From contig SVOH01000007.1 in the NCBI GenBank assembly GCA_015066515.1, positions 1-64,000 on the forward strand: a stretch of 64,000 nt of DNA, written 5' to 3'. The position numbers and the translations under genes are program-made. Every line of letters starts with the position of its first letter. Position 1 is the first letter of the stretch. Under the pieces are notes generated by a model. That model saw nothing but the letters and a program-made list of their open reading frames with translations. It did no database searches and had not been told where the DNA came from. This document shows positions 1-64,000 of the stretch, piece after piece. The stretch comes from Oscillospiraceae bacterium. Its GTDB lineage: Bacteria; Bacillota; Clostridia; Oscillospirales; Acutalibacteraceae.

Positions 1-3
1 CCT

Positions 4-885
4 ATGGAGGAGGAACTATCCACACTCCGAGGAAAAATTGATGTGCAGGAAAGCATAAATAGGCTCTCGATGCAACGAAAGCAGTTGGTGTGTTCGTATG
101 ATGAGTATTCTACCGACGACATCTTCAATCAAATTTTGAACTACACAATCGCAGCATTGATAAAAAATCCTAACGTGGACATATCAATCAAAAGGCAATT
201 AAAGAAACAAAAAATGTTTTTTGCCGGAATTGGCGAAACGGCACCAACTCTATCCAATAGGAAAAAACTTGTTTTCAATAGAAATAATGTGACCTATAAA
301 CTGCTGATTCGTGTTGCCATTATGCTGTATGATAATACCACAGTTAATGAGGAAGATGGCAAGGAAACCTTCAAAGATTTCTTCAGACAAGAGCATATGC
401 AAAAAGTGTATGAGAAATTTCTGCTCAATTTCTATGCAGCACATCTTGATAAAACAAAATATCGTGTACACGCACCCAAGTTTGTGTGGTTAAAATCTTC
501 AGTGGAGGATATTTTTGACGATTATGAGGATGCTGGCGATTATATGCCCGAATTGCGAAGCGATATTGTAATAGAAAACAAGGAAAGCGGAATTCAGTTT
601 ATCATTGATGCCAAGTACTATAGGGAAGCAATGGTGAAATCTCATCACAGTGATGCGGAGAAATTTAGGCGCGACCATATTTCGCAGGTAATGACATATA
701 TGATAAACAGCACATTCCCTGGGACAAAGAGAGGCGCATTGCTATACCCAACGGTCTGCAGAGTTATAGATAGCAAGCGAAATATCGCAACAGGTATGGT
801 TTTCTTCAAGGGTATTAATCTTGATGCTGATTGGAGAGATATAGAGGCCGAACTGTTGAAGTTTGCAAAAATAGCTGATTTATAA
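4..885 (+). CDS. McrC-like 5-methylcytosine restriction system component (probably 5'-truncated by window edge)
   Basis: LRGKIDVQESINR and a PD-(D/E)xK-like stretch RSDIVIENKESGIQFIIDAKYY resemble the McrC family; ORF begins at the window edge. Confidence 0.75.
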   Translation: MEEELSTLRGKIDVQESINRLSMQRKQLVCSYDEYSTDDIFNQILNYTIAALIKNPNVDISIKRQLKKQKMFFAGIGETAPTLSNRKKLVFNRNNVTYKLLIRVAIMLYDNTTVNEEDGKETFKDFFRQEHMQKVYEKFLLNFYAAHLDKTKYRVHAPKFVWLKSSVEDIFDDYEDAGDYMPELRSDIVIENKESGIQFIIDAKYYREAMVKSHHSDAEKFRRDHISQVMTYMINSTFPGTKRGALLYPTVCRVIDSKRNIATGMVFFKGINLDADWRDIEAELLKFAKIADL

Positions 886-892
886 GTACATA

Positions 893-931
893 AAGACTTC
901 CAAGGTCACGAGGCTTTGGAAGTCTTTTTTT
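893..931 (+). terminator. Intrinsic terminator after McrC-like gene
   Basis: GACTTCCAA / TTGGAAGTC stem followed by T7. Confidence 0.85.
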
Positions 932-933
932 GT

Positions 934-1081
934 AATGACACTTTATATTTTTCCAATGAAACTTTATTTTCTCAATGACACTTTATCAATTTAAGAGTGT
1001 CATTGTAATTTTCACTCAAAACAAAAAAGGCTCTTGAACACCCGTAAAAACGAGTATTCAAGAGCCACAATGACACTTTAT
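934..1081. repeat. Cluster of AATGACACTTTAT repeats
   Basis: AATGACACTTTAT at 934-946, 974-986 and 1069-1081; AATGAAACTTTAT at 955-967; inverted AGTGTCATT at 996-1004. Confidence 0.8.
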
Positions 1082-1134
1082 GAAATTACCCCAAAGCCGA
1101 AAAGCCTTTGATTTCAAGGGGTTTTAGCAAAAAG

Positions 1135-1183
1135 ATAAGCACGATAGTTGCAACCTTAATGGTATCCAAACTATCGTGCTTAT
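1135..1183 (-). terminator. Terminator of tRNA-Pro
   Basis: 15-bp perfect stem ATAAGCACGATAGTT/AACTATCGTGCTTAT; minus strand continues CTTTTT. Confidence 0.8.
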
Positions 1184-1184
1184 T

Positions 1185-1260
1185 TGGTCCGAGTGACAGG
1201 ACTTGAACCTGCGGCCTCTTGACCCCCAGTCAAGCACGCTACCAGCTGCGCCACACCCGG
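1185..1260 (-). tRNA. tRNA-Pro (anticodon GGG), CCA encoded
   Basis: Acceptor CCGGGTG/CACTCGG, anticodon loop CTGGGGG, T-arm GGTTCAAGTCC, 3' ACCA. Confidence 0.95.
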
Positions 1261-1360
1261 ATAAAAATTTTAATAAAATAAGCTTTAGACAATCAATTTG
1301 CCTGACCGAACAATTATATAACGGTCAGGCAAAATTGTCAACTGTTTTTTTAACTAAAGA

Positions 1361-1624
1361 TTAATCGGCAAAGCCTGATTCTACAAGAGCTACAAGACCA
1401 GCCATTGCGTCAGCTTCGTCGCTGCCATCGCATATGATTTTAATGCTTGTGCCGCCAATTATACCGAGTGAAAGAACGCCAAGTAAACTTTTAGCATTTA
1501 CCTTTCTTTCGTCCTTTTCAACCCAGATAGATGACTTAAATTCATTTGCTTTCTGAATGAAGAAGGTTGCAGGGCGGGCATGAAGACCAACTTGATTTTG
1601 AATAACTACGTCTTTAACACACAT
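1361..1624 (-). CDS. ptsH: HPr-family phosphocarrier protein
   Basis: GLHARPA active-site His and NAKSLLGVLSLGI regulatory Ser motif. Confidence 0.9.
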   Translation of the reverse strand: MCVKDVVIQNQVGLHARPATFFIQKANEFKSSIWVEKDERKVNAKSLLGVLSLGIIGGTSIKIICDGSDEADAMAGLVALVESGFAD

Positions 1625-1696
1625 TTTAAAAAACTCCTCGAAAAGTAAATGTTTTATTTAGCGTATAACATACATATATATGCTTGCTACTTTGCT

Positions 1697-1724
1697 ATTA
1701 TACCACATTTAATGCAACAGTCAA
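1697..1724 (-). promoter_or_regulatory. Sigma-A-like promoter for HPr gene
   Basis: TTGACT-N16-TATAAT on minus strand. Confidence 0.7.
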
Positions 1725-1802
1725 TCGTTTGTTAAAAAGTTCTAATATTTATCCAACATTATAGACAATTTGAATGTCAAATTTGTTGAAAATGATAATA
1801 TT

Positions 1803-2555
1803 TTATTTACTCTTTTTCTTTTTTTCGGGTTCTAATCCTAAAAGTTTTCGGTCACGCTTATCTAATTCTATCTTTTCAAACATTTCGGGACGCAGTTCGC
1901 GTGTTATTTCAAGCGACTGCTTACGTCGCCATTTTTCAATTTCGGCATGATGTCCCGAAAGTAAAACATCAGGGACCTCGCGTTCTTTCCAAACGGCAGG
2001 TCTGGTATATTGCGGGTATTCAAGCAGGCCCGAAAAATGACTCTCGTCCTCAAAGCAGATATCGTCGCTAAGCACACCCGGAAGCATTCTGCAAACGGCA
2101 TCTGCGAGGCAAAGGGCAGGTAATTCTCCGCCTGTAAGTACAAAGTCACCTATAGATATTTGCTCGTCAACTATTTCTTCGAGCACACGTTCGTCAACAC
2201 CTTCATAATGTCCGCAAAGCAAAACAATACGATCAAGCTTTGAAAACTCGATAACCTTTTGCTGTGTGAGTGTTTCGCCTTTTGGTGAAAGGTATATTAG
2301 ATGCGGCTTGGGGTCTTTCTCACTATAAAGGCTCTTATAGCAATTATAAATTGGTTCGGCTGCCATAATCATTCCCATACCGCCGCCATAGGGCATATCA
2401 TCAACTTTTTTGTGCTTGTTATTTGCAAAATCACGAATATTGTGGCATTCAAGCTCTACCTTGTTGGCTTTTCTTGCTCTGCCAATAATGCTTTCATTTA
2501 GCACAGTTTCGCACATTTCGGGGAATAGGGTAAGTATATCAATCTTCATTGTCAA
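1803..2555 (-). CDS. trmD: tRNA (guanine37-N1)-methyltransferase TrmD
   Basis: MKIDILTLFPEM, GHYEGVDERV, SIGDFVLTGGELPA. Confidence 0.97.
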   Translation of the reverse strand: MTMKIDILTLFPEMCETVLNESIIGRARKANKVELECHNIRDFANNKHKKVDDMPYGGGMGMIMAAEPIYNCYKSLYSEKDPKPHLIYLSPKGETLTQQKVIEFSKLDRIVLLCGHYEGVDERVLEEIVDEQISIGDFVLTGGELPALCLADAVCRMLPGVLSDDICFEDESHFSGLLEYPQYTRPAVWKEREVPDVLLSGHHAEIEKWRRKQSLEITRELRPEMFEKIELDKRDRKLLGLEPEKKKKSK

Positions 2556-3051
2556 AAATCCCCTTTAAAGGTCTAATTGTAATAATATCGTTATCGATAT
2601 TAACATCTACAATAACATCGCTTATTGCAGGAACAAGATATTCTTTTTCGCCTGATTTAATGTGCCATACATCGTTAGCGCCTGTGGGTGAAACGTCGGT
2701 CAAAGTGCCAAGCAACACATTGGTATCGGCATCAAAAACCTGAGCACCGATAATTTCACTCACAAAATATCTTCCATCAGGAAGCTTTGCATCGGCACGC
2801 TTAATATAAAGAACTTGGTTTCTAAGTTTTTCGGCATCTTCGATTGTGTCAATGCCATCAACGGCGGCGATTACTACATTACCGTGAGGAGTAATTTTGT
2901 TCATTTTGATTTTGGCTTTACCGTTATCCAAGTAAAAATTTTTAAACTTAGTCAAAAATTCGCCGTCATCGCTCCAAGGTTGAATGCGTACCATTCCGCG
3001 AACACCGTGAGTGCCTACGAATTTTCCGATTTCTAAAAATTCCTTTTTCAT
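2539..3051 (-). CDS. rimM: Ribosome maturation factor RimM
   Basis: IGKFVGTHGVRGMVRI N-terminus, PRC-barrel C-terminus, overlaps trmD. Confidence 0.95.
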   Translation of the reverse strand: MKKEFLEIGKFVGTHGVRGMVRIQPWSDDGEFLTKFKNFYLDNGKAKIKMNKITPHGNVVIAAVDGIDTIEDAEKLRNQVLYIKRADAKLPDGRYFVSEIIGAQVFDADTNVLLGTLTDVSPTGANDVWHIKSGEKEYLVPAISDVIVDVNIDNDIITIRPLKGIFDNED

Positions 3052-3074
3052 TTTTTCACCTTTATATTATATGT

Positions 3075-3105
3075 AAAAACCCCCGAAAATGCGGGGGTTT
3101 GGTTT
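3075..3105 (-). terminator. Terminator/attenuator between khpA and rimM
   Basis: AACCCCCG/CGGGGGTT stem followed by T-run on minus strand; second perfect hairpin GGTAGCC-TGAT-GGCTACC at 3112-3129. Confidence 0.75.
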
Positions 3106-3135
3106 TCTTTGGGTAGCCTGATGGCTACCGTGAAA

Positions 3136-3369
3136 TTAGTCGATTTCTACAACAATTTTTTCGTGATTTTGGTTAGCAGCAGCGCGCATAACAGTGCGTA
3201 TTGCCTTGGCAATTCTGCCTTGCTTGCCTATTACTCTACCCATATCGTCCTCAGCTACGTTGAGGTGATAAACAATCACGCCTTCTTCGTTGGGTTCGTC
3301 AACCGTTACATTTACTGCGTCAGGATTTTCTACAAGCCCTGATGCAATAGTAATAAGAAGTTCTTTCAT
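3136..3369 (-). CDS. khpA: KH domain RNA-binding protein KhpA (YlqC)
   Basis: GRVIGKQGRIAKAIRTVMRAA KH motif, position after rpsP. Confidence 0.92.
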   Translation of the reverse strand: MKELLITIASGLVENPDAVNVTVDEPNEEGVIVYHLNVAEDDMGRVIGKQGRIAKAIRTVMRAAANQNHEKIVVEID

Positions 3370-3392
3370 TGTAATAACTCCAAATTTTAAAA

Positions 3393-3635
3393 TTAAAGAA
3401 TGCCGTTTTTCTTAAGCAAAGCCTTAACGGTATCGGTTGGCTGAGCACCGTTGCCAATCCATTTTTTTGCTGCTTCAGCATCAATGTTTACGATTGCTGG
3501 CTCTTTTGTAGGATCAAAGTAACCAATTTCTTCAATGAAACGGCCATCACGTGGGTAACGTGAATCTGCAACTACAACACGATAGAAAGGAGCCTTCTTA
3601 GCACCCATTCTGCGAAGTCTGATTTTTACTGCCAT
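3393..3635 (-). CDS. rpsP: 30S ribosomal protein S16
   Basis: [26 protein letters not shown]. Confidence 0.98.
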
Positions 3636-3689
3636 TTTACTGCACCTCCAGATTTAAAAATAAATATATTTATTTAAAAGAGAAAACTC

Positions 3690-5036
3690 TTAAAAACCTA
3701 AATTATTAAATTGATTAGGATTAAATCCACGCATCATACGCTTTTTGCCCTTACCATTCATTTGCTTGAACATTTTTTTCATTTGTTCGTATTGCTTGAT
3801 AAGGCGGTTAACATCTTCAACCGTTTGTCCGCAACCTGCGGCAATGCGACGACGACGAGAAGCGTTTAGTATTTCGGGCTTGCGGCGTTCTTTTGCTGTC
3901 ATAGATTGAATAATAGCCTCTACGCGAAGCATCTGTCTATCGTCAACATCAACATCACGAAGCTGTTTTTCCATACCCGGAAGCATAGAAAGTACACTCT
4001 TTAAACTGCCCATTTTTTTAATTTGTTGGAACTGGTCTAACAAATCATTCATATCAAAGCGGTTTTCAGCAAGTTTTTGTGCCGCTTCCTCCGCCTTTTT
4101 TTGATCAAGTTGTTGCTCGGCACGCTCTATTAGAGATAGCATATCGCCCATACCAAGTATACGGCTAGCCATCCTTTCAGGATGAAATTCCTCAAGCTCT
4201 GAAAGCTTTTCGCCAACGCCCGCAAACATAATCGGCTTGCCTGTAACAGCCTTTACCGAAAGCGCCGCACCGCCACGGGTGTCACCATCAAGCTTGGTAA
4301 GAATAATACCGTCTATTTCAAGTATATCATTAAAGGCTTTTGCAATGTTTACTGCATCCTGACCTATCATAGAGTCAACAACAAGTAATATGTTATTAAC
4401 CTCTACACATTCAGTAATGCGTTTAAGCTCTTGCATAAGCTCTTCGTCAACGTGCAAACGACCTGCGGTATCAAGAATAACAAAGTCGTGACCATAGTCG
4501 CGAGCATATTTTATAGCCTCGGTGGCTATTTTCTCTGGTCTTTCGGTACCCATCTGGAAAACGGGAGTCTCAACCTGAGAGCCCACAACCTTTAACTGCT
4601 CGATTGCAGCAGGGCGGTATATATCACAAGCGACAAGCATAGGTCTATGACCTTTTGACTTGAGGTATTTTGCCAATTTGGCACTATGGGTCGTTTTACC
4701 TGAACCCTGAAGACCACACATCATAATTACTGTTGGAATTTTTGATGCAATTTTGAGACGTGCCTGCTCACTGCCCATTAAGGCGATAAGCTCTTCGTTA
4801 ACAATTTTTATAACCATCTGCGGTGCAGTAAGGCTTTCCATTACGTTTGCACCAATGCATTTTTCAGTAACAGTGGTGGTGAACTGCTTGGCTACTTTGT
4901 AGTTAACATCGGCTTCAAGAAGTGCGAGTCGCACCTCGCGCATAGCGTCTTTAACATCGCTTTCGGTTAGTCGACCTTTACTGCGTAGCTTTTTAAAAAC
5001 GCTGTTTATCTTATCTGTAAGACTTGAAAATGCCAA
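3690..5036 (-). CDS. ffh: Signal recognition particle protein Ffh
   Basis: GLQGSGKTTHSAKLAKYL, DTAGRLHVDEELM, Met-rich C-terminus. Confidence 0.98.
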   Translation of the reverse strand: MAFSSLTDKINSVFKKLRSKGRLTESDVKDAMREVRLALLEADVNYKVAKQFTTTVTEKCIGANVMESLTAPQMVIKIVNEELIALMGSEQARLKIASKIPTVIMMCGLQGSGKTTHSAKLAKYLKSKGHRPMLVACDIYRPAAIEQLKVVGSQVETPVFQMGTERPEKIATEAIKYARDYGHDFVILDTAGRLHVDEELMQELKRITECVEVNNILLVVDSMIGQDAVNIAKAFNDILEIDGIILTKLDGDTRGGAALSVKAVTGKPIMFAGVGEKLSELEEFHPERMASRILGMGDMLSLIERAEQQLDQKKAEEAAQKLAENRFDMNDLLDQFQQIKKMGSLKSVLSMLPGMEKQLRDVDVDDRQMLRVEAIIQSMTAKERRKPEILNASRRRRIAAGCGQTVEDVNRLIKQYEQMKKMFKQMNGKGKKRMMRGFNPNQFNNLGF

Positions 5037-5052
5037 GAGTGTTCACCTGCCT

Positions 5053-5358
5053 TTAAAATCTATTTGCAATATCTTTTATAATGCTTAGCTTGTCTGTGTC
5101 AGATTCGTTGCTTTCTAAGGTCGCCTGTAGTGCAAGAACATTTTGACACCAGCCGCATTCTTCCTCATATTTTTTAAGTTGAAACTCGCCGCGTTTTATA
5201 AGGTCACGTACACCTTGGCGGGTAATAGCCTCGTTTTCGGCGATTTCGCTAAGCGATAAATCTTCATTATAATAATGATGTAAAAGATTGCGTTGTTTTT
5301 CGCTTAAGAATGGACCATAAAAATCCAATAGGGTACTTATGCTTAAGTCTTTTGCCAT
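5053..5358 (-). CDS. ylxM: YlxM family SRP-associated HTH protein
   Basis: LLDFYGPFLSEKQRNLLHHYYNEDLSLSEIAE; upstream of ffh. Confidence 0.92.
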   Translation of the reverse strand: MAKDLSISTLLDFYGPFLSEKQRNLLHHYYNEDLSLSEIAENEAITRQGVRDLIKRGEFQLKKYEEECGWCQNVLALQATLESNESDTDKLSIIKDIANRF

Positions 5359-5402
5359 TATTTCGCACCCCTTGTAAAGTTTTTTGCTTTACAGCAAGGG
5401 TG

Positions 5403-5431
5403 ATTATAACACAACAAACTCCAACTGTCAA
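5403..5431 (-). promoter_or_regulatory. Consensus sigma-A promoter of ylxM-ffh operon
   Basis: TTGACA-N17-TATAAT on minus strand. Confidence 0.85.
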
Positions 5432-5500
5432 GTTTTTTTCTTTACATTTTTTGTGTTGAAAAAAACACGCATACAATATATAATAATAAGCGGTGATTTT

Positions 5501-6982
5501 ATGATGAATTTTAAGAAAATAATTTCCGCAGCCTTGTGTATCGTTTTAATGTTAGGTGTATTTTGCGGTTGCGGCGAAAAATATAGGGACGCTATCATTT
5601 ATTTCGAGTTTTTAGAAAGACCGCAAACCTTAGATCCGCAAACGGCTCAAAGCGACAGCGAGCTACTTATTGTGCGTAATATTTATGAAGGATTAATGCG
5701 TGAAACAAGCGACGGTAAAATAGTGGGTGGTGTAAGTGAAAGTTATTCTTATGAAAACCTTATATACACATTTAAGCTAAAAGATGACGCTTTTTGGAGT
5801 AATGGGGAAAAGGTTACGGCATACGATTTTGAATATGCATTTCGCCGTGCTGTAAATCCCAAAATAAAGGCGCCGTTTGCAAATCGCCTGTTTAGTATAA
5901 CAAATGCCGAGGCCATAAATGTCGGGAATGCAGATGTGTCAACACTAGGTGTTAAGGCGGTTGACAATACTACTCTTACAATTACTATGTGTAGGGAAGA
6001 CGAGTCTTTTTTAAAAACACTTACCACCTCGGTATGTATGCCGTGTAATGAACAGTTCTTTGAAGAAAGTATTGGTAAATACGGACTTGATGCCAAGTGT
6101 ATTATTTCTAACGGCAGTTACAGACTTACTAAATGGAATAAAGAGGATTTTGGTATAAGAATTTATAAAAATGAGGAATATAACGGCATATTCGACGCAC
6201 AAAATGCCGCTGTGTTTATCAGTTGCGTAGAAAATGAGAAGCAATCACTTCGTCTAACCGACGGTAGTAGCGATATTGCATTTGTTTCGGGCGAAGAATT
6301 AAGTGCGGTAAAGAATGCCGGCTTTACCACACAAAGCGTTCAAAATATTTGTTGGTTAATGACTATCGGTCGTAATTTTTCAGCCGATGCAAGACGAGCC
6401 TTTGCAATGGCTTTTAGTACTGACGTTTTTGAAAAAGCGTTGCCAAACGGATTTACGGCAGCCAAATCAATATATCCTGAAACTCTTGGTATAAATACCG
6501 ATAATATAGGAATTACACCCTACAATATTGACGAGGCAAAATCGGTTATGTCGTCGCAAATTGCTTCTATGGACGATAAAAAATTTCCGCAAGCAACGCT
6601 TTATTATTATAACGATTATGGCGTAAAAGAACTTTCCACCGCAATTGTGGGTCATTGGCAACAAAACTTGAGCACATTTATAAATATAGAGGCTTCCGAT
6701 AATCTTGATGTTTTACAACGTGAAATATCTGATAGCACACTAAGCTTTTCGCTTTTTCCAATAACAGCTAAAAGCGATAGCTTTGAAGAATATGCCCAAA
6801 TTTTTAGTGCTGTCAGCACAGCCGCCACACCACACGACTTACAGCAAGAATTGTTGTCAGAATACACTATAATTCCTGTGGCGTATCAAAATACAAGTGT
6901 TACATACATACCGGAATTAGAAAACGTAGTTGTAGGCGATGACAACGGATATATTGACTTTTCGAACATAATTAAACGATAA
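5501..6982 (+). CDS. Peptide ABC transporter substrate-binding lipoprotein (OppA-like)
   Basis: Lipobox-like LMLGVFCGC, ERPQTLDPQTAQSDSELLIVRNIYEGLMRETSDG; start moved to ATG 5501. Confidence 0.88.
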   Translation: MMNFKKIISAALCIVLMLGVFCGCGEKYRDAIIYFEFLERPQTLDPQTAQSDSELLIVRNIYEGLMRETSDGKIVGGVSESYSYENLIYTFKLKDDAFWSNGEKVTAYDFEYAFRRAVNPKIKAPFANRLFSITNAEAINVGNADVSTLGVKAVDNTTLTITMCREDESFLKTLTTSVCMPCNEQFFEESIGKYGLDAKCIISNGSYRLTKWNKEDFGIRIYKNEEYNGIFDAQNAAVFISCVENEKQSLRLTDGSSDIAFVSGEELSAVKNAGFTTQSVQNICWLMTIGRNFSADARRAFAMAFSTDVFEKALPNGFTAAKSIYPETLGINTDNIGITPYNIDEAKSVMSSQIASMDDKKFPQATLYYYNDYGVKELSTAIVGHWQQNLSTFINIEASDNLDVLQREISDSTLSFSLFPITAKSDSFEEYAQIFSAVSTAATPHDLQQELLSEYTIIPVAYQNTSVTYIPELENVVVGDDNGYIDFSNIIKR

Positions 6983-7138
6983 AAAACAGATATATTTTTT
7001 ATTGCATTAAGGTATATTATTTTTTAAAAAAGTATTGACTTTTAACTGGGTGGCATATATAATTGAAATATCAAAATAGTACAAGTGTCTATACATATAA
7101 AATTGTATTGAAGGCTGTACGAAGAAAGGTGATAAAAA

Positions 7139-8485
7139 ATGAAAAAAATTCTCGCATTATGTCTTACAGTAATGTTAGTATTGGCAATGGTACCTGTTAT
7201 AGGTGTAGCAGCTGCTGATGTAGTTACACTTTCTGTAGGCAAAGCATCAGCTGAAATTGGTGCCGAAGTTACTGTATCAGTATCAATCGACAGCAATCCT
7301 GGTATCTGCAGTGCAAAATTCTTAATTGAATATGATGCAGATGCTTTTGAAGTTGTTGCACACAAAAATAAGGGCTTGGGTATGTATCCTGCAGCATTTA
7401 GCCCTAAGACAGCTAATCCATTTATAGTTAACTGGGCACCATCTTTGGAAGATATTACTGACACTGGTGAAGTTGCAACCGTTACCTTTAGGGTTAAGGA
7501 CACCGCTAAAGTTGGTAAATATACTCTTAAAGTAACAAGTGCACAAAAGGATATCTTCAACACATCGATGGAAGAAATTCCTTTCACAACCGTTGATGGT
7601 GAAATCGAAGTAATTTGTAAGCACGGCACAACAAATATTGTTGGCGCTAAAGACGCTACATGCTCAGCAGAAGGCTACACAGGTGACAAGGTTTGTACTG
7701 CTTGTGGCGAAATTGTAGAAGCTGGTAAAGCAATTGCTATGTCTGCTCACACAGAAGTTGTAGAAGGTGCTTTTGATGCTACATGTTCCGCAGTTGGTAG
7801 CACAGGTACAACCAAGTGCTCTGTTTGTGGTGAAATAATCAAGGCTGCTGAAGAAATCGCTAAGAAGCCTCATACAGAAGTTGTAGAAGGCGCTAAAGAC
7901 GCTACTTGTACAGAAGCTGGTAGCACAGGTACAACCAAGTGCTCAGTTTGTGGCGAGGTAATCAAAGAAGCTGAAGTTATCGATGCTAAGGGTCATACCG
8001 AAGTACTCGTAGGCGCTAAGGATGCTACTTGTGAAGACGCTGGTTACACAGGCGACAAGAAGTGCTCAGTTTGTGGCATAACACTTGAAGAAGGTAAAGT
8101 AATCGACGCTAAGGGTCATGACATCGCTGAAGTTGCAGCTAAAGAAGCTACTTGCGATGAAGATGGTAACATAGCTCACTTTGCTTGCTCAGTTTGTGGC
8201 GAGACCTACGCTGATATCGATGGTACAGAAGCTATTACTGATGTAATCATCAAGGCTACTGGTCACGACTATGCTGACGGCAAGTGCAAGGTTTGCGGCG
8301 AAGACGAACCAAAAGAAGAAGAGAAGCCAGCTGACAAGCCAGCAGATAAGCCAGCTGACAAGCCAAACACCGACAATGGTGACAAGGCTCCTGCTACAAA
8401 TGACGTAGCTAATATCTTTGTTGTAGCTTCTATGCTTATGGCTATTGCTGCTGCTGCAGTTGTAGTTCTTAAGAAAAAAGCTTAA
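7139..8485 (+). CDS. Secreted/surface protein: cohesin-like N-terminal domain plus about five Cys-rich repeats and C-terminal TM helix
   Basis: Signal peptide; VTLSVGKASAEIGAEVTVSVSIDSNPGICSAKFLIEYDADAFEV; H...ATC...G.TG...CSVCG repeats; TM helix then KKKA. Confidence 0.8.
   Translation: MKKILALCLTVMLVLAMVPVIGVAAADVVTLSVGKASAEIGAEVTVSVSIDSNPGICSAKFLIEYDADAFEVVAHKNKGLGMYPAAFSPKTANPFIVNWAPSLEDITDTGEVATVTFRVKDTAKVGKYTLKVTSAQKDIFNTSMEEIPFTTVDGEIEVICKHGTTNIVGAKDATCSAEGYTGDKVCTACGEIVEAGKAIAMSAHTEVVEGAFDATCSAVGSTGTTKCSVCGEIIKAAEEIAKKPHTEVVEGAKDATCTEAGSTGTTKCSVCGEVIKEAEVIDAKGHTEVLVGAKDATCEDAGYTGDKKCSVCGITLEEGKVIDAKGHDIAEVAAKEATCDEDGNIAHFACSVCGETYADIDGTEAITDVIIKATGHDYADGKCKVCGEDEPKEEEKPADKPADKPADKPNTDNGDKAPATNDVANIFVVASMLMAIAAAAVVVLKKKA
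7622..8311 (+). repeat. Tandem ~41-aa Cys-rich repeats inside the CDS
   Basis: HTEVVEGAKDATCTEAGSTGTTKCSVCGEVIKEAEVI and variants, C-x10-C-x2-C each. Confidence 0.85.
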
Positions 8486-8524
8486 TCACAAGATTAATCA
8501 CTTAACTACTAAAAAGTAAAATCA

Positions 8525-8558
8525 CGGTCAATCCTTATATAAGGGTTGACCGTTTTTT
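8525..8558 (+). terminator. Intrinsic terminator
   Basis: CGGTCAATCCTT/AAGGGTTGACCG then T7. Confidence 0.9.
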
Positions 8559-8588
8559 TATATAAATATAATTTTTTTAAAAAAGTAC

Positions 8589-8616
8589 TTGATTTTTTAA
8601 ATTATAGTAGTATAAT
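8589..8616 (+). promoter_or_regulatory. Promoter upstream of glycine riboswitch
   Basis: TTGATT-N16-TATAAT. Confidence 0.65.
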
Positions 8617-8670
8617 ACTATTATTGTTTAAAGCAATAAAGTTTTTACAATTTAATAATGCTATATGATG

Positions 8671-8833
8671 CTTGCAGGAAATAGTATATTACTGACCGAA
8701 GGAGTAACACTCTCAGGTGCCCTATGGGTGAGGACTGTAAGCGGATAGCACTTTGGAGAAGCCTGATTAAATTCAGGTGCCGAAGGGGCAAAGGCGTATA
8801 TGCGTTAAATCTCTCAGGCAAAAGGACAAAGTT
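8671..8833 (+). ncRNA. Tandem glycine riboswitch (two aptamers)
   Basis: Aptamer 1 P1 CTTGCAG/CTGTAAG with GACCGAAGGAGTAACACTCTCAGG; aptamer 2 P1 ACTTTG/CAAAGT with GCCGAAGGGGCAAA...ATCTCTCAGGCAAAAGGAC. Confidence 0.93.
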
Positions 8834-8875
8834 TTAATTTCACCTCTTGTATAGGTGTTTGGGTTTTGTTTTTTT

Positions 8876-8916
8876 GTCGGATTATACGTAAGTATAGTTC
8901 GACTTTTTTGCTTTAA
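8876..8916 (+). terminator. Expression-platform terminator of glycine riboswitch
   Basis: 12-bp stem (with wobbles) GTCGGATTATAC-GTAA-GTATAGTTCGAC then T6, before alsT. Confidence 0.85.
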
Positions 8917-8937
8917 ATATAACATTTATATAAGGGG

Positions 8938-10521
8938 ATGTCAAAAATGATTCTTGACAAAATTGCCGAGATAAACGGCAGTATTAACGGGGTAGTTTGG
9001 GGAATATTTGGTCTTGCTCTACTCATTGGTACGGGTGTTATTGTTACTGCTTGTACAAAATTCTTTCAAATTTCTCGCTTAGGCACTTGGTGGAAAAACA
9101 CAATTGGAAATATGTTTTCTAAAGAGGTTTTGAAACACCGCAAAGAAAAAGGTACAATTTCACCCTTCCAGGCGCTTTGTACTGCCTTGGCTGCTACAGT
9201 AGGTACCGGTAACATTGCCGGCGTTGCTGCCGCAATTTGTGTTGGTGGCGCGGGCGCTGTTTTCTGGATGTGGGTTGCGGCATTTTTTGGTATGATGACC
9301 AATTATGCTGAAAACACATTGGGTATTTATTTCCGACGCAAGAATTCACAGGGTGAATGGTCCGGCGGTGCAATGTACTATTTGCAAGATGGTTTAGGCG
9401 GATATAAGTACGAGGATAAAAACAATCGCGTTAGTCTTAAAATTCCGGGTAAAATTTTAGCAATACTTTTCTGTATTTTTGCTATGCTTGCATCTTTTGG
9501 TATAGGTAGTATGGGTCAGGTAAATAAAATTGTCGCCAATGTTGCTGCTGCATTTGATGTAAAAGCGCTCTCAAGCATTGAGGTATTTGGCGGAATTTCG
9601 CTTTATAACATCATTTTGGGTGTAGTTATTATGGTGCTCACCGCAGTTATAACTCTTGGTGGTGTAAAGCGTATTGCAAATGTTGCTGAAAAGATTGTAC
9701 CCTTTATGGTTGTGCTTTTTGTAGCAGGTAGCATTGTTATTATAGGCGTGAACTATAACGCCATTTTACCTGCATTTAAGGCGATTTTTGTAAATGCGTT
9801 TAAGCCTGAAGCATTTGTAGGCGGCGGATTGGGTGCTGTTATACTAGCTATGACACAAGGCTTTAAGCGTGGTGTATTTTCTAACGAGGCAGGTCTTGGT
9901 TCGTCAGTAATGGTACACTCTAACTCAAGCGTAAAAGAACCTGTAAAGCAGGGTATGTGGGGTATATTTGAGGTATTTGCAGACACTATGGTTGTTTGCA
10001 CAATGACAGCGCTTGTTGTTCTTACGTCAGGTGGTCTTGAGGGCGGCGTTTTCAACGTAACTACCGGCGAAATAGCCAATGGCCTTAGTGATGCAACGCT
10101 TGTAGGCGGCGCATTTAACGAGGTGTTTGGTTGGGGTAACATAGGTCAGCGCTTTGTTGCTATTGCGATGTTCCTGTTTGCGTTTACCACAATTCTTGGA
10201 TGGTCACACTACGGCTCAAAGGCGTGGGAATATCTCTTTGGTGCAAAGACAACTATTATATTCCGTATAATTCATGTTTGTACGATTATATTTGGCGCAG
10301 TGCTTACGTCTTCACTTGCGTGGGATATTTCGGATACATTCAATGGTCTTATGATGATACCTAACCTTATTGGTGTGTTGTTTATGCTACCGTTGGTTGT
10401 TAAAATTACCAATAACTACATAGATCGTAAAGTTAAGAAAAAGGATGTAAAACCAATACTTTCTTATGATGAAAAAATTCAGGCCGAGGCTGAAGAGGCA
10501 ATTGCAAACGGCGCAGAATAA
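8938..10521 (+). CDS. alsT: Sodium:alanine/glycine symporter (AGCS family)
   Basis: ALAATVGTGNIAGVAAAI, GVFSNEAGLGSS, multi-TM; downstream of glycine riboswitch. Confidence 0.95.
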   Translation: MSKMILDKIAEINGSINGVVWGIFGLALLIGTGVIVTACTKFFQISRLGTWWKNTIGNMFSKEVLKHRKEKGTISPFQALCTALAATVGTGNIAGVAAAICVGGAGAVFWMWVAAFFGMMTNYAENTLGIYFRRKNSQGEWSGGAMYYLQDGLGGYKYEDKNNRVSLKIPGKILAILFCIFAMLASFGIGSMGQVNKIVANVAAAFDVKALSSIEVFGGISLYNIILGVVIMVLTAVITLGGVKRIANVAEKIVPFMVVLFVAGSIVIIGVNYNAILPAFKAIFVNAFKPEAFVGGGLGAVILAMTQGFKRGVFSNEAGLGSSVMVHSNSSVKEPVKQGMWGIFEVFADTMVVCTMTALVVLTSGGLEGGVFNVTTGEIANGLSDATLVGGAFNEVFGWGNIGQRFVAIAMFLFAFTTILGWSHYGSKAWEYLFGAKTTIIFRIIHVCTIIFGAVLTSSLAWDISDTFNGLMMIPNLIGVLFMLPLVVKITNNYIDRKVKKKDVKPILSYDEKIQAEAEEAIANGAE

Positions 10522-10541
10522 ATATAGTATTTTATTATAGA

Positions 10542-10576
10542 AAAAATCACGGATAGATTTTCTATCCGTGATTTTT
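10542..10576. terminator. Bidirectional terminator
   Basis: AAAAATCACGGATAGA-TTT-TCTATCCGTGATTTTT. Confidence 0.92.
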
Positions 10577-10579
10577 ATT

Positions 10580-12370
10580 TTATTCTTTTTCGTCGCTTAT
10601 AATTGCGATTGCAAGGTCACTGAGTTGAACATCATCAACCGGTCCCGGTGCTCCAGACATAAGCTCGGCACTAGTTGCAACCTTTGGAAATGCGATAACG
10701 TCACGTAGTGAATCACTACCAGTCATTATCATACAAAGTCGGTCAAGACCGATACCCATACCACCGTGTGGTGGTGCGCCGTAACGGAACGCGCCTGTAA
10801 GGAAGCCGAATTTTTGCTCGGCCTCTTCATCGCTAAGTCCTAACGCTCTAAACATTTGTGCTTGAAGCTCAGGATCGGTAATACGAATCGAACCACTTGA
10901 AAGCTCGGTACCGTTAAGCACTAAGTCATAAGCATTTGCGTATACCTTTTCGGGTGCAGTTTCAAGATATGGAATACATTCGTCAAGCGGAGATGTAAAT
11001 GGGTGGTGCATAGCATCCCAATTACCTGTTTCTTCGTTATACTCAAAGAATGGGAATTCGGTAATCCACAAGAAATTGTACTGATTTTGAGGAATTATAT
11101 CAAGACGCTTTGCAACGGTCAAACGAAGTGCACCAAGAACCGAAAGGGTAAGAGGCTTTTTATCGGCTACTATAAATACAACGTCGCCCTTCTCGGCACC
11201 TGTACGTTCTATAATTGATGACATTTCATCTTCAGTCATAAACTTAGCAAATGAGCAGGTGGGGATATCCTCTACCCAGCGTATAAATGCAAGACCCTTG
11301 GCGCCAATACCTTTGGCTTCCTCGGTAAGCTTGTCGATTTCTTTACGGGTGTAGGTGTCTACAGCCGCCTTTGCCGTAATTGCGCGAACTGTGCCACCGT
11401 TTTTAACGGTATCGGCAAATACGCCGAAGCCGCAGTTTTCGACAATATCCGAGATATCTTTAATTTTCATATCAAAGCGAGTATCGGGCTTGTCAGAGCC
11501 GTAATCGTTCATAGCATCGTCGTAACGCATACGTGGTAGTGGGGTAGGAATTTCTACACCGAGTACCTCGCGGAACAAGCGGCTTACATAGCCTTCTGCT
11601 ATGGCGAAAACATCATCGCGCTCTACAAAAGACATTTCAAGGTCAATCTGTGTAAATTCGGGTTGACGGTCAGCGCGCAGGTCTTCGTCACGATAGCAAC
11701 GAGCGAGCTGCATATAACGGTCAAAGCCTGAGAGCATAAGCAACTGCTTGTACATCTGAGGGGACTGCGGAAGAGCAAAGAAACTGCCCTTATGGATACG
11801 TGAAGGTACAAGATAGTCGCGCGCACCCTCAGGTGTAGATTTAATAAGAGTTGGTGTTTCAAGCTCGATAAATCCGTTTTCATCAAAGTAATCACGGGTT
11901 ACCTTTGCAATCTTGTGACGCATAAGTATATTTTTTTGTAAATCGGCACGGCGAAGGTCGAGGTAGCGGTATTTAAGACGTAAATCTTCTTTTGCGTTGC
12001 TATTTTCAACAATCTCAAAAGGAGGGGTCTTTGATTCGCCCAATACCTTAAGCTCGTTTACTTCAATCTCGATTTCACCGGTAGGGATTTCGGTATTTAT
12101 GGAAGAGCGCATACGAACGTTACCCTTTGCCATAACAACAAATTCGCTACGGAGTGCAAATGCTTTATCAAATATGCAACGGTCGGTATTGTCGTCAAAT
12201 GCAAGTTGTACAATACCTGTGCGGTCACGCAAATCTACAAATATCAGGGCACCCAAGTCGCGTTGGCGCTGTACCCAACCGCAAACAACAACCTCTTTAC
12301 CAATTTCATTTTTAGTGAGCGTACCGCAGTAGTGGGTACGCTTTAGTCCGTTCATTCTATCTAGTTTCAA
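10580..12370 (-). CDS. aspS: Aspartyl-tRNA synthetase
   Basis: RTHYCGTL, FVDLRDRTGIVQLAF, YRDEDLRADRQPEFTQID, GMGIGLDRL. Confidence 0.98.
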   Translation of the reverse strand: MKLDRMNGLKRTHYCGTLTKNEIGKEVVVCGWVQRQRDLGALIFVDLRDRTGIVQLAFDDNTDRCIFDKAFALRSEFVVMAKGNVRMRSSINTEIPTGEIEIEVNELKVLGESKTPPFEIVENSNAKEDLRLKYRYLDLRRADLQKNILMRHKIAKVTRDYFDENGFIELETPTLIKSTPEGARDYLVPSRIHKGSFFALPQSPQMYKQLLMLSGFDRYMQLARCYRDEDLRADRQPEFTQIDLEMSFVERDDVFAIAEGYVSRLFREVLGVEIPTPLPRMRYDDAMNDYGSDKPDTRFDMKIKDISDIVENCGFGVFADTVKNGGTVRAITAKAAVDTYTRKEIDKLTEEAKGIGAKGLAFIRWVEDIPTCSFAKFMTEDEMSSIIERTGAEKGDVVFIVADKKPLTLSVLGALRLTVAKRLDIIPQNQYNFLWITEFPFFEYNEETGNWDAMHHPFTSPLDECIPYLETAPEKVYANAYDLVLNGTELSSGSIRITDPELQAQMFRALGLSDEEAEQKFGFLTGAFRYGAPPHGGMGIGLDRLCMIMTGSDSLRDVIAFPKVATSAELMSGAPGPVDDVQLSDLAIAIISDEKE

Positions 12371-12385
12371 AAAAACACCTTCTAA

Positions 12386-13690
12386 TTACATTACTGATTC
12401 TTCTAAAGAAGAAAGCGCATCATCAAGTTTGATTTTCATAAATTGTTCGCTGAAATTATCAAAGCTTACTTCAAAAGTATCGCCTGATTTCATATTCTTA
12501 ATAGAGCCTTTGTTTTCGGACAGTTCGTTATCACCAACAACAATACTATATAAAGCCCCAATTTTATCGGCATACTTCATTTGCGCTTTAAGTCCTCTTC
12601 CGCAAACATCGCACTGTGCTTCGAATCCGTCATGGCGAAGTGCTGTACAAAGAGCAGTGGCTTTTAATGCTGCAGCGTTACCCATTGGTGCTATATATAT
12701 ATCACATTTCTTTGCTTCAGGAAAATCGGCATTTTGGTTTTGTAACGCTAGCATTAACCTTTCGATACCCATACCAAAGCCAAGAGCCGAAACCTGTGGG
12801 CCACCCATTTGCGACACAAGGCCGTCATATCGACCGCCACCGCAAACGGTGCTCTGCGCACCAATATCGCCCGAAACAAATTCAAATACAGTTTTTGTGT
12901 AGTAGTCAAGTCCGCGGACAATTTGTGGATTTACGGTGTATTTTATATCAGCAGCATCAAGATGCGCCTTAACACCATCAAAATGATTTTGACATTCGTC
13001 GCATAAAAAGTCGATAACCTTTGGTGCATCAGCAGCAAGGGATGAGCAAACAGGAGACTTGCAGTCGAGTATTCGCATAGGGTTGCGAGAAAGTCTGTCG
13101 CGACAGGTTTCACAAAGAGTGTCTATATGTGAAGCAAAATATTCACTAAGCGCCTTGTGATAATTCTTACGGCACTCAGGACAGCCTATTGAATTTATTT
13201 CGAGTGAAATATTTTTAATTCCAACAGTTTCTAACACTTGAAGGCCAAGAGAAATAACCTCGGCATCGGCAGCGGGTGAAGAAGCACCAAAGCATTCTAC
13301 ACCAAATTGATGAAACTCACGAAGTCGGCCTGCCTGTGGCTTTTCATAGCGATAACAACCGCCAATATAACAAACCTTTGCAGGCAATGCGCCATTTACA
13401 ATACCGTGTTCAATAACACTGCGTACAACACCTGCGGTAAGCTCAGGACGTAGTGTTATTGAACGTCCGCCTTTGTCATCAAAAGTATACATTTCTTTTT
13501 GAACAACGTCTGTGGTATCACCAACACTGCGCTGAAAAACCTCTGTGTGTTCAAAAACCGGAACGCGAATTTCGCGAAAGCCGTAAAGCGATGCAATTTC
13601 AAGCATCTTACCCTCTACAAATTGGAATTTGTGAGAGTCGACCGGTAACATATCATTCGTGCCTTTTATAGCACGGTTAATTTCTGCCAT
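12386..13690 (-). CDS. hisS: Histidyl-tRNA synthetase
   Basis: IKGTNDMLPVDSHKFQFVE, REFHQFGVECFG, GGGRYDGL. Confidence 0.98.
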   Translation of the reverse strand: MAEINRAIKGTNDMLPVDSHKFQFVEGKMLEIASLYGFREIRVPVFEHTEVFQRSVGDTTDVVQKEMYTFDDKGGRSITLRPELTAGVVRSVIEHGIVNGALPAKVCYIGGCYRYEKPQAGRLREFHQFGVECFGASSPAADAEVISLGLQVLETVGIKNISLEINSIGCPECRKNYHKALSEYFASHIDTLCETCRDRLSRNPMRILDCKSPVCSSLAADAPKVIDFLCDECQNHFDGVKAHLDAADIKYTVNPQIVRGLDYYTKTVFEFVSGDIGAQSTVCGGGRYDGLVSQMGGPQVSALGFGMGIERLMLALQNQNADFPEAKKCDIYIAPMGNAAALKATALCTALRHDGFEAQCDVCGRGLKAQMKYADKIGALYSIVVGDNELSENKGSIKNMKSGDTFEVSFDNFSEQFMKIKLDDALSSLEESVM

Positions 13691-13716
13691 TATCTAAAAC
13701 TTCCTGACTATATATT

Positions 13717-14118
13717 TTATGAGATTTTAACAATCTCGCGCCAATCAAGGTCGCCACGCTCAAGGCCGTGTACAAGCACCTCGGCGGTAGCAATATTTGT
13801 AGCAACGGGGATGTTATGAACGTCACAAAGGCGCAAAAGTACCTGCTCATCAGGCTCGGTTGGCTTAGGATTGAGCGGATCGCGGAAAAGTAGCAATAGG
13901 TCAATTTCGTCACAACTGATACGCTGAGCAATCTGTTGTGCGCCGCCTTGAGAACCTGCTAAAAAACGTGTAATTTGAAGTCCTGTGGCTTCACTTATAC
14001 TTTTTCCTGTGGTTCCTGTTGACACAAGATTATGTCGGCTTAAAATTCCACAATATGCAATACAAAATTGCACCATAAGTTCTTTTTTTGCGTCGTGTGC
14101 TATTAAAGCGATTGTCAT
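13717..14118 (-). CDS. mgsA: Methylglyoxal synthase
   Basis: [42 protein letters not shown]. Confidence 0.96.
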
Positions 14119-14142
14119 TTAAATTGCCCCCTTATGAGAATT

Positions 14143-14874
14143 TTATATTTTTTTAATTTTGGGTAATCTTATTTCTTCACCGCAAAGACGTCGAGCAATG
14201 CGGTAAAGAGATTTAAATGCTTTTGAATTTGTTTTTATTTTATGTGTAACACTCAGTAGCATTAGTTCGGTACTGTGTGGCACAAGGCCTAAAAGTCTAA
14301 AGCCTGATATATCTATTATGTCATCAATATTGCTGTATATTTTTTTCTTTATATATTCAGCGTCAAAACGATTAATTATGAGTCGTGCATCGTACTGCGT
14401 TGCGGGTAATGCTGCACAAACGGCCGCAGCATCGCGAACAGATACGGGATCAGGATTACATATGCTTAAGAATTGAGCATCTTTGCCAATTGCAGTATAC
14501 AGTGAAAAGTCAAGTCCTGCGCCAAAATCAAATATTACAACATCGTACATTTCTTTTACCGTAGCGGCAAACTTAGAAAGTGCTTCGGTAGATATTTTAC
14601 CAAGATGTGCAGGTGCGGGTATTACATTTATAAGTGGGTTATGCGGTAGGGTATATATACCGTTTGATATGGGAGCGCCATTTAATATGTCTGATAGGTC
14701 AAACACAACCTTGTGATCTATTCCTAAAAGCAAATCAAGACATCGCAAGCCTTCGTCCATATCAATTAGTAAAACATTTTTACCCATCTTAGCAAAGCCG
14801 AGAGCTAATCCACATGAAATAGTGGATTTTCCCGTACCACCTTTGCCGGATGTGGTTGCTAAACAAATGCCCAT
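14143..14874 (-). CDS. MinD/ParA-like P-loop ATPase
   Basis: TTSGKGGTGKSTISCGLALGFAKMGKNVLLIDMDEGLRCLDLLLG deviant Walker A. Confidence 0.88.
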   Translation of the reverse strand: MGICLATTSGKGGTGKSTISCGLALGFAKMGKNVLLIDMDEGLRCLDLLLGIDHKVVFDLSDILNGAPISNGIYTLPHNPLINVIPAPAHLGKISTEALSKFAATVKEMYDVVIFDFGAGLDFSLYTAIGKDAQFLSICNPDPVSVRDAAAVCAALPATQYDARLIINRFDAEYIKKKIYSNIDDIIDISGFRLLGLVPHSTELMLLSVTHKIKTNSKAFKSLYRIARRLCGEEIRLPKIKKI

Positions 14875-14945
14875 AAAACGCGCTCACCCGCCTTTTCACT
14901 TTCAAAGTATTTTACCACAAAAGGTATTTTATGTCAATTTTAAAA

Positions 14946-16931
14946 TCAACTAATTACAGTAAATGGAGGAATATCAGTAGAGGTATTTTCACTTGTTACA
15001 AAGTATGAATCAAGAATTTGTCTAACAAGGCTACCGGCAGCAAAACTCGATGCACCGTGCTCTAGAACTACGGATATGGCAATTTCAGGATTATCATATG
15101 GTGCAAACAAAATAAAGGTGGAGTGGTCTGCCTTTCCGTTTACCTGTGCGGTACCGGTTTTACCGCCAAGCTTTATAGGATAGTCGCCGAGTGCCGCTTG
15201 GCCTGTACCATCAACGGTAACCGAGAGCATACCTGTTTTGATAGAGGATATAGTGCTATCCTTTAATGATATTGTATTAAGCACCTGAGGTTTGCAGTCA
15301 TCATAGGTTTTTGTCATATCGTAAGATACAATTTTATCAATGAGGGTTGCTTTATAATGGGTACCTCCGTTTGCAAAGGTTGCAACGTAGTTTGCAAGCT
15401 GTAACGGGGTAAAGGCATTCATTTGACCAATTGCAATCTGCAAGGTATCACCACCCATACCGTTACTGGTGGGTTCAATCAATATGCCTGCGCTATCGTT
15501 AACCTCAACACCGGTTTTAACACCAAGACCAAATTGTTTAAAATAATCCGTCATAGTAATTGCGCCGATTCTACGTCCAAGTTCAAAGAAAAAGTAGTTA
15601 CAGCTTTTTGAAAGAGCGGCTGTAAGCCCAATATGCTTATGGTAGTGCATACAGCTTGGGCGGTAATCGTCGAAGTACCTGTATTCTCTAGCGCAAAATA
15701 TGGTTTCACTAGTATTATATAGATTGTTTTCAAGTGCTGCCGCAGCTACAATTGGCTTAATGGTAGAGCCTATTGGGTATACACCTTGGAATGCACGGTC
15801 GGTAAGCGGCTTTGTAGGGTCGGCAAGCAATTGATCGTAATTCTCTGATAAGGTTGCGGCATCATAGGTAGGGTAGTTAGCTGACGTCATAATACCGCCA
15901 GATTTTACGTCTATAACAACTGCGGCTCCTGCTTGGGCGGTGCCGCCTTTGCTTTGAAGTTCGCGAACGGTTGTAGCTAGAGCATCTTGTACGGTGCGTT
16001 GCATTTTGGCGTCAAGTGTTAGCATTACGGTTTTTCCGGGTGTTGCTTTCTTTGTTATTTCGGTATCTACTATGTTTCCTTCTTCGTCGAGGTAATAGGT
16101 TATTTCACCGTCTGTGCCACGCAACTGATTTTCGGCATAATACTCTATGCCGCTTTTGCCAACCTTATCATCAAAGGCATAGCCGCGGTCCTTGTAATTT
16201 TCACCTGCGGCCCAGTCTTCTTCATAAATAGGGCCAACGGTGCCAATTAGATTTACGGCAAGTGATGTGTCGGGGTAATATCTAAATGGAACAACATCTA
16301 CCGATACACCATCAAGCAAAAAATGTGATTCCAAAATCTTGCGCATAAGCTCGGTTGGAATATCCTCGGCAAAAGTATACGGATATGAAATTGAAAAGTC
16401 CTCAATCTCCATACTATATCTAACACCGGCAATTTTGCGTTGTTCTTCAAGTGAATAATTTTCAAGCTCATAACGTTCAATAAGTCGGATAAGACAATTA
16501 TCGGCTGTAGCATATTCGGCTAAATCGAGTGTTTTTATAAGCTTCGCATTTGATTCGTTGGGCTTAAAATCGTATGGTGCCGTGTACTGCAGTGGAAGCC
16601 TGTCCTTGTGTTCAACACTTTTTTCATCAAGAAGATTTACAAGACTTAGAATAATATCGTTAAGATTTTCTTTGACATACGCTTTGTTAAAAACAATATT
16701 GTATCCGTCGCGGTTAGCGGCAATTTGCCTACCAAAGCAGTCAAGTATTTCACCACGGGGTGCTTTAAGAATTGCCGTACGTGAAGAAGTACTGCCCTTT
16801 GAGTTTGAGGAATACTTGTCAGAATTAATTATCTGTATAGAGTATATTCTTGCTGTGTAAATTAGTAAAACTATAACCATAATTACAGACAAAACAGTAA
16901 GTGTGGTCTGATGTTTTCTGGTAAACGGCAT
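14946..16931 (-). CDS. mrdA: Penicillin-binding protein 2 (elongasome transpeptidase)
   Basis: YPIGSTIKPIVAAAALE (SxxK), KSCNYFF (SxN), KLGGKTGTAQV; next to mreBCD. Confidence 0.93.
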   Translation of the reverse strand: MPFTRKHQTTLTVLSVIMVIVLLIYTARIYSIQIINSDKYSSNSKGSTSSRTAILKAPRGEILDCFGRQIAANRDGYNIVFNKAYVKENLNDIILSLVNLLDEKSVEHKDRLPLQYTAPYDFKPNESNAKLIKTLDLAEYATADNCLIRLIERYELENYSLEEQRKIAGVRYSMEIEDFSISYPYTFAEDIPTELMRKILESHFLLDGVSVDVVPFRYYPDTSLAVNLIGTVGPIYEEDWAAGENYKDRGYAFDDKVGKSGIEYYAENQLRGTDGEITYYLDEEGNIVDTEITKKATPGKTVMLTLDAKMQRTVQDALATTVRELQSKGGTAQAGAAVVIDVKSGGIMTSANYPTYDAATLSENYDQLLADPTKPLTDRAFQGVYPIGSTIKPIVAAAALENNLYNTSETIFCAREYRYFDDYRPSCMHYHKHIGLTAALSKSCNYFFFELGRRIGAITMTDYFKQFGLGVKTGVEVNDSAGILIEPTSNGMGGDTLQIAIGQMNAFTPLQLANYVATFANGGTHYKATLIDKIVSYDMTKTYDDCKPQVLNTISLKDSTISSIKTGMLSVTVDGTGQAALGDYPIKLGGKTGTAQVNGKADHSTFILFAPYDNPEIAISVVLEHGASSFAAGSLVRQILDSYFVTSENTSTDIPPFTVIS

Positions 16932-16956
16932 TTAAAGTCACCTCGCTTTCTTGGTT

Positions 16957-17466
16957 TTAATAAAATTTTTTATAAAGTGCTTTTTCAAGATAATAAAAAG
17001 GGATAATAAATATTGCGGTAAAAACACAAGAGGGGATTACCGTATTTATAATGTATGTGAGATTTTCTGTAAATGATAGTGAAAATGCGTAGCAAAAAAT
17101 CCAACGAAGTAAAAAGTATAATAATGCACACAATACGCATAGTGTAATAGCCGATATGATATTATTGTTAAATAAATGCTTGGTAACCAGCACCGCCAAG
17201 AGACCCAAAAAACAAAATACTATAGCATTAAATCCAGGGGGTGTGTTTGCAACGGCATCTGTAAGAACACCAATAACAAGACCTGTAAATGCACCTCTAA
17301 GTTCGGAACAAAACATACCGATAGCTACGAGAAGCGATAGTGGTAACAGTGGACTTATATTAAATATTTTTACGCTGAAAGCGGCATTATATTGAATTAA
17401 AAAAAGTGCCGTAAACAAAAGCGTGTTGATTAGGCGAAGTGTAAAGGTATCTTTTGGACTTCTCAT
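16957..17466 (-). CDS. mreD: Rod shape-determining protein MreD
   Basis: Small multi-TM protein after mreC; start set at internal Met (MRSPKDTF) just past the mreC stop. Confidence 0.85.
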   Translation of the reverse strand: MRSPKDTFTLRLINTLLFTALFLIQYNAAFSVKIFNISPLLPLSLLVAIGMFCSELRGAFTGLVIGVLTDAVANTPPGFNAIVFCFLGLLAVLVTKHLFNNNIISAITLCVLCALLYFLLRWIFCYAFSLSFTENLTYIINTVIPSCVFTAIFIIPFYYLEKALYKKFY

Positions 17467-17470
17467 AGGG

Positions 17471-18331
17471 CTATTTACCACCATCCACAGAAATACCGCC
17501 TTGACCGTCAAAAGAGGTAACAATCATAACGGAACGTAACTCATCTATTTCGGCAAATGGTTTTATTTCGGCGTAAATCGAATTATTGCTCTCGTCAATG
17601 CCGATGTTGTTAACCGAACCTATAAGTAACCCTTCGGGAAAGATACCTTCGCCGGAGGTGACGACATAGTCACCGACAGCTACTGTACACGAGCGAGCGA
17701 GATTGGCAAAACGGCAGTAACCGTTTTTTGCAAGCGAAATATTGCCTGTAACAATTCCTGAATCGTGTGTACGGTTATCTAATGCACCAAGAGTAATATC
17801 AGGACTTAATATAGTAGTAACCTTACAAGAGGTTAGTCCAACTTCGGTTATGTAGCCTACAATACCCGCTTCGGTTATAACAGGATCGTATTTTTTAATA
17901 TTTGCGAGTGAACCCTTATTAATTGTAAAGCTACCGTATGGGTCGTTGCTGTCTCGCGAAATGAGTGCCGCATCACAAAAGGTAAGATCCGGGTTGGTTT
18001 CCTTTATACCAAGAAAATCTTTATAAAACTCATTTTGCTCTGACATTTCCTCGTAATTGGCAAGTTGGTTTCTTAAATCGTCAATTTCTGCACGTAGTTC
18101 AGAATTTTCAAGGCTTAATTCACTGCCATCATTGTAGGTTTGGAAGAAATCGGTAACAATATTGGAAACGCTTGTAAATAAGCTTCTAAACGGTGCTGAA
18201 ATGGTGCTTGCAATATCGGTTTGAGGAGACATACGATGGCCTATAATAGCAAATGATGCCGTAAGTAAAATTATGGCGCATAAAACAGCCAATATAATTT
18301 TAAATTGTCGGCTGCGAAGAAAAAAGCGCAT
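17471..18331 (-). CDS. mreC: Rod shape-determining protein MreC
   Basis: TM + coiled coil + GYITEVGLTSCKVTTILSPD; follows mreB. Confidence 0.95.
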   Translation of the reverse strand: MRFFLRSRQFKIILAVLCAIILLTASFAIIGHRMSPQTDIASTISAPFRSLFTSVSNIVTDFFQTYNDGSELSLENSELRAEIDDLRNQLANYEEMSEQNEFYKDFLGIKETNPDLTFCDAALISRDSNDPYGSFTINKGSLANIKKYDPVITEAGIVGYITEVGLTSCKVTTILSPDITLGALDNRTHDSGIVTGNISLAKNGYCRFANLARSCTVAVGDYVVTSGEGIFPEGLLIGSVNNIGIDESNNSIYAEIKPFAEIDELRSVMIVTSFDGQGGISVDGGK

Positions 18332-18348
18332 TTTTATTTCTCCTTAAT

Positions 18349-19368
18349 TTATCTGAATTTTTTTCCTCTACGGAAGGTGTAGTTAGCAAAACCAACGTCG
18401 CCTTCAAGACGCTTTTCGGCGCCAAGAACTACACAGTCAAGTGGATTTGCAGCAACAGAAACCGGCATACCGGTTTCTTCGGCTATAAGCTCGGCAAGGC
18501 CGCGCAGAAGGGCGGTGCCACCTGTAAGTGTGATTCCGCTGTCGATAATATCTGCCGAAAGCTCCGGTGGGGTTTTTTCAAGCGTGGTGCGTATGGCATC
18601 TATTATTTGTGTAATAGTATCAAGCATAGCACCGCGAATTTCGGCTGATGTTATGGTAACATTTTTAGGAAGACCATCTACAACATTTCGGCCCTTTATT
18701 TCAATAGAAGTCTCGCCCTCGTATTCCTTTGCAGAACCAATGTCTATCTTAATTTGTTCAGCAGTGCGCTCACCAATAAGCAAATTGTGCTTTTTGCGCA
18801 TGTAGTTAATAATAGCTTCGTCTAGGTCATCGCCCGCAGTACGAAGCGATTGCGCGGTAACAATATCTCCAAGTGAGATAACTGCTATTTCGCTTGTACC
18901 ACCGCCAATGTCAACTATCATATTACCGGTGGCTTCTTGCACCGGAAGCCCCGCTCCAACCGCCGCTGCCATAGGCTCTTCTATAAGGTCAATATCATAA
19001 GCGCCTGCCTGCTTTGCAGCATCGTATACTGCGCGGCTTTCAACTTCGGTAACACCGGTTGGTATGCAAATTACCATTCTTACACGTGAAAAGAATGAAC
19101 CCTTAAGCGCTACACTTACAAATCGTTTTAGCATTGCAGTAGTTACATCAAAATCGGCTATAACGCCATCTTTGAGTGGTCGTACGGCAACTATTGAGCC
19201 CGGTGTTCTGCCGATCATTTCTTTTGCCTCTGTGCCTACTGCACGAACAGCATCGCTGCGAACATCGTAGGCAACTACCGATGGTTCACGCATTATAATT
19301 CCTTTACCTTTTATACAAACCAAGGTGTTTGCAGTACCAAGGTCTACGCCGATATCTCTTGTGAACAT
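18349..19368 (-). CDS. mreB: Rod shape-determining protein MreB
   Basis: DIGVDLGTANTLVCIKGKGIIMREPSVVA, actin-like ATPase. Confidence 0.98.
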   Translation of the reverse strand: MFTRDIGVDLGTANTLVCIKGKGIIMREPSVVAYDVRSDAVRAVGTEAKEMIGRTPGSIVAVRPLKDGVIADFDVTTAMLKRFVSVALKGSFFSRVRMVICIPTGVTEVESRAVYDAAKQAGAYDIDLIEEPMAAAVGAGLPVQEATGNMIVDIGGGTSEIAVISLGDIVTAQSLRTAGDDLDEAIINYMRKKHNLLIGERTAEQIKIDIGSAKEYEGETSIEIKGRNVVDGLPKNVTITSAEIRGAMLDTITQIIDAIRTTLEKTPPELSADIIDSGITLTGGTALLRGLAELIAEETGMPVSVAANPLDCVVLGAEKRLEGDVGFANYTFRRGKKFR

Positions 19369-19385
19369 ATATAAACTCCTTAAAT

Positions 19386-20297
19386 TTATTTAATTTTTGT
19401 GTTGTGTGGTACGATAAGATCTATTGCAGATGGAATGTTTGTAAGTGTTATACATTCTTTCCCTTCGGCAAATTCGCCGTCAAGTGTCCAGGGGAGGTTT
19501 TCTCCACCCAAAACGGTAATCTCGCTTGTGTGGAAAAATTCTATACCGTCACGCGCAAGGTCTTTTCTTAAAATACCGTCAACAATTGATTGAAATTGTA
19601 AAATAGTGGTTGGATTTTTTATAAGCAAAACCTCAAACATACCGTCGTTTAGCTTTACGACCGAATCGTTAAATTTTACAATTCCGCCTACGGACATAGA
19701 ATTTGATACTGCGCCAAATAGAAAATCATCTTCTATTTCACGACCGTCACATACAAATTTTAGGTGAATGGGCTTTATATTACTAAGACTTTTAATGCCT
19801 TCAAAAAAGTAAGCTGCTTGCCCTAATACATTTTTAACCTCTTGTGGAGCCGAGTACGAGGCCTCGGTAAAAGCGCCAAATGATGCGGTGTACGAGAAAA
19901 ACTTGTTGCCAAACTTTCCAACATCAAGTTTAATTTCGCTTCCTGTTACAATGTCGCTTGCCGCAATGGTAGGATTGCGTGAGATTTTAAGTCCTGAGGA
20001 CCATTCGTTGAGCGTACCGTAGGGAATATAGCCCAAGGTACATTCAAGTTCTTTTCGCATAACACCTGTTATTACTTCATTAAGTGTGCCATCGCCGCCG
20101 CAAACAACAATGATGTCGTATTTACCGTTTCTAAGCGACTGTACTTTAAGCGTAGCGTCACCTTGACGTTTTGTAGGATATACGGTTACGTCATAGTCAG
20201 CGTCAGAGAAAATTTGTATTATTTTAAGTAAATCATTTTTTATTTTACCTTTACCTGAACGTGGATTGGTTATAATAAGAAGTTTTTTATTTTTCAT
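19386..20297 (-). CDS. Diacylglycerol/lipid kinase family protein (YegS/DgkB-like)
   Basis: ITNPRSGKGK, VCGGDGTLNEVITG; start set at MKNKKLLIITNP. Confidence 0.92.
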   Translation of the reverse strand: MKNKKLLIITNPRSGKGKIKNDLLKIIQIFSDADYDVTVYPTKRQGDATLKVQSLRNGKYDIIVVCGGDGTLNEVITGVMRKELECTLGYIPYGTLNEWSSGLKISRNPTIAASDIVTGSEIKLDVGKFGNKFFSYTASFGAFTEASYSAPQEVKNVLGQAAYFFEGIKSLSNIKPIHLKFVCDGREIEDDFLFGAVSNSMSVGGIVKFNDSVVKLNDGMFEVLLIKNPTTILQFQSIVDGILRKDLARDGIEFFHTSEITVLGGENLPWTLDGEFAEGKECITLTNIPSAIDLIVPHNTKIK

Positions 20298-20322
20298 ATG
20301 AAAAACCCCCGTTTTCTTGATG

Positions 20323-21327
20323 TTATATGTAGTTAATTGGTAAAGTGGCTGTCGCGTTGAGCGAAGCATCGGAAAGGTTACCCGATTGATACTCATAATA
20401 GCCTTGAACACCAACCATTGCGGCGTTGTCACCACAATATTTAAGAGGTGGATAATAAAGTTTTATGCCGCGTTTGTCACATTCTTGTTGCATGCGTGAG
20501 CGTAGTTCGGAATTTGCCGAAACGCCACCCGCCATTACAAGTGTTTTATAACCTTTATTTTCTACGGCAGAGAGTGTTTTTGAAATAAGTATATCGCAAA
20601 CCTTCTGTCTTATTGTAGCCGCCAGTACGGGAACGTCTATTTCCTCGCCTTTTTGATTTTTGTTGTGAACAAGGTTCACAACAGAAGTTTTAAGACCCGA
20701 AAAACTAAAATCAAATAGATTTTCGGTGTGTGGGGTGGGTAGAGGATATTTTTGTGTATCGGCTTTAGTTGCGATTTTATCTAGGTTGACACCACCCGGA
20801 TATGAAAGACCTAGCGCACGTGCGGTTTTGTCAAAGCATTCGCCTGCGGCATCATCGGTTGTGCGACCTATGGGATTGAATTTGGTGTAATCGGTTACCT
20901 CGGTGATTATTGTATTACCGCCAGATACCGTAAGGCACATAAACGGCGGTTTTAACTCGGGAGTATCAATATAGTTTGCCGCAATGTGTGAGCGTAGATG
21001 ATGAACGGGAATAAGCGGCACGCCAAGCGAATATGAAAGTCCCTTGGCAAAATTAACGCCAACAAGTAATGCGCCTATAAGACCGGGTGCAAAGGTAACA
21101 GCCACAGCGTTAATATCGCTATAGGTTATACCTGCCTCTTTAATTGCCTCGTCACACACCTGACTTATGGCTTCGGTATGTCTGCGTGAAGCAATTTCGG
21201 GAACAACGCCACCATATATTTTGTGTTCGGCAATTTGTGTCGCGACTATGTTTGAAAGTATTTTTCTTTCATCGGTTATTGCAACCGATGTTTCGTCACA
21301 AGACGATTCAATTGCTAAAATTATCAT
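20323..21327 (-). CDS. tsaD: tRNA threonylcarbamoyltransferase subunit TsaD
   Basis: ILAIESSCDETSVAI, VPEIASRRHTEAI, MAGGVSANSELR. Confidence 0.98.
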   Translation of the reverse strand: MIILAIESSCDETSVAITDERKILSNIVATQIAEHKIYGGVVPEIASRRHTEAISQVCDEAIKEAGITYSDINAVAVTFAPGLIGALLVGVNFAKGLSYSLGVPLIPVHHLRSHIAANYIDTPELKPPFMCLTVSGGNTIITEVTDYTKFNPIGRTTDDAAGECFDKTARALGLSYPGGVNLDKIATKADTQKYPLPTPHTENLFDFSFSGLKTSVVNLVHNKNQKGEEIDVPVLAATIRQKVCDILISKTLSAVENKGYKTLVMAGGVSANSELRSRMQQECDKRGIKLYYPPLKYCGDNAAMVGVQGYYEYQSGNLSDASLNATATLPINYI

Positions 21328-21343
21328 TTAATCACCAAGTATA

Positions 21344-22186
21344 TTAACTGAAATATTTTGTCATTATTATTGCGTCCTCTTGAGGATTTTCATAAAAGCG
21401 TTTACGAAGACCTACACGTTCAAACCCGAATTTTTCATAAAGTGAAATAGCGGCGTGATTTGATACACGCACTTCAAGAGATATAAATTCAAGTTCGTTT
21501 TTAGAGTTGTCAATCACGTATTCAAGAATTTTTTTGCCGATTCCGGTTCTTCTGTATTCGGGTAGTACGGCAACATTGGTTACATAGCCTTCGCCCGCAA
21601 TTTTTGAAAGTCCCATATATCCGACAATATTATCGTTAAATTGTGCAACGTAAAAGCATGTGCCGGCAGTCATTGATTCTTTAATAGCGTTTTTGCTCCA
21701 AGGAATAGAAAAACATTCTTTTTCGATGTTTGCAATAGCTTGTATATTATCGACAGTAGCAGACGAAACTTTAATGTTACAGAAAAAGTCATCGTTTATT
21801 AAAGCATCAATGGCGGTAATAATTTTGTTGCGGCAATCTCTATAAATGTTAATATCGCAGCCAAATGGGTCGGGTATACCGCCACCTAAAACGTGTAGTT
21901 TGTGGGGTGCAGCACCCGAAAGTAATAACATTTGTTTATGAGACTCGGTCATACAAACAATAGCATCGGCTCGGCTTATGTCATCGGCTGTAATAGATGC
22001 GGAAATATGACCGGTTATATCTATATCAATTTCTTGCATAACCGCAATAGAATTAGAATTGGCCTTTTCGCCGCCGCTAAAGCCACGACTGCATACATTT
22101 ACATTATTAAAATTTTTTGATTTAAGGTAGTATTCTGCCATAGGACTGCGGCAGGTGTTGCCCGTACATACAAAAATTACATTCAT
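21344..22186 (-). CDS. Fusion: low-MW protein tyrosine phosphatase + RimI-like GNAT acetyltransferase
   Basis: N-term VFVCTGNTCRSPMAEYYL (CX5R) and IPDPFG; C-term GYVTNVAVLPEYRRTGIGKKILEYV; one uninterrupted ORF. Confidence 0.92.
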   Translation of the reverse strand: MNVIFVCTGNTCRSPMAEYYLKSKNFNNVNVCSRGFSGGEKANSNSIAVMQEIDIDITGHISASITADDISRADAIVCMTESHKQMLLLSGAAPHKLHVLGGGIPDPFGCDINIYRDCRNKIITAIDALINDDFFCNIKVSSATVDNIQAIANIEKECFSIPWSKNAIKESMTAGTCFYVAQFNDNIVGYMGLSKIAGEGYVTNVAVLPEYRRTGIGKKILEYVIDNSKNELEFISLEVRVSNHAAISLYEKFGFERVGLRKRFYENPQEDAIIMTKYFS

Positions 22187-24708
22187 TATCCTTTTGCCTC
22201 AAGCCAGGTTTTGCCGCTATTGGCATCAACCTTTAGTTGTACTGCAAGACTTGCCGCATTGGACATTTCTTGCTCTAAGATATTACAAACAATATCCTTA
22301 TCACTCTCTTTACATTCAACTATTAATTCGTCGTGTACTTGTAAAATAAGATGTGCATCAGGGACTTCGCGATTAAGTCGTTCGCTTACCTTTATCATAG
22401 CAATTTTTATAATATCAGCAGCAGTGCCCTGTATAGGCGCATTACGCGCAACACGCTCACCAAAAGCACGCAGCATACCGTTTGATGCCGAAAGCTCGGG
22501 CAGATAACGGCGTCGACCAAATAGTGTTGTAACAAATCCGTCAGCCTTTGCCTGTGCAATAGTGTTGTCCATATATGCCGCAATACCTTTGTAGGTATCA
22601 AGATAGTTTTTGATATAGGTATCGGCTTCCTTGCGGCTAACACCAATATCTTTACTGAGTGAGAAAGCTCCAATGCCGTAAACTATACCAAAGTTTACAG
22701 CTTTTGCGCGACTACGCATAATGGGGAGCACCATATCAATCGGAATATTAAATACTTGCGAAGCGGTAACAGTGTGAATGTCGGTGTCGCTTCTAAATGC
22801 ATCAATCATTGCGCTATCGTTTGCCATGCTGGCAAGCACACGCAATTCTATTTGACTATAGTCGGCATCGCAAAGCACATAACCATCACGTGCCATAAAG
22901 AATTTACGTAAAATTTTTCCTTCGTCGGTTCTAACGGGAATATTTTGAAGATTAGGCTCGAGCGAGCTTATACGACCTGTTCTTGCTTCGGTTTGGTTAA
23001 AGGTAGAGTGTATTCTGCCGTCTGCACCCTTACAAGCAAGCAAACCGTCACAGTAGGTAGATTTTAGCTTTGCAAGCTGTCTATACTGCAGTATAAGCTC
23101 GACGATGGGGAAGTCATAACGAAGTTCTTCAAGCACTTCGGCATTTGTGCTAAATCCACTTTTGGTTTTCTTTTTGGCGGGAAGCCCTAACTTAACAAAA
23201 AGAATTTGCCCTAATTGTTTAGGAGAGTTTATGTTAAATTTTTCGCCCGCAAGGTTATATATTTCGTTTGTTAAATTGTCTATTCTTTCTTGCAGGTGGG
23301 TTGAATGTTCTTTTAGTCCGTCAAAATCGGCAAGAAAGCCTACAAGCTCCATATCGCCCAAAACACGAGCAAGCGGAATCTCAATATTGCAAAGTAAATC
23401 GAGTTCGCCGCTGTTTTCAAGATGCTTTTGTAGTGTGTCACAACAAGCAGAAAACTGTGTAGCGGTATGCAGTAACTCATCTGTACAGTTTTCTATGTGC
23501 GTAGCGGTGCTATATTCGGCAATGAGACGTCCGATAGAATAGTCGGAAGCCGACGGGTTACAAAGATAAGCGGCAAGCATTGCATCAAAGACTACGTTTT
23601 TTATGTTTTTATACTTTTTATAAAGATTTTTGTAATCGTAAATGCGTTTCGGTATATACTCGTTTTCTAAAAGGAGTAATAGTTCAAAATCATTAAGCTC
23701 GCATACCACTTTATCGCTTACTGCAACGGCACCGTTTTCGCAAATATAGACATCGGCCTTTTCTTTTATATCGGCCGCAGTGCCCACCTGATAGCACATA
23801 TCACAAACAGAATCTTCGGTTGAGGTTGCTGTAGCGTCGGGAGTAATGCCCATTTTTTCCATAAGCTTAAAAAATTCTAAGCGGGTCATAAGACGGGCAA
23901 GATTAATTTTATCTCCGTTAGTGATTTTATAGCTTTCAATGTTAGTATCAATTGGTGCGTCACAGCTTATTGTGCCAAGAGTTCGGCTCAAAAAGGCATT
24001 GTCGCGACCTGTCAAAAGCTTGTTTCTGACGCCATCTTTTATATCAAGGCTGTCTAAATTATCATAGATATAGTCTATGCTATGATATTTTGTAATAAGA
24101 TCGGTGGCGGTCTTTTGACCTACACCTGCGACACCGGGTATGTTATCAGAAGAGTCACCCATAAGCGATTTAAGCTCAATCATTTCATTAGGTGTAAGAC
24201 CGTAATCTTCGAATAATTTAGAAGGGGTATAGTCGGTAATTTCCGGATGCCCCATTTTAGTAACAGTAAGAAGTACACGGGTACTATCGGATACAAGTTG
24301 TAAAGAATCACGGTCACCTGTTGCTATAACACAGGTATTGCCGCTAACATTGGCGTTATGGGCGAGTGTACCTAAAATATCGTCGGCCTCATAGCCTTCA
24401 CATTCGATGTAGCTGTATCCTGCAAGTGTAAGCCATTCTTTAAGTACGGGGAACTGTGTTCGCAATTCGTCGGGCATAGCGTGACGTCCGGCTTTATATG
24501 CGTCATACATTTTGTGACGAAAGGTAGGAGCTTTTAGGTCAAAAGCTACTGCAACACAATCGGGATTTTCTTTTTCAAGCAATCGGTTTAAAATATTTAT
24601 AAAACCGTAAACGGCATTAGTGTAGGTGCCATCCTTTGTAGATAGCAATTTTATTCCGTAAAAAGCACGGTTTATTATACTGTTTCCGTCTATTGCAAGC
24701 AGTTTCAA
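22186..24708 (-). CDS. polA: DNA polymerase I (TTG start)
   Basis: 5'-3' exonuclease domain plus Pol A motifs DADYSQIELRVLA and RSRAKAVNFGIVYGIG; TTG at 24706-24708 with GGAG upstream. Confidence 0.97.
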   Translation of the reverse strand: MKLLAIDGNSIINRAFYGIKLLSTKDGTYTNAVYGFINILNRLLEKENPDCVAVAFDLKAPTFRHKMYDAYKAGRHAMPDELRTQFPVLKEWLTLAGYSYIECEGYEADDILGTLAHNANVSGNTCVIATGDRDSLQLVSDSTRVLLTVTKMGHPEITDYTPSKLFEDYGLTPNEMIELKSLMGDSSDNIPGVAGVGQKTATDLITKYHSIDYIYDNLDSLDIKDGVRNKLLTGRDNAFLSRTLGTISCDAPIDTNIESYKITNGDKINLARLMTRLEFFKLMEKMGITPDATATSTEDSVCDMCYQVGTAADIKEKADVYICENGAVAVSDKVVCELNDFELLLLLENEYIPKRIYDYKNLYKKYKNIKNVVFDAMLAAYLCNPSASDYSIGRLIAEYSTATHIENCTDELLHTATQFSACCDTLQKHLENSGELDLLCNIEIPLARVLGDMELVGFLADFDGLKEHSTHLQERIDNLTNEIYNLAGEKFNINSPKQLGQILFVKLGLPAKKKTKSGFSTNAEVLEELRYDFPIVELILQYRQLAKLKSTYCDGLLACKGADGRIHSTFNQTEARTGRISSLEPNLQNIPVRTDEGKILRKFFMARDGYVLCDADYSQIELRVLASMANDSAMIDAFRSDTDIHTVTASQVFNIPIDMVLPIMRSRAKAVNFGIVYGIGAFSLSKDIGVSRKEADTYIKNYLDTYKGIAAYMDNTIAQAKADGFVTTLFGRRRYLPELSASNGMLRAFGERVARNAPIQGTAADIIKIAMIKVSERLNREVPDAHLILQVHDELIVECKESDKDIVCNILEQEMSNAASLAVQLKVDANSGKTWLEAKG

Positions 24709-24788
24709 AACACCATTTCTCCTTATAGTATATAATTATATATATTATAACAACTAAATATCAATTTGTCACTATAAAAATTAAAAAA

Positions 24789-24817
24789 TTGACAGAATGT
24801 TCATTTTCTTGTATAAT
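24789..24817 (+). promoter_or_regulatory. Perfect consensus sigma-A promoter of dusB
   Basis: TTGACA-N17-TATAAT. Confidence 0.9.
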
Positions 24818-24826
24818 CGGTTTGCT

Positions 24827-25792
24827 ATGAAGATAAAAGATATCGAAATTAAAGGATTTGCGGCTCTCGCTCCTATGGCAGGTGTTGCCGATAGAGCAAT
24901 GAGAGAAATATGTGCTGGGTTTGGTGCAGGCTTTACTGTCGGTGAGCTTACAAGTGCGCGTGGCGTTATGCAGGGCGATAAAAAGTCGGCGAGACTGCTT
25001 GAGTGCTTTGGTGATTCGGTTTGTGCGTCACAGTTATTTGGTCGCGATCCTGAAATTATGGCTCAAGCGGCACTAAAAGCCCAAGAACTAAACCCTGATT
25101 TTATAGACATAAATATGGGTTGTCCCGCCCCAAAGGTTGCAGGTCACGGTGGTGGAAGCGCCCTTATGAAAGAGCCAGAGCTTGCCGCCAAAATAGTAGA
25201 AGAAGTAGTAAAGGCGGCACACGTGCCCATTACCGTAAAAATACGTGCAGGGTGGGATAATGATACACTAAACGCTGTAGAACTTGCTCGTGTGTGTGAA
25301 GCGGCAGGTGCCTCGGCAATAACCGTTCACGGAAGAACAAGAAAGCAGATGTACGCTCCACCTGTAAACTATGATATAATTTGTGAAGTAAAAAATGCTG
25401 TTAAAATCCCTGTGATTGCAAACGGGGATATAACCGATGCTAAAAGCGCAAAATTTATGTACGAGTACACCGGCTGTGACTATGTTATGGTAGGTCGCGG
25501 CGCGCAGGGTAATCCCTTTGTTTTTGAAGAGATAAATTCTTTTTTTGAAGGTAGAGAGTATATTCCGCCCACACTCTACCAACGCTTTGAAACTTGTTTA
25601 AAACAGATAGAACTTATGCACAAGTATAAAGAACCACGCACTGCTATTTTAGAGTCAAGAAAGCATACTGCGTGGTATTTGACAGGTCTTCGTGGTTCGG
25701 CGGCTTTGCGTCGTATGTGCGGCGAAATATCGTCACTTGACGATATAAAAAGAATATTTGAAAAAGCACTTGAACAAAACCGTGATTTATGA
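24827..25792 (+). CDS. dusB: tRNA dihydrouridine synthase (DusB family)
   Basis: LAPMAGVADRAMREI, INMGCPAPKVAGHGGGSALM, ITVHGRTRKQMY; start moved from 24797 because that lies inside the promoter. Confidence 0.95.
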   Translation: MKIKDIEIKGFAALAPMAGVADRAMREICAGFGAGFTVGELTSARGVMQGDKKSARLLECFGDSVCASQLFGRDPEIMAQAALKAQELNPDFIDINMGCPAPKVAGHGGGSALMKEPELAAKIVEEVVKAAHVPITVKIRAGWDNDTLNAVELARVCEAAGASAITVHGRTRKQMYAPPVNYDIICEVKNAVKIPVIANGDITDAKSAKFMYEYTGCDYVMVGRGAQGNPFVFEEINSFFEGREYIPPTLYQRFETCLKQIELMHKYKEPRTAILESRKHTAWYLTGLRGSAALRRMCGEISSLDDIKRIFEKALEQNRDL

Positions 25793-25837
25793 TAAAATAT
25801 CGTGGTTAAAATAAACTTTTTTAAGAAGGTAAAATTT

Positions 25838-26572
25838 ATGTCAGGACATTCTAAATGGAACAACATTAAGCGCAAAAAAGAAAAAACCGATGCTGCAAAG
25901 GCTAAAATCTTTACAAAAATCGGTCGTGAAATTGCTGTTATAGTAAAGTCCGGTGGTCCCAATCCACAAGAAAACAGCAAGCTTAAGGATGCTATCGCAA
26001 AGGCTAAGGCAAACAACGTGCCTAACGATAATATTGAGCGTATTATTAAAAAGGCTGCAGGTGAGACAGGTGGCAATGAATATGAGGATTTAATCTATGA
26101 AGGTTATGGTCCATGCGGCGTAGCTGTTGTTGTAGAAACTCTTACAGACAACCGTAATCGTACAGCGGGAGAAATGCGTCATTATTTCGATAAATGTGGC
26201 GGTAACTTGGGTCAAAGTGGTTCGGTTATGTTTATGTTTGAGCGTAAGGGCGTAATAGCAATCGAGGGCGAGGGCCTTGATGAAGACACTGTTATGGAAG
26301 CGGCTCTTGAAGCAGGAGCCGACGACTTTAGCTTTGATGGCGACGTATTTGAAATTACTACCGAGCCAAACGATTTAGGTACAGTTCGCGATGCTTTAGA
26401 AGAACAGGGTTACACCTTCCTTTCGGCAGAGGTTCAGTACATACCAAGTACTACAACCGCTATTGACGATCCCGATTTACAGGTGAAAATGGAAAAGCTT
26501 ATCGATATGCTTGAAGACAATGATGACGTTCAAGCAATTTGGCACAACTGGGAAATGCCCGACGAAGATTAA
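25838..26572 (+). CDS. yebC: YebC/PmpR family transcriptional/translational regulator
   Basis: MSGHSKWNNIKRKKEKTDAAKAKIFTKIGREI with AAGAAGGT SD upstream. Confidence 0.96.
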   Translation: MSGHSKWNNIKRKKEKTDAAKAKIFTKIGREIAVIVKSGGPNPQENSKLKDAIAKAKANNVPNDNIERIIKKAAGETGGNEYEDLIYEGYGPCGVAVVVETLTDNRNRTAGEMRHYFDKCGGNLGQSGSVMFMFERKGVIAIEGEGLDEDTVMEAALEAGADDFSFDGDVFEITTEPNDLGTVRDALEEQGYTFLSAEVQYIPSTTTAIDDPDLQVKMEKLIDMLEDNDDVQAIWHNWEMPDED

Positions 26573-26588
26573 TATTATAAAATTTATG

Positions 26589-26623
26589 CAACCGCAAACT
26601 CTTTTGAGTTTGCGGTTGTTTTT
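26589..26623 (+). terminator. Intrinsic terminator after yebC
   Basis: CAACCGCAAACTC/GAGTTTGCGGTTG then T-run. Confidence 0.9.
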
Positions 26624-26678
26624 TGTTCTATATTTGTCGTGTCACTCATAGATTGTAACAAAAGGACAGTGAGGTAAG

Positions 26679-27584
26679 ATAGAATTTGATAATGCAATTA
26701 TAAAGCTTTCGGACAAAGTTAAAAGGACACTGCAATTTATTCCGGATAATATTAAGCACAAGTGCGAGGAAATACGTATGCGTATGGGATTGCCGTTGTG
26801 TTTAACAGTAGAAGGAAAAACACTTTTTGTTTGCGAAAATAGTATAGTTTGCAATGAGTTACCTAAAAATCCGTTGCTTGTAACGAGTGATGAAATACAA
26901 AAAACATTGGCCGCACTTTGTAATAACTCGATTTATCTTTACGAAAACGAAATTAAACAAGGGTTTGTATCGTTGTCCGGCGGAAACAGAGCAGGGGTGT
27001 GCGGATTTTTTAATGCAGAGGATATGCTTGTGTCGGTTACGTCAATAAATATAAGAATAGCGCGGCAAATATTTGGCTGCGCAGATTCGTTATTGTCCTG
27101 TGCAAAAGGCGGCTTGCTGATAGTAGGCCCTCCAGGGAGTGGCAAGACCACGATTTTGCGTGATTTAATACGCTCTCTTTCCAGCGGACAAGACGGTACA
27201 TATCATCGCGTGGCAGTAATAGACAGTCGAGGGGAAATTTCGGGTGGTGGAGTTTTAAATTTAGGTGTTTGTACCGACGTATTGCATACAGCGAAGAAAT
27301 CAATCGGCATAGACATTGCGCTTAGAACTATGTTTCCTCAATTTATTGCATTTGATGAAATAGGAACTGCTGACGAGCTTGAGGGTATTAAAAACTGTTT
27401 TAATGCAGGTGTAGGTATTATTACGACAGCACATGGTGACAATTTATCTGACATAATGCATCGTGACATAACACGTAAATTTATCACAAGTGGCGCAATA
27501 CATAAAGTAGCGCTGCTGTCGTCTGAATTGGGACAACTACCACAAATTATAGCCTGCGAGGAAATAAGAGATGTTTATTGTTAA
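26679..27584 (+). CDS. spoIIIAA: Stage III sporulation protein AA; frame extends upstream of ORF-track start to an AUA codon
   Basis: GPPGSGKTTILRDLIR; upstream in-frame IEFDNAIIKLSDKVKRTLQFIPDNIKHKCEEIR matches family N-terminus; GAGG SD precedes ATA 26679. Confidence 0.9.
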   Translation: MEFDNAIIKLSDKVKRTLQFIPDNIKHKCEEIRMRMGLPLCLTVEGKTLFVCENSIVCNELPKNPLLVTSDEIQKTLAALCNNSIYLYENEIKQGFVSLSGGNRAGVCGFFNAEDMLVSVTSINIRIARQIFGCADSLLSCAKGGLLIVGPPGSGKTTILRDLIRSLSSGQDGTYHRVAVIDSRGEISGGGVLNLGVCTDVLHTAKKSIGIDIALRTMFPQFIAFDEIGTADELEGIKNCFNAGVGIITTAHGDNLSDIMHRDITRKFITSGAIHKVALLSSELGQLPQIIACEEIRDVYC

Positions 27585-28023
27585 GCTTATAGGGATTGGT
27601 TTGATTTTTTTATCATGTGCTTTTACAGGCTTTTTAAAGAGAAATGCGTTAGCGGCGCGACTTAAAAAACTATCATTGCTTTTCGATGGCGTGAACATAC
27701 TATATGAAAATATAGAGCAGGGCGCAAATACACTTGATATTGCCATAAAAAATTCTTTGGGTAATTGTAATTTTATAAAGTGCGAAAACGGTTCTTATAT
27801 ATGCATAGATTCCGATTTAAAAAAAGATAAGTATATAATAGAAGACTTTTTTTGCGGCCTCGGTTCAGCTACTAAAAGGCTGGAATGTGACCGAATTAAT
27901 AACTTTAAAATAAAGTTAAAAGCACAAATTAAGGACGCCCAAATCGAAAGTGAGCAAAAGGGTAAAATCTACGGCACTTTAGGTATCTGTTTGGGACTTG
28001 CCATAGCTATATTACTGATTTAG
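27571..28023 (+). CDS. spoIIIAB: Stage III sporulation protein AB
   Basis: Position in operon; IYGTLGICLGLAIAILLI C-terminus. Confidence 0.9.
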   Translation: MFIVKLIGIGLIFLSCAFTGFLKRNALAARLKKLSLLFDGVNILYENIEQGANTLDIAIKNSLGNCNFIKCENGSYICIDSDLKKDKYIIEDFFCGLGSATKRLECDRINNFKIKLKAQIKDAQIESEQKGKIYGTLGICLGLAIAILLI

Positions 28024-28033
28024 AGGTAGAAAA

Positions 28034-28228
28034 ATGGATGTAGATTTTATATTTAAGGTAGCGGCAATCGGTATTATTGTAACGGTGCTTCATCAATTGC
28101 TTGTGCGCTCAGGTCGCGAGGAACAGGCAATGCTTGTAACACTTTCAGGATTGGTTGTGGTGCTACTTATGGTGGTTGGCGCCATAGCAGATTTGTTTGG
28201 TACAATCAAAGGATTGTTTGGATTGTGA
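28034..28228 (+). CDS. spoIIIAC: Stage III sporulation protein AC
   Basis: MDVDFIFKVAAIGIIVTVLHQLLVRSGREEQAML. Confidence 0.95.
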   Translation: MDVDFIFKVAAIGIIVTVLHQLLVRSGREEQAMLVTLSGLVVVLLMVVGAIADLFGTIKGLFGL

Positions 28229-28620
28229 GCGGTGAATTGATACGCATTGTGGCCGTTATAATTGTGGCGGCAGTTTTTGTTACAGCGCTTCGCACAAGAT
28301 TGGGTGAATATTCTTTTGTTTTGGTGCTTGCAGTGGTTTCGATTGTGTTAGTAGTAATCTTTGGAAATTTGTTTGGCGCTATATCAAAACTTAATGATTT
28401 GTTTTACAAAAGCGGCAATGCCGCCGTGTATTTTATTACGGCGCTAAAAGCGTTGGGTATTTCTTATATTACGACCTTTGCAGCCGATATTTGTAGAGAT
28501 TTTGGGCTTTCGGCTTTGGCGCAAGCATCTGAGATTGCAGGTAGGGTTGCGATTTTTTTACTTAGCCTACCGCTTATGACTGCTGTGCTTCAAGCGGCAA
28601 TGAAGTTTGTGGGATTATGA
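28225..28620 (+). CDS. spoIIIAD: Stage III sporulation protein AD
   Basis: Position; GISYITTFAADICRDFGLSALAQASEIAGRVAIF. Confidence 0.95.
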   Translation: MSGELIRIVAVIIVAAVFVTALRTRLGEYSFVLVLAVVSIVLVVIFGNLFGAISKLNDLFYKSGNAAVYFITALKALGISYITTFAADICRDFGLSALAQASEIAGRVAIFLLSLPLMTAVLQAAMKFVGL

Positions 28621-29720
28621 AAAAAATAGTTATTTTTATGCTTATGGCGTTCTTGTTATCTTTGAGCGTTAATGCTGACAGTTATGCCACACAGTACGAT
28701 AACGTAAATGCAAGCGAATTGGAAAACAGCCTTGATGAACAAACCAGGGAATTTTTTGAAAATAACGGTATTGATGCTAAGGATCCTGATTGGGTCAACC
28801 GAATAACCAGCGGCGGTGTACTTAAGCACATATGGCAGCTTTTTACGGGCGGAATCAAAACACCTATAAAAACGGGTGTTTTGATTGCCGGTATAATATT
28901 TTTGACAGCATCACTTACGGCGTTTGGTTCATCTCCGCGTTTTGAAACAGCTATATATGCGGCGGTTCTTGCTATAAGTGCTTTGATTGCTACAGATATT
29001 TGGAAAAGCGTAGAAATTGCAATTAATGCGGTAAAAAGCTGCTGCACATTTATGATTTCCTTTGTACCGGTCTTTGCCAGCATATTGGCGCTTTCGGGAA
29101 AAACAGTAACCGCCCCCGCAATGAGTACATTGCTTTTGGGTGCTACCGAAGCAGTATCCTTTGTAGCAACCTTTGCTGTATTGCCGCTTATGGGTGGTTA
29201 TCTTGCCCTTAGCATTGGTGCGGGGGTGTCGCCACTTTTAAACAGCAACGGTATAGTTGACGGTGTTAAAAAATTTTCAATGTGGATAATGTCGCTATTA
29301 GGCACATTGTTTATAGGTGTTTTAAGTATTCAGACAGCCGTAAATTCAGCGGCCGACAGCGTTACGCTCCGTACAGCAAAATTTATACTGGGCACATCGG
29401 TTCCTGTGGCAGGTGGCGTTCTTGGAGAGGCGGTGTCTACCATATCAACCTCGATAGGACTTTTGCGTTCGTCAATTGGCGTTTACGGTGTGGTGGCTTT
29501 AGCAATTACACTGCTTCCCATCGTTGTTGAACTGATTTTGTGGCGGTGTATGTTAATGATTAATATATCGTTGGGCGAGCTGTTTTCATTACCTAAAATA
29601 ACAGGTATTTTGCGGGCGGTTGATTCAATGTTATCGGTGCTTATGGGTATAGTTTTATTGGTTGGAGGAATGTTTATAATATCGCTTGCGGTGGTAGTAA
29701 TGGCAGGTAGGTCGCAATGA
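28617..29720 (+). CDS. spoIIIAE: Stage III sporulation protein AE
   Basis: Multi-TM protein with typical SpoIIIAE architecture and position. Confidence 0.95.
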   Translation: MKKIVIFMLMAFLLSLSVNADSYATQYDNVNASELENSLDEQTREFFENNGIDAKDPDWVNRITSGGVLKHIWQLFTGGIKTPIKTGVLIAGIIFLTASLTAFGSSPRFETAIYAAVLAISALIATDIWKSVEIAINAVKSCCTFMISFVPVFASILALSGKTVTAPAMSTLLLGATEAVSFVATFAVLPLMGGYLALSIGAGVSPLLNSNGIVDGVKKFSMWIMSLLGTLFIGVLSIQTAVNSAADSVTLRTAKFILGTSVPVAGGVLGEAVSTISTSIGLLRSSIGVYGVVALAITLLPIVVELILWRCMLMINISLGELFSLPKITGILRAVDSMLSVLMGIVLLVGGMFIISLAVVVMAGRSQ

Positions 29721-30142
29721 ACGGTATAAATTCTTTTATCATCGGTTTTAGCAGTAGTTGTATATTGCTTGGTTTTTTATATATGCTGTGTCCGTCAGGC
29801 AATATGAGCGCCAGTGTAAAATACATATTTTGTTTGTGCTTTGTTTGCTGTATTGTGGGCTCGGCTCTAAGTATTAAACAGCCTGATTTTTCAATGATAG
29901 AAAAAGCCCAAAATGCCGAAATAATTACTGAACAAAACGCCTCTGTTACAGCGCAAATGATATTTAGCGAGGCGCTTACGCAAAAAAATATAAATTTTAG
30001 AAAAATCACAGTTGATACTAATAAATTGGCTGATGGCAGCATAGTAATAAGTAGAATAACCGTTTACACAAGTGAACCGCCGCAGAAGGTGCTTGAGGTA
30101 ATAAAATCAGACAGCTATGAGGTAATAGTGATAAATGAATGA
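29717..30142 (+). CDS. spoIIIAF: Stage III sporulation protein AF
   Basis: Two TM helices and position between AE and AG. Confidence 0.88.
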   Translation: MNGINSFIIGFSSSCILLGFLYMLCPSGNMSASVKYIFCLCFVCCIVGSALSIKQPDFSMIEKAQNAEIITEQNASVTAQMIFSEALTQKNINFRKITVDTNKLADGSIVISRITVYTSEPPQKVLEVIKSDSYEVIVINE

Positions 30143-30671
30143 AAAAATAAAAAAGATAACTCAAAATCCTAAGTTATTAGTTGTTATTGGCTTGTGTGGA
30201 ATTGCGCTTATTTTTATATCATCGCTTTTTGGTGGTGAAGGCAAAAGTGAAAAATCTGATATAAAAGAACAAACCTATACCGCAGAGGAATATAGGGTAA
30301 CACTTGAAAAAGATATTAAAAATATAGTTACGGGTATTACAGGGGATAAAAGGGCAACGGTGGTTGTAACGCTTGAAAGCGGAATACGCTACAGCTATGC
30401 AAGTGCTGACGAAACCGACACAACAAGCGCTACGGGCAGCACTACCGACCAAAGCAGCGAAAGCAAAAAGCAGTCATATATTACTGTCAAAACCGCCGAC
30501 GGTGGTGAACAAGCACTTATTGTTACCGAAATTATGCCCGAGGTACGTGGTGTGGCAATTATTTGCGATGGTGGGAACAATGAAATCATCGCCGAAAAAA
30601 TTAAAAATGCCGTTACAGCGGCTTTAAATATTACATCAAAACGAGTATATATTTCAGGAGGAACTGGATAA
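30135..30671 (+). CDS. spoIIIAG: Stage III sporulation protein AG
   Basis: MPEVRGVAIICDGGNNEIIAEKIKNAVTAALNITSKRVYI. Confidence 0.93.
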   Translation: MNEKIKKITQNPKLLVVIGLCGIALIFISSLFGGEGKSEKSDIKEQTYTAEEYRVTLEKDIKNIVTGITGDKRATVVVTLESGIRYSYASADETDTTSATGSTTDQSSESKKQSYITVKTADGGEQALIVTEIMPEVRGVAIICDGGNNEIIAEKIKNAVTAALNITSKRVYISGGTG

Positions 30672-31210
30672 TGAAAAAAGGTAAGGTATTTGGCAAGCAT
30701 CATGTGGTATTGGCGCTTATGGTTTTGGCTTTGGGTGCAGCAGTATGGCTTAATATGAAGTTTTCTTCTAGCGAAAAATACTTAGGCGAAGCAACACTTG
30801 TTACCGACAGTGAAATTTCAAGCGGTGAAGCGGTTCAAACAGGCGCCAAGGTAGAGCAGGATACAGATTATTTTGAAACGGCTAAAAAAGATCGACAAAA
30901 AGCACTTGATGCGGCACAGGAAACGGTAGAAGAAACGCTAAAATCGGCAAACGCTACCGATTCCGAGCGGGAAGTGGCACTCAAAACGACGGGCGAAATT
31001 GCTGCAAGAATAGAAAAGGCCGCAAATATAGAAACCCTACTTAAAGCTAAGGGCTTTGAAAAAGCGGTTGTTGTAATAGGTGAAAATGATGTCAGCGTTG
31101 TTGTAAAAAGCGAGGGCATAACTACTGCGCAAACTTTACAAATACAGGACATAGTTACAGCTCAGACCAAAGTACCACTCAGTAATATAAAAATTGTAAC
31201 AATAAAATAA
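30671..31210 (+). CDS. spoIIIAH: Stage III sporulation protein AH
   Basis: TM + SpoIIIAH-like ring domain, last gene of operon. Confidence 0.92.
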   Translation: MKKGKVFGKHHVVLALMVLALGAAVWLNMKFSSSEKYLGEATLVTDSEISSGEAVQTGAKVEQDTDYFETAKKDRQKALDAAQETVEETLKSANATDSEREVALKTTGEIAARIEKAANIETLLKAKGFEKAVVVIGENDVSVVVKSEGITTAQTLQIQDIVTAQTKVPLSNIKIVTIK

Positions 31211-31214
31211 ATTC

Positions 31215-31243
31215 TTGCGTTAACGCGTGAATTGTGATACAAT
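31215..31243 (+). promoter_or_regulatory. Promoter of Asp23 family gene
   Basis: TTGCGT-N17-TACAAT. Confidence 0.65.
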
Positions 31244-31305
31244 GTTTTTGTAATAATATTACAAGAGTACAATTTAAAAGATTTTTATATACGGAGGAAT
31301 GACAA

Positions 31306-31647
31306 ATGGGTAACAACACACAACTTTCCGTAAGCACCGAAGTGCTTGAAAAAATGGCCGAGCTTGCTGCATTGGAAATTACTGGTGTAAAGGGCATTTC
31401 TAAAAAGGCAATTGACATTAAGGGCGCTATTAAGTCTAAGAGCGTTGTTAAGGGCGTAAAGGTTGAAAGCGTTAACGGCGCAATAGCTATTAATATTTAT
31501 ATCTGCGTTGATGCAAACGCCAAAATACGCGAGGTTGCTGAGGCTGTTCAAAACAATGTTAAGGATAAAATCCAGACAATGACCGGCAGTGCTGTGACAC
31601 GAGTTAACGTTAATGTTGAAGATGTTGACTTTGAAGAGGCAGAATAA
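31306..31647 (+). CDS. Asp23/Gls24 family envelope stress protein
   Basis: LSVSTEVLEKMAELAALEITGVKGIS. Confidence 0.93.
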   Translation: MGNNTQLSVSTEVLEKMAELAALEITGVKGISKKAIDIKGAIKSKSVVKGVKVESVNGAIAINIYICVDANAKIREVAEAVQNNVKDKIQTMTGSAVTRVNVNVEDVDFEEAE

Positions 31648-31665
31648 TAAGTTTTTGCAAATTAA

Positions 31666-31697
31666 AAAGGGCGAGGAATTCCTCGCCCTTTATTTTT
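31666..31697. terminator. 26-bp perfect palindromic terminator
   Basis: AAAGGGCGAGGAATTCCTCGCCCTTT then ATTTTTT. Confidence 0.85.
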
Positions 31698-32629
31698 TAC
31701 TGCATTTTGCTTAACATATCGTCAATCGACTTGTCGTTATTGAACTCTACATCGCATGGTTTTTTGTGCATAGACCAACATTCTGTAAGTGACACGGTTT
31801 CATTTGGTGCAACCAATTTTAACGGACTAAGGGATTCCACCTCGATAAAGCCGTTGTTGGTAAAGGTTTCAAAGCTACAGTTATTATCCGGATATTTTTC
31901 GTAAGGGTGAATGGTTTCGTAGCTTTTACAAAAAACATCATTGCCAAGACAATAATACACTTTGGCGTCGTTAAGGTTAAATCCAAGTTTAAATGACTGC
32001 TCTATATTTATATCTTGACGAAGAGTTACATATTTTTTGCCAAAGTGAACACGGCTGTCGGCAAGATTTGTATACGGCCATACCGATATATTACGGTTTG
32101 CAAGAAGACCGGTATCGTTTGTGTTCATAGGTATAATCAGTGTGCCGTGCTGTGCCGATACAGTAAGCCCCCATATAGAAAATTCCTGTGGTGCATCGGC
32201 AATATTTGTAACACGCATAGTTACCTGCATATCAGCGCTATTAGGATTCATTTTTACTTCAAGTTGTTTTTGCATACCGTTTTCAACTTCGGCGTTTGGT
32301 GTAAAAATTGCGCCGTTTTCGATAACTTCGTATTTTACGGGGTCAAGGTCGGGGTAGTAGCTGTGGGGATAGCTTTCGGGGGAAGTCCATATGCGGTGGC
32401 CACCTAGAATTTCCCATTTCTTGCCACATCCAAAAAAGTCTTGAAATTCTTTATCATCTTTTGGTGCCATAACATTACGATTGTCGCACATAATGTTTTG
32501 TCCGTCAATAAAGCCAAAGCGAATAATACGTGGGCCTACGTCGATAGTAACGTATGCTTCGATAATTTCGTTTGACAGGCTTAACACTTTACCATAGTTT
32601 TTGTAGTCCTTGATTTCAGTCTTAATCAT
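31697..32629 (-). CDS. DUF4380-like / mutarotase-like protein
   Basis: VGPRIIRFGFIDGQNIM, GGHRIWTSPESYPHSYYPDLDPV. Confidence 0.7.
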   Translation of the reverse strand: MIKTEIKDYKNYGKVLSLSNEIIEAYVTIDVGPRIIRFGFIDGQNIMCDNRNVMAPKDDKEFQDFFGCGKKWEILGGHRIWTSPESYPHSYYPDLDPVKYEVIENGAIFTPNAEVENGMQKQLEVKMNPNSADMQVTMRVTNIADAPQEFSIWGLTVSAQHGTLIIPMNTNDTGLLANRNISVWPYTNLADSRVHFGKKYVTLRQDINIEQSFKLGFNLNDAKVYYCLGNDVFCKSYETIHPYEKYPDNNCSFETFTNNGFIEVESLSPLKLVAPNETVSLTECWSMHKKPCDVEFNNDKSIDDMLSKMQ

Positions 32630-33822
32630 AATAACTCTTCCTTCTTAAGTAATTTCATTCGCTGTTCACTGCCACATTCAAGCGGTGTAGCCAGTGAAAG
32701 ATTATATATATCAGTGGCGCGACACTCAGTTTCAAACACCTGTTGCGCATCACTTTCTAACTGCTTTATTTGAACTGCTCGAGTAATAATCGGTATAACA
32801 CCTTGTGGTTTTTTTAGATGATTTATACCGTTTTCGCTAAATCCAAGCACACGCACATAGGGCGGAGTGGTCATAAAAAAGCTGCCATCAAATTCTAAAA
32901 AAGCCGATAAAATCAGTCGTCTTATACGGGCGAGTGTGTATCGTTTGGTTTTAATCATATTGTATAGTTCGTCTAGGCTTGTAGCAACACGCGCCGAAAA
33001 ATAAATTTTGTTTTCCAGACCCTCGCTTATGTCGGGCAGATTTTTAATTTGGTCGGCTGTTTTGGTTCTAATTGAATAAAGAACGGCATTTTCAAGTCTT
33101 TTTATATCAGAAATATCCTTGTCGTTTATAATACCGCGTATCTCGCGTGGCATAAAACGTTCGGTATAACCAATATTTCCCTTTAACAGTTCTGTGCGAA
33201 TAAAAGAAGACGATACAAAACCGTCATCGATCTCGCCCGAGTCGTGACCTGCGCCCAAGCGCTTTATGGTGTCGAATTCTATTGGTAAATTAAGCTTTTT
33301 AGCAGCTATTATATATTCGATGCCAAGGTTATTGTTAGCGCCACGCAAAAGGGTAAAGTCAACACCCATTTCGGCGGCAATCTGCTCGCGAGCTACAGCA
33401 AACGTAACGCCGGATTTTGCCTTTTCGGACACTTTTGCAAAAAAGTTGTCGCTATTAAGTATGTCGGCGGCATCGTACAAGGCCTTAATATCGCCACATT
33501 CACTGCCAAATACAATTTTTTCACAGCCTAAATTATATAGTTGCCATACGCTGCCAAGCGCAAAGTTTTGAGCTGTGGACATACTCCACAAAACAGGTAA
33601 TTCTGCCACAATATCGGCTCCGCACAAAAGTGCAAACTTAGCGCGCATTTGCTTGCTTATTATTGCCGTATCACCACGCTGCACAAAGTTACCGCTTATA
33701 ACGCAGGCTACTGTGTCTCCTTGTGTTTTGGCGTAGTCTATAATGCGCTTGTGACCTGTGTGCAGTGGATTGAATTCGGCAATTATACCGACACAAGACA
33801 AAAAAATCACCTCTTTTTTCAA
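32626..33822 (-). CDS. tmcAL: tRNA(Met) cytidine acetate ligase TmcAL (YlbM family)
   Basis: CVGIIAEFNPLHTGHKRIIDYA nucleotidyltransferase motif, SGNFVQRGD. Confidence 0.92.
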   Translation of the reverse strand: MKKEVIFLSCVGIIAEFNPLHTGHKRIIDYAKTQGDTVACVISGNFVQRGDTAIISKQMRAKFALLCGADIVAELPVLWSMSTAQNFALGSVWQLYNLGCEKIVFGSECGDIKALYDAADILNSDNFFAKVSEKAKSGVTFAVAREQIAAEMGVDFTLLRGANNNLGIEYIIAAKKLNLPIEFDTIKRLGAGHDSGEIDDGFVSSSFIRTELLKGNIGYTERFMPREIRGIINDKDISDIKRLENAVLYSIRTKTADQIKNLPDISEGLENKIYFSARVATSLDELYNMIKTKRYTLARIRRLILSAFLEFDGSFFMTTPPYVRVLGFSENGINHLKKPQGVIPIITRAVQIKQLESDAQQVFETECRATDIYNLSLATPLECGSEQRMKLLKKEELL

Positions 33823-33934
33823 AAATACTTGAAAATTAAGAATTTATCAAGTAAAATAATCAATGTATGTTTATGGCAATATTTTACCATATTAATTTTT
33901 ATCTTTCAATATTTAATTTTAAGGAGTAATTGAA

Positions 33935-35134
33935 ATGAAGGTATTTGTAGTTAATGCAGGTAGTTCATCACTTAAGTATCAGCTTATTGATATGGACAAT
34001 GAGGTTGTTTTGGCAAAGGGTCTATGTGAGCGTATTGGCGTTACAGGCGCTATTACACACAAGGCTGCTGACGGTAGAGTTTACAAGGCAGAAACCGATA
34101 TGCCAACGCACAGCGAGGCTTTTGAGGCAGTAGTTTACGCTATGACAAAGTCCGAGGCAAAGGTTATTGATTCTCTTGATGAGGTTAGCGCTATCGGTCA
34201 CCGTGTTGTTCACGGCGCTGAAGAGTTTAACAAATCAGCTCTTATTACAGATGAAATGATCGCAAAGGTGCGCGAGTGCAGCGTTATGGCTCCACTTCAC
34301 AACCCTGCAAATATACTCGGTATCGAGGCTTGCACCAAGACCTTTGGCGACAAGATTCCTCAGGTTGGCGTGTTCGATACATCTTTCCATCAGACAATGC
34401 CTGCAATGGCTTATATGTATGCATTACCTTATGAGTATTACGATAAATACCGTGTTCGTAAGTACGGCTTCCACGGAACATCACACAGCTTTGTAAGTGA
34501 CCGTGCGGCCGACCTTGAGGGCAAAGATAAAAAGGAACTTAAGATTATTACCTGCCACCTTGGTAACGGCTGTTCAATCAGTGCTATTAAAGACGGCGTT
34601 TGCGTAGATACCACAATGGGCTTTACTCCACTTGATGGCTTTATGATGGGTACCCGTAGCGGAACACTTGATCCATCTGCTCTTACATACATTGCAGAAA
34701 AAGAGGGCCTTACCTTTGCTGATATTGATGCTATCTGCAACAAAAAGTCAGGCGTTTTAGGCATCTCGGGTGTTTCTAACGACAACCGTGACGTAGATGC
34801 TGCTGCAAAGGGTGGTAACGAACGCGCTAAGCTTGCTATCGATATGCAACGTTATCAGATTCTTAAATTTGTTGGTTCTTATATCGCTGCTATGAACGGC
34901 GTTGACACCATTGTGTTCACAGGTGGTATCGGCGAAAACGACGAAGAGCTTCGTGAATACATCTGCGAAAACTTAGGTTATCTTGGTGTAAAGCTTAATG
35001 CCGAGGCTAATAAAGTTCACGGTGAAGAAATTAAGATTTCTACCGATGACAGTAAGGTTAACGTTTACATTATTCCTACTAACGAAGAACTCAAAATTGC
35101 ACGCGATACAAAGGCTATCGTAGAATCCCTATAA
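33935..35134 (+). CDS. ackA: Acetate kinase
   Basis: VFVVNAGSSSLKYQLID, GFHGTSHSFV, FTGGIGEND. Confidence 0.98.
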   Translation: MKVFVVNAGSSSLKYQLIDMDNEVVLAKGLCERIGVTGAITHKAADGRVYKAETDMPTHSEAFEAVVYAMTKSEAKVIDSLDEVSAIGHRVVHGAEEFNKSALITDEMIAKVRECSVMAPLHNPANILGIEACTKTFGDKIPQVGVFDTSFHQTMPAMAYMYALPYEYYDKYRVRKYGFHGTSHSFVSDRAADLEGKDKKELKIITCHLGNGCSISAIKDGVCVDTTMGFTPLDGFMMGTRSGTLDPSALTYIAEKEGLTFADIDAICNKKSGVLGISGVSNDNRDVDAAAKGGNERAKLAIDMQRYQILKFVGSYIAAMNGVDTIVFTGGIGENDEELREYICENLGYLGVKLNAEANKVHGEEIKISTDDSKVNVYIIPTNEELKIARDTKAIVESL

Positions 35135-35140
35135 TTTATT

Positions 35141-35193
35141 AAGAAAGGTTTGGCGGAAAATAGCATCGTCCGGTGTGGTTTTCCGCTTTCTTT
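35141..35193 (+). other. Inverted repeat / stem-loop in ackA-galK intergenic region
   Basis: GCGGAAAA(35153-35160)/TTTTCCGC(35179-35186), outer AAGAAAG/CTTTCTTT. Confidence 0.75.
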
Positions 35194-35199
35194 GATAAT

Positions 35200-36477
35200 A
35201 TGAATATTTCAGAACTTAAACAAAACATACAAAACGGAAAATTTGACAAAGAATTTACAATGCTTTACGGTGATGTTGTTGTTGCCAAAGAACGTTACAT
35301 CGAGGCTGTAGATGAGTTTGTAAATTTATACGGTGACCGCAATAATATACGTCTTTTCTCGGCCCCCGGTCGTACCGAGGTTGGTGGTAATCATACCGAC
35401 CATCAGCACGGTCGTGTGCTTGCTGGTAGTGTTAATCTTGACATAATTGCAGTAGTAGCGCAAAACGATGACAACATTGTCCGTATTAAGTCAAAGGGTT
35501 ATAATATGGACGAGGTCGATGTTTCTGACCTTGATAAAAAAGAGACCGAGCAGGGCAGAGCGCGTTCGCTTATACGCGGTGTAATGGCAGCCTTTAAAAA
35601 CGGCGGTTATAATGTTGGCGGTTTTGATGCCTATACCACATCAAACGTGCTTAAAGGCTCGGGGCTTTCATCCTCGGCGGCATTTGAAGTACTTGTGTCA
35701 AACGTTGTGAACGGTCTATATAATGACGCAAAGGTCGATGCGGTAACTATGGCAAAATACTCGCAGTTTGCCGAGTGTGAATATTTTGGCAAACCTTGCG
35801 GACTGCTTGACCAAATGGCATCAAGCGTGGGCGGCTTTACCTATGCCGATTTTTGTGACCCACAAAACCCGATTGTTGATAAAATAAGTATCGATTTAAA
35901 CGAGTCCGATCATACGCTTTGCGTTGTCGACACGGGCGGAAATCACGCAAATTTAACGCAGGATTATGCCGATATTACACTTGAGTGTAGGGCTGTTTCA
36001 AACGCCTTGGGTGTAGAGTTTTTGCGTGACGCAAGCATGGATGATTTTTATAAAAATTATGCTCAAATTCGTCAACAATGCGGTGACCGAGCAATGCTTC
36101 GTGCTATGCATTTCTTTAACGAAAACGAGCGTGTTTTAACCCAAAAATCCGCACTTCGCCGTGGCGATTTTAATACGTTTTTTGTAACTGTTAAACGTTC
36201 GGGCGAATCATCTTATGACCTATTGCAAAACGTATATTCGCCATCTAATCCACGCGAGCAGGCCATATCTGTAGCGCTTGCTCTTACAAAGCAATTTTTA
36301 AACGGTCGCGGTGCTTATCGTGTTCACGGTGGTGGTTTTGCGGGCACTATTCAGTGTTATATACCAAACAAGATGTTTGATGATTATAAGCAAATGATAG
36401 AATCTGTGTTTGGCGAGGGTTCTTGTGTTAAGTTGTTTGTTCGTGCAGTAGGCGGATATGAGCTAAAGGGTGAATAA
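35200..36477 (+). CDS. galK: Galactokinase (GHMP kinase, GRTEVGGNHTDHQHG variant)
   Basis: FSAPGRTEVGGNHTDHQHGRVLAG, GSGLSSSAAFE, GGGFAGTIQCY. Confidence 0.88.
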   Translation: MNISELKQNIQNGKFDKEFTMLYGDVVVAKERYIEAVDEFVNLYGDRNNIRLFSAPGRTEVGGNHTDHQHGRVLAGSVNLDIIAVVAQNDDNIVRIKSKGYNMDEVDVSDLDKKETEQGRARSLIRGVMAAFKNGGYNVGGFDAYTTSNVLKGSGLSSSAAFEVLVSNVVNGLYNDAKVDAVTMAKYSQFAECEYFGKPCGLLDQMASSVGGFTYADFCDPQNPIVDKISIDLNESDHTLCVVDTGGNHANLTQDYADITLECRAVSNALGVEFLRDASMDDFYKNYAQIRQQCGDRAMLRAMHFFNENERVLTQKSALRRGDFNTFFVTVKRSGESSYDLLQNVYSPSNPREQAISVALALTKQFLNGRGAYRVHGGGFAGTIQCYIPNKMFDDYKQMIESVFGEGSCVKLFVRAVGGYELKGE

Positions 36478-37198
36478 TATGACCGAAAGTATTTGGAACG
36501 GATTTAAGCGCCTTGACTTTCAGTTTGAAGGCAGGGATTGTATTCTTGTTTGTCCCGACAGTGCGTGTGAAGGCAATAAATGGCTATATCGCACCGAATA
36601 TTTTGGTGCTTTTCCTGATTTGGAATTAGCAATGCTAAAAGAGGGTTACCATTTGGCTTATATGCAAAACACAACACGTTTGTGCCCCGAGAGTGATACC
36701 GATATGCGACCTAAGTTTTGCGATTATTTGAGTGAGCAATTTGGTCTTAATAAAAAATGCGCGCTTGTTGGTATGAGCTGTGGTGGTATGCAGGCAGTAT
36801 ATTTTGCCGCAAAATACCCACAGTATGTAGCGTGTGCTTATCTTGATGCACCTGTTATGAACTACTTAAGTTGGCCTTTCGCTTTAGGTATAGGTCAAAA
36901 TGATTGTTCTCAAGAATTTATAGATAATATGGGAATTGGATTGTCAGAACTAATTAATTTTAGAAATCATCCGATAGACCAAAAAGAAAACCTGCTTAAA
37001 TCGGGTATACCGATAATGTTGATTTCAGGCGATAGCGACAAAACAGTACCGTTTTGTGAAAACGGACAGCTTTTGTGGGATTATTACAGGGCTAACAATG
37101 CCCAAATTGAAGTAATAATTAAGCCGGGCGGCGACCATCATCCGCACGGTTTATCTGATAACACACCAATTGTTAAATTTATACAAAGGTATTATTAA
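36470..37198 (+). CDS. Alpha/beta hydrolase
   Basis: ALVGMSCGGMQAVYFAAKYP nucleophile elbow; catalytic GGDHHPHG; overlaps galK end. Confidence 0.8.
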   Translation: MNNMTESIWNGFKRLDFQFEGRDCILVCPDSACEGNKWLYRTEYFGAFPDLELAMLKEGYHLAYMQNTTRLCPESDTDMRPKFCDYLSEQFGLNKKCALVGMSCGGMQAVYFAAKYPQYVACAYLDAPVMNYLSWPFALGIGQNDCSQEFIDNMGIGLSELINFRNHPIDQKENLLKSGIPIMLISGDSDKTVPFCENGQLLWDYYRANNAQIEVIIKPGGDHHPHGLSDNTPIVKFIQRYY

Positions 37199-37232
37199 AT
37201 TAAATTAAATCCGCCAAAGTCGGATTTAACTC

Positions 37233-37260
37233 AAAAAATCCTCGTTCAGAGGATTTTTTT
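37233..37260 (+). terminator. Intrinsic terminator
   Basis: AAAAAATCCTC/GAGGATTTTTTT. Confidence 0.9.
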
Positions 37261-37434
37261 GTTTGCAAGTATTTACTACGGCGAAATGCAAGTATGTACT
37301 ACAATCTTGTTGTTATCTTGCACAAAAAAGTAATTGCATTTTTTCTTGTTTTTTACACTTGCGAACTTGAAAAATTTTTTAAATGTGATATAATTTACTA
37401 TGTACAATTATTTATAAGGAGAGGAGTTTTTCTT

Positions 37435-40400
37435 ATGAAGAAAACAATCCAAAAATTACTTTCAGTTGTTTTGGTAATGGCTATCTGTATTAGCGCTGTT
37501 TGTGCATGCCTTATTACAGTAAATGCTGCAGATACAAGTGCTACCTACACCATAACTGCTGAGTCATTACACGCTTATGCCGACGAGGGCAAGGCTACTA
37601 TGACATTTAATCTTGATAGCGGTTTTACAAGCGGTAGTTTTACACTGCTTAAAGACAACGCGTCATTTAACGTTAATTATGATAAGGAAGGCAATCTAAT
37701 ACCTCCTTCACCGTGGAACTCTGAATACGGCGACGTTGAGATTGAGGTTGTTGGAGGTACTACAGTAGATGGTACTGCGTTAACAGCAGACCAAATGGCT
37801 GTAACTATTTTTAACGATACTAACAACAATGGTAAAAACGATGCTGAAGAAGAGGGCGACGTTAGATCTTCAAACAATGCGTTATGGTATGACAAGCCTG
37901 TTAGCGAAGGTGGCACACATAAAGATGCCGACGGTAACGAATTTGATTTCGTACCAGACGTAATCACTAATCGTTTTGAAACCTACAGACTTTCAAACAT
38001 TTCTTTTGATAGTGGTGACGTTGTATACAAGAGCCTTACTTTAGAGTTTACATTTGAGTGGGACTATTGTATGCAGCCAAACTCAAAGAACGAAATTATA
38101 TTTGCTCAAGAAGGTCAAACAGACCACTTAGGTAATGAATATTCAGCACCTGTTCTTAAAAACGGTGAAACAAGTTACGTTCTTTCTGAAAATGTAGTTG
38201 AAGGAAATGTAAACTATTTCCATTCACACTGTGCAAAGAATATTGATACTAATACACAGTTGTTACAAAAGAACGAATATGGTGTATATTCATGCGTATG
38301 TGACTTGTGCGGTAAGGCAGGAATTCAACTTTTTCCTGATGATATAGCAGGCACAAAGACAAACGCGTATTACGATATATCTGCAATGAATATTGTGTAT
38401 GAAGATGACGGTACTGTTTCACTAAACGTTCACTGTCCTGGATTTCAAGCAACAAAAGAAAAGCTTGTTATAAGCTATACAAATGGTAAGAAAACCATTT
38501 ATGGCGATAACAAGACAAGTGAAATGGTCGGCAATACTAGTATGGAATTATCTCCATATGCAAAAGAGAAGGTAATAAAGGATGACGGTACTTTTTATTA
38601 CCTTGATAACGTTCTTCCGGCAGACACATATATGTATGTAATAAAGGGCCTTTCGGCAAAAGATATTGGTACTAAATTTTATATCACCCGTATTGTCGAG
38701 GGCAGTGGCGAACAATACGATGGTAAATTATTTGCAGGTAATACTCAAGAAATATCTTTGGTGGATTATTGCTCCGGCGTAGTAGGCGGTACAAAGGTTT
38801 ATTACCCTGAGGGCACTACCGAAGCACAAGTTAAAGCTGACAAGGCTGTTGCCGTAGCATTTATTAACTACGGTGCCGCAGCTGCAAATGCGCTCAATCA
38901 TAAGGTTTCTTACGAAAAAGAAGAAATCGTTACCACCGACACATGGGACGGTAACAAGACAGAACCAACTACCACAGACGAGGCAGGTAACATTATTATC
39001 AATACTGCCGAAGAGCTTGCATGGGTAGCGCTTCAGGGTGGTGACGCAACACAAAACGTTAACTACAAGGTTGTGGCAAACTCCGTATTTGATATGAAGG
39101 GTATGGAAGGCATTACCCTTTACTCTACTGCAGCACAGGTTAAAGCTGCTACAAAGACTACAAATTATTGGCGTCTTGCAGCAGATGGTTCTTCTCCTGC
39201 ATTCCAGGGTAACTTTGACGGTAATGGTCTTATCGTATATAACATTTATACAGGTACAGGTCGTAGTCATACCGGTTTATTCCCAGCAACACACTCTGTA
39301 GCGCAGGGTTCAATTACAATTGAAAATGTTTCTGTTGTATCATCACACGTTGGTGGCTACCACGGTGCAGGCGCTATTGTTGGTATAGCGAATACAAGCA
39401 ATACAAGCACAAAGATGTATTTTGATAATATTGCTGTTAAAAACTGCTATATCTACGATAATAATGACGCAAATACCACTAAAAAAATCGGTGGTACTTT
39501 AGTCGGTGAATTGGCACATAATGCTGCAACCATAAATAATTGTATTGCAGTTAATAACGTTATTGATTCACAGGGTATTAAGGGTGGTTTCTTTGGTAAC
39601 TCTTCAGATTACGCAGGTAAATCCACCGTTACCAATTCAATAACAATTGGTACAACAGCAGAACCTGTATCAATTAACACCGCTTTGGCTACTAAGGTTG
39701 CTACAACAACTTATACAAACGTTTATACCGACCAAGAAACTTCAACATCTGGTATTACAGTTCTTGACACTGCTAATATGAAGGGTTCTGCCGCCGAGAC
39801 CAATATGTCTGCTCTTGATTGGAATGGCACATGGGTAACAACTGATTCTTATCCTGAATTTAATCCCGACCTATACTGCACAGACGTATGGGATGGTACC
39901 AAGGTAGAGCCTACAGCAACCGACGCGGAAGGTAATATTATTATTAGTTCTGCAGAAGAGCTTGCTTGGGTAGCTCTTCAGGGTGGTAGTGCAACAAATG
40001 GTAAAAACTATAAGGTTGCAGACGGTATTAAGTACTTTAATATGAATGGTTCAGTAGGTATTAATGCTAACTCTACCGTATCAAATGTTAAATCAGCAAC
40101 TGCAACAGCAAATCTTTGGAATCATAGTGCTGATTTTACAGGCAACTTCGACGGTAATGGTGTTGTTGTTTATAACATTAGAAATGCAACAGGCCAAGCA
40201 TACGGTGGTTTGTTCCCACGTATTAATGGTGTCAATTCATCAATTAAAAACGTTACTGTAAAAGCATCTATTATTTATGCTTACCACGGTGCCGGCGCTA
40301 TTCTTGGTCAAGGCTCGGGACAATTTACAACCACAATTGATAATTGCGCAGTTGAGAATTGTTATATGACCGATAACAATAATACTAATACAGGTTGCCA

Positions 40401-42297
40401 AAGATCCGCAGGTATTTTTGTTGGTTCCAGTGCTAACCATTGTATAAAGATAAACAACTGCTTTGCCGCAGGTAACGAATGCTCGGGCGTTAATTCATAC
40501 GGTGGATTTGTTGGTAGAGCATCTGCATGGGCACCGGGTAATTTTACATTTACTAATACTGTTTCTTTAGGTATTTCACCATATACAACAGCGGGTGCCG
40601 GTGCTATTGGTGACGATATCGCTGTAAAGGCAACATGGACAAATGTTTATACTGATACTGATTTACCAAGTGGTGCATCTACAAACGCTGTAAATGGTAT
40701 CAAAAAACTTACAACTGCTCAAATGACAGGCGAGGCTGCAAAAGATAATATGCCCGCTCTTGCTTGGGGTGCTGAATGGTTTGAAGGTAAGACAGGCGAA
40801 TACCCATCAATTAATGGCGAGGTTTACGCGGACACTTGGGACGGTAAATTCTCAGAACCAACCGAAACTGATGTAGAAGGTAATATTATTATCAGAACTG
40901 CTGAACAGATGGCTTGGGTAGCCCTTCGCGGAGCAGCAACAACGGCTGGTAAGTCATATAAAGTTGCTGATGGCATTAAATACTTTAATATGAGCGGTGC
41001 TACAGGTGTTACTACCAATTCAACTGCGGCTGAGGTTAAAGCTGCTACTAAAACCACTAATTACTGGCGTTATGCTTCTGATGGCGGCAAAGATTACGCA
41101 TTCCAAGGTAACTTTGACGGTAACGATGTAACCATCTACAACATTTATGCTTACGGTTACGGTCACGGTGCTTTGTTCCCGTATGTATATAACGATTCTA
41201 CTATTGAAAACGTTACCATAAAGGCATCGTTCATTTCGGGTTATCACAATGCAGCCGGTATTGTTGGTAGTGGCGAATTAACAAAAACAATTAATATTAA
41301 CAAGTGCAATGTAGAAAATTGTTATATTACTGATAATGGCAATACAAACACCAGCTGTAAGAGAGCTGCTGCGCAGTTTATTGCAAGCACGGGTAACAGT
41401 AACGTTAATATTTCTAACTGCTTAGCTGCAAATAACACTATTTCGGCTGCAGGTTACGAGGCAGGCTTTGTTGCTACAACCGGTGAATATCAACCAAAGG
41501 GTACTTCCATTACAAATTCAATTTCAATTGGTGTTTATCCTTATTCTAATGCAAAAATTGGTTCTCTTGGTAAAGGTTTAAATGAAAAACTCACAGTAGA
41601 AAACGTTTATAGTGACGTTGTGTGTGATATTGATGGATTTATAAAAATTAATGCTGATGATGCTAAGGGTGAGGGTGCTTCTAATAAGTTATCAAATCTT
41701 GCTTGGGGTACCGTTTGGTTTACCGGCAAGCCCGGTGAGTATCCTTGCTTTGTGGATGACGGTGTTAAGTACGTGCCTGATGAAATTGAGGCATTGCTTG
41801 TAGCAAACGGCTATTACAGCAGTTTTATTGCAAACTTTGATAACACATATAACCGTGACAACTTTACAACAAGTGATGAAAATTGCAACTTCTATGCAAC
41901 CGGTCTTACTCTTAAGACCAATCCTTATATGACTGTTACATTTGCTTTTCTTGACAAGTATCGTAATGATAAGGCAAACGTTGAGGCTGTATTTACAGTA
42001 AACGGTCAAACTATAACCGTTAAGGGTAGCGAAATGGTTAACAATGAGGGTGCTGGTAGATATCATATGGTAAGACTTAAAGATATCGATGTTGCAAGCC
42101 TTTGTGACGATATAACCGTAACTCTTAAGTATAACGGCACACAAATAGGCACAGGTAGTATCAGTGTTGCAGGCTTTGGCTTTACAGCGGCTGATGCAGG
42201 CGATGGTTTTGAGTATTACGAAACAGCGGCGCAAGCACTTGTGTTCTACGCAGAAACATTACAAAACAAAATTGCCGTTACTACATGGCCGCAATAA
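37435..42297 (+). CDS. Large secreted repeat protein (beta-helix/GLUG-like repeats)
   Basis: Signal peptide MKKTIQKLLSVVLVMAICISAVCACLITVNAA, AAGGAGAGG SD, three long repeats; ORF-track start 37294 corrected to 37435. Confidence 0.85.
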   Translation: MKKTIQKLLSVVLVMAICISAVCACLITVNAADTSATYTITAESLHAYADEGKATMTFNLDSGFTSGSFTLLKDNASFNVNYDKEGNLIPPSPWNSEYGDVEIEVVGGTTVDGTALTADQMAVTIFNDTNNNGKNDAEEEGDVRSSNNALWYDKPVSEGGTHKDADGNEFDFVPDVITNRFETYRLSNISFDSGDVVYKSLTLEFTFEWDYCMQPNSKNEIIFAQEGQTDHLGNEYSAPVLKNGETSYVLSENVVEGNVNYFHSHCAKNIDTNTQLLQKNEYGVYSCVCDLCGKAGIQLFPDDIAGTKTNAYYDISAMNIVYEDDGTVSLNVHCPGFQATKEKLVISYTNGKKTIYGDNKTSEMVGNTSMELSPYAKEKVIKDDGTFYYLDNVLPADTYMYVIKGLSAKDIGTKFYITRIVEGSGEQYDGKLFAGNTQEISLVDYCSGVVGGTKVYYPEGTTEAQVKADKAVAVAFINYGAAAANALNHKVSYEKEEIVTTDTWDGNKTEPTTTDEAGNIIINTAEELAWVALQGGDATQNVNYKVVANSVFDMKGMEGITLYSTAAQVKAATKTTNYWRLAADGSSPAFQGNFDGNGLIVYNIYTGTGRSHTGLFPATHSVAQGSITIENVSVVSSHVGGYHGAGAIVGIANTSNTSTKMYFDNIAVKNCYIYDNNDANTTKKIGGTLVGELAHNAATINNCIAVNNVIDSQGIKGGFFGNSSDYAGKSTVTNSITIGTTAEPVSINTALATKVATTTYTNVYTDQETSTSGITVLDTANMKGSAAETNMSALDWNGTWVTTDSYPEFNPDLYCTDVWDGTKVEPTATDAEGNIIISSAEELAWVALQGGSATNGKNYKVADGIKYFNMNGSVGINANSTVSNVKSATATANLWNHSADFTGNFDGNGVVVYNIRNATGQAYGGLFPRINGVNSSIKNVTVKASIIYAYHGAGAILGQGSGQFTTTIDNCAVENCYMTDNNNTNTGCQRSAGIFVGSSANHCIKINNCFAAGNECSGVNSYGGFVGRASAWAPGNFTFTNTVSLGISPYTTAGAGAIGDDIAVKATWTNVYTDTDLPSGASTNAVNGIKKLTTAQMTGEAAKDNMPALAWGAEWFEGKTGEYPSINGEVYADTWDGKFSEPTETDVEGNIIIRTAEQMAWVALRGAATTAGKSYKVADGIKYFNMSGATGVTTNSTAAEVKAATKTTNYWRYASDGGKDYAFQGNFDGNDVTIYNIYAYGYGHGALFPYVYNDSTIENVTIKASFISGYHNAAGIVGSGELTKTININKCNVENCYITDNGNTNTSCKRAAAQFIASTGNSNVNISNCLAANNTISAAGYEAGFVATTGEYQPKGTSITNSISIGVYPYSNAKIGSLGKGLNEKLTVENVYSDVVCDIDGFIKINADDAKGEGASNKLSNLAWGTVWFTGKPGEYPCFVDDGVKYVPDEIEALLVANGYYSSFIANFDNTYNRDNFTTSDENCNFYATGLTLKTNPYMTVTFAFLDKYRNDKANVEAVFTVNGQTITVKGSEMVNNEGAGRYHMVRLKDIDVASLCDDITVTLKYNGTQIGTGSISVAGFGFTAADAGDGFEYYETAAQALVFYAETLQNKIAVTTWPQ
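38938..41760 (+). repeat. Three tandem ~945-bp intragenic repeats
   Basis: Units start at 38938, 39883 and 40831 with D.WDG...EPT.TD..GNIII.(T/S)AE..AWVAL(Q/R)G. Confidence 0.9.
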
Positions 42298-42325
42298 TTA
42301 CGATAATATAAAGGAGAAAAGTGAT

Positions 42326-42445
42326 ATGTTCCAGAAATCAAAAATTGAAATATATGAATTAGACCTTACAGATATTATCGTTACAAGCGACCCTAATGCT
42401 AACTTTGGCGATGAAGACGATGATATCGTAATCTGGCCTAGATAA
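42326..42445 (+). CDS. 39-aa acidic small protein
   Basis: AAGGAG SD, ATG 42326, MFQKSKIEIYELDLTDIIVTSDPNANFGDEDDDIVIWPR, followed by terminator. Confidence 0.7.
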   Translation: MFQKSKIEIYELDLTDIIVTSDPNANFGDEDDDIVIWPR

Positions 42446-42457
42446 AAGATAAAAATA

Positions 42458-42496
42458 ACGGCTGATTTGATTGTTCAAATCAGCCGTGTTTTTTAT
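42458..42496 (+). terminator. Intrinsic terminator
   Basis: ACGGCTGATTTGA-TTGT-TCAAATCAGCCGT then T-rich. Confidence 0.9.
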
Positions 42497-42510
42497 TTTA
42501 TGTATAAAAG

Positions 42511-42543
42511 AAAAGCACTTGAGTGTTACCTCAAGTGCTTTTG
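42511..42543. terminator. Terminator of rhaB (bidirectional-looking)
   Basis: AAAAGCACTTGAG/CTCAAGTGCTTTT. Confidence 0.85.
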
Positions 42544-42552
42544 TTATTATCA

Positions 42553-44019
42553 TTAAAGTCCTGTTGCTTTTAGATAGTCGGCATAGGCCTTTTCCCAAAG
42601 TGCATTTTCATTCGGTGTGTAGGTCTTGATTTCGGTAGAGTTTGAAACAACCTTACGTAGCTCGGTAAAGTCTTTAATCTCGCCCAAAGCATTAAATGCA
42701 ACGCCAATGTTACCCATAACTGTCGCTTCGGTAGGACCAGCCAAAACAGGCACGTTACAAGCGTCACTTGTCATCTGGCAAAGGAGTCGGTCTTTAATAC
42801 CGCCGCCTAAAATATTGATGCTGTGATACTTCTTTTCGCCCATATTATTTAGTGCGTTAAAGGTGTATTTGTATTTCATAGCAAGGCTTTGGTAGATACA
42901 GCGCATAACCTCGCCGCGAGTTTGTGGAACGTATTGACCAGTTTTTTCGCAGTACTCTTTTACTCTGAGTGGCAGATTGCCTGCAGGCTCAAACGCAGGG
43001 TCGTCTACGTTGATAAAGCACTTAAATGGCTCGGCGGCAAGGGCCTCTTTTTCAAGCACGTCAAAGCCAACCTCTTCGCCTTCACGACGGAACTGACGGC
43101 GTGATTCTTGTATAAGCCAAAGACCCATAATGTTTTTAAGGAAACGGGTGGTGTCCTCAAAACCACCTTCGTTTGTAAAGTCAGCCTTGGCAGCTTCGGC
43201 AGTAAGGATAGGAGTTTTGCTTTCAATACCAAAAAGACTCCAAGTGCCGCAAGAAATATAAACAAAGTCATCACGCTCGCTGGGTGTTGCAGCTACGGCA
43301 GATGCAGTGTCGTGCGATGCAACTGCAATTACGGGAACCTTGGCACAACCAAGTTCTTCGCAAATTTCGTCAGAAAGATAACCGTAAACGCTACCAGGTT
43401 TTGTAATAGGAGCAAAAATTTTCTTTGGTAGGCCTAACTGCTCAATAAGCTCAAAATCCCAGTCTTTTGTATAAGGGTTAAGCAGATTAGAGGTAGAGGC
43501 GATGGTAGCTTCTTCCTTCATTTCGCCTGTAAGCATATAGCCGAAAAGGTCAGGCATCATAAGCATTTTTTCTGCGCGATCTAATACATCTGGCTCGTTA
43601 AATTTGAAGTACATTAACTGATAAATTGTGTTAAAATGAATAAACTGCAAACCGGCCTTGCTGTAAAGGTCATCTTTAGAGATAATTTCAAAAACCTTTT
43701 CAGGTATTTTGTGGGTGCGGCTATCACGGTAGTGATATGGGTTTGCAAGCATACGACCGTTTTTATCAAGTAGGCCAAAGTCAACACCCCAAGTATCTAT
43801 ACTGATAGCATCAAAACCGCCTTCATTAACAGCCTTGGTAATGCCCGACTTAATTTCAAAGAAAAGACGAAGCACATCCCAATACATACTGCCTCTGACA
43901 ACCACAGGGTCATTAGCAAAGCGGTGAATTTCTTTCATTACTATTTTTCCGTCTTCAAGAGTAGAAAGCATTGCGCGACCGCTTGAAGCGCCAAAGTCAA
44001 AAGCGAGAACTTTTTTCAT
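42553..44019 (-). CDS. rhaB: Rhamnulokinase
   Basis: AFDFGASSGRAML, SIDTWGVDFGLLD, HFNTIYQL, SCGTWSLFGIE. Confidence 0.95.
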   Translation of the reverse strand: MKKVLAFDFGASSGRAMLSTLEDGKIVMKEIHRFANDPVVVRGSMYWDVLRLFFEIKSGITKAVNEGGFDAISIDTWGVDFGLLDKNGRMLANPYHYRDSRTHKIPEKVFEIISKDDLYSKAGLQFIHFNTIYQLMYFKFNEPDVLDRAEKMLMMPDLFGYMLTGEMKEEATIASTSNLLNPYTKDWDFELIEQLGLPKKIFAPITKPGSVYGYLSDEICEELGCAKVPVIAVASHDTASAVAATPSERDDFVYISCGTWSLFGIESKTPILTAEAAKADFTNEGGFEDTTRFLKNIMGLWLIQESRRQFRREGEEVGFDVLEKEALAAEPFKCFINVDDPAFEPAGNLPLRVKEYCEKTGQYVPQTRGEVMRCIYQSLAMKYKYTFNALNNMGEKKYHSINILGGGIKDRLLCQMTSDACNVPVLAGPTEATVMGNIGVAFNALGEIKDFTELRKVVSNSTEIKTYTPNENALWEKAYADYLKATGL

Positions 44020-44123
44020 AAAGAACCCTCCAATAAAATATTTACTTTATAAATATATCAAATAATTTTGAGTTTGTCTACATCTTACTTGTAAAAATTT
44101 GTATTTAGCAGTATAATTGGATT

Positions 44124-45155
44124 ATGGATTTATGGAATTATTTAAAACAAACTAAAAAACCCATTGTGCTTTACGGTATGGGTAACGGCGCCGATAAGAT
44201 TATATCGGTGCTTAATAGGTATGGTATAAAGGTATCAGGTGTGTTTGCATCTGACGGTTTTGTGCGCGAAAAATATTTTCACGGCTTTAAGGTAACCGAC
44301 TACAAAACCGCAAAGGAAGCCTTTGGCGATATGGTGGTGCTTGTATGCTTTGGCAGCGGCTTGCCTGATGTAATTACTAATATTAAAAAAATTGCTGCCG
44401 AACAAGAATTGTATGCACCGGACGTGCCTGTTTATGGTGACATTTTATTTAACGAGCAATATGCGCGTGATAACAAAGAGCAGTTAGAGAGTGTGTATAA
44501 TCGACTTGCCGACGAAACATCTAAACGTGTTTTTGAAAATGCAGTTATGTATAAGCTGACAGGTAAAACAGATTATCTTTTTGACTGTGAAACATTGCCG
44601 CAAGAGATTTATGAAAATATATTGTATTTAAGTGAAGATGAAGTGTATTTTGATTTAGGTGCTTATCGTGGTGATACCGTAGAGGAGTTTTTGTCGGTTG
44701 TAAGCTGTTATAAAAAAATAATTGCTGTTGAGCCCGATTTTAAAACCTATAATAAATTGTGTGTAGCAACAGAAAAAGTTAGAGATATTACTAACATAAA
44801 CGCATGTGTTAGTGACGTAGACGGTGAGATAGAATTTGAAATGAATGGTTCTCGCGGCTCTACAATAGGAAAAGGTAAGGACATTATAGATTCGGTTACT
44901 GTTGACTCGCTTTCAAAAATAGCGGTCCCTTCTTATATTAAAATGGATATTGAAGGTGCAGAGGTAGCCGCTATAAAGGGCGGTGCTCATACAATAACAA
45001 ATTACAAACCTAAAATGCAAATTGCCTCTTATCATAGAAGTGAAGACTTATTTTTGATACCAAAAGAAGTATTAAAAATTTGTCCTGATTATAAAATTTA
45101 TTTACGCCATTTTCCATCACTTCCGTGTTGGGATATGTCATATTATTTTGTATAA
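44124..45155 (+). CDS. FkbM family methyltransferase with N-terminal Rossmann-like domain
   Basis: VYFDLGAYRGDTVEEF, KMDIEGAEVAAIKGG. Confidence 0.87.
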   Translation: MDLWNYLKQTKKPIVLYGMGNGADKIISVLNRYGIKVSGVFASDGFVREKYFHGFKVTDYKTAKEAFGDMVVLVCFGSGLPDVITNIKKIAAEQELYAPDVPVYGDILFNEQYARDNKEQLESVYNRLADETSKRVFENAVMYKLTGKTDYLFDCETLPQEIYENILYLSEDEVYFDLGAYRGDTVEEFLSVVSCYKKIIAVEPDFKTYNKLCVATEKVRDITNINACVSDVDGEIEFEMNGSRGSTIGKGKDIIDSVTVDSLSKIAVPSYIKMDIEGAEVAAIKGGAHTITNYKPKMQIASYHRSEDLFLIPKEVLKICPDYKIYLRHFPSLPCWDMSYYFV

Positions 45156-45160
45156 TGTAA

Positions 45161-45208
45161 AAAAATGCCGTTTTATTGTGATTTTGCACAATATGAGCGG
45201 CATTTTTG
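45161..45208 (+). terminator. Intrinsic terminator
   Basis: AAAAATGCCG...ATTGTG/CACAAT...CGGCATTTTT. Confidence 0.85.
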
Positions 45209-45209
45209 C

Positions 45210-45238
45210 TTGACACAGTATAAATATAGTGGTAAAAT
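45210..45238 (+). promoter_or_regulatory. Promoter of rny
   Basis: TTGACA-N17-TAAAAT. Confidence 0.8.
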
Positions 45239-45391
45239 TATGAAAGATAAGTTTAGATTGTATTGGTGGAAGTTTTGGCGAAATTCCACAGGTACCCCTA
45301 ATATTTATTGAACCGGGGGAAACAGCGGTCCCCGACAGAGTTTTATTTTCACATCTGTAAAACCGCTTTATTATATAAAGGAGGGATTTAA

Positions 45392-46945
45392 GTGCCCGAT
45401 ATTACCACATTGTTAATATCCGGTGGTGTTGCGCTGGTTGTTGGTGTTATTGGTTTTTTTGTGGGCTCGGCCGTTCGTAAGCATTCTGCAGAAAAGACCA
45501 TCGGCTCTGCCGAAACCGAAGCAAAACGCATACTTAATGATGCAATGAAAACCGCCGAAACACGCAAAAAAGAAACATTGCTCGAAGCAAAAGAGGAAAT
45601 TCATCAGCTTCGTCAAGATACCGAAAAGGACCTTCGCGAAAGAAGAGCCGAGGTACAACGACAAGAGCATCGTCTTCAGCAAAAGGAAGAAACCCTTGAC
45701 CGCAAGATAGACAATCTTGAAGCAAAGGAAGAAAAATTACAAGAAAAAGCGAAACAAATCGACGAAAAAATTGAGGAGTGTGAACAACTCAAACGTAGTC
45801 AACTTGAAATGCTTGAAAAAATTTCAGGTCTTTCAAAGGAGCAGGCAAAAGCAAATCTTTTACAAATGTTAGAGGGTGAGCTTTCTCACGAAAAAGCTGT
45901 TAAAATTATGGAATTTGAACAGCAGACACGCGAAGAATCAGACAAACTTGCACGCGAGGTTATTGCACACGCAATTCAGCGCTGTGCGGCTGATCATTCA
46001 TCTGAAATTACTATATCGGTAGTACCGCTTCCAAACGATGAAATGAAGGGTCGTATCATTGGTCGTGAGGGTAGAAATATCCGTGCTATCGAAAACGCAA
46101 CAGGTGTTGACCTTATAATTGACGATACACCAGAGGCAATTACTGTATCAAGTTTTGAACCTATTCGCCGTGAAATTGCCCGTGTAACACTTGAAAAGTT
46201 AATAGTTGACGGTAGAATACATCCAGCAAGAATTGAAGAAACTGTTGCTAAGGCTACTGCCGAGGTTGAGGCTATAATCAAGCAGCAGGGCGAACGTGCA
46301 ATGGTGGAAAGTGGTGTTCACAATCTACATCCTGAGCTTGTTAAACTTCTTGGCCGTTTACATTTCCGTACAAGCTATGGTCAGAATGTTCTTAACCATT
46401 CACTAGAGGTTTGTTATCTTTCAGGACTTATTGCCGCAGAGCTTGGTGTTGATGTAACGCTTGCTAAACGTGCAGGTCTTTTACACGATATTGGTAAGGC
46501 AATTGACCACGAGCAAGAGGGTTCACATATTCAGCTTGGTGTAGAAGCCGCTAAAAAGTATCGCGAAACTGAAACTGTTGTTCATGCTATTCACGCTCAC
46601 CACGGTGATGTTGAGGCAAAAACCGTTATCGCTTGCATAGTTCAGGCGGCAGACGCAATTAGTGCCGCTCGTCCTGGTGCTAGACGTGAAAACATTGAAA
46701 GTTATATTAAGCGTCTTGAAAAGTTGGAGGAAATCGCCAAATCCTTTAACGGTGTTGAAGATTCTTATGCTATACAGGCAGGTCGCGAAATACGTATACT
46801 TGTTAAGCCAGAGACTGTAAATGATGACCAGATGGTTATTATGGCTCACGATATTGCTCAAAAAATTGAAAATGAGCTTGAGTATCCCGGTCAGGTTAAG
46901 GTTAACATTATCCGTGAAAGCAGAGCAATAGATTACGCAAAATAA
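45392..46945 (+). CDS. rny: Ribonuclease Y (GTG start)
   Basis: N-terminal TM, coiled coil, KH motif [31 protein letters not shown] domain [10 protein letters not shown]. Confidence 0.98.
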
Positions 46946-46951
46946 AAAATT

Positions 46952-46983
46952 ACTCGGTGTCCGAACAGGGCACCGAGTTTTTG
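46952..46983. terminator. Intrinsic terminator
   Basis: ACTCGGTG/CACCGAGT then T5. Confidence 0.88.
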
Positions 46984-46985
46984 GT

Positions 46986-47807
46986 TTACGTGTTATTTCT
47001 TATATAATGGAAAATATATTGCTGTACTATTCCACCGTAGTCTTTTACGCAATCGGGAATTTTTCCGTCAAATAATTGGTCGAGCGCGCGGTTTATCCAA
47101 ACATCGCGGGGGAAGGCGTTTTTGTGGCCGAGTCCATAAAGTAAAACACAATCGGCAACCTTGGGACCAACGCCCTTAATACTCATTATTATTTCGCGTG
47201 CGGTGTCGTAGTCGGTGCTTTTTAATGCCTCTAGGTATATATCGCCGGAAGATACTTTTTGCGCCGCATCAATTATGTATTTAGCCCTAAAGCCCGAGCG
47301 TATAACCGATAGATCTTCGACTGTAAGCTTTGAAATAACATCGACCGAAGGAAAAGTATATCCACCCTTTATTTTAGTGCCAAAGTTCTCACAAAGTCGT
47401 TCTATAATGCCTTTAATTCTCGGAATATTATTGTTTTGTGAAATAATAAATGAGCAAAGTGCCTCCCACGGTTCTTGATTAAGCAGGCGAATACCGCTAC
47501 AAAAGTCGGCCGCCTTTGCAACCGTTTCATTGCTACTAACCTCTGCTATTATGCTTGAATAATCGCGGTTTAAGTCAAAATAATTATACCATATATTTTC
47601 AAAATCCTGCTTATTTGAATTGGTAATTACTATATTGCCATTTTCGTTTGATAGTTCAATGTACTTGCCAAATGCTATTCCACACCAAACACCGTTATCA
47701 TCTTGCGTCCAACGAAAAGCCTGACCACAATCTAGCGTTTGTGCAAGGTCGAAGCAACTGGTGTTTTTTATATAGATTTTATCTTTTTCAAAAATTATAT
47801 CGTTCAT
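46986..47807 (-). CDS. 8-oxoguanine DNA glycosylase (OGG1-like)
   Basis: FDLAQTLDCGQAFRW, SFIISQNNNIPRIKGII, IMSIKGVGPKVADCVLLYG, FPRDVWI. Confidence 0.93.
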   Translation of the reverse strand: MNDIIFEKDKIYIKNTSCFDLAQTLDCGQAFRWTQDDNGVWCGIAFGKYIELSNENGNIVITNSNKQDFENIWYNYFDLNRDYSSIIAEVSSNETVAKAADFCSGIRLLNQEPWEALCSFIISQNNNIPRIKGIIERLCENFGTKIKGGYTFPSVDVISKLTVEDLSVIRSGFRAKYIIDAAQKVSSGDIYLEALKSTDYDTAREIIMSIKGVGPKVADCVLLYGLGHKNAFPRDVWINRALDQLFDGKIPDCVKDYGGIVQQYIFHYIRNNT

Positions 47808-47883
47808 ACAGCACCTCTATTTACAATTATATATATTTTGTGTTATAATGTAAAGCAGTAAAAGGAAAAAAGGAAGGGATTTT

Positions 47884-48564
47884 ATGCGCGACGATATTTG
47901 TACCATACCTGTCTCTGAGGTTTTTGAGGTGAGTGATGGTTGTCCACTGTGTCGTATGAAGCACACGGTTGAGGAGCATCTTATAACATATATTTTAGGT
48001 GATGCTATGATGGAGCCTGATGTAAGAATCGAAACCAATAGGGTCGGCTTTTGTAGTGAGCATTTTGATAAAATGATGGCAAGCCGCGGTAGACTGCAAC
48101 TTGCACTTATGCTTGAAACACATATCAAAGAAATAAGTGAGCAGATTTTTGCAAAAAAGATGTTTAACAGCGCCGACAAAAAGGCCGATAATGTTAAGAA
48201 AGTGATCGATAGTTGTTTTATATGTGAAAAGGTAAACTGGGGTATGGAGCGTATGATAGACACGATTTATCGTTGCTATGAAAAAGAACGTGATTTTAGG
48301 GAGCTTTTTAATAATCAGCCGCAGTTTTGTATGCATCATTTTGAACAGTTGATCTCATCTGCTGACAAAAAGAAAATGCCTAAATATTTAAGTGAGTTCA
48401 AGGAAAACTTAACAAGAATTACTGCCGATTATGTAAAATCTTTGGGAAATGATTTGAATAAATATTGCTCTATGTATGATTATAGAAATGCGGGAAAAGG
48501 CGATTGGGGAAATTCGGCTGATTCTGTCGAACGAGCTGTAAGCTATCTTACAGGAAAAATATAA
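47884..48564 (+). CDS. DUF6062-like Cys-rich protein
   Basis: CPLCRMKHTVEEHLITYILGDAMMEPDVRIETNRVGFCSEHFDKM and second CFICEK...FCMHHFEQL set. Confidence 0.75.
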   Translation: MRDDICTIPVSEVFEVSDGCPLCRMKHTVEEHLITYILGDAMMEPDVRIETNRVGFCSEHFDKMMASRGRLQLALMLETHIKEISEQIFAKKMFNSADKKADNVKKVIDSCFICEKVNWGMERMIDTIYRCYEKERDFRELFNNQPQFCMHHFEQLISSADKKKMPKYLSEFKENLTRITADYVKSLGNDLNKYCSMYDYRNAGKGDWGNSADSVERAVSYLTGKI

Positions 48565-48603
48565 TTTACATAATGCAACAAAATAATCCATAAAAGTAAC
48601 CAA

Positions 48604-48665
48604 TGTGGATATTGGTTTTGCACTGTTTAAGCCGTTTTTTCAACTTTTCCACCAAGTTATCCACA
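48604..48665. promoter_or_regulatory. Cluster of DnaA-box-like 9-mers
   Basis: TTATCCACA perfect at 48657-48665; TTTTCCACC 48645-48653; TGTGGATAT (minus ATATCCACA) 48604-48612. Confidence 0.55.
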
Positions 48666-48741
48666 ATTTTATGTTAACCTGAATATAACCTTAATTTTTT
48701 GTTAAAAATATTTTTAGCAAATTTTACGAGGTGAAAGTAGC

Positions 48742-49020
48742 ATGGTTAAAGGTGTTAATAAAACTGTAATAGAGGTTAATGATACGGGCAGTAAAGTGTT
48801 TGATAGAATAGTGTTTTACGTAAGTCCAACGTGTGGGGGACTGAGTTCTAAAAGTCTTAATCGAGCCATAAAGAACTTTACTTTTCAGATAGATGAAAGG
48901 GCAGGCAGAGGGTATACAAGTCTAAGGCAGCGACATTTAACGCGTCGTAGAATAACGATAGCATCAATTGCTAGTGCAATAGTAGCGACAGCAATTATAG
49001 CAATAGTGCTTATTTTATGA
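48742..49020 (+). CDS. Conserved small membrane protein, unknown function
   Basis: GAGGTGA SD; MVKGVNKTVIEVNDTGSKVFDRIVFYVSP; C-terminal TM. Confidence 0.7.
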   Translation: MVKGVNKTVIEVNDTGSKVFDRIVFYVSPTCGGLSSKSLNRAIKNFTFQIDERAGRGYTSLRQRHLTRRRITIASIASAIVATAIIAIVLIL

Positions 49021-49029
49021 ATATACTGT

Positions 49030-49069
49030 AAAAAAAGCAGGAAGCCGTCAGTTGCTTCTTGCTTTTTTT
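49030..49069 (+). terminator. Intrinsic terminator
   Basis: GCAGGAAGC/GCTTCTTGC then T7. Confidence 0.85.
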
Positions 49070-49125
49070 GTGAGTTTGAGGTAATATATTATATGTAATA
49101 TTTTGTCAGTTAAGAGGAAAATCTA

Positions 49126-49878
49126 ATGAACATATTTAAAAATGGTTTTAAACTTTGCGGTAGTCTTATAATTGCGTCGGTAATAAGTATATTTTTATGC
49201 ATTTCTATGAATGTTATAATTTCGGCAATGTTTACTTCAGAAATAGGATACCAAGCATTTGTTTATGAAACGGAAGAATCAACCGATCCAATAGCAAAAT
49301 ATGAGTATTTTTATACCGATAAGGATGGCGATGGTAAAGATGACGGTACCGATGTTAAGATGCAGGAATATGAGGATAAGGATTACATTGTAACTACTGT
49401 AAAGTTACGCTCAACACTTACAGGTACCAGTAAGGCCGTTTTTTTAATATCTACACAAATTTTAAGTATGATAATGGTTATAGCTTTTGCAAGTAATTCG
49501 CCATATAAACAAGGCTTTAAGGATTCAAATATGGTTAAGATTGGTCGCGCAAAGAGCGATTTGCTTAAAGGACTTAAAATTGGACTTATAGGCAATATAC
49601 CGTTTTTTGCAATTACAATACTTATGATTGTTTTGGCGGTAGGTATAGCGCCTGGATTTAGAACAGTGTGGTATGCATTTTTAAGTGGACATTTTTATTC
49701 GCTTATAATGTGGATTACAGGAGGAGTTCTTACTGTTGGTGAAATTAGCACAATGCAATACGTGTGCCTTGTACTTGTGCAATTTATTGTTCCTGTAATT
49801 TCTTGTGTGGCATATATTTTAGGTTTTAAGGAAATTAACCTTGCTGAAAAGCTGGTTTATAAAAAAGAGGTAAAGTAA
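49126..49878 (+). CDS. Multi-TM membrane protein, unknown function
   Basis: Several hydrophobic helices; DKDGDGKDDGTD acidic loop; one base before next ATG. Confidence 0.7.
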   Translation: MNIFKNGFKLCGSLIIASVISIFLCISMNVIISAMFTSEIGYQAFVYETEESTDPIAKYEYFYTDKDGDGKDDGTDVKMQEYEDKDYIVTTVKLRSTLTGTSKAVFLISTQILSMIMVIAFASNSPYKQGFKDSNMVKIGRAKSDLLKGLKIGLIGNIPFFAITILMIVLAVGIAPGFRTVWYAFLSGHFYSLIMWITGGVLTVGEISTMQYVCLVLVQFIVPVISCVAYILGFKEINLAEKLVYKKEVK

Positions 49879-49879
49879 T

Positions 49880-50695
49880 ATGGCAGGTTTGTTTGGTTTT
49901 TTGGACTTTACAAGGGAAGGACCCGGTATAAGAAAAGATGCCCCTAAAAAGAAGACTTTCTTTGTATTTTTTGAAACCTTTTTCCGTAACTTTTGGCGTT
50001 TTTTCTCGATAAATTTGGTATATTTTTTAACATCAATTCCTATACTTACAAATGGTATGGCTACTGCAGGAATAACTAATATTACCCGCAATATTGCGAG
50101 AGATAAACACTCGTTTGGCCTTAGCGATTTTTTTGAAACTATAAAAAGGAATTGGAAGCAATCACTTGCCGTAGGTATTATAAATACTATAATTACGGCA
50201 TTGCTTTTATTTGGTATATGGTTTTACAATGAATCGTATCTGCAAACACAGCAGACTCTATCACTTGCAGGACTTATTATGGTTTTAATTGTTTTTGCAA
50301 TATTCGGAATAATGAACTTTTACATTTATACACTTATGATAACCTTTAATTTTAAGTTAAAGTCATTGTATACAAACAGCTTTAAGTTTGTATTTGTAAA
50401 TTTGTGGAAAAATCTTCTTTGTGGTATATGCGTGCTTTTAATTTACGGTTTGTATATATTTTTAGCATTATTGTTTGCTGATATACGCGTATGGCTAATT
50501 GAGTTTATAATAATGGTTTCGACATTGCCGGCATTTAAATACTTACTTATACAATTTTTTACATTTGGCAGCATAAAGAAATATATTATTGATCCTTATT
50601 ATAAGGAGCATCCCGATGCCGATATAGAAAAGCGTCGCAACTTGGGTCTTGAAGTACCCGATGACGATGAGGAAGAACCGCTCTCTTGGGAGTGA
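49880..50695 (+). CDS. YesL family (DUF624) membrane protein
   Basis: FFRNFWRFFSINLVYFLTSIPI...GMATAGITNITRNIARDKHSFGLSDFFETIKRNWKQSL. Confidence 0.85.
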   Translation: MAGLFGFLDFTREGPGIRKDAPKKKTFFVFFETFFRNFWRFFSINLVYFLTSIPILTNGMATAGITNITRNIARDKHSFGLSDFFETIKRNWKQSLAVGIINTIITALLLFGIWFYNESYLQTQQTLSLAGLIMVLIVFAIFGIMNFYIYTLMITFNFKLKSLYTNSFKFVFVNLWKNLLCGICVLLIYGLYIFLALLFADIRVWLIEFIIMVSTLPAFKYLLIQFFTFGSIKKYIIDPYYKEHPDADIEKRRNLGLEVPDDDEEEPLSWE

Positions 50696-50704
50696 TTTAT
50701 AAAT

Positions 50705-50735
50705 AAAGAACCCATCAATCAGATGGGTTCTTTGT
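50705..50735. terminator. Intrinsic terminator
   Basis: AAAGAACCCATC/GATGGGTTCTTT. Confidence 0.88.
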
Positions 50736-50926
50736 TATTTAATAACAAAATCAAGTATTCTTATAGTATCACTGTTAATTTCTATTGCATTTTTATATTC
50801 ACCAAAAGCAATTCTTACCGTGTTTTCCCAAGCCGTTGATATTCCTATCCAACCAAGACTAATACACATTATAATTACAAGTGAAATATATAGTGTTCTG
50901 AAATACGTTTTGGTTTGTCTTTTCAT
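50735..50926 (-). CDS. Small single-TM protein after spoIIP
   Basis: AAGGAAAA upstream, TM helix TLYISLVIIMCISLGWIGI; 3' end of spoIIP operon. Confidence 0.55.
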   Translation of the reverse strand: MKRQTKTYFRTLYISLVIIMCISLGWIGISTAWENTVRIAFGEYKNAIEINSDTIRILDFVIK

Positions 50927-50932
50927 TTTATT

Positions 50933-52000
50933 CTATTTTCCTTTTAAAAGCGTATTAAATAAATTTATAAGTGCGTTAGAAAGCAGCTCTGCCGAGTATT
51001 TGGCTTCGGTGAGGGTGTTGCCGTCAGTACCGATTTCTATCAGCATAGAGCCTGTTGTAAGGCTTTCATTATAGTTTTTTGACATAAAGTGAATTGACCG
51101 CGCAAGGCTAGGGTACATAACTTCGATTGTTTGCTGTAGCTTTGTTGCAAGCTTTAAATTTTCTTTCCAATTTGGAAAGTTTTTAACATTACCGCTTTGT
51201 GACCCCATAACAAGCATTATTTGTGCCGCTTTTTTGCCGTCGATTTCGGTAGTTACCTTTACCTTGTCGGTATCGTTTGCGGCAATTGCGTCACGGTGCA
51301 GGTCGATAACAATTTTAATGCTGGGGTATTTTTCGGTGTATTTGCAAATGGTATCAGCGGCGCGCGAATAGCTTTCGTTATACGACGGGTTATCGTGCTG
51401 CGTGGTGTCATGTAGCGTTACAATTCCTGCGTCGTTTAGCCTATCGGCAATTATTTTGCCCAAAGCTACCATATTATATGCGTTGTCGGTATTTCTTGCG
51501 GTATCGTTTTCGGTATAATATTTTTCGTTGTGCCGTAGATAGCTTTCGGTTGCGTGCGTGTGAAGAATCAGAACCTGCGGCTTGCCGTTTTTTTCTATTT
51601 TAAATGGGAGCTCTCCGTTTACAAAATCCTTCAAATTAATTTTAAGATCAGTGTTATTCTTTAGATAAACATTGTTGTAAGAAGTGTTGGCAGTATAGGG
51701 GGAAATAAATTTTTCTATAACCTTGCCTTGCACAGCTCCACTTGCCGACACCATAACTGACTCGGTCGTATCGGTGACAGAGGGAGTACCGATTGTTTGT
51801 GAATTTGAAATATCGGTGTTTACGTTCTCGGTGTTTTTATTATTATGCGGTGTGGTGTCAACTACAATTATCGGCGACATAGTTTGTATAGCAATATCGC
51901 CGATAGTATAACTTAACCCCTTAATGCTTGTATATGTTAAAAATAGCGCGACAATCAGTGCTGATGCACAAAAGCGTATTATAGCGCCACGATTACCCAT
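50933..52000 (-). CDS. spoIIP: Stage II sporulation protein P
   Basis: KPQVLILHTHATESYL, VIDLHRDAIA, N-terminal TM. Confidence 0.95.
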   Translation of the reverse strand: MGNRGAIIRFCASALIVALFLTYTSIKGLSYTIGDIAIQTMSPIIVVDTTPHNNKNTENVNTDISNSQTIGTPSVTDTTESVMVSASGAVQGKVIEKFISPYTANTSYNNVYLKNNTDLKINLKDFVNGELPFKIEKNGKPQVLILHTHATESYLRHNEKYYTENDTARNTDNAYNMVALGKIIADRLNDAGIVTLHDTTQHDNPSYNESYSRAADTICKYTEKYPSIKIVIDLHRDAIAANDTDKVKVTTEIDGKKAAQIMLVMGSQSGNVKNFPNWKENLKLATKLQQTIEVMYPSLARSIHFMSKNYNESLTTGSMLIEIGTDGNTLTEAKYSAELLSNALINLFNTLLKGK

Positions 52001-52045
52001 TTAAAATCACCATCCATAAATAATTTTATGCTTACAGAGGTGTTT

Positions 52046-52870
52046 TTATGTTAGGCTTTCTATTATATCTATATCGAGTTCGGGTTGTAAAAATATGTTT
52101 ATTGCGCGGGAGATAATGTCCGCCGCCTTTTCTACAAGCAGGTCGATTTCTTTTGGTGTTACCATCATATTTTCGTCCGAATTAAAAAAACTGTTTGCAT
52201 CTATTACGGTAGGCACACCCACCGCAATAACCGGTATGCCAAGTGTGTCAAGATTTAAAGGCTTTCGCGCGTTGTTTACACCTGAGCCTGCCACTATACC
52301 GGTATTGCTTATTTGTATTGTGCGGCAAAGTCGCTCAGGGTCGCGGCAGGCAAGGGCGTCTACGGCGATTATAATATCGGGTTTAATTTTTTGGGAAGTG
52401 GCACTTATAAGGTCATAGCTTTCAATACCCGTTTTACCGAGCACATTTGGCGTTATTGTGCTAACGCTTTTTAAATCGTCAAGTCCCAAATTGTGTTTGA
52501 GTTCGTCGCATAAATGCCGAGTTGCAAGTACTCTATCGGCAACGATTGGCCCTAAGGCGTCGGGAGTTATATCGGTGTTTCCAAGGCCCACTACAAGCGT
52601 ATGGTTTATATTTGCATTTATTATACTTCGCAGTGCATTAACGGTGGACTTTATTACAGTTTCGGTATCACATACAAAATCAAGACGCGGAAAGAAAAGG
52701 GTGCAATATGTGCCGATGGGTTTGCCTAAAATTTTTGCCGCATCATTATTGGTTATTTTTACCGTAGAAATTATTACATCTTTCTCCTTTACCTCCAACA
52801 CATCTACACCAGATATATTTGATGCATTTTCTGATTTTATTTCAGTGATAAGGTCGGTTCTGATATTCAT
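52046..52870 (-). CDS. gpr: Germination protease GPR
   Basis: MNIRTDLITE, VVGLGNTDITPDALGP, DALACRDPERL, PTVIDAN. Confidence 0.97.
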   Translation of the reverse strand: MNIRTDLITEIKSENASNISGVDVLEVKEKDVIISTVKITNNDAAKILGKPIGTYCTLFFPRLDFVCDTETVIKSTVNALRSIINANINHTLVVGLGNTDITPDALGPIVADRVLATRHLCDELKHNLGLDDLKSVSTITPNVLGKTGIESYDLISATSQKIKPDIIIAVDALACRDPERLCRTIQISNTGIVAGSGVNNARKPLNLDTLGIPVIAVGVPTVIDANSFFNSDENMMVTPKEIDLLVEKAADIISRAINIFLQPELDIDIIESLT

Positions 52871-52905
52871 AAATAATCACCGTGAATATTATGCCCCAAA
52901 AACCA

Positions 52906-52938
52906 AAGACTCTGCCTAAAAATTTTAAGCAGAGTCTT
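52906..52938 (-). terminator. Intrinsic terminator
   Basis: AAGACTCTGC/GCAGAGTCTT with AT-rich inner stem. Confidence 0.7.
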
Positions 52939-52945
52939 AAATATT

Positions 52946-55375
52946 TTATTCTTCACTTGAAGCTCGCATTTCCATAAGCTGATCGTGCGTTATAAGCACT
53001 TGACGAGGTTTGGAACCCTCGTATGGTCCTATAATTCCACGTTCTTCCATTTGGTCGATTATGCGTGCTGCACGCGAGTAACCGAGTTTAAGCTTTCTTT
53101 GTAATAGTGACGTCGACGCTTGACCAAGCTCAACCACAACCTTGATTGCATCTTCAAGAACAGGGTCGTCGGCATCGGCAGCATCCTCGGGTACACCTGT
53201 GCGCTGTTGTTTGTCAATGGCTGCCTGACGCTCGATTTCAAGCATAACGTTATCATCGTAAGTGGTTTTGCCGCCGCTTTTTACATACTCAACAACCCTT
53301 TCAACCTCTTCGTCACTTACAAAGCAACCTTGAATTCGGTTTGGCTTATTAGCTCCTACAGGGCGGAACAGCATATCACCGCGACCTAGTAGTTTTTCGG
53401 CACCTGCACAGTCAAGAATGGTACCGCTATCAATATGAGATGAAACGGCAAAAGCAATACGAGTTGGAATGTTTGCCTTAATTACACCGGTTACGACGTT
53501 AACCGACGGACGCTGTGTTGCGATAAGCAGGTGAATACCTGCCGCGCGAGCCTTTGCGGCGATACGATTAATTGAATCTTCCACTTCTTTTGGTGCTGTC
53601 ATCATAAGATCAGCAAGCTCGTCGATAATAATTACAATGCGTGGCATCTTTTTAATTTCAGGCTCATCAACTAAGGATTCTACAAATTTGTTGTAGCCCT
53701 CTATGTTACGAACATCGCGGTCAGCAAACATTTTGTATCGCTGTTCCATTTCGTTAACTGCCCAACCGAGAGCACCGGCGGCTTTTCTGGGTTCGGTAAT
53801 AACGGGAACAATAAGGTGAGGTATACCGTTGTATATACCAAGCTCTACAACCTTCGGGTCAACCATAAGAAGCTTTACATCTTCGGGAGAAGCCTTATAT
53901 AAAAGACTTACAATAAATGAGTTAATACAAACTGATTTACCGCTACCCGTAGCGCCGGCGATGAGTCCGTGTGGCATTTTTGCAATGTCGGTAACCACAG
54001 TATTACCGCCTATATCTTTACCCATAGATACAGTAAGCTTGCTTTTTGAAGCAGAAAATGTTGTAGACTCAATTACTTCACGTATACCAACAGTAGCGCT
54101 TGCGCGGTTTGGAACCTCAATACCAACTGCGGCTTTGTTTGGAATAGGCGCTTCGATACGCACGCCGGCAGTTGCCAAATTAAGCGCAATATCATCGGCA
54201 AGGCTTGTGATTTTGCTTATTTTTACACCGGCCTTTGGCTGTAATTCGTAACGGGTAACCGTAGGACCGCGGCTAACATTTATAACCTGTGTTTCTACAC
54301 CAAAGCTTTTTAGTGTGTCTACAAGTCGCTGTGCAGTGCTTTCAAGCTCGGCTGCTACAGTTTTGCTGTCGGCACTTTGAATATTGTCAAGCAATGAAAG
54401 CGGTGGAAATTTGTAAATAGGCATATCATCGGCCGTTTCAGCAATTTCATTTGCAACGGCGTCGGTTTCTTTTTGAAAATCTACAGTAATTCTCTCGGGA
54501 GTATTACCTTGTGCTTCTTCACGAGCTGCGGCTATTGCATCATCAACATCGGCGCCATCGTCCACAGGAATGTATTCGTCATCATCTGTTGGGGTGGGTA
54601 TTTCTTCGTCGTTGTAGCTTTCAACAAGTCGCTGCTGAATTTCTTCGAGATCGTCTTTTTTTACTGTAGGCTTTTCAGGTTCCTCTACAGGAATATCGAC
54701 ATCAAAGCCCTTAATAATTTTAAGCTGTTTTTTGGGTTTTTGATCTTTTTCGGCCTCGCGTTGTGCGCGCTCCTGAAAAGCGTTACTTGCCTGCTCGCCA
54801 ACCACCTGTGCAGGTTTTGCCAAAGCTTTAAATAGAGCAATAAGATGTGTTCCCGTAATAATCATTATGAAAACAAAAATAAGTAAAATCAGTGTGATTA
54901 TGGCGCCGGTTTTACCAAATGCCAGTGCAATAGGAATACCAACAAGCGTGCCTAAAAGGCCGCCACCAAATTTGTGCGTTAGATTCCATGCGTCAGAGAG
55001 TGCGCCGGCAAAGCTGAAGGCAGGATCTTTGAGTTGATCCTTACCTATTAGACAAATTGATATAAAAGCGCCGATAGCGACAACAAGAATTACTGATTCA
55101 ATGATTTTTGCGTTTATACTTGTCGAGAATTTTTCTGTTGCAAAAATTATGGCTATAGCCCCCAATAAAAACGGATAAAAATATGCCGTAAAGCCAAAAA
55201 TTCTAAACATAAATTCATGCAAATGTGTCCAAAGGTTTTCACCCTTTATAAACACCACAAACATTAAAAATATTGCAACAGCAAACCAAATTACCGAATG
55301 TAGTTGACGGTTGGCCTTTGCTGTGGCTTGGGTTTTGTTTTTAGAAGAGGGGCGACCTCTTTTTTTTGTTGCCAT
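52946..55375 (-). CDS. DNA translocase FtsK/SpoIIIE
   Basis: Four N-terminal TM, GLIAGATGSGKSVCINSFIVSLLY, IDELADLMM, C-terminal gamma domain. Confidence 0.96.
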   Translation of the reverse strand: MATKKRGRPSSKNKTQATAKANRQLHSVIWFAVAIFLMFVVFIKGENLWTHLHEFMFRIFGFTAYFYPFLLGAIAIIFATEKFSTSINAKIIESVILVVAIGAFISICLIGKDQLKDPAFSFAGALSDAWNLTHKFGGGLLGTLVGIPIALAFGKTGAIITLILLIFVFIMIITGTHLIALFKALAKPAQVVGEQASNAFQERAQREAEKDQKPKKQLKIIKGFDVDIPVEEPEKPTVKKDDLEEIQQRLVESYNDEEIPTPTDDDEYIPVDDGADVDDAIAAAREEAQGNTPERITVDFQKETDAVANEIAETADDMPIYKFPPLSLLDNIQSADSKTVAAELESTAQRLVDTLKSFGVETQVINVSRGPTVTRYELQPKAGVKISKITSLADDIALNLATAGVRIEAPIPNKAAVGIEVPNRASATVGIREVIESTTFSASKSKLTVSMGKDIGGNTVVTDIAKMPHGLIAGATGSGKSVCINSFIVSLLYKASPEDVKLLMVDPKVVELGIYNGIPHLIVPVITEPRKAAGALGWAVNEMEQRYKMFADRDVRNIEGYNKFVESLVDEPEIKKMPRIVIIIDELADLMMTAPKEVEDSINRIAAKARAAGIHLLIATQRPSVNVVTGVIKANIPTRIAFAVSSHIDSGTILDCAGAEKLLGRGDMLFRPVGANKPNRIQGCFVSDEEVERVVEYVKSGGKTTYDDNVMLEIERQAAIDKQQRTGVPEDAADADDPVLEDAIKVVVELGQASTSLLQRKLKLGYSRAARIIDQMEERGIIGPYEGSKPRQVLITHDQLMEMRASSEE

Positions 55376-55423
55376 ATATGTAACTCCCCATAATAAAATT
55401 TTGTATTTGTATGTATAGTGTTG

Positions 55424-56113
55424 CTATTCAACACTATTTTTTTGTTCAATCATTTTATAAAGACAATCCAAAACCTTACCAAGCGTTCCGATTGAGTCTA
55501 TTAACTTTTCTTTTACTGCTTGGTCACCCGAAAGGGTAGTGCCGACATCGGTGACAAGCTCACCGGTGTTCATCATAAGTTTTGTAAAATTTTCTGCCGT
55601 AATTCCCGAATTTTTGACCACAAAATCGGTGATGCGGTCCTGCATACGAGCAAAGTGATTCATTGTTTGCGGCACGCCAATAACCAAACCGCTGGTTCTT
55701 ACAGGATGAACGGTCATTGTAGCGCTTGGTGCTATAAATGATTTTTTTGCCGATACGGCAAGTGGAATACCAATAGAATGACCGCCGCCCAGCACAAAAC
55801 TAACTGTTGGTTTTTTCATACCAGAAATAAGTTCTGCCAAGGCAAGTCCTGCTTCAACATCGCCACCAACTGTATTTAATATTATTAGTACGCCTTCAAT
55901 GTTTTTGTCTTGCTCTACAGCCACAAGCTGTGGAATAATATGCTCGTATTTTGTGGTTTTGCTGTTTTCGGGCAGGCAAGAATGTCCTTCTATTTCTCCT
56001 ATAATTGTAAGGCAGAAAATTTTATGCCTACAATCTTCAACATTTATTGTGCCTAAATCCTTTATTGCTTCCAGTTGTTCACTGTTTTGTGATTCGTTCT
56101 TATTATTGCTCAT
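55424..56113 (-). CDS. ClpP-like protease (TepA family)
   Basis: LNTVGGDVEAGLALAELISG, GGGHSIGIPLAVSAKKSFI, MTVHPVRTSG. Confidence 0.85.
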   Translation of the reverse strand: MSNNKNESQNSEQLEAIKDLGTINVEDCRHKIFCLTIIGEIEGHSCLPENSKTTKYEHIIPQLVAVEQDKNIEGVLIILNTVGGDVEAGLALAELISGMKKPTVSFVLGGGHSIGIPLAVSAKKSFIAPSATMTVHPVRTSGLVIGVPQTMNHFARMQDRITDFVVKNSGITAENFTKLMMNTGELVTDVGTTLSGDQAVKEKLIDSIGTLGKVLDCLYKMIEQKNSVE

Positions 56114-56276
56114 ATAATTTCCCTCCAAATCTATTATTTGAAAAGAAACTATAACAATACATAATAATTATATATCTTTTATATATAATTTGCAAGAAAA
56201 TACTTTATTTTTATTTGAAAAAGTAATATAATTAAATTAACAAAAATAGTTGTACACGCGAAAGGGGAGATAGCAT

Positions 56277-57464
56277 TTGAAATTTGAAACCGCTAGTCAG
56301 GCTGCAGCCCGTTTGGGCGTTACAGTGCGCGCAGTTCAAAAATGGGCAAAAGAAGGCAAGCTTGAGGGCGCTCAAAAAATAGGACGCGATTGGATGATTC
56401 CTTTTGGCGCGGTAGCAACGGAAACGAAGGTAGATGTAGTTGAAACCAAAGCTACCAAGAAAGTTTTTGACGTTGCATTTCCAATGTTTCAGCTTCCATA
56501 TTTTTCAGGCGAACTGCTTGAACATATTAACAAAATAAGCGACCCCGATGAACGCGATTTATACTTAATTGAGTATTATTATTTTATAGGAGAGCTTGAA
56601 AAGTCCGAGGAAATTGCCGAATTATATATAGATTCTCCCAATTTAAAGCACCGATTGTCTGCTGAACTGTTTAGCACCTTTGATAATATGATTACAGGTC
56701 ATTTACATAAAGTGCATTTTGCGGCAGGACTTTTAAAGTCGGAAATTGAAAACAGCGATTTGACCGACGAATCGGCAATACGCGATAACGCGCTAAAGGT
56801 TTTTGCAGGTGTGGTTTTAAAAACGCAGCTTCACACACCGTTTGAGACTGTGCCGCAAATCGAGGATTACATTAAGCATTTGCCGGAAGGTTTAAGAATT
56901 ATAGCGCTTTATTTATCGGCATATAAGGCATACCTTGCAAAAGACTACAGCCGTTCACTTGGTATTGCTCAGGCGGCTATCAACTGTGCAACGATGCAAT
57001 ATCCTATGCCGATGATATACTGCAATATAATTTGTGCAATAGACTGCATAAATCTTTTGCAGCTTAATAAAGCTGGTGAGTATATTAAAAGGGCATGGGA
57101 GCTCGCAATTCCGTATAAAATGTATATGCCTTTTGTTGAGCACTATAGTATATTGCAGGGTTTGCTTGAAAACAATTTTAAGAGATCTGATATAGATAAT
57201 TACAACAAGATTATAGAACTTGCAAGAAAGTATAATACATCTTGGTATCAGGTTTATAATAAAAAGACCGATAGAAATGTTACAATGGAGCTTACCCCTA
57301 CAGAATTCACCATTGCAATGCTTTATTCAAGAAACTGGCGGGCCAAAGAAATTGCAGCGCATATGCACATTTCGGAACGCACGGTTACAAACTATATACA
57401 GGTAATTTATGAAAAACTCAATATAAACGGAAGAAAAGAATTAGAAAAATACGTTATGAATTAA
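56277..57464 (+). CDS. Double-HTH transcriptional regulator: N-terminal excisionase/MerR-like HTH, central helical region, C-terminal LuxR/GerE HTH (TTG start)
   Basis: FETASQAAARLGVTVRAVQKWAKEGKLEGAQKIGRDWMIP; LTPTEFTIAMLYSRNWRAKEIAAHMHISERTVTNYIQVIYEKLNI. Confidence 0.85.
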   Translation: MKFETASQAAARLGVTVRAVQKWAKEGKLEGAQKIGRDWMIPFGAVATETKVDVVETKATKKVFDVAFPMFQLPYFSGELLEHINKISDPDERDLYLIEYYYFIGELEKSEEIAELYIDSPNLKHRLSAELFSTFDNMITGHLHKVHFAAGLLKSEIENSDLTDESAIRDNALKVFAGVVLKTQLHTPFETVPQIEDYIKHLPEGLRIIALYLSAYKAYLAKDYSRSLGIAQAAINCATMQYPMPMIYCNIICAIDCINLLQLNKAGEYIKRAWELAIPYKMYMPFVEHYSILQGLLENNFKRSDIDNYNKIIELARKYNTSWYQVYNKKTDRNVTMELTPTEFTIAMLYSRNWRAKEIAAHMHISERTVTNYIQVIYEKLNINGRKELEKYVMN

Positions 57465-57466
57465 AT

Positions 57467-57511
57467 AAGACACTACTTGATTCGGCAAAACGAACAAAGT
57501 AGTGTCTTTTT
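57467..57511 (+). terminator. Intrinsic terminator after regulator
   Basis: AAGACACTACTT/AAGTAGTGTCTT then T-run. Confidence 0.85.
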
Positions 57512-57677
57512 GTTCGTTTAGGCGAACAAATTTGCAATAAATCGTTCGTTAAAACGAATGAATGTTTGGCAAATTGCTGTTAAAACAATAACAATTTGTC
57601 TTTTTTGTAAGAATACCTTGTTTTTCACCGGTAAAAAATAAAAGCAAACTTACAGACATTTCTTTTTAAAAATACTC

Positions 57678-57706
57678 GTTACAAGTTTAAGTTTTGAGTC
57701 TATAAT
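57678..57706 (+). promoter_or_regulatory. Candidate promoter of Cys-rich/adhesin operon
   Basis: GTTACA-N17-TATAAT. Confidence 0.6.
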
Positions 57707-57743
57707 AAATTTGTAAAATAAATTTGTTACCAGGAGGGAGCCT

Positions 57744-58031
57744 ATGGCTAAGACTCTCAATCGCCAGTTTGTTTTATACGGTGACATTGTAGACGTGACA
57801 TTTGTATATAATGAACTGTCAGACAAATATTTTGGCGACTACCCAAATTTTGATGAAAGTCCACGAATTACACCTTGCGGCAGGCGATGGGTAAACGCTA
57901 CAAAAGAAGATTGCCCGTATGCCGATAAAGAGTATGGTGATTGTGGCTCGTGTCAGTATTATCGATGCGAACACCCCGGTGATTTGATTGGTGTTTGTGA
58001 CAATGAGAAATTAAGAAAGGAAGCAGTTTGA
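57744..58031 (+). CDS. Cys-rich 95-aa protein, unknown function
   Basis: AGGAGGGAG SD; EDCPYADKEYGDCGSCQYYRCEHPGDLIGVCDN. Confidence 0.8.
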   Translation: MAKTLNRQFVLYGDIVDVTFVYNELSDKYFGDYPNFDESPRITPCGRRWVNATKEDCPYADKEYGDCGSCQYYRCEHPGDLIGVCDNEKLRKEAV

Positions 58032-58032
58032 A

Positions 58033-61000
58033 ATGAAGAATTTAAAAAAGAGATTTAACAAATTTTTATCGGTGTTTTTGGTGCTTACAATAGTTTTCTC
58101 ACTTTTTGCGGGGTTGACAGTAGGTGCTGCAACATCAAATCCATATTATAATAAGGTGGCCGATTTGCATACCTTAGATGGTTGGAGACAGTTTTTTGGT
58201 TCGACCACTAATTCAACCGAGAATGCAGGTGGCGTATGGACCGATAAATCGGTTTTTGTCGACAATTCGGCTTTTAAAGGTCTTACCGATGCTTATGGTG
58301 ACGCCATTTTACCGGAAGTGTCAGACGACGGTTTTTTGGTGGCACTTTCAGCAATTGCTTCTAATAAGTCTATTGTAGGCTATTCGCATATCCCGACTGA
58401 CACAGTTCTTGTGCTTGATATTTCAGGCTCAATGGGCCCCGGCAACGGCAATAATAACGCCGTGGCAGATCTTGTCCTTGCGTCAAACGCAGCTATTACT
58501 AAACTGCTTGAACTTAATAATAACAACCGTGTGGGTGTTGTTTTATATTCAGCAGAGTATGACGAAGGCAATGACGAGCATTATTATACGTTGCTTCCAA
58601 TTGATCGTTATACTGCAACCGGTACAGTTACCTATAATAACGGAACCAGATTTGATACCTCAGACGATATAACTGTTGGTAGATATTTAGAAACAAATAG
58701 CAACTATTCACACAACGGAAACGAAATATCAATAGCATCCGGCGTAAGTAATTCGACAGGTGTAGTTGGTAAAAAAACGGTTGACGTTGTAGGCGGTACA
58801 TTTATTCAGGGTGGACTTAAAGCCGCTGCTGATTTATTTAAAGGCAAAGCCGATGCTAATGATACAGTAGTAGCAGGTGAAGGCTTCCAGGGCGGAACCC
58901 AGCGCAAGCCTGTTATGGTGCTTATGAGCGATGGCGCTCCTACCTATGCTTCGACAAACTATACAAATCCTAACAATCCTAACGAAGGTAGCGGACATTA
59001 TACCTATGATTCTTATGCGTTTTTAACTCAGCTTACAGCAGCATACGTTAAAGAGCAAGTTACAACCTATTATAACGATACAGAAGCGTTGTTTTACACT
59101 TTGGGTATGGGTGTCGGCGGCAGTACAGTAGCACAAAGCGTGCTGGACCCACAAAACTCTACCCCTAATATCAATGATTATTGGAATGATTACAGCGATG
59201 CTTCAAATGGTGCGTCAGTTGAAATAACAAACGATATTTCGGTTGTAAAGAATTCGGCTGTAACCGATATTGTATATACAAATCAGTATTTTGAAGCAGA
59301 AAACGGTTCAGACCTTTTTGATGCGTTTGATTCAATAGTAAACGAGATTATAATTCAGTCGCTTTATAGACCTACCTTGGTTGAAAACAACAACGCGCAT
59401 ATGGAAGGCTATATTGAATTTATTGACGATATAGGCGACTTTATGGCGGTTAAACAAATCGAGGGTATAATGATTGGCGATAAGCTTTTCACAGGTGAAA
59501 AGCTTTGCGAAAACTTCCGTGCAGATGGTGGCGATCTTGGCACAATACAAAATCCAAACACTCTTGGCGATAATCTTATTTGGGCGGTTAAGGAACGCCT
59601 TGGTATAGAGGATACAGCAACAGCTCAAAGACTTGTAACACTCGCTTACGAGCACGGTCAGTTAAGCTATACCGATGAAGACAACTACTCTAATTTCATC
59701 GGTTGGTACGCTGATGAAAACGGCAAATATCTTGGCTTCTGGGATGAATCACATACCTATTCTCAAGTGCCTGCGGGAGCAAAGTACATTAATAAATCTT
59801 ATGGTATGTTAGGCGAGGTTATCGACGGACATAACGCAAGCGACCTTATGTACGTATCTATTCAGGTGCATACCGAGATAGTTCCTCAAGGTATGTTTGG
59901 TACTACCGAAAAAGATACTATAGTTGCCGGTCATGCTCAGATGATATTCCGCGTTCCTGCATCACTTATTCCTGTTGTTAATTACGAGGTAACACTTGAA
60001 GGTACAAGTTACGACAATGCTAAAAACATTGAGATGACCATAAACGATGCAGAGCCAATAAGACTTGTTTTTGAATTGGGACTTCGTGATGATATTAACG
60101 AATACAATATTGAAAGACGTCTTGCAGATAATTATTGCACAGCAGACGGTAAATATGTGCTTTATACAAACGAGTGGAGTCACGAACAGTTCAATAAAGA
60201 AATTGATCCAAACAACACCGACTATATTGCTCCTACAGATTCTATAAACACAATAGCATATTTTGAACCAAACTATGCTAATGAGCGTTATTACTACACC
60301 GAGCCTACACCGGTTTATGTATATAATTCAGCGACAGGCGAATACGTTAAACATTCTTCTACCACAAAGCCTACAGTAGGTGACGGCAACGCGTATTTCC
60401 GCCAGATAAACGTGTTCGAGCTTACCGGCAACGGTAACGAGGCCGTCCACAAGAAGATATATGAAAGAATATCCGACACAGCGCTTGGCAGAGTAGATAA
60501 GAGTGACACAAACGGCGGTTGGAATATAAGAAAAGAAACTATTCACCGCGTATATGATGAAATTGAAACACTAAAGGCTAACAACGAAACCGGTACAATC
60601 AATTATTCATATTTCCCAACAGTAGAGCATATCGAGGGTACACACTATTACGCTGATGCTATTCTTGGCAACAACGGTAAGCTTACCGTTACACCTGTAA
60701 CAGGTATTAGCCTTACAAAAACAATCGATGATACCTTGACCGGCACAACACACGATTTCACCTTTAACGTTGATATTGGTGATACAGCTGCCACATATAG
60801 TGTAGTTCGCAGCTTTGATGGTAATTATACCGACAAGGGCGAAACTATAACGGTTGACAGTGACGGTAAAGGCACCATAAATGTAAAACCGGGCGAGACC
60901 GTGCTAATAGTTGGTATTCCTGCCGGTACAGCATACTCTATAGAAGAGTATATTCCAAGCGGTGCAAACTATGAGGTATCTACAAGCAGTGGTACTACCG

Positions 61001-63525
61001 GTACTATACAGCAAAATCATTTAAGCGAGGTAAAATTTGAAAACACACTTGCTGACGGTAATCTTGTAATTACAAAGCAGATTGTTCATCCGTTTGCTAC
61101 CACACCCGACAGTATGAAGAACCACGTGTTCAAGTTTGACGTAATGTTAAGTGGTTATAACGATGGCGATACTGTTAAGGCTTACTATTCGACAGACGTT
61201 GACAACAAATTTGACCTTACTGTTAATGGTGGAACGATTAGTAACGTTGAGCTTCGCGGTAACCAGTCAATAGTAATTTTGGCAAAAGCAGGTACAAAGG
61301 CTGTGGTTACCGAAGATATTACAGCAATGCCTAATGGCTTTTCACTCGGTAGCGTCGAGCCTCCTGCAAACAATATAATTGCTACCGATAACAACGTTGT
61401 GTACGTTTTTACAAACACGTATAATCCTGCGGCTGTAAATCCTGATATTACCATAAATGCTTCTAAAGAGCTTACAGGCCGTCCATGGAACAACGACCAG
61501 TTTACCTTTGCGCTTTATAAGTATGATACCGTTTTGGCAAAATACGTTGAGGTAGCAAATTCTCGTGAGACTATAACCCAAGCAGGCGATTTTGGCAGCG
61601 TTATTACCGCAGCTATAAAGGCCGAAAAATTTGACAAGGTTGGCACATATCATTATTCTATAAGAGAATTAGTGCCCGATAACACCTATGGCGTAGGCTA
61701 TGATACCGTATCACGTGACTTTAACGTAATAGTTACAGATAATGACACCGACGGCAAGCTCGAAATTAGTGCGGTAACAAACGCTAACCATACCACCGTT
61801 TCAAACAGTGGCGGTGCTTATGTCGTAGCTGCCGACAAGTTTGTAAACACTTATAAGGCTGACGGTATTGCAGAGGTAATTATCGAAATCAACAAAACCG
61901 TTGATACTCCCGATGGTATAACCTATAGCCCCGAAGGCTTTGAGTTTGGTGTATACAACGACGCGGGTGAGCTTGTAAGCCCACTTTACGATACCGACGC
62001 AAACGGTAAAACACAGTTTATCTTTACCTTTAATGCTGATGGTGTAAATTACCAGAATAATAAGGTTTATAATTACGTAATAAAGGAGACCGACACAGGT
62101 CTTGGCGGTATAACCTATGCTAAAGATATTCCGTTTACCGTAACTGTAAAAGATAATCTTGACGGTACAATCAGCGCTGTAACCAATATTGCCAATACCA
62201 ATAACGGTGTATCGGTTGTTGACGTAACAAACGTTTATAACACACAAAGCGTTGACGTTATAATTGAAGCTACCAAAAAAATCACAGGTCGTGGCCTTAA
62301 GGATGGCGAATTCAAGTTTGACTTATATAGCCTTGACACCAATTCGGTAGTTAAAAATGACGTTACAAATGACGCCGCAGGTAAGGTTAGCTTTAATCTT
62401 ACTTTCGACAAGGTTGGCACATATAACTACAAGTTATATGAGGATGAGCTTGACGGAAACGGTGTAACCGTTGACAAGACCGAGCACAACGTAACTATAG
62501 TTGTTGACCACGACGGCAAGGGTAATTTGACCGCTACAGTAAACGGCACAGAAGCCGGCACCACACCTGTAAACGTAGGTGCCTTTAATAACAGCTATTC
62601 TGCTGCTGAGACTAACGTAGTATTTGAAGCTACGAAGCATCTTACCGGTCGCGATTTGGTGGATGGCGAATTTGAGTTCAATCTTTATAACAACGATACT
62701 AATACTCTAATTCAGACCAAAACAAATGACGCTGACGGCAATGTTGTATTTGATGCTATAACCTTTGATATAGGCGGCACATACAACTACAAAATATATG
62801 AAAACGAAGTAGATCAAAACGGCGTTACAGTAGATACCACATCTTACGAAATCACAGTATTCGTATATGACAATGGCAAGGGCATCCTTGAAACCGAGAT
62901 ATACGTTGATACAAATAAGCTTTCAGGCGCTATGAAGGACGTAGTTGTATTTGAAAATAAGTACAAAGCAGATGCTACCGACATAGTTATAAATGCTAAA
63001 AAGGTACTTGATGGTCGTGATTTAGTAGCTGACGAGTTTGAATTCCAGCTTTATCTTGGCGATGATTTATTACAAACCGTGAAAAACGACGCTGACGGTA
63101 ACGTGGTATTTAACAATGTTTTGGTTGAGTCTGCAGGCAAGGTTACCTTTACTGTAAAAGAGGTTAAGGGCGATGCCGAGGGTATAACCTATGACGAAAC
63201 AGTTTATACCGTAACTGCAACCGTAACCGATAATCTTGACGGCACTTTAAGCGTGGATTATCTATACGAGGTAGAGGGCGACAAGGTTGATGAGATAGTA
63301 TTTAACAATAAATATACAGATCCCACACCTGAAACTACACCCGAATCGGAGCCACAGCCAGAACCCACACCTAATCCACAGCCAGAATCTACTCCAACTC
63401 CACAACCGGAATCACCAAAGACAGGTGACAGCACAAATCTTTCTGCATGGTTGGCAGTGGTATTTGTAAGTGGCGCAATAATCTTTGCAACAGGCAAAAA
63501 GCTAAAAAGACTTAAAAAGTCATAA
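58033..63525 (+). CDS. Giant VWA-domain adhesin/pilin-like surface protein with five Spy0128/FctA-type repeats and SPKTG sorting signal
   Basis: Signal peptide; VLDISGSMG MIDAS; repeats such as NVVFEATKHLTGRDLVDGEFEFNLY; ESPKTGDSTNL + TM + KKLKRLKKS. Confidence 0.93.
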   Translation: MKNLKKRFNKFLSVFLVLTIVFSLFAGLTVGAATSNPYYNKVADLHTLDGWRQFFGSTTNSTENAGGVWTDKSVFVDNSAFKGLTDAYGDAILPEVSDDGFLVALSAIASNKSIVGYSHIPTDTVLVLDISGSMGPGNGNNNAVADLVLASNAAITKLLELNNNNRVGVVLYSAEYDEGNDEHYYTLLPIDRYTATGTVTYNNGTRFDTSDDITVGRYLETNSNYSHNGNEISIASGVSNSTGVVGKKTVDVVGGTFIQGGLKAAADLFKGKADANDTVVAGEGFQGGTQRKPVMVLMSDGAPTYASTNYTNPNNPNEGSGHYTYDSYAFLTQLTAAYVKEQVTTYYNDTEALFYTLGMGVGGSTVAQSVLDPQNSTPNINDYWNDYSDASNGASVEITNDISVVKNSAVTDIVYTNQYFEAENGSDLFDAFDSIVNEIIIQSLYRPTLVENNNAHMEGYIEFIDDIGDFMAVKQIEGIMIGDKLFTGEKLCENFRADGGDLGTIQNPNTLGDNLIWAVKERLGIEDTATAQRLVTLAYEHGQLSYTDEDNYSNFIGWYADENGKYLGFWDESHTYSQVPAGAKYINKSYGMLGEVIDGHNASDLMYVSIQVHTEIVPQGMFGTTEKDTIVAGHAQMIFRVPASLIPVVNYEVTLEGTSYDNAKNIEMTINDAEPIRLVFELGLRDDINEYNIERRLADNYCTADGKYVLYTNEWSHEQFNKEIDPNNTDYIAPTDSINTIAYFEPNYANERYYYTEPTPVYVYNSATGEYVKHSSTTKPTVGDGNAYFRQINVFELTGNGNEAVHKKIYERISDTALGRVDKSDTNGGWNIRKETIHRVYDEIETLKANNETGTINYSYFPTVEHIEGTHYYADAILGNNGKLTVTPVTGISLTKTIDDTLTGTTHDFTFNVDIGDTAATYSVVRSFDGNYTDKGETITVDSDGKGTINVKPGETVLIVGIPAGTAYSIEEYIPSGANYEVSTSSGTTGTIQQNHLSEVKFENTLADGNLVITKQIVHPFATTPDSMKNHVFKFDVMLSGYNDGDTVKAYYSTDVDNKFDLTVNGGTISNVELRGNQSIVILAKAGTKAVVTEDITAMPNGFSLGSVEPPANNIIATDNNVVYVFTNTYNPAAVNPDITINASKELTGRPWNNDQFTFALYKYDTVLAKYVEVANSRETITQAGDFGSVITAAIKAEKFDKVGTYHYSIRELVPDNTYGVGYDTVSRDFNVIVTDNDTDGKLEISAVTNANHTTVSNSGGAYVVAADKFVNTYKADGIAEVIIEINKTVDTPDGITYSPEGFEFGVYNDAGELVSPLYDTDANGKTQFIFTFNADGVNYQNNKVYNYVIKETDTGLGGITYAKDIPFTVTVKDNLDGTISAVTNIANTNNGVSVVDVTNVYNTQSVDVIIEATKKITGRGLKDGEFKFDLYSLDTNSVVKNDVTNDAAGKVSFNLTFDKVGTYNYKLYEDELDGNGVTVDKTEHNVTIVVDHDGKGNLTATVNGTEAGTTPVNVGAFNNSYSAAETNVVFEATKHLTGRDLVDGEFEFNLYNNDTNTLIQTKTNDADGNVVFDAITFDIGGTYNYKIYENEVDQNGVTVDTTSYEITVFVYDNGKGILETEIYVDTNKLSGAMKDVVVFENKYKADATDIVINAKKVLDGRDLVADEFEFQLYLGDDLLQTVKNDADGNVVFNNVLVESAGKVTFTVKEVKGDAEGITYDETVYTVTATVTDNLDGTLSVDYLYEVEGDKVDEIVFNNKYTDPTPETTPESEPQPEPTPNPQPESTPTPQPESPKTGDSTNLSAWLAVVFVSGAIIFATGKKLKRLKKS
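61441..63330 (+). repeat. Five pilin-type Ig-like repeats in adhesin
   Basis: Units near 61441, 61870, 62251, 62608 and 62973: (E/I)xxK.(L/I)(T/D)GR...(F)xFxLY...GTYxYKIYE. Confidence 0.88.
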
Positions 63526-63535
63526 TAAAAATTTT

Positions 63536-63563
63536 AACCCCTTAGACTTGTGTCTAAGGGGTT
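63536..63563. terminator. Bidirectional terminator
   Basis: AACCCCTTAGAC/GTCTAAGGGGTT. Confidence 0.88.
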
Positions 63564-63581
63564 AATTTTATATAAGATTCT

Positions 63582-64000
63582 TTAATGCTTTCTCATTTGA
63601 CGAAGAAACATCAAAATGGCTAATATAAGCAATATGGCAGCGTAGCCCAGTACCCACCACATATGTGGAAAAATATCACCAAAATTTCCTGACAGTACAG
63701 CGCGCTGCATATCGACCGCGTGAACAAACGGTAATGCGTAGGCGATTTTTTTAAAGGTGCCTCCTACAAGATTTAAATCAAACCAAACGCCCGACAGCCA
63801 TGCCGAAAGGTTGGTAAGAAGTGCGCCACACACGCCGCCTGCCTGTTTGTCATTAAGCACGCTTCCACAAAGAAGTCCTAACGCGATGTAAAGAATTGAA
63901 ATCGGTACGATAAACAGTATCGCATATAAAATATTAACCGTAATATTAAGTCCCAGAACTATAGCGGCAGCATAACAAACTATGCTTTGAGCTAGTGTGA
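63582..64000 (-). CDS. ABC-2 type transporter permease (partial, 5' end beyond window)
   Basis: Frame open upstream of 63860 (SLAQSIVCYAAAIVLGLNITVNILYAILFIVPISILYIALGLLCGS); ALPFVHAVDMQRAVLSGNF. Confidence 0.75.
   Translation of the reverse strand, partial: TLAQSIVCYAAAIVLGLNITVNILYAILFIVPISILYIALGLLCGSVLNDKQAGGVCGALLTNLSAWLSGVWFDLNLVGGTFKKIAYALPFVHAVDMQRAVLSGNFGDIFPHMWWVLGYAAILLILAILMFLRQMRKH

Follow-up and report, generated by a model that had tools for sequence, protein, structure and literature searches.

A small peptide gene linked to secreted proteins in Clostridia as a probable RiPP-type precursor

A 39-codon gene directly behind a large secreted protein of an Oscillospiraceae bacterium probably encodes the precursor of a RiPP-type, enzyme-processed peptide, which resembles the LPP type (linear polyphosphorylated peptides, RiPPs of Bacillota; Popov et al. 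2026, PMC13381572), is served in trans and is tied to secreted proteins. The gene lies in the window, by which we mean the whole 64,000-nucleotide stretch of DNA that was analysed. Our computations demonstrate that the gene is real and under selection, that the peptides have a leader and a tail, that the family is linked to processing genes and to secreted proteins, and that leaders covary with RREs. Binding, cutting, modification, phosphorylation, export and a joint function with the secreted protein are inferred, without bench data.

The peptide gene begins 28 nt past the stop codon of the secreted-protein gene (42295-42297). The coordinates confirm the ATG and AAGGAG site placed there by the earlier note, as well as the strong terminator that it had described behind the peptide; terminator-like sites numbered 4, against 0.4 expected from shuffles. 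The earlier note had also said that this frame is listed solely within a longer ORF, and a mechanical ORF of 93 aa with a GTG start (42164-42445) indeed conceals the peptide. The upstream protein, previously read as a triple-repeat secreted protein of about 1.6 kaa, comprises 1,620 aa from a likely start at 37435 with its own Shine-Dalgarno site. Direct alignment showed its three repeats to be 45-50% identical; BLASTP self-comparison did not show them, and Pfam and NCBIfam searches assigned the protein to no family. Across 35173-46945 the gene order is esterase, secreted protein, peptide, rhamnulokinase (minus strand), FkbM-like protein and RNase Y-like protein, names that rest on sequence recognition without a family search. 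This order is kept in G018:C32, G056:C15 and G004:C9, with the esterase checked in only some of them. In G001, a peptide of the same family lies immediately 3' of an FkbM-like gene.

Table 1. Features of the window locus and of the dispersed putative processing genes in the same genome (G000)
Feature	Position	Strand	Remarks
39-aa precursor peptide gene, MFQKSKIEIYELDLTDIIVTSDPNANFGDEDDDIVIWPR	42326..42445	+	ATG 42326, TAA 42443-42445
AAGGAG ribosome-binding site	42311..42316	+	similar sites at paralogs
Conserved leader half, residues 1-21	42326..42388	+	RRE-binding-like FxxSxIEI plus DIIVTS
Acidic tail DPNANFGDEDDDIVIWPR, candidate core peptide	42389..42442	+	exact cut site undetermined
Intrinsic terminator	42458..42487	+	13-bp stem, then GTTTTTT
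1,620-aa secreted protein	37435..42297	+	signal-peptide-like N-terminus; co-oriented upstream partner gene
Three repeats of ~300 aa in the secreted protein	38938..41700	+	starts 38938, 39883 and 40831; end approximate
C-terminal domain common to peptide-linked secreted proteins of the genus	41986..42294	+	
RRE and SpI pair	G000:C1:35405-36151		
HprK-like kinase	G000:C26:105034-105711		not adjacent to peptide
PF14907 nucleotidyltransferase	G000:C30:41663		not adjacent
RRE-like gene and ABC exporter	G000:C30, near 77.8-79.8 kb		

The 39-codon ORF is a genuine gene under purifying selection. The window's own genome (2.0 Mb in 41 contigs) carries six copies: the window copy, three near-identical ones and two distant ones found with a profile. 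The flanks of the paralogs (300 nt upstream, 200 nt downstream) are only about 50-60% identical, i.e. unrelated. The window and C14 copies differ by 6 synonymous and, by the counting method used, 1 nonsynonymous change, their proteins being identical. Within the genome, pS between paralogs is 0.27-0.50 while pN is 0-0.04. With eight copies compared, the leader has a pN/pS of 0.10 and the tail one of 0.09, as pairwise sums that are not independent of each other. The conservation exceeds chance, because near-identical paralogs have random flanks, pS is far greater than pN and homologs occur in 34 genera. With a long gene ahead of it and a terminator behind, the ORF could instead be spurious or a regulatory RNA, the conserved DNA being a 3' UTR element and no gene. 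The substitution pattern contradicts this: between the window and C24 copies, whose flanks are unrelated, there are 10 synonymous differences and no nonsynonymous one, and across the 34 genera the protein is conserved while the DNA varies. Shine-Dalgarno sites are also consistent across copies, and such a reading can practically be dismissed.

A homolog search and a selection check, on which the earlier note had let its peptide stand or fall, came out in its favour, with relatives in 50 of the 381 class genomes (up to 18 copies per genome) and a pN/pS of about 0.1. Matches of the 39-mer inside ORFs of about 445 aa were set aside as chance, being local, within long unrelated frames and absent with the profile. 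The peptide belongs to no Pfam or NCBIfam family, four relatives likewise had none in NCBIfam, and phage records gave no match to the peptide. We found no paper on these precursors, which is weak evidence of absence.

In an alignment of 34 diverse members, one Ser is invariant and Glu8 and Asp16 (window numbering) are nearly so. The consensus is approximately [F/Y]xx[P/A]x[I/V/L]E[I/V]...D[I/V][I/V]x[T/A]S, followed by a lineage-variable tail; in alignment A7, the Ser that closes DIIVTS in the window leader is invariant. The earlier note had proposed a "(D)II.TS core". The motif stands, as it is conserved in relatives, but it closes the leader or processing region and is not part of the product. 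Outside radical-SAM loci, tails average 18.6 residues with a net charge of -5.8. The chromosomal position of the window gene is conserved; there, leaders are 67-71% identical between G000 and G056 or G004, whereas tails are only 27-40% identical. Judged from these alignments, the leader persists from species to species and the tail is replaced. The tails of two G056 paralogs are 95% alike; those of G004 paralogs differ, so homogenisation is not universal. Two G045 members are nearly tail-less (TSAE and TASQ; L134 5125-5178 and L122 2117), ending at most two residues after TS, and one of them adjoins a radical-SAM gene. In a subfamily with tails like PTGPDPFPGEDDEF (L034, L069 and L097), a lipoprotein-like ORF begins just downstream, and the peptide is thus flanked by two exported proteins.

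The family is linked to a recurring set of putative processing genes. Several peptide loci have a PqqD-like gene and a signal-peptidase-like (SpI) gene nearby. About 13 genus genomes show the order secreted protein, peptide, [radical SAM/SPASM], HprK-like kinase, PqqD, SpI, subject to local rearrangement, and other genera and families (L191, L195, L197 and L198) show peptide, HprK, PqqD, SpI. In some of these other genera and families, a PF14907 nucleotidyltransferase comes after SpI; such a gene lies next to SpI in L218, L223 and L141 and was not found in 5 of the 12 genomes tested. Peptide and SpI co-occur in 45 class genomes, with 5 having the peptide only, 54 SpI only and 277 neither (Fisher p = 4e-25; neither this nor the covariation p-values below are corrected for shared ancestry). 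Among 70 genus genomes, PqqD is present in 67 and SpI in 62. The motifs GxSMxP, LHR and GD are invariant in 14 SpI sequences; the protein resembles SEC11-type signal peptidases, and its profile matches SEC11A/C. A contig scan with SpI returned close relatives only, from MAGs named "Clostridia bacterium", mostly of the ruminant gut.

The genome of the window has all parts of this kit, dispersed (Table 1). Because they adjoin none of the six peptide copies, kit and peptide are connected in this genome by homology only. On C30, a PqqD-like gene overlaps an MsbA-like ABC transporter (L109 7849-9761), apart from the other parts; the RRE of this candidate exporter locus lacks the counterpart of LppB Asn33. 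The HprK-like kinase of C26 lies directly behind a PGA_cap capsule-synthesis-like gene (L215 9032-11061).

The composition of the tails follows the neighbouring enzymes. Cys occurs in the tails of 11 of the 12 peptides beside a radical-SAM gene, against 0 of the 54 peptides elsewhere (p = 1e-11). The twelfth peptide, of 17 residues, stops just past the processing motif. Such confinement is what one would predict if the adjacent enzyme used the tail as its substrate. The combination of a Cys core and an adjacent radical-SAM maturase occurs in 11 sister loci and not in the window genome, which has no radical SAM of this type and no Cys in its 39-mer.

Leaders and RREs covary at a structurally defined contact. 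In the PDB, the RRE profile matched LppB and lasso RREs (solved proteins LppB, PbaB1 and TbiB1). Loss of Asn33 almost abolishes leader binding by LppB, and the solved LPP complex shows Asp70 bonded to the hydroxyl of the leader Tyr (PMC13381572). The counterpart of Asn33 is Asn in 46 of 46 SpI-linked RREs. The counterpart of Asp70 is Asp in 11 of 13 RREs paired with Tyr leaders (one His, one Gly) and Ser or Thr in all 8 paired with Phe leaders (p = 2e-4). This column separates the two groups completely and has the highest mutual information of the columns listed (0.96 bit; 87 tested); one other column, near the N-terminus, has a smaller single-residue p-value and less information. The pairs were hand-picked from the peptides to hand in each genome. 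Both pairings, Tyr-Asp and Phe-Ser/Thr, are present within one family (f40). The G034:C7 locus, which lies outside the covariation table, combines a Tyr leader with Asp in the adjacent RRE, while the same genome has Ser in its SpI-linked RRE and Phe in its other leaders. Asp70 itself is not retained in the window genus, which has Phe leaders and Ser/Thr in the RRE. In the absence of binding data, the covariation argues that these RREs may read these leaders.

The peptides are also paired with secreted proteins. In the window genome, exactly six proteins end in the C-terminal domain according to a domain profile, and every one of them has one of the six peptides directly behind it; G018 and G004 each have four domain proteins and four peptides. 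A domain protein at G034:C7 at first seemed to lack a peptide, and the DNA there reveals MNTENYNTPSAEVTLIAEDVILTSGGDSGVPLPPDLWD. The C-terminal domain is carried by many secreted proteins of the genus and belongs to no Pfam family. Its model, of low to medium confidence (mean pLDDT 69), has strands and a long C-terminal helix; no relative was found in the PDB by profile, and the model gave no significant fold match. Elsewhere in the class, the peptides again lie behind large ORFs of the same orientation, whose C-terminal domains are often different ones. Therefore, the pairing is with secreted proteins generally, and with the C-terminal domain in much of the window genus.

This pairing raises the possibility of a small unprocessed partner protein (an escort, chaperone or assembly factor of the secreted protein), with the RRE/SpI linkage being incidental. 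The one-to-one counts (six of six in the own genome, four of four in both G018 and G004) and the two nearly tail-less members would suit it, as would the correlation of domain subtype with peptide subtype within genomes (r = 0.77, permutation p = 2e-4), which could arise from whole-unit duplication alone. An unprocessed partner does not account for the recurrence of operons with RRE, SpI, HprK and radical SAM in unrelated families, the confinement of tail Cys to radical-SAM neighbourhoods or the leader-RRE covariation, and some members lie behind secreted proteins without the C-terminal domain. We regard it as unlikely. Several points still weigh against the RiPP precursor that we favour: in the window genome the processing genes adjoin no peptide copy, the leader of the 39-aa group departs from that of LPP, the nearly tail-less members are hard to reconcile with a required core, and no Ribo-seq, proteomics or biochemistry stands behind it.

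Another conceivable role is that of a secreted, pheromone-like signal, for which the same tail made from several loci would raise the dose. One genome does encode the same tail at several loci, and tails turn over between species while the leader stays constant. However, in the loci read we noticed neither a receptor nor a regulator next to the peptide, and the near-fixed coupling to large, structural-looking secreted proteins would be unusual for pheromones. A pheromone role seems very unlikely; it overlaps with the RiPP-type precursor, being one possible use of a processed tail.

In the literature searched, SpI-type RiPPs were described only in the LPP paper. The conserved LPP genes encode the RRE LppB, the SipW-like peptidase LppS, the HprK-like kinase LppK, a nucleotidyltransferase and an MsbA-like exporter; the leader reads YxxPxVLxHQxIxFETxxS, is cut after T-1, and Ser3 of the core is phosphorylated (PMC13381572). 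The system described here shares short precursors with a conserved N-terminal leader and a variable C-terminus, a discrete PqqD-like RRE beside a SipW/archaeal-type SpI leader peptidase (the C1 pair in the window genome), the Ser-His-Asp catalytic residues of SpI in the motifs given above, the HprK-like kinase, the PF14907-type nucleotidyltransferase and the conserved RRE Asn; for the MsbA-like exporter there is only the candidate on C30. The Ser lies 18-19 residues past the leader aromatic (18 in LPP, Y-16 to S3), and the first half of the leader motif, here [F/Y]xx[P/A]x[I/V/L]E, is inferred to correspond. In contrast, the second half is DIIxTS and not HQxIxFET, so that the full motif is not met, and leaders of the 39-aa group have Phe and Ser/Ala where LPP has Tyr and Pro. 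The Phe-Ser/Thr pairing of the window genus, the radical-SAM version with Cys tails and the short acidic cores are further differences. LPP clusters were reported in capsule loci (PMC13381572), whereas the precursors here are scattered behind secreted proteins. By analogy, the system would work like the LPP type; we do not claim formal membership, since the leader departs from LPP in its second half and the product chemistry is inferred only.

Other known systems are less close. Paeninodin-type lasso peptides share a discrete RRE, an HprK-like kinase, a nucleotidyltransferase and a related leader motif, but the RREs here keep Asn where paeninodin RREs have Gly (PMC13381572), and in the loci read we noticed neither a lasso cyclase nor a B2 cysteine peptidase, in the absence of a genome-wide search. 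Some loci combine a SPASM-type enzyme with a Cys precursor, as do radical-SAM/SPASM RiPPs (the TIGR04463 type, and ranthipeptide or sactipeptide relatives); however, the score is 148 bits against a family cut-off of 525, and the window genome lacks the enzyme. The nearest NCBIfam name for the kinase is the HprK-like ScmC of the SynChlorMet cassette, and those matched by the PqqD-like protein include ScmD, with scores far below the cut-offs.

We then propose a mechanistic model. In the cytoplasm, the PqqD-like RRE would bind the leader motif [F/Y]xx[P/A]x[I/V/L]EI, as inferred from homology and covariation, and present the DIIxTS segment to the SpI/SipW-like serine peptidase. The peptidase is inferred to cut at or next to xTS and so release the acidic tail, the exact bond being undetermined: counting from the leader aromatic would put the cut as many as three residues ahead of Ser, small residues at -3/-1 would put it directly behind Ser, and a cut just ahead of Ser would fit LPP chemistry (hydrophobic -3, Thr -1). 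The HprK-like kinase would probably phosphorylate the invariant Ser, to judge from its invariance and its similar spacing from the leader aromatic, and in sister lineages the radical-SAM/SPASM enzyme may act on the tail cysteines. Relying on gene pairing alone, it is tempting to speculate that the product is exported by the MsbA-like ABC transporter and used jointly with the secreted protein encoded just upstream.

Among the roles that the earlier note had offered, a RiPP-like precursor is well supported by the genomic evidence and fits best with the operons containing RRE, SpI and HprK, the Cys tails beside radical SAM and the leader-RRE covariation. The partner-peptide option also gains weight, with one peptide behind every C-terminal-domain protein of its own genome. 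New here are precursors that are scattered and linked to secreted proteins, the spread of these precursors across Clostridia, a branch with radical SAM and the pairing of Tyr with Asp and of Phe with Ser. More tentatively, there may be a Clostridia-wide RiPP-type class that acts with, or becomes joined to, large proteins that are secreted or on the surface, every such protein gene having its own species-specific precursor and all sharing one trans-acting RRE/SpI/kinase kit; we consider this possible but doubtful.

RiPP precursors are normally sought within biosynthetic clusters. Most precursors here lie far from the enzymes, behind ordinary-looking secreted proteins, and would be missed by cluster-based mining; simple ORF lists also conceal them. 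If our reading is true, the Tyr-Asp/Phe-Ser code would be a direct means to match precursors with RREs, and a peptide system tied to secreted proteins would be widespread among Clostridia.
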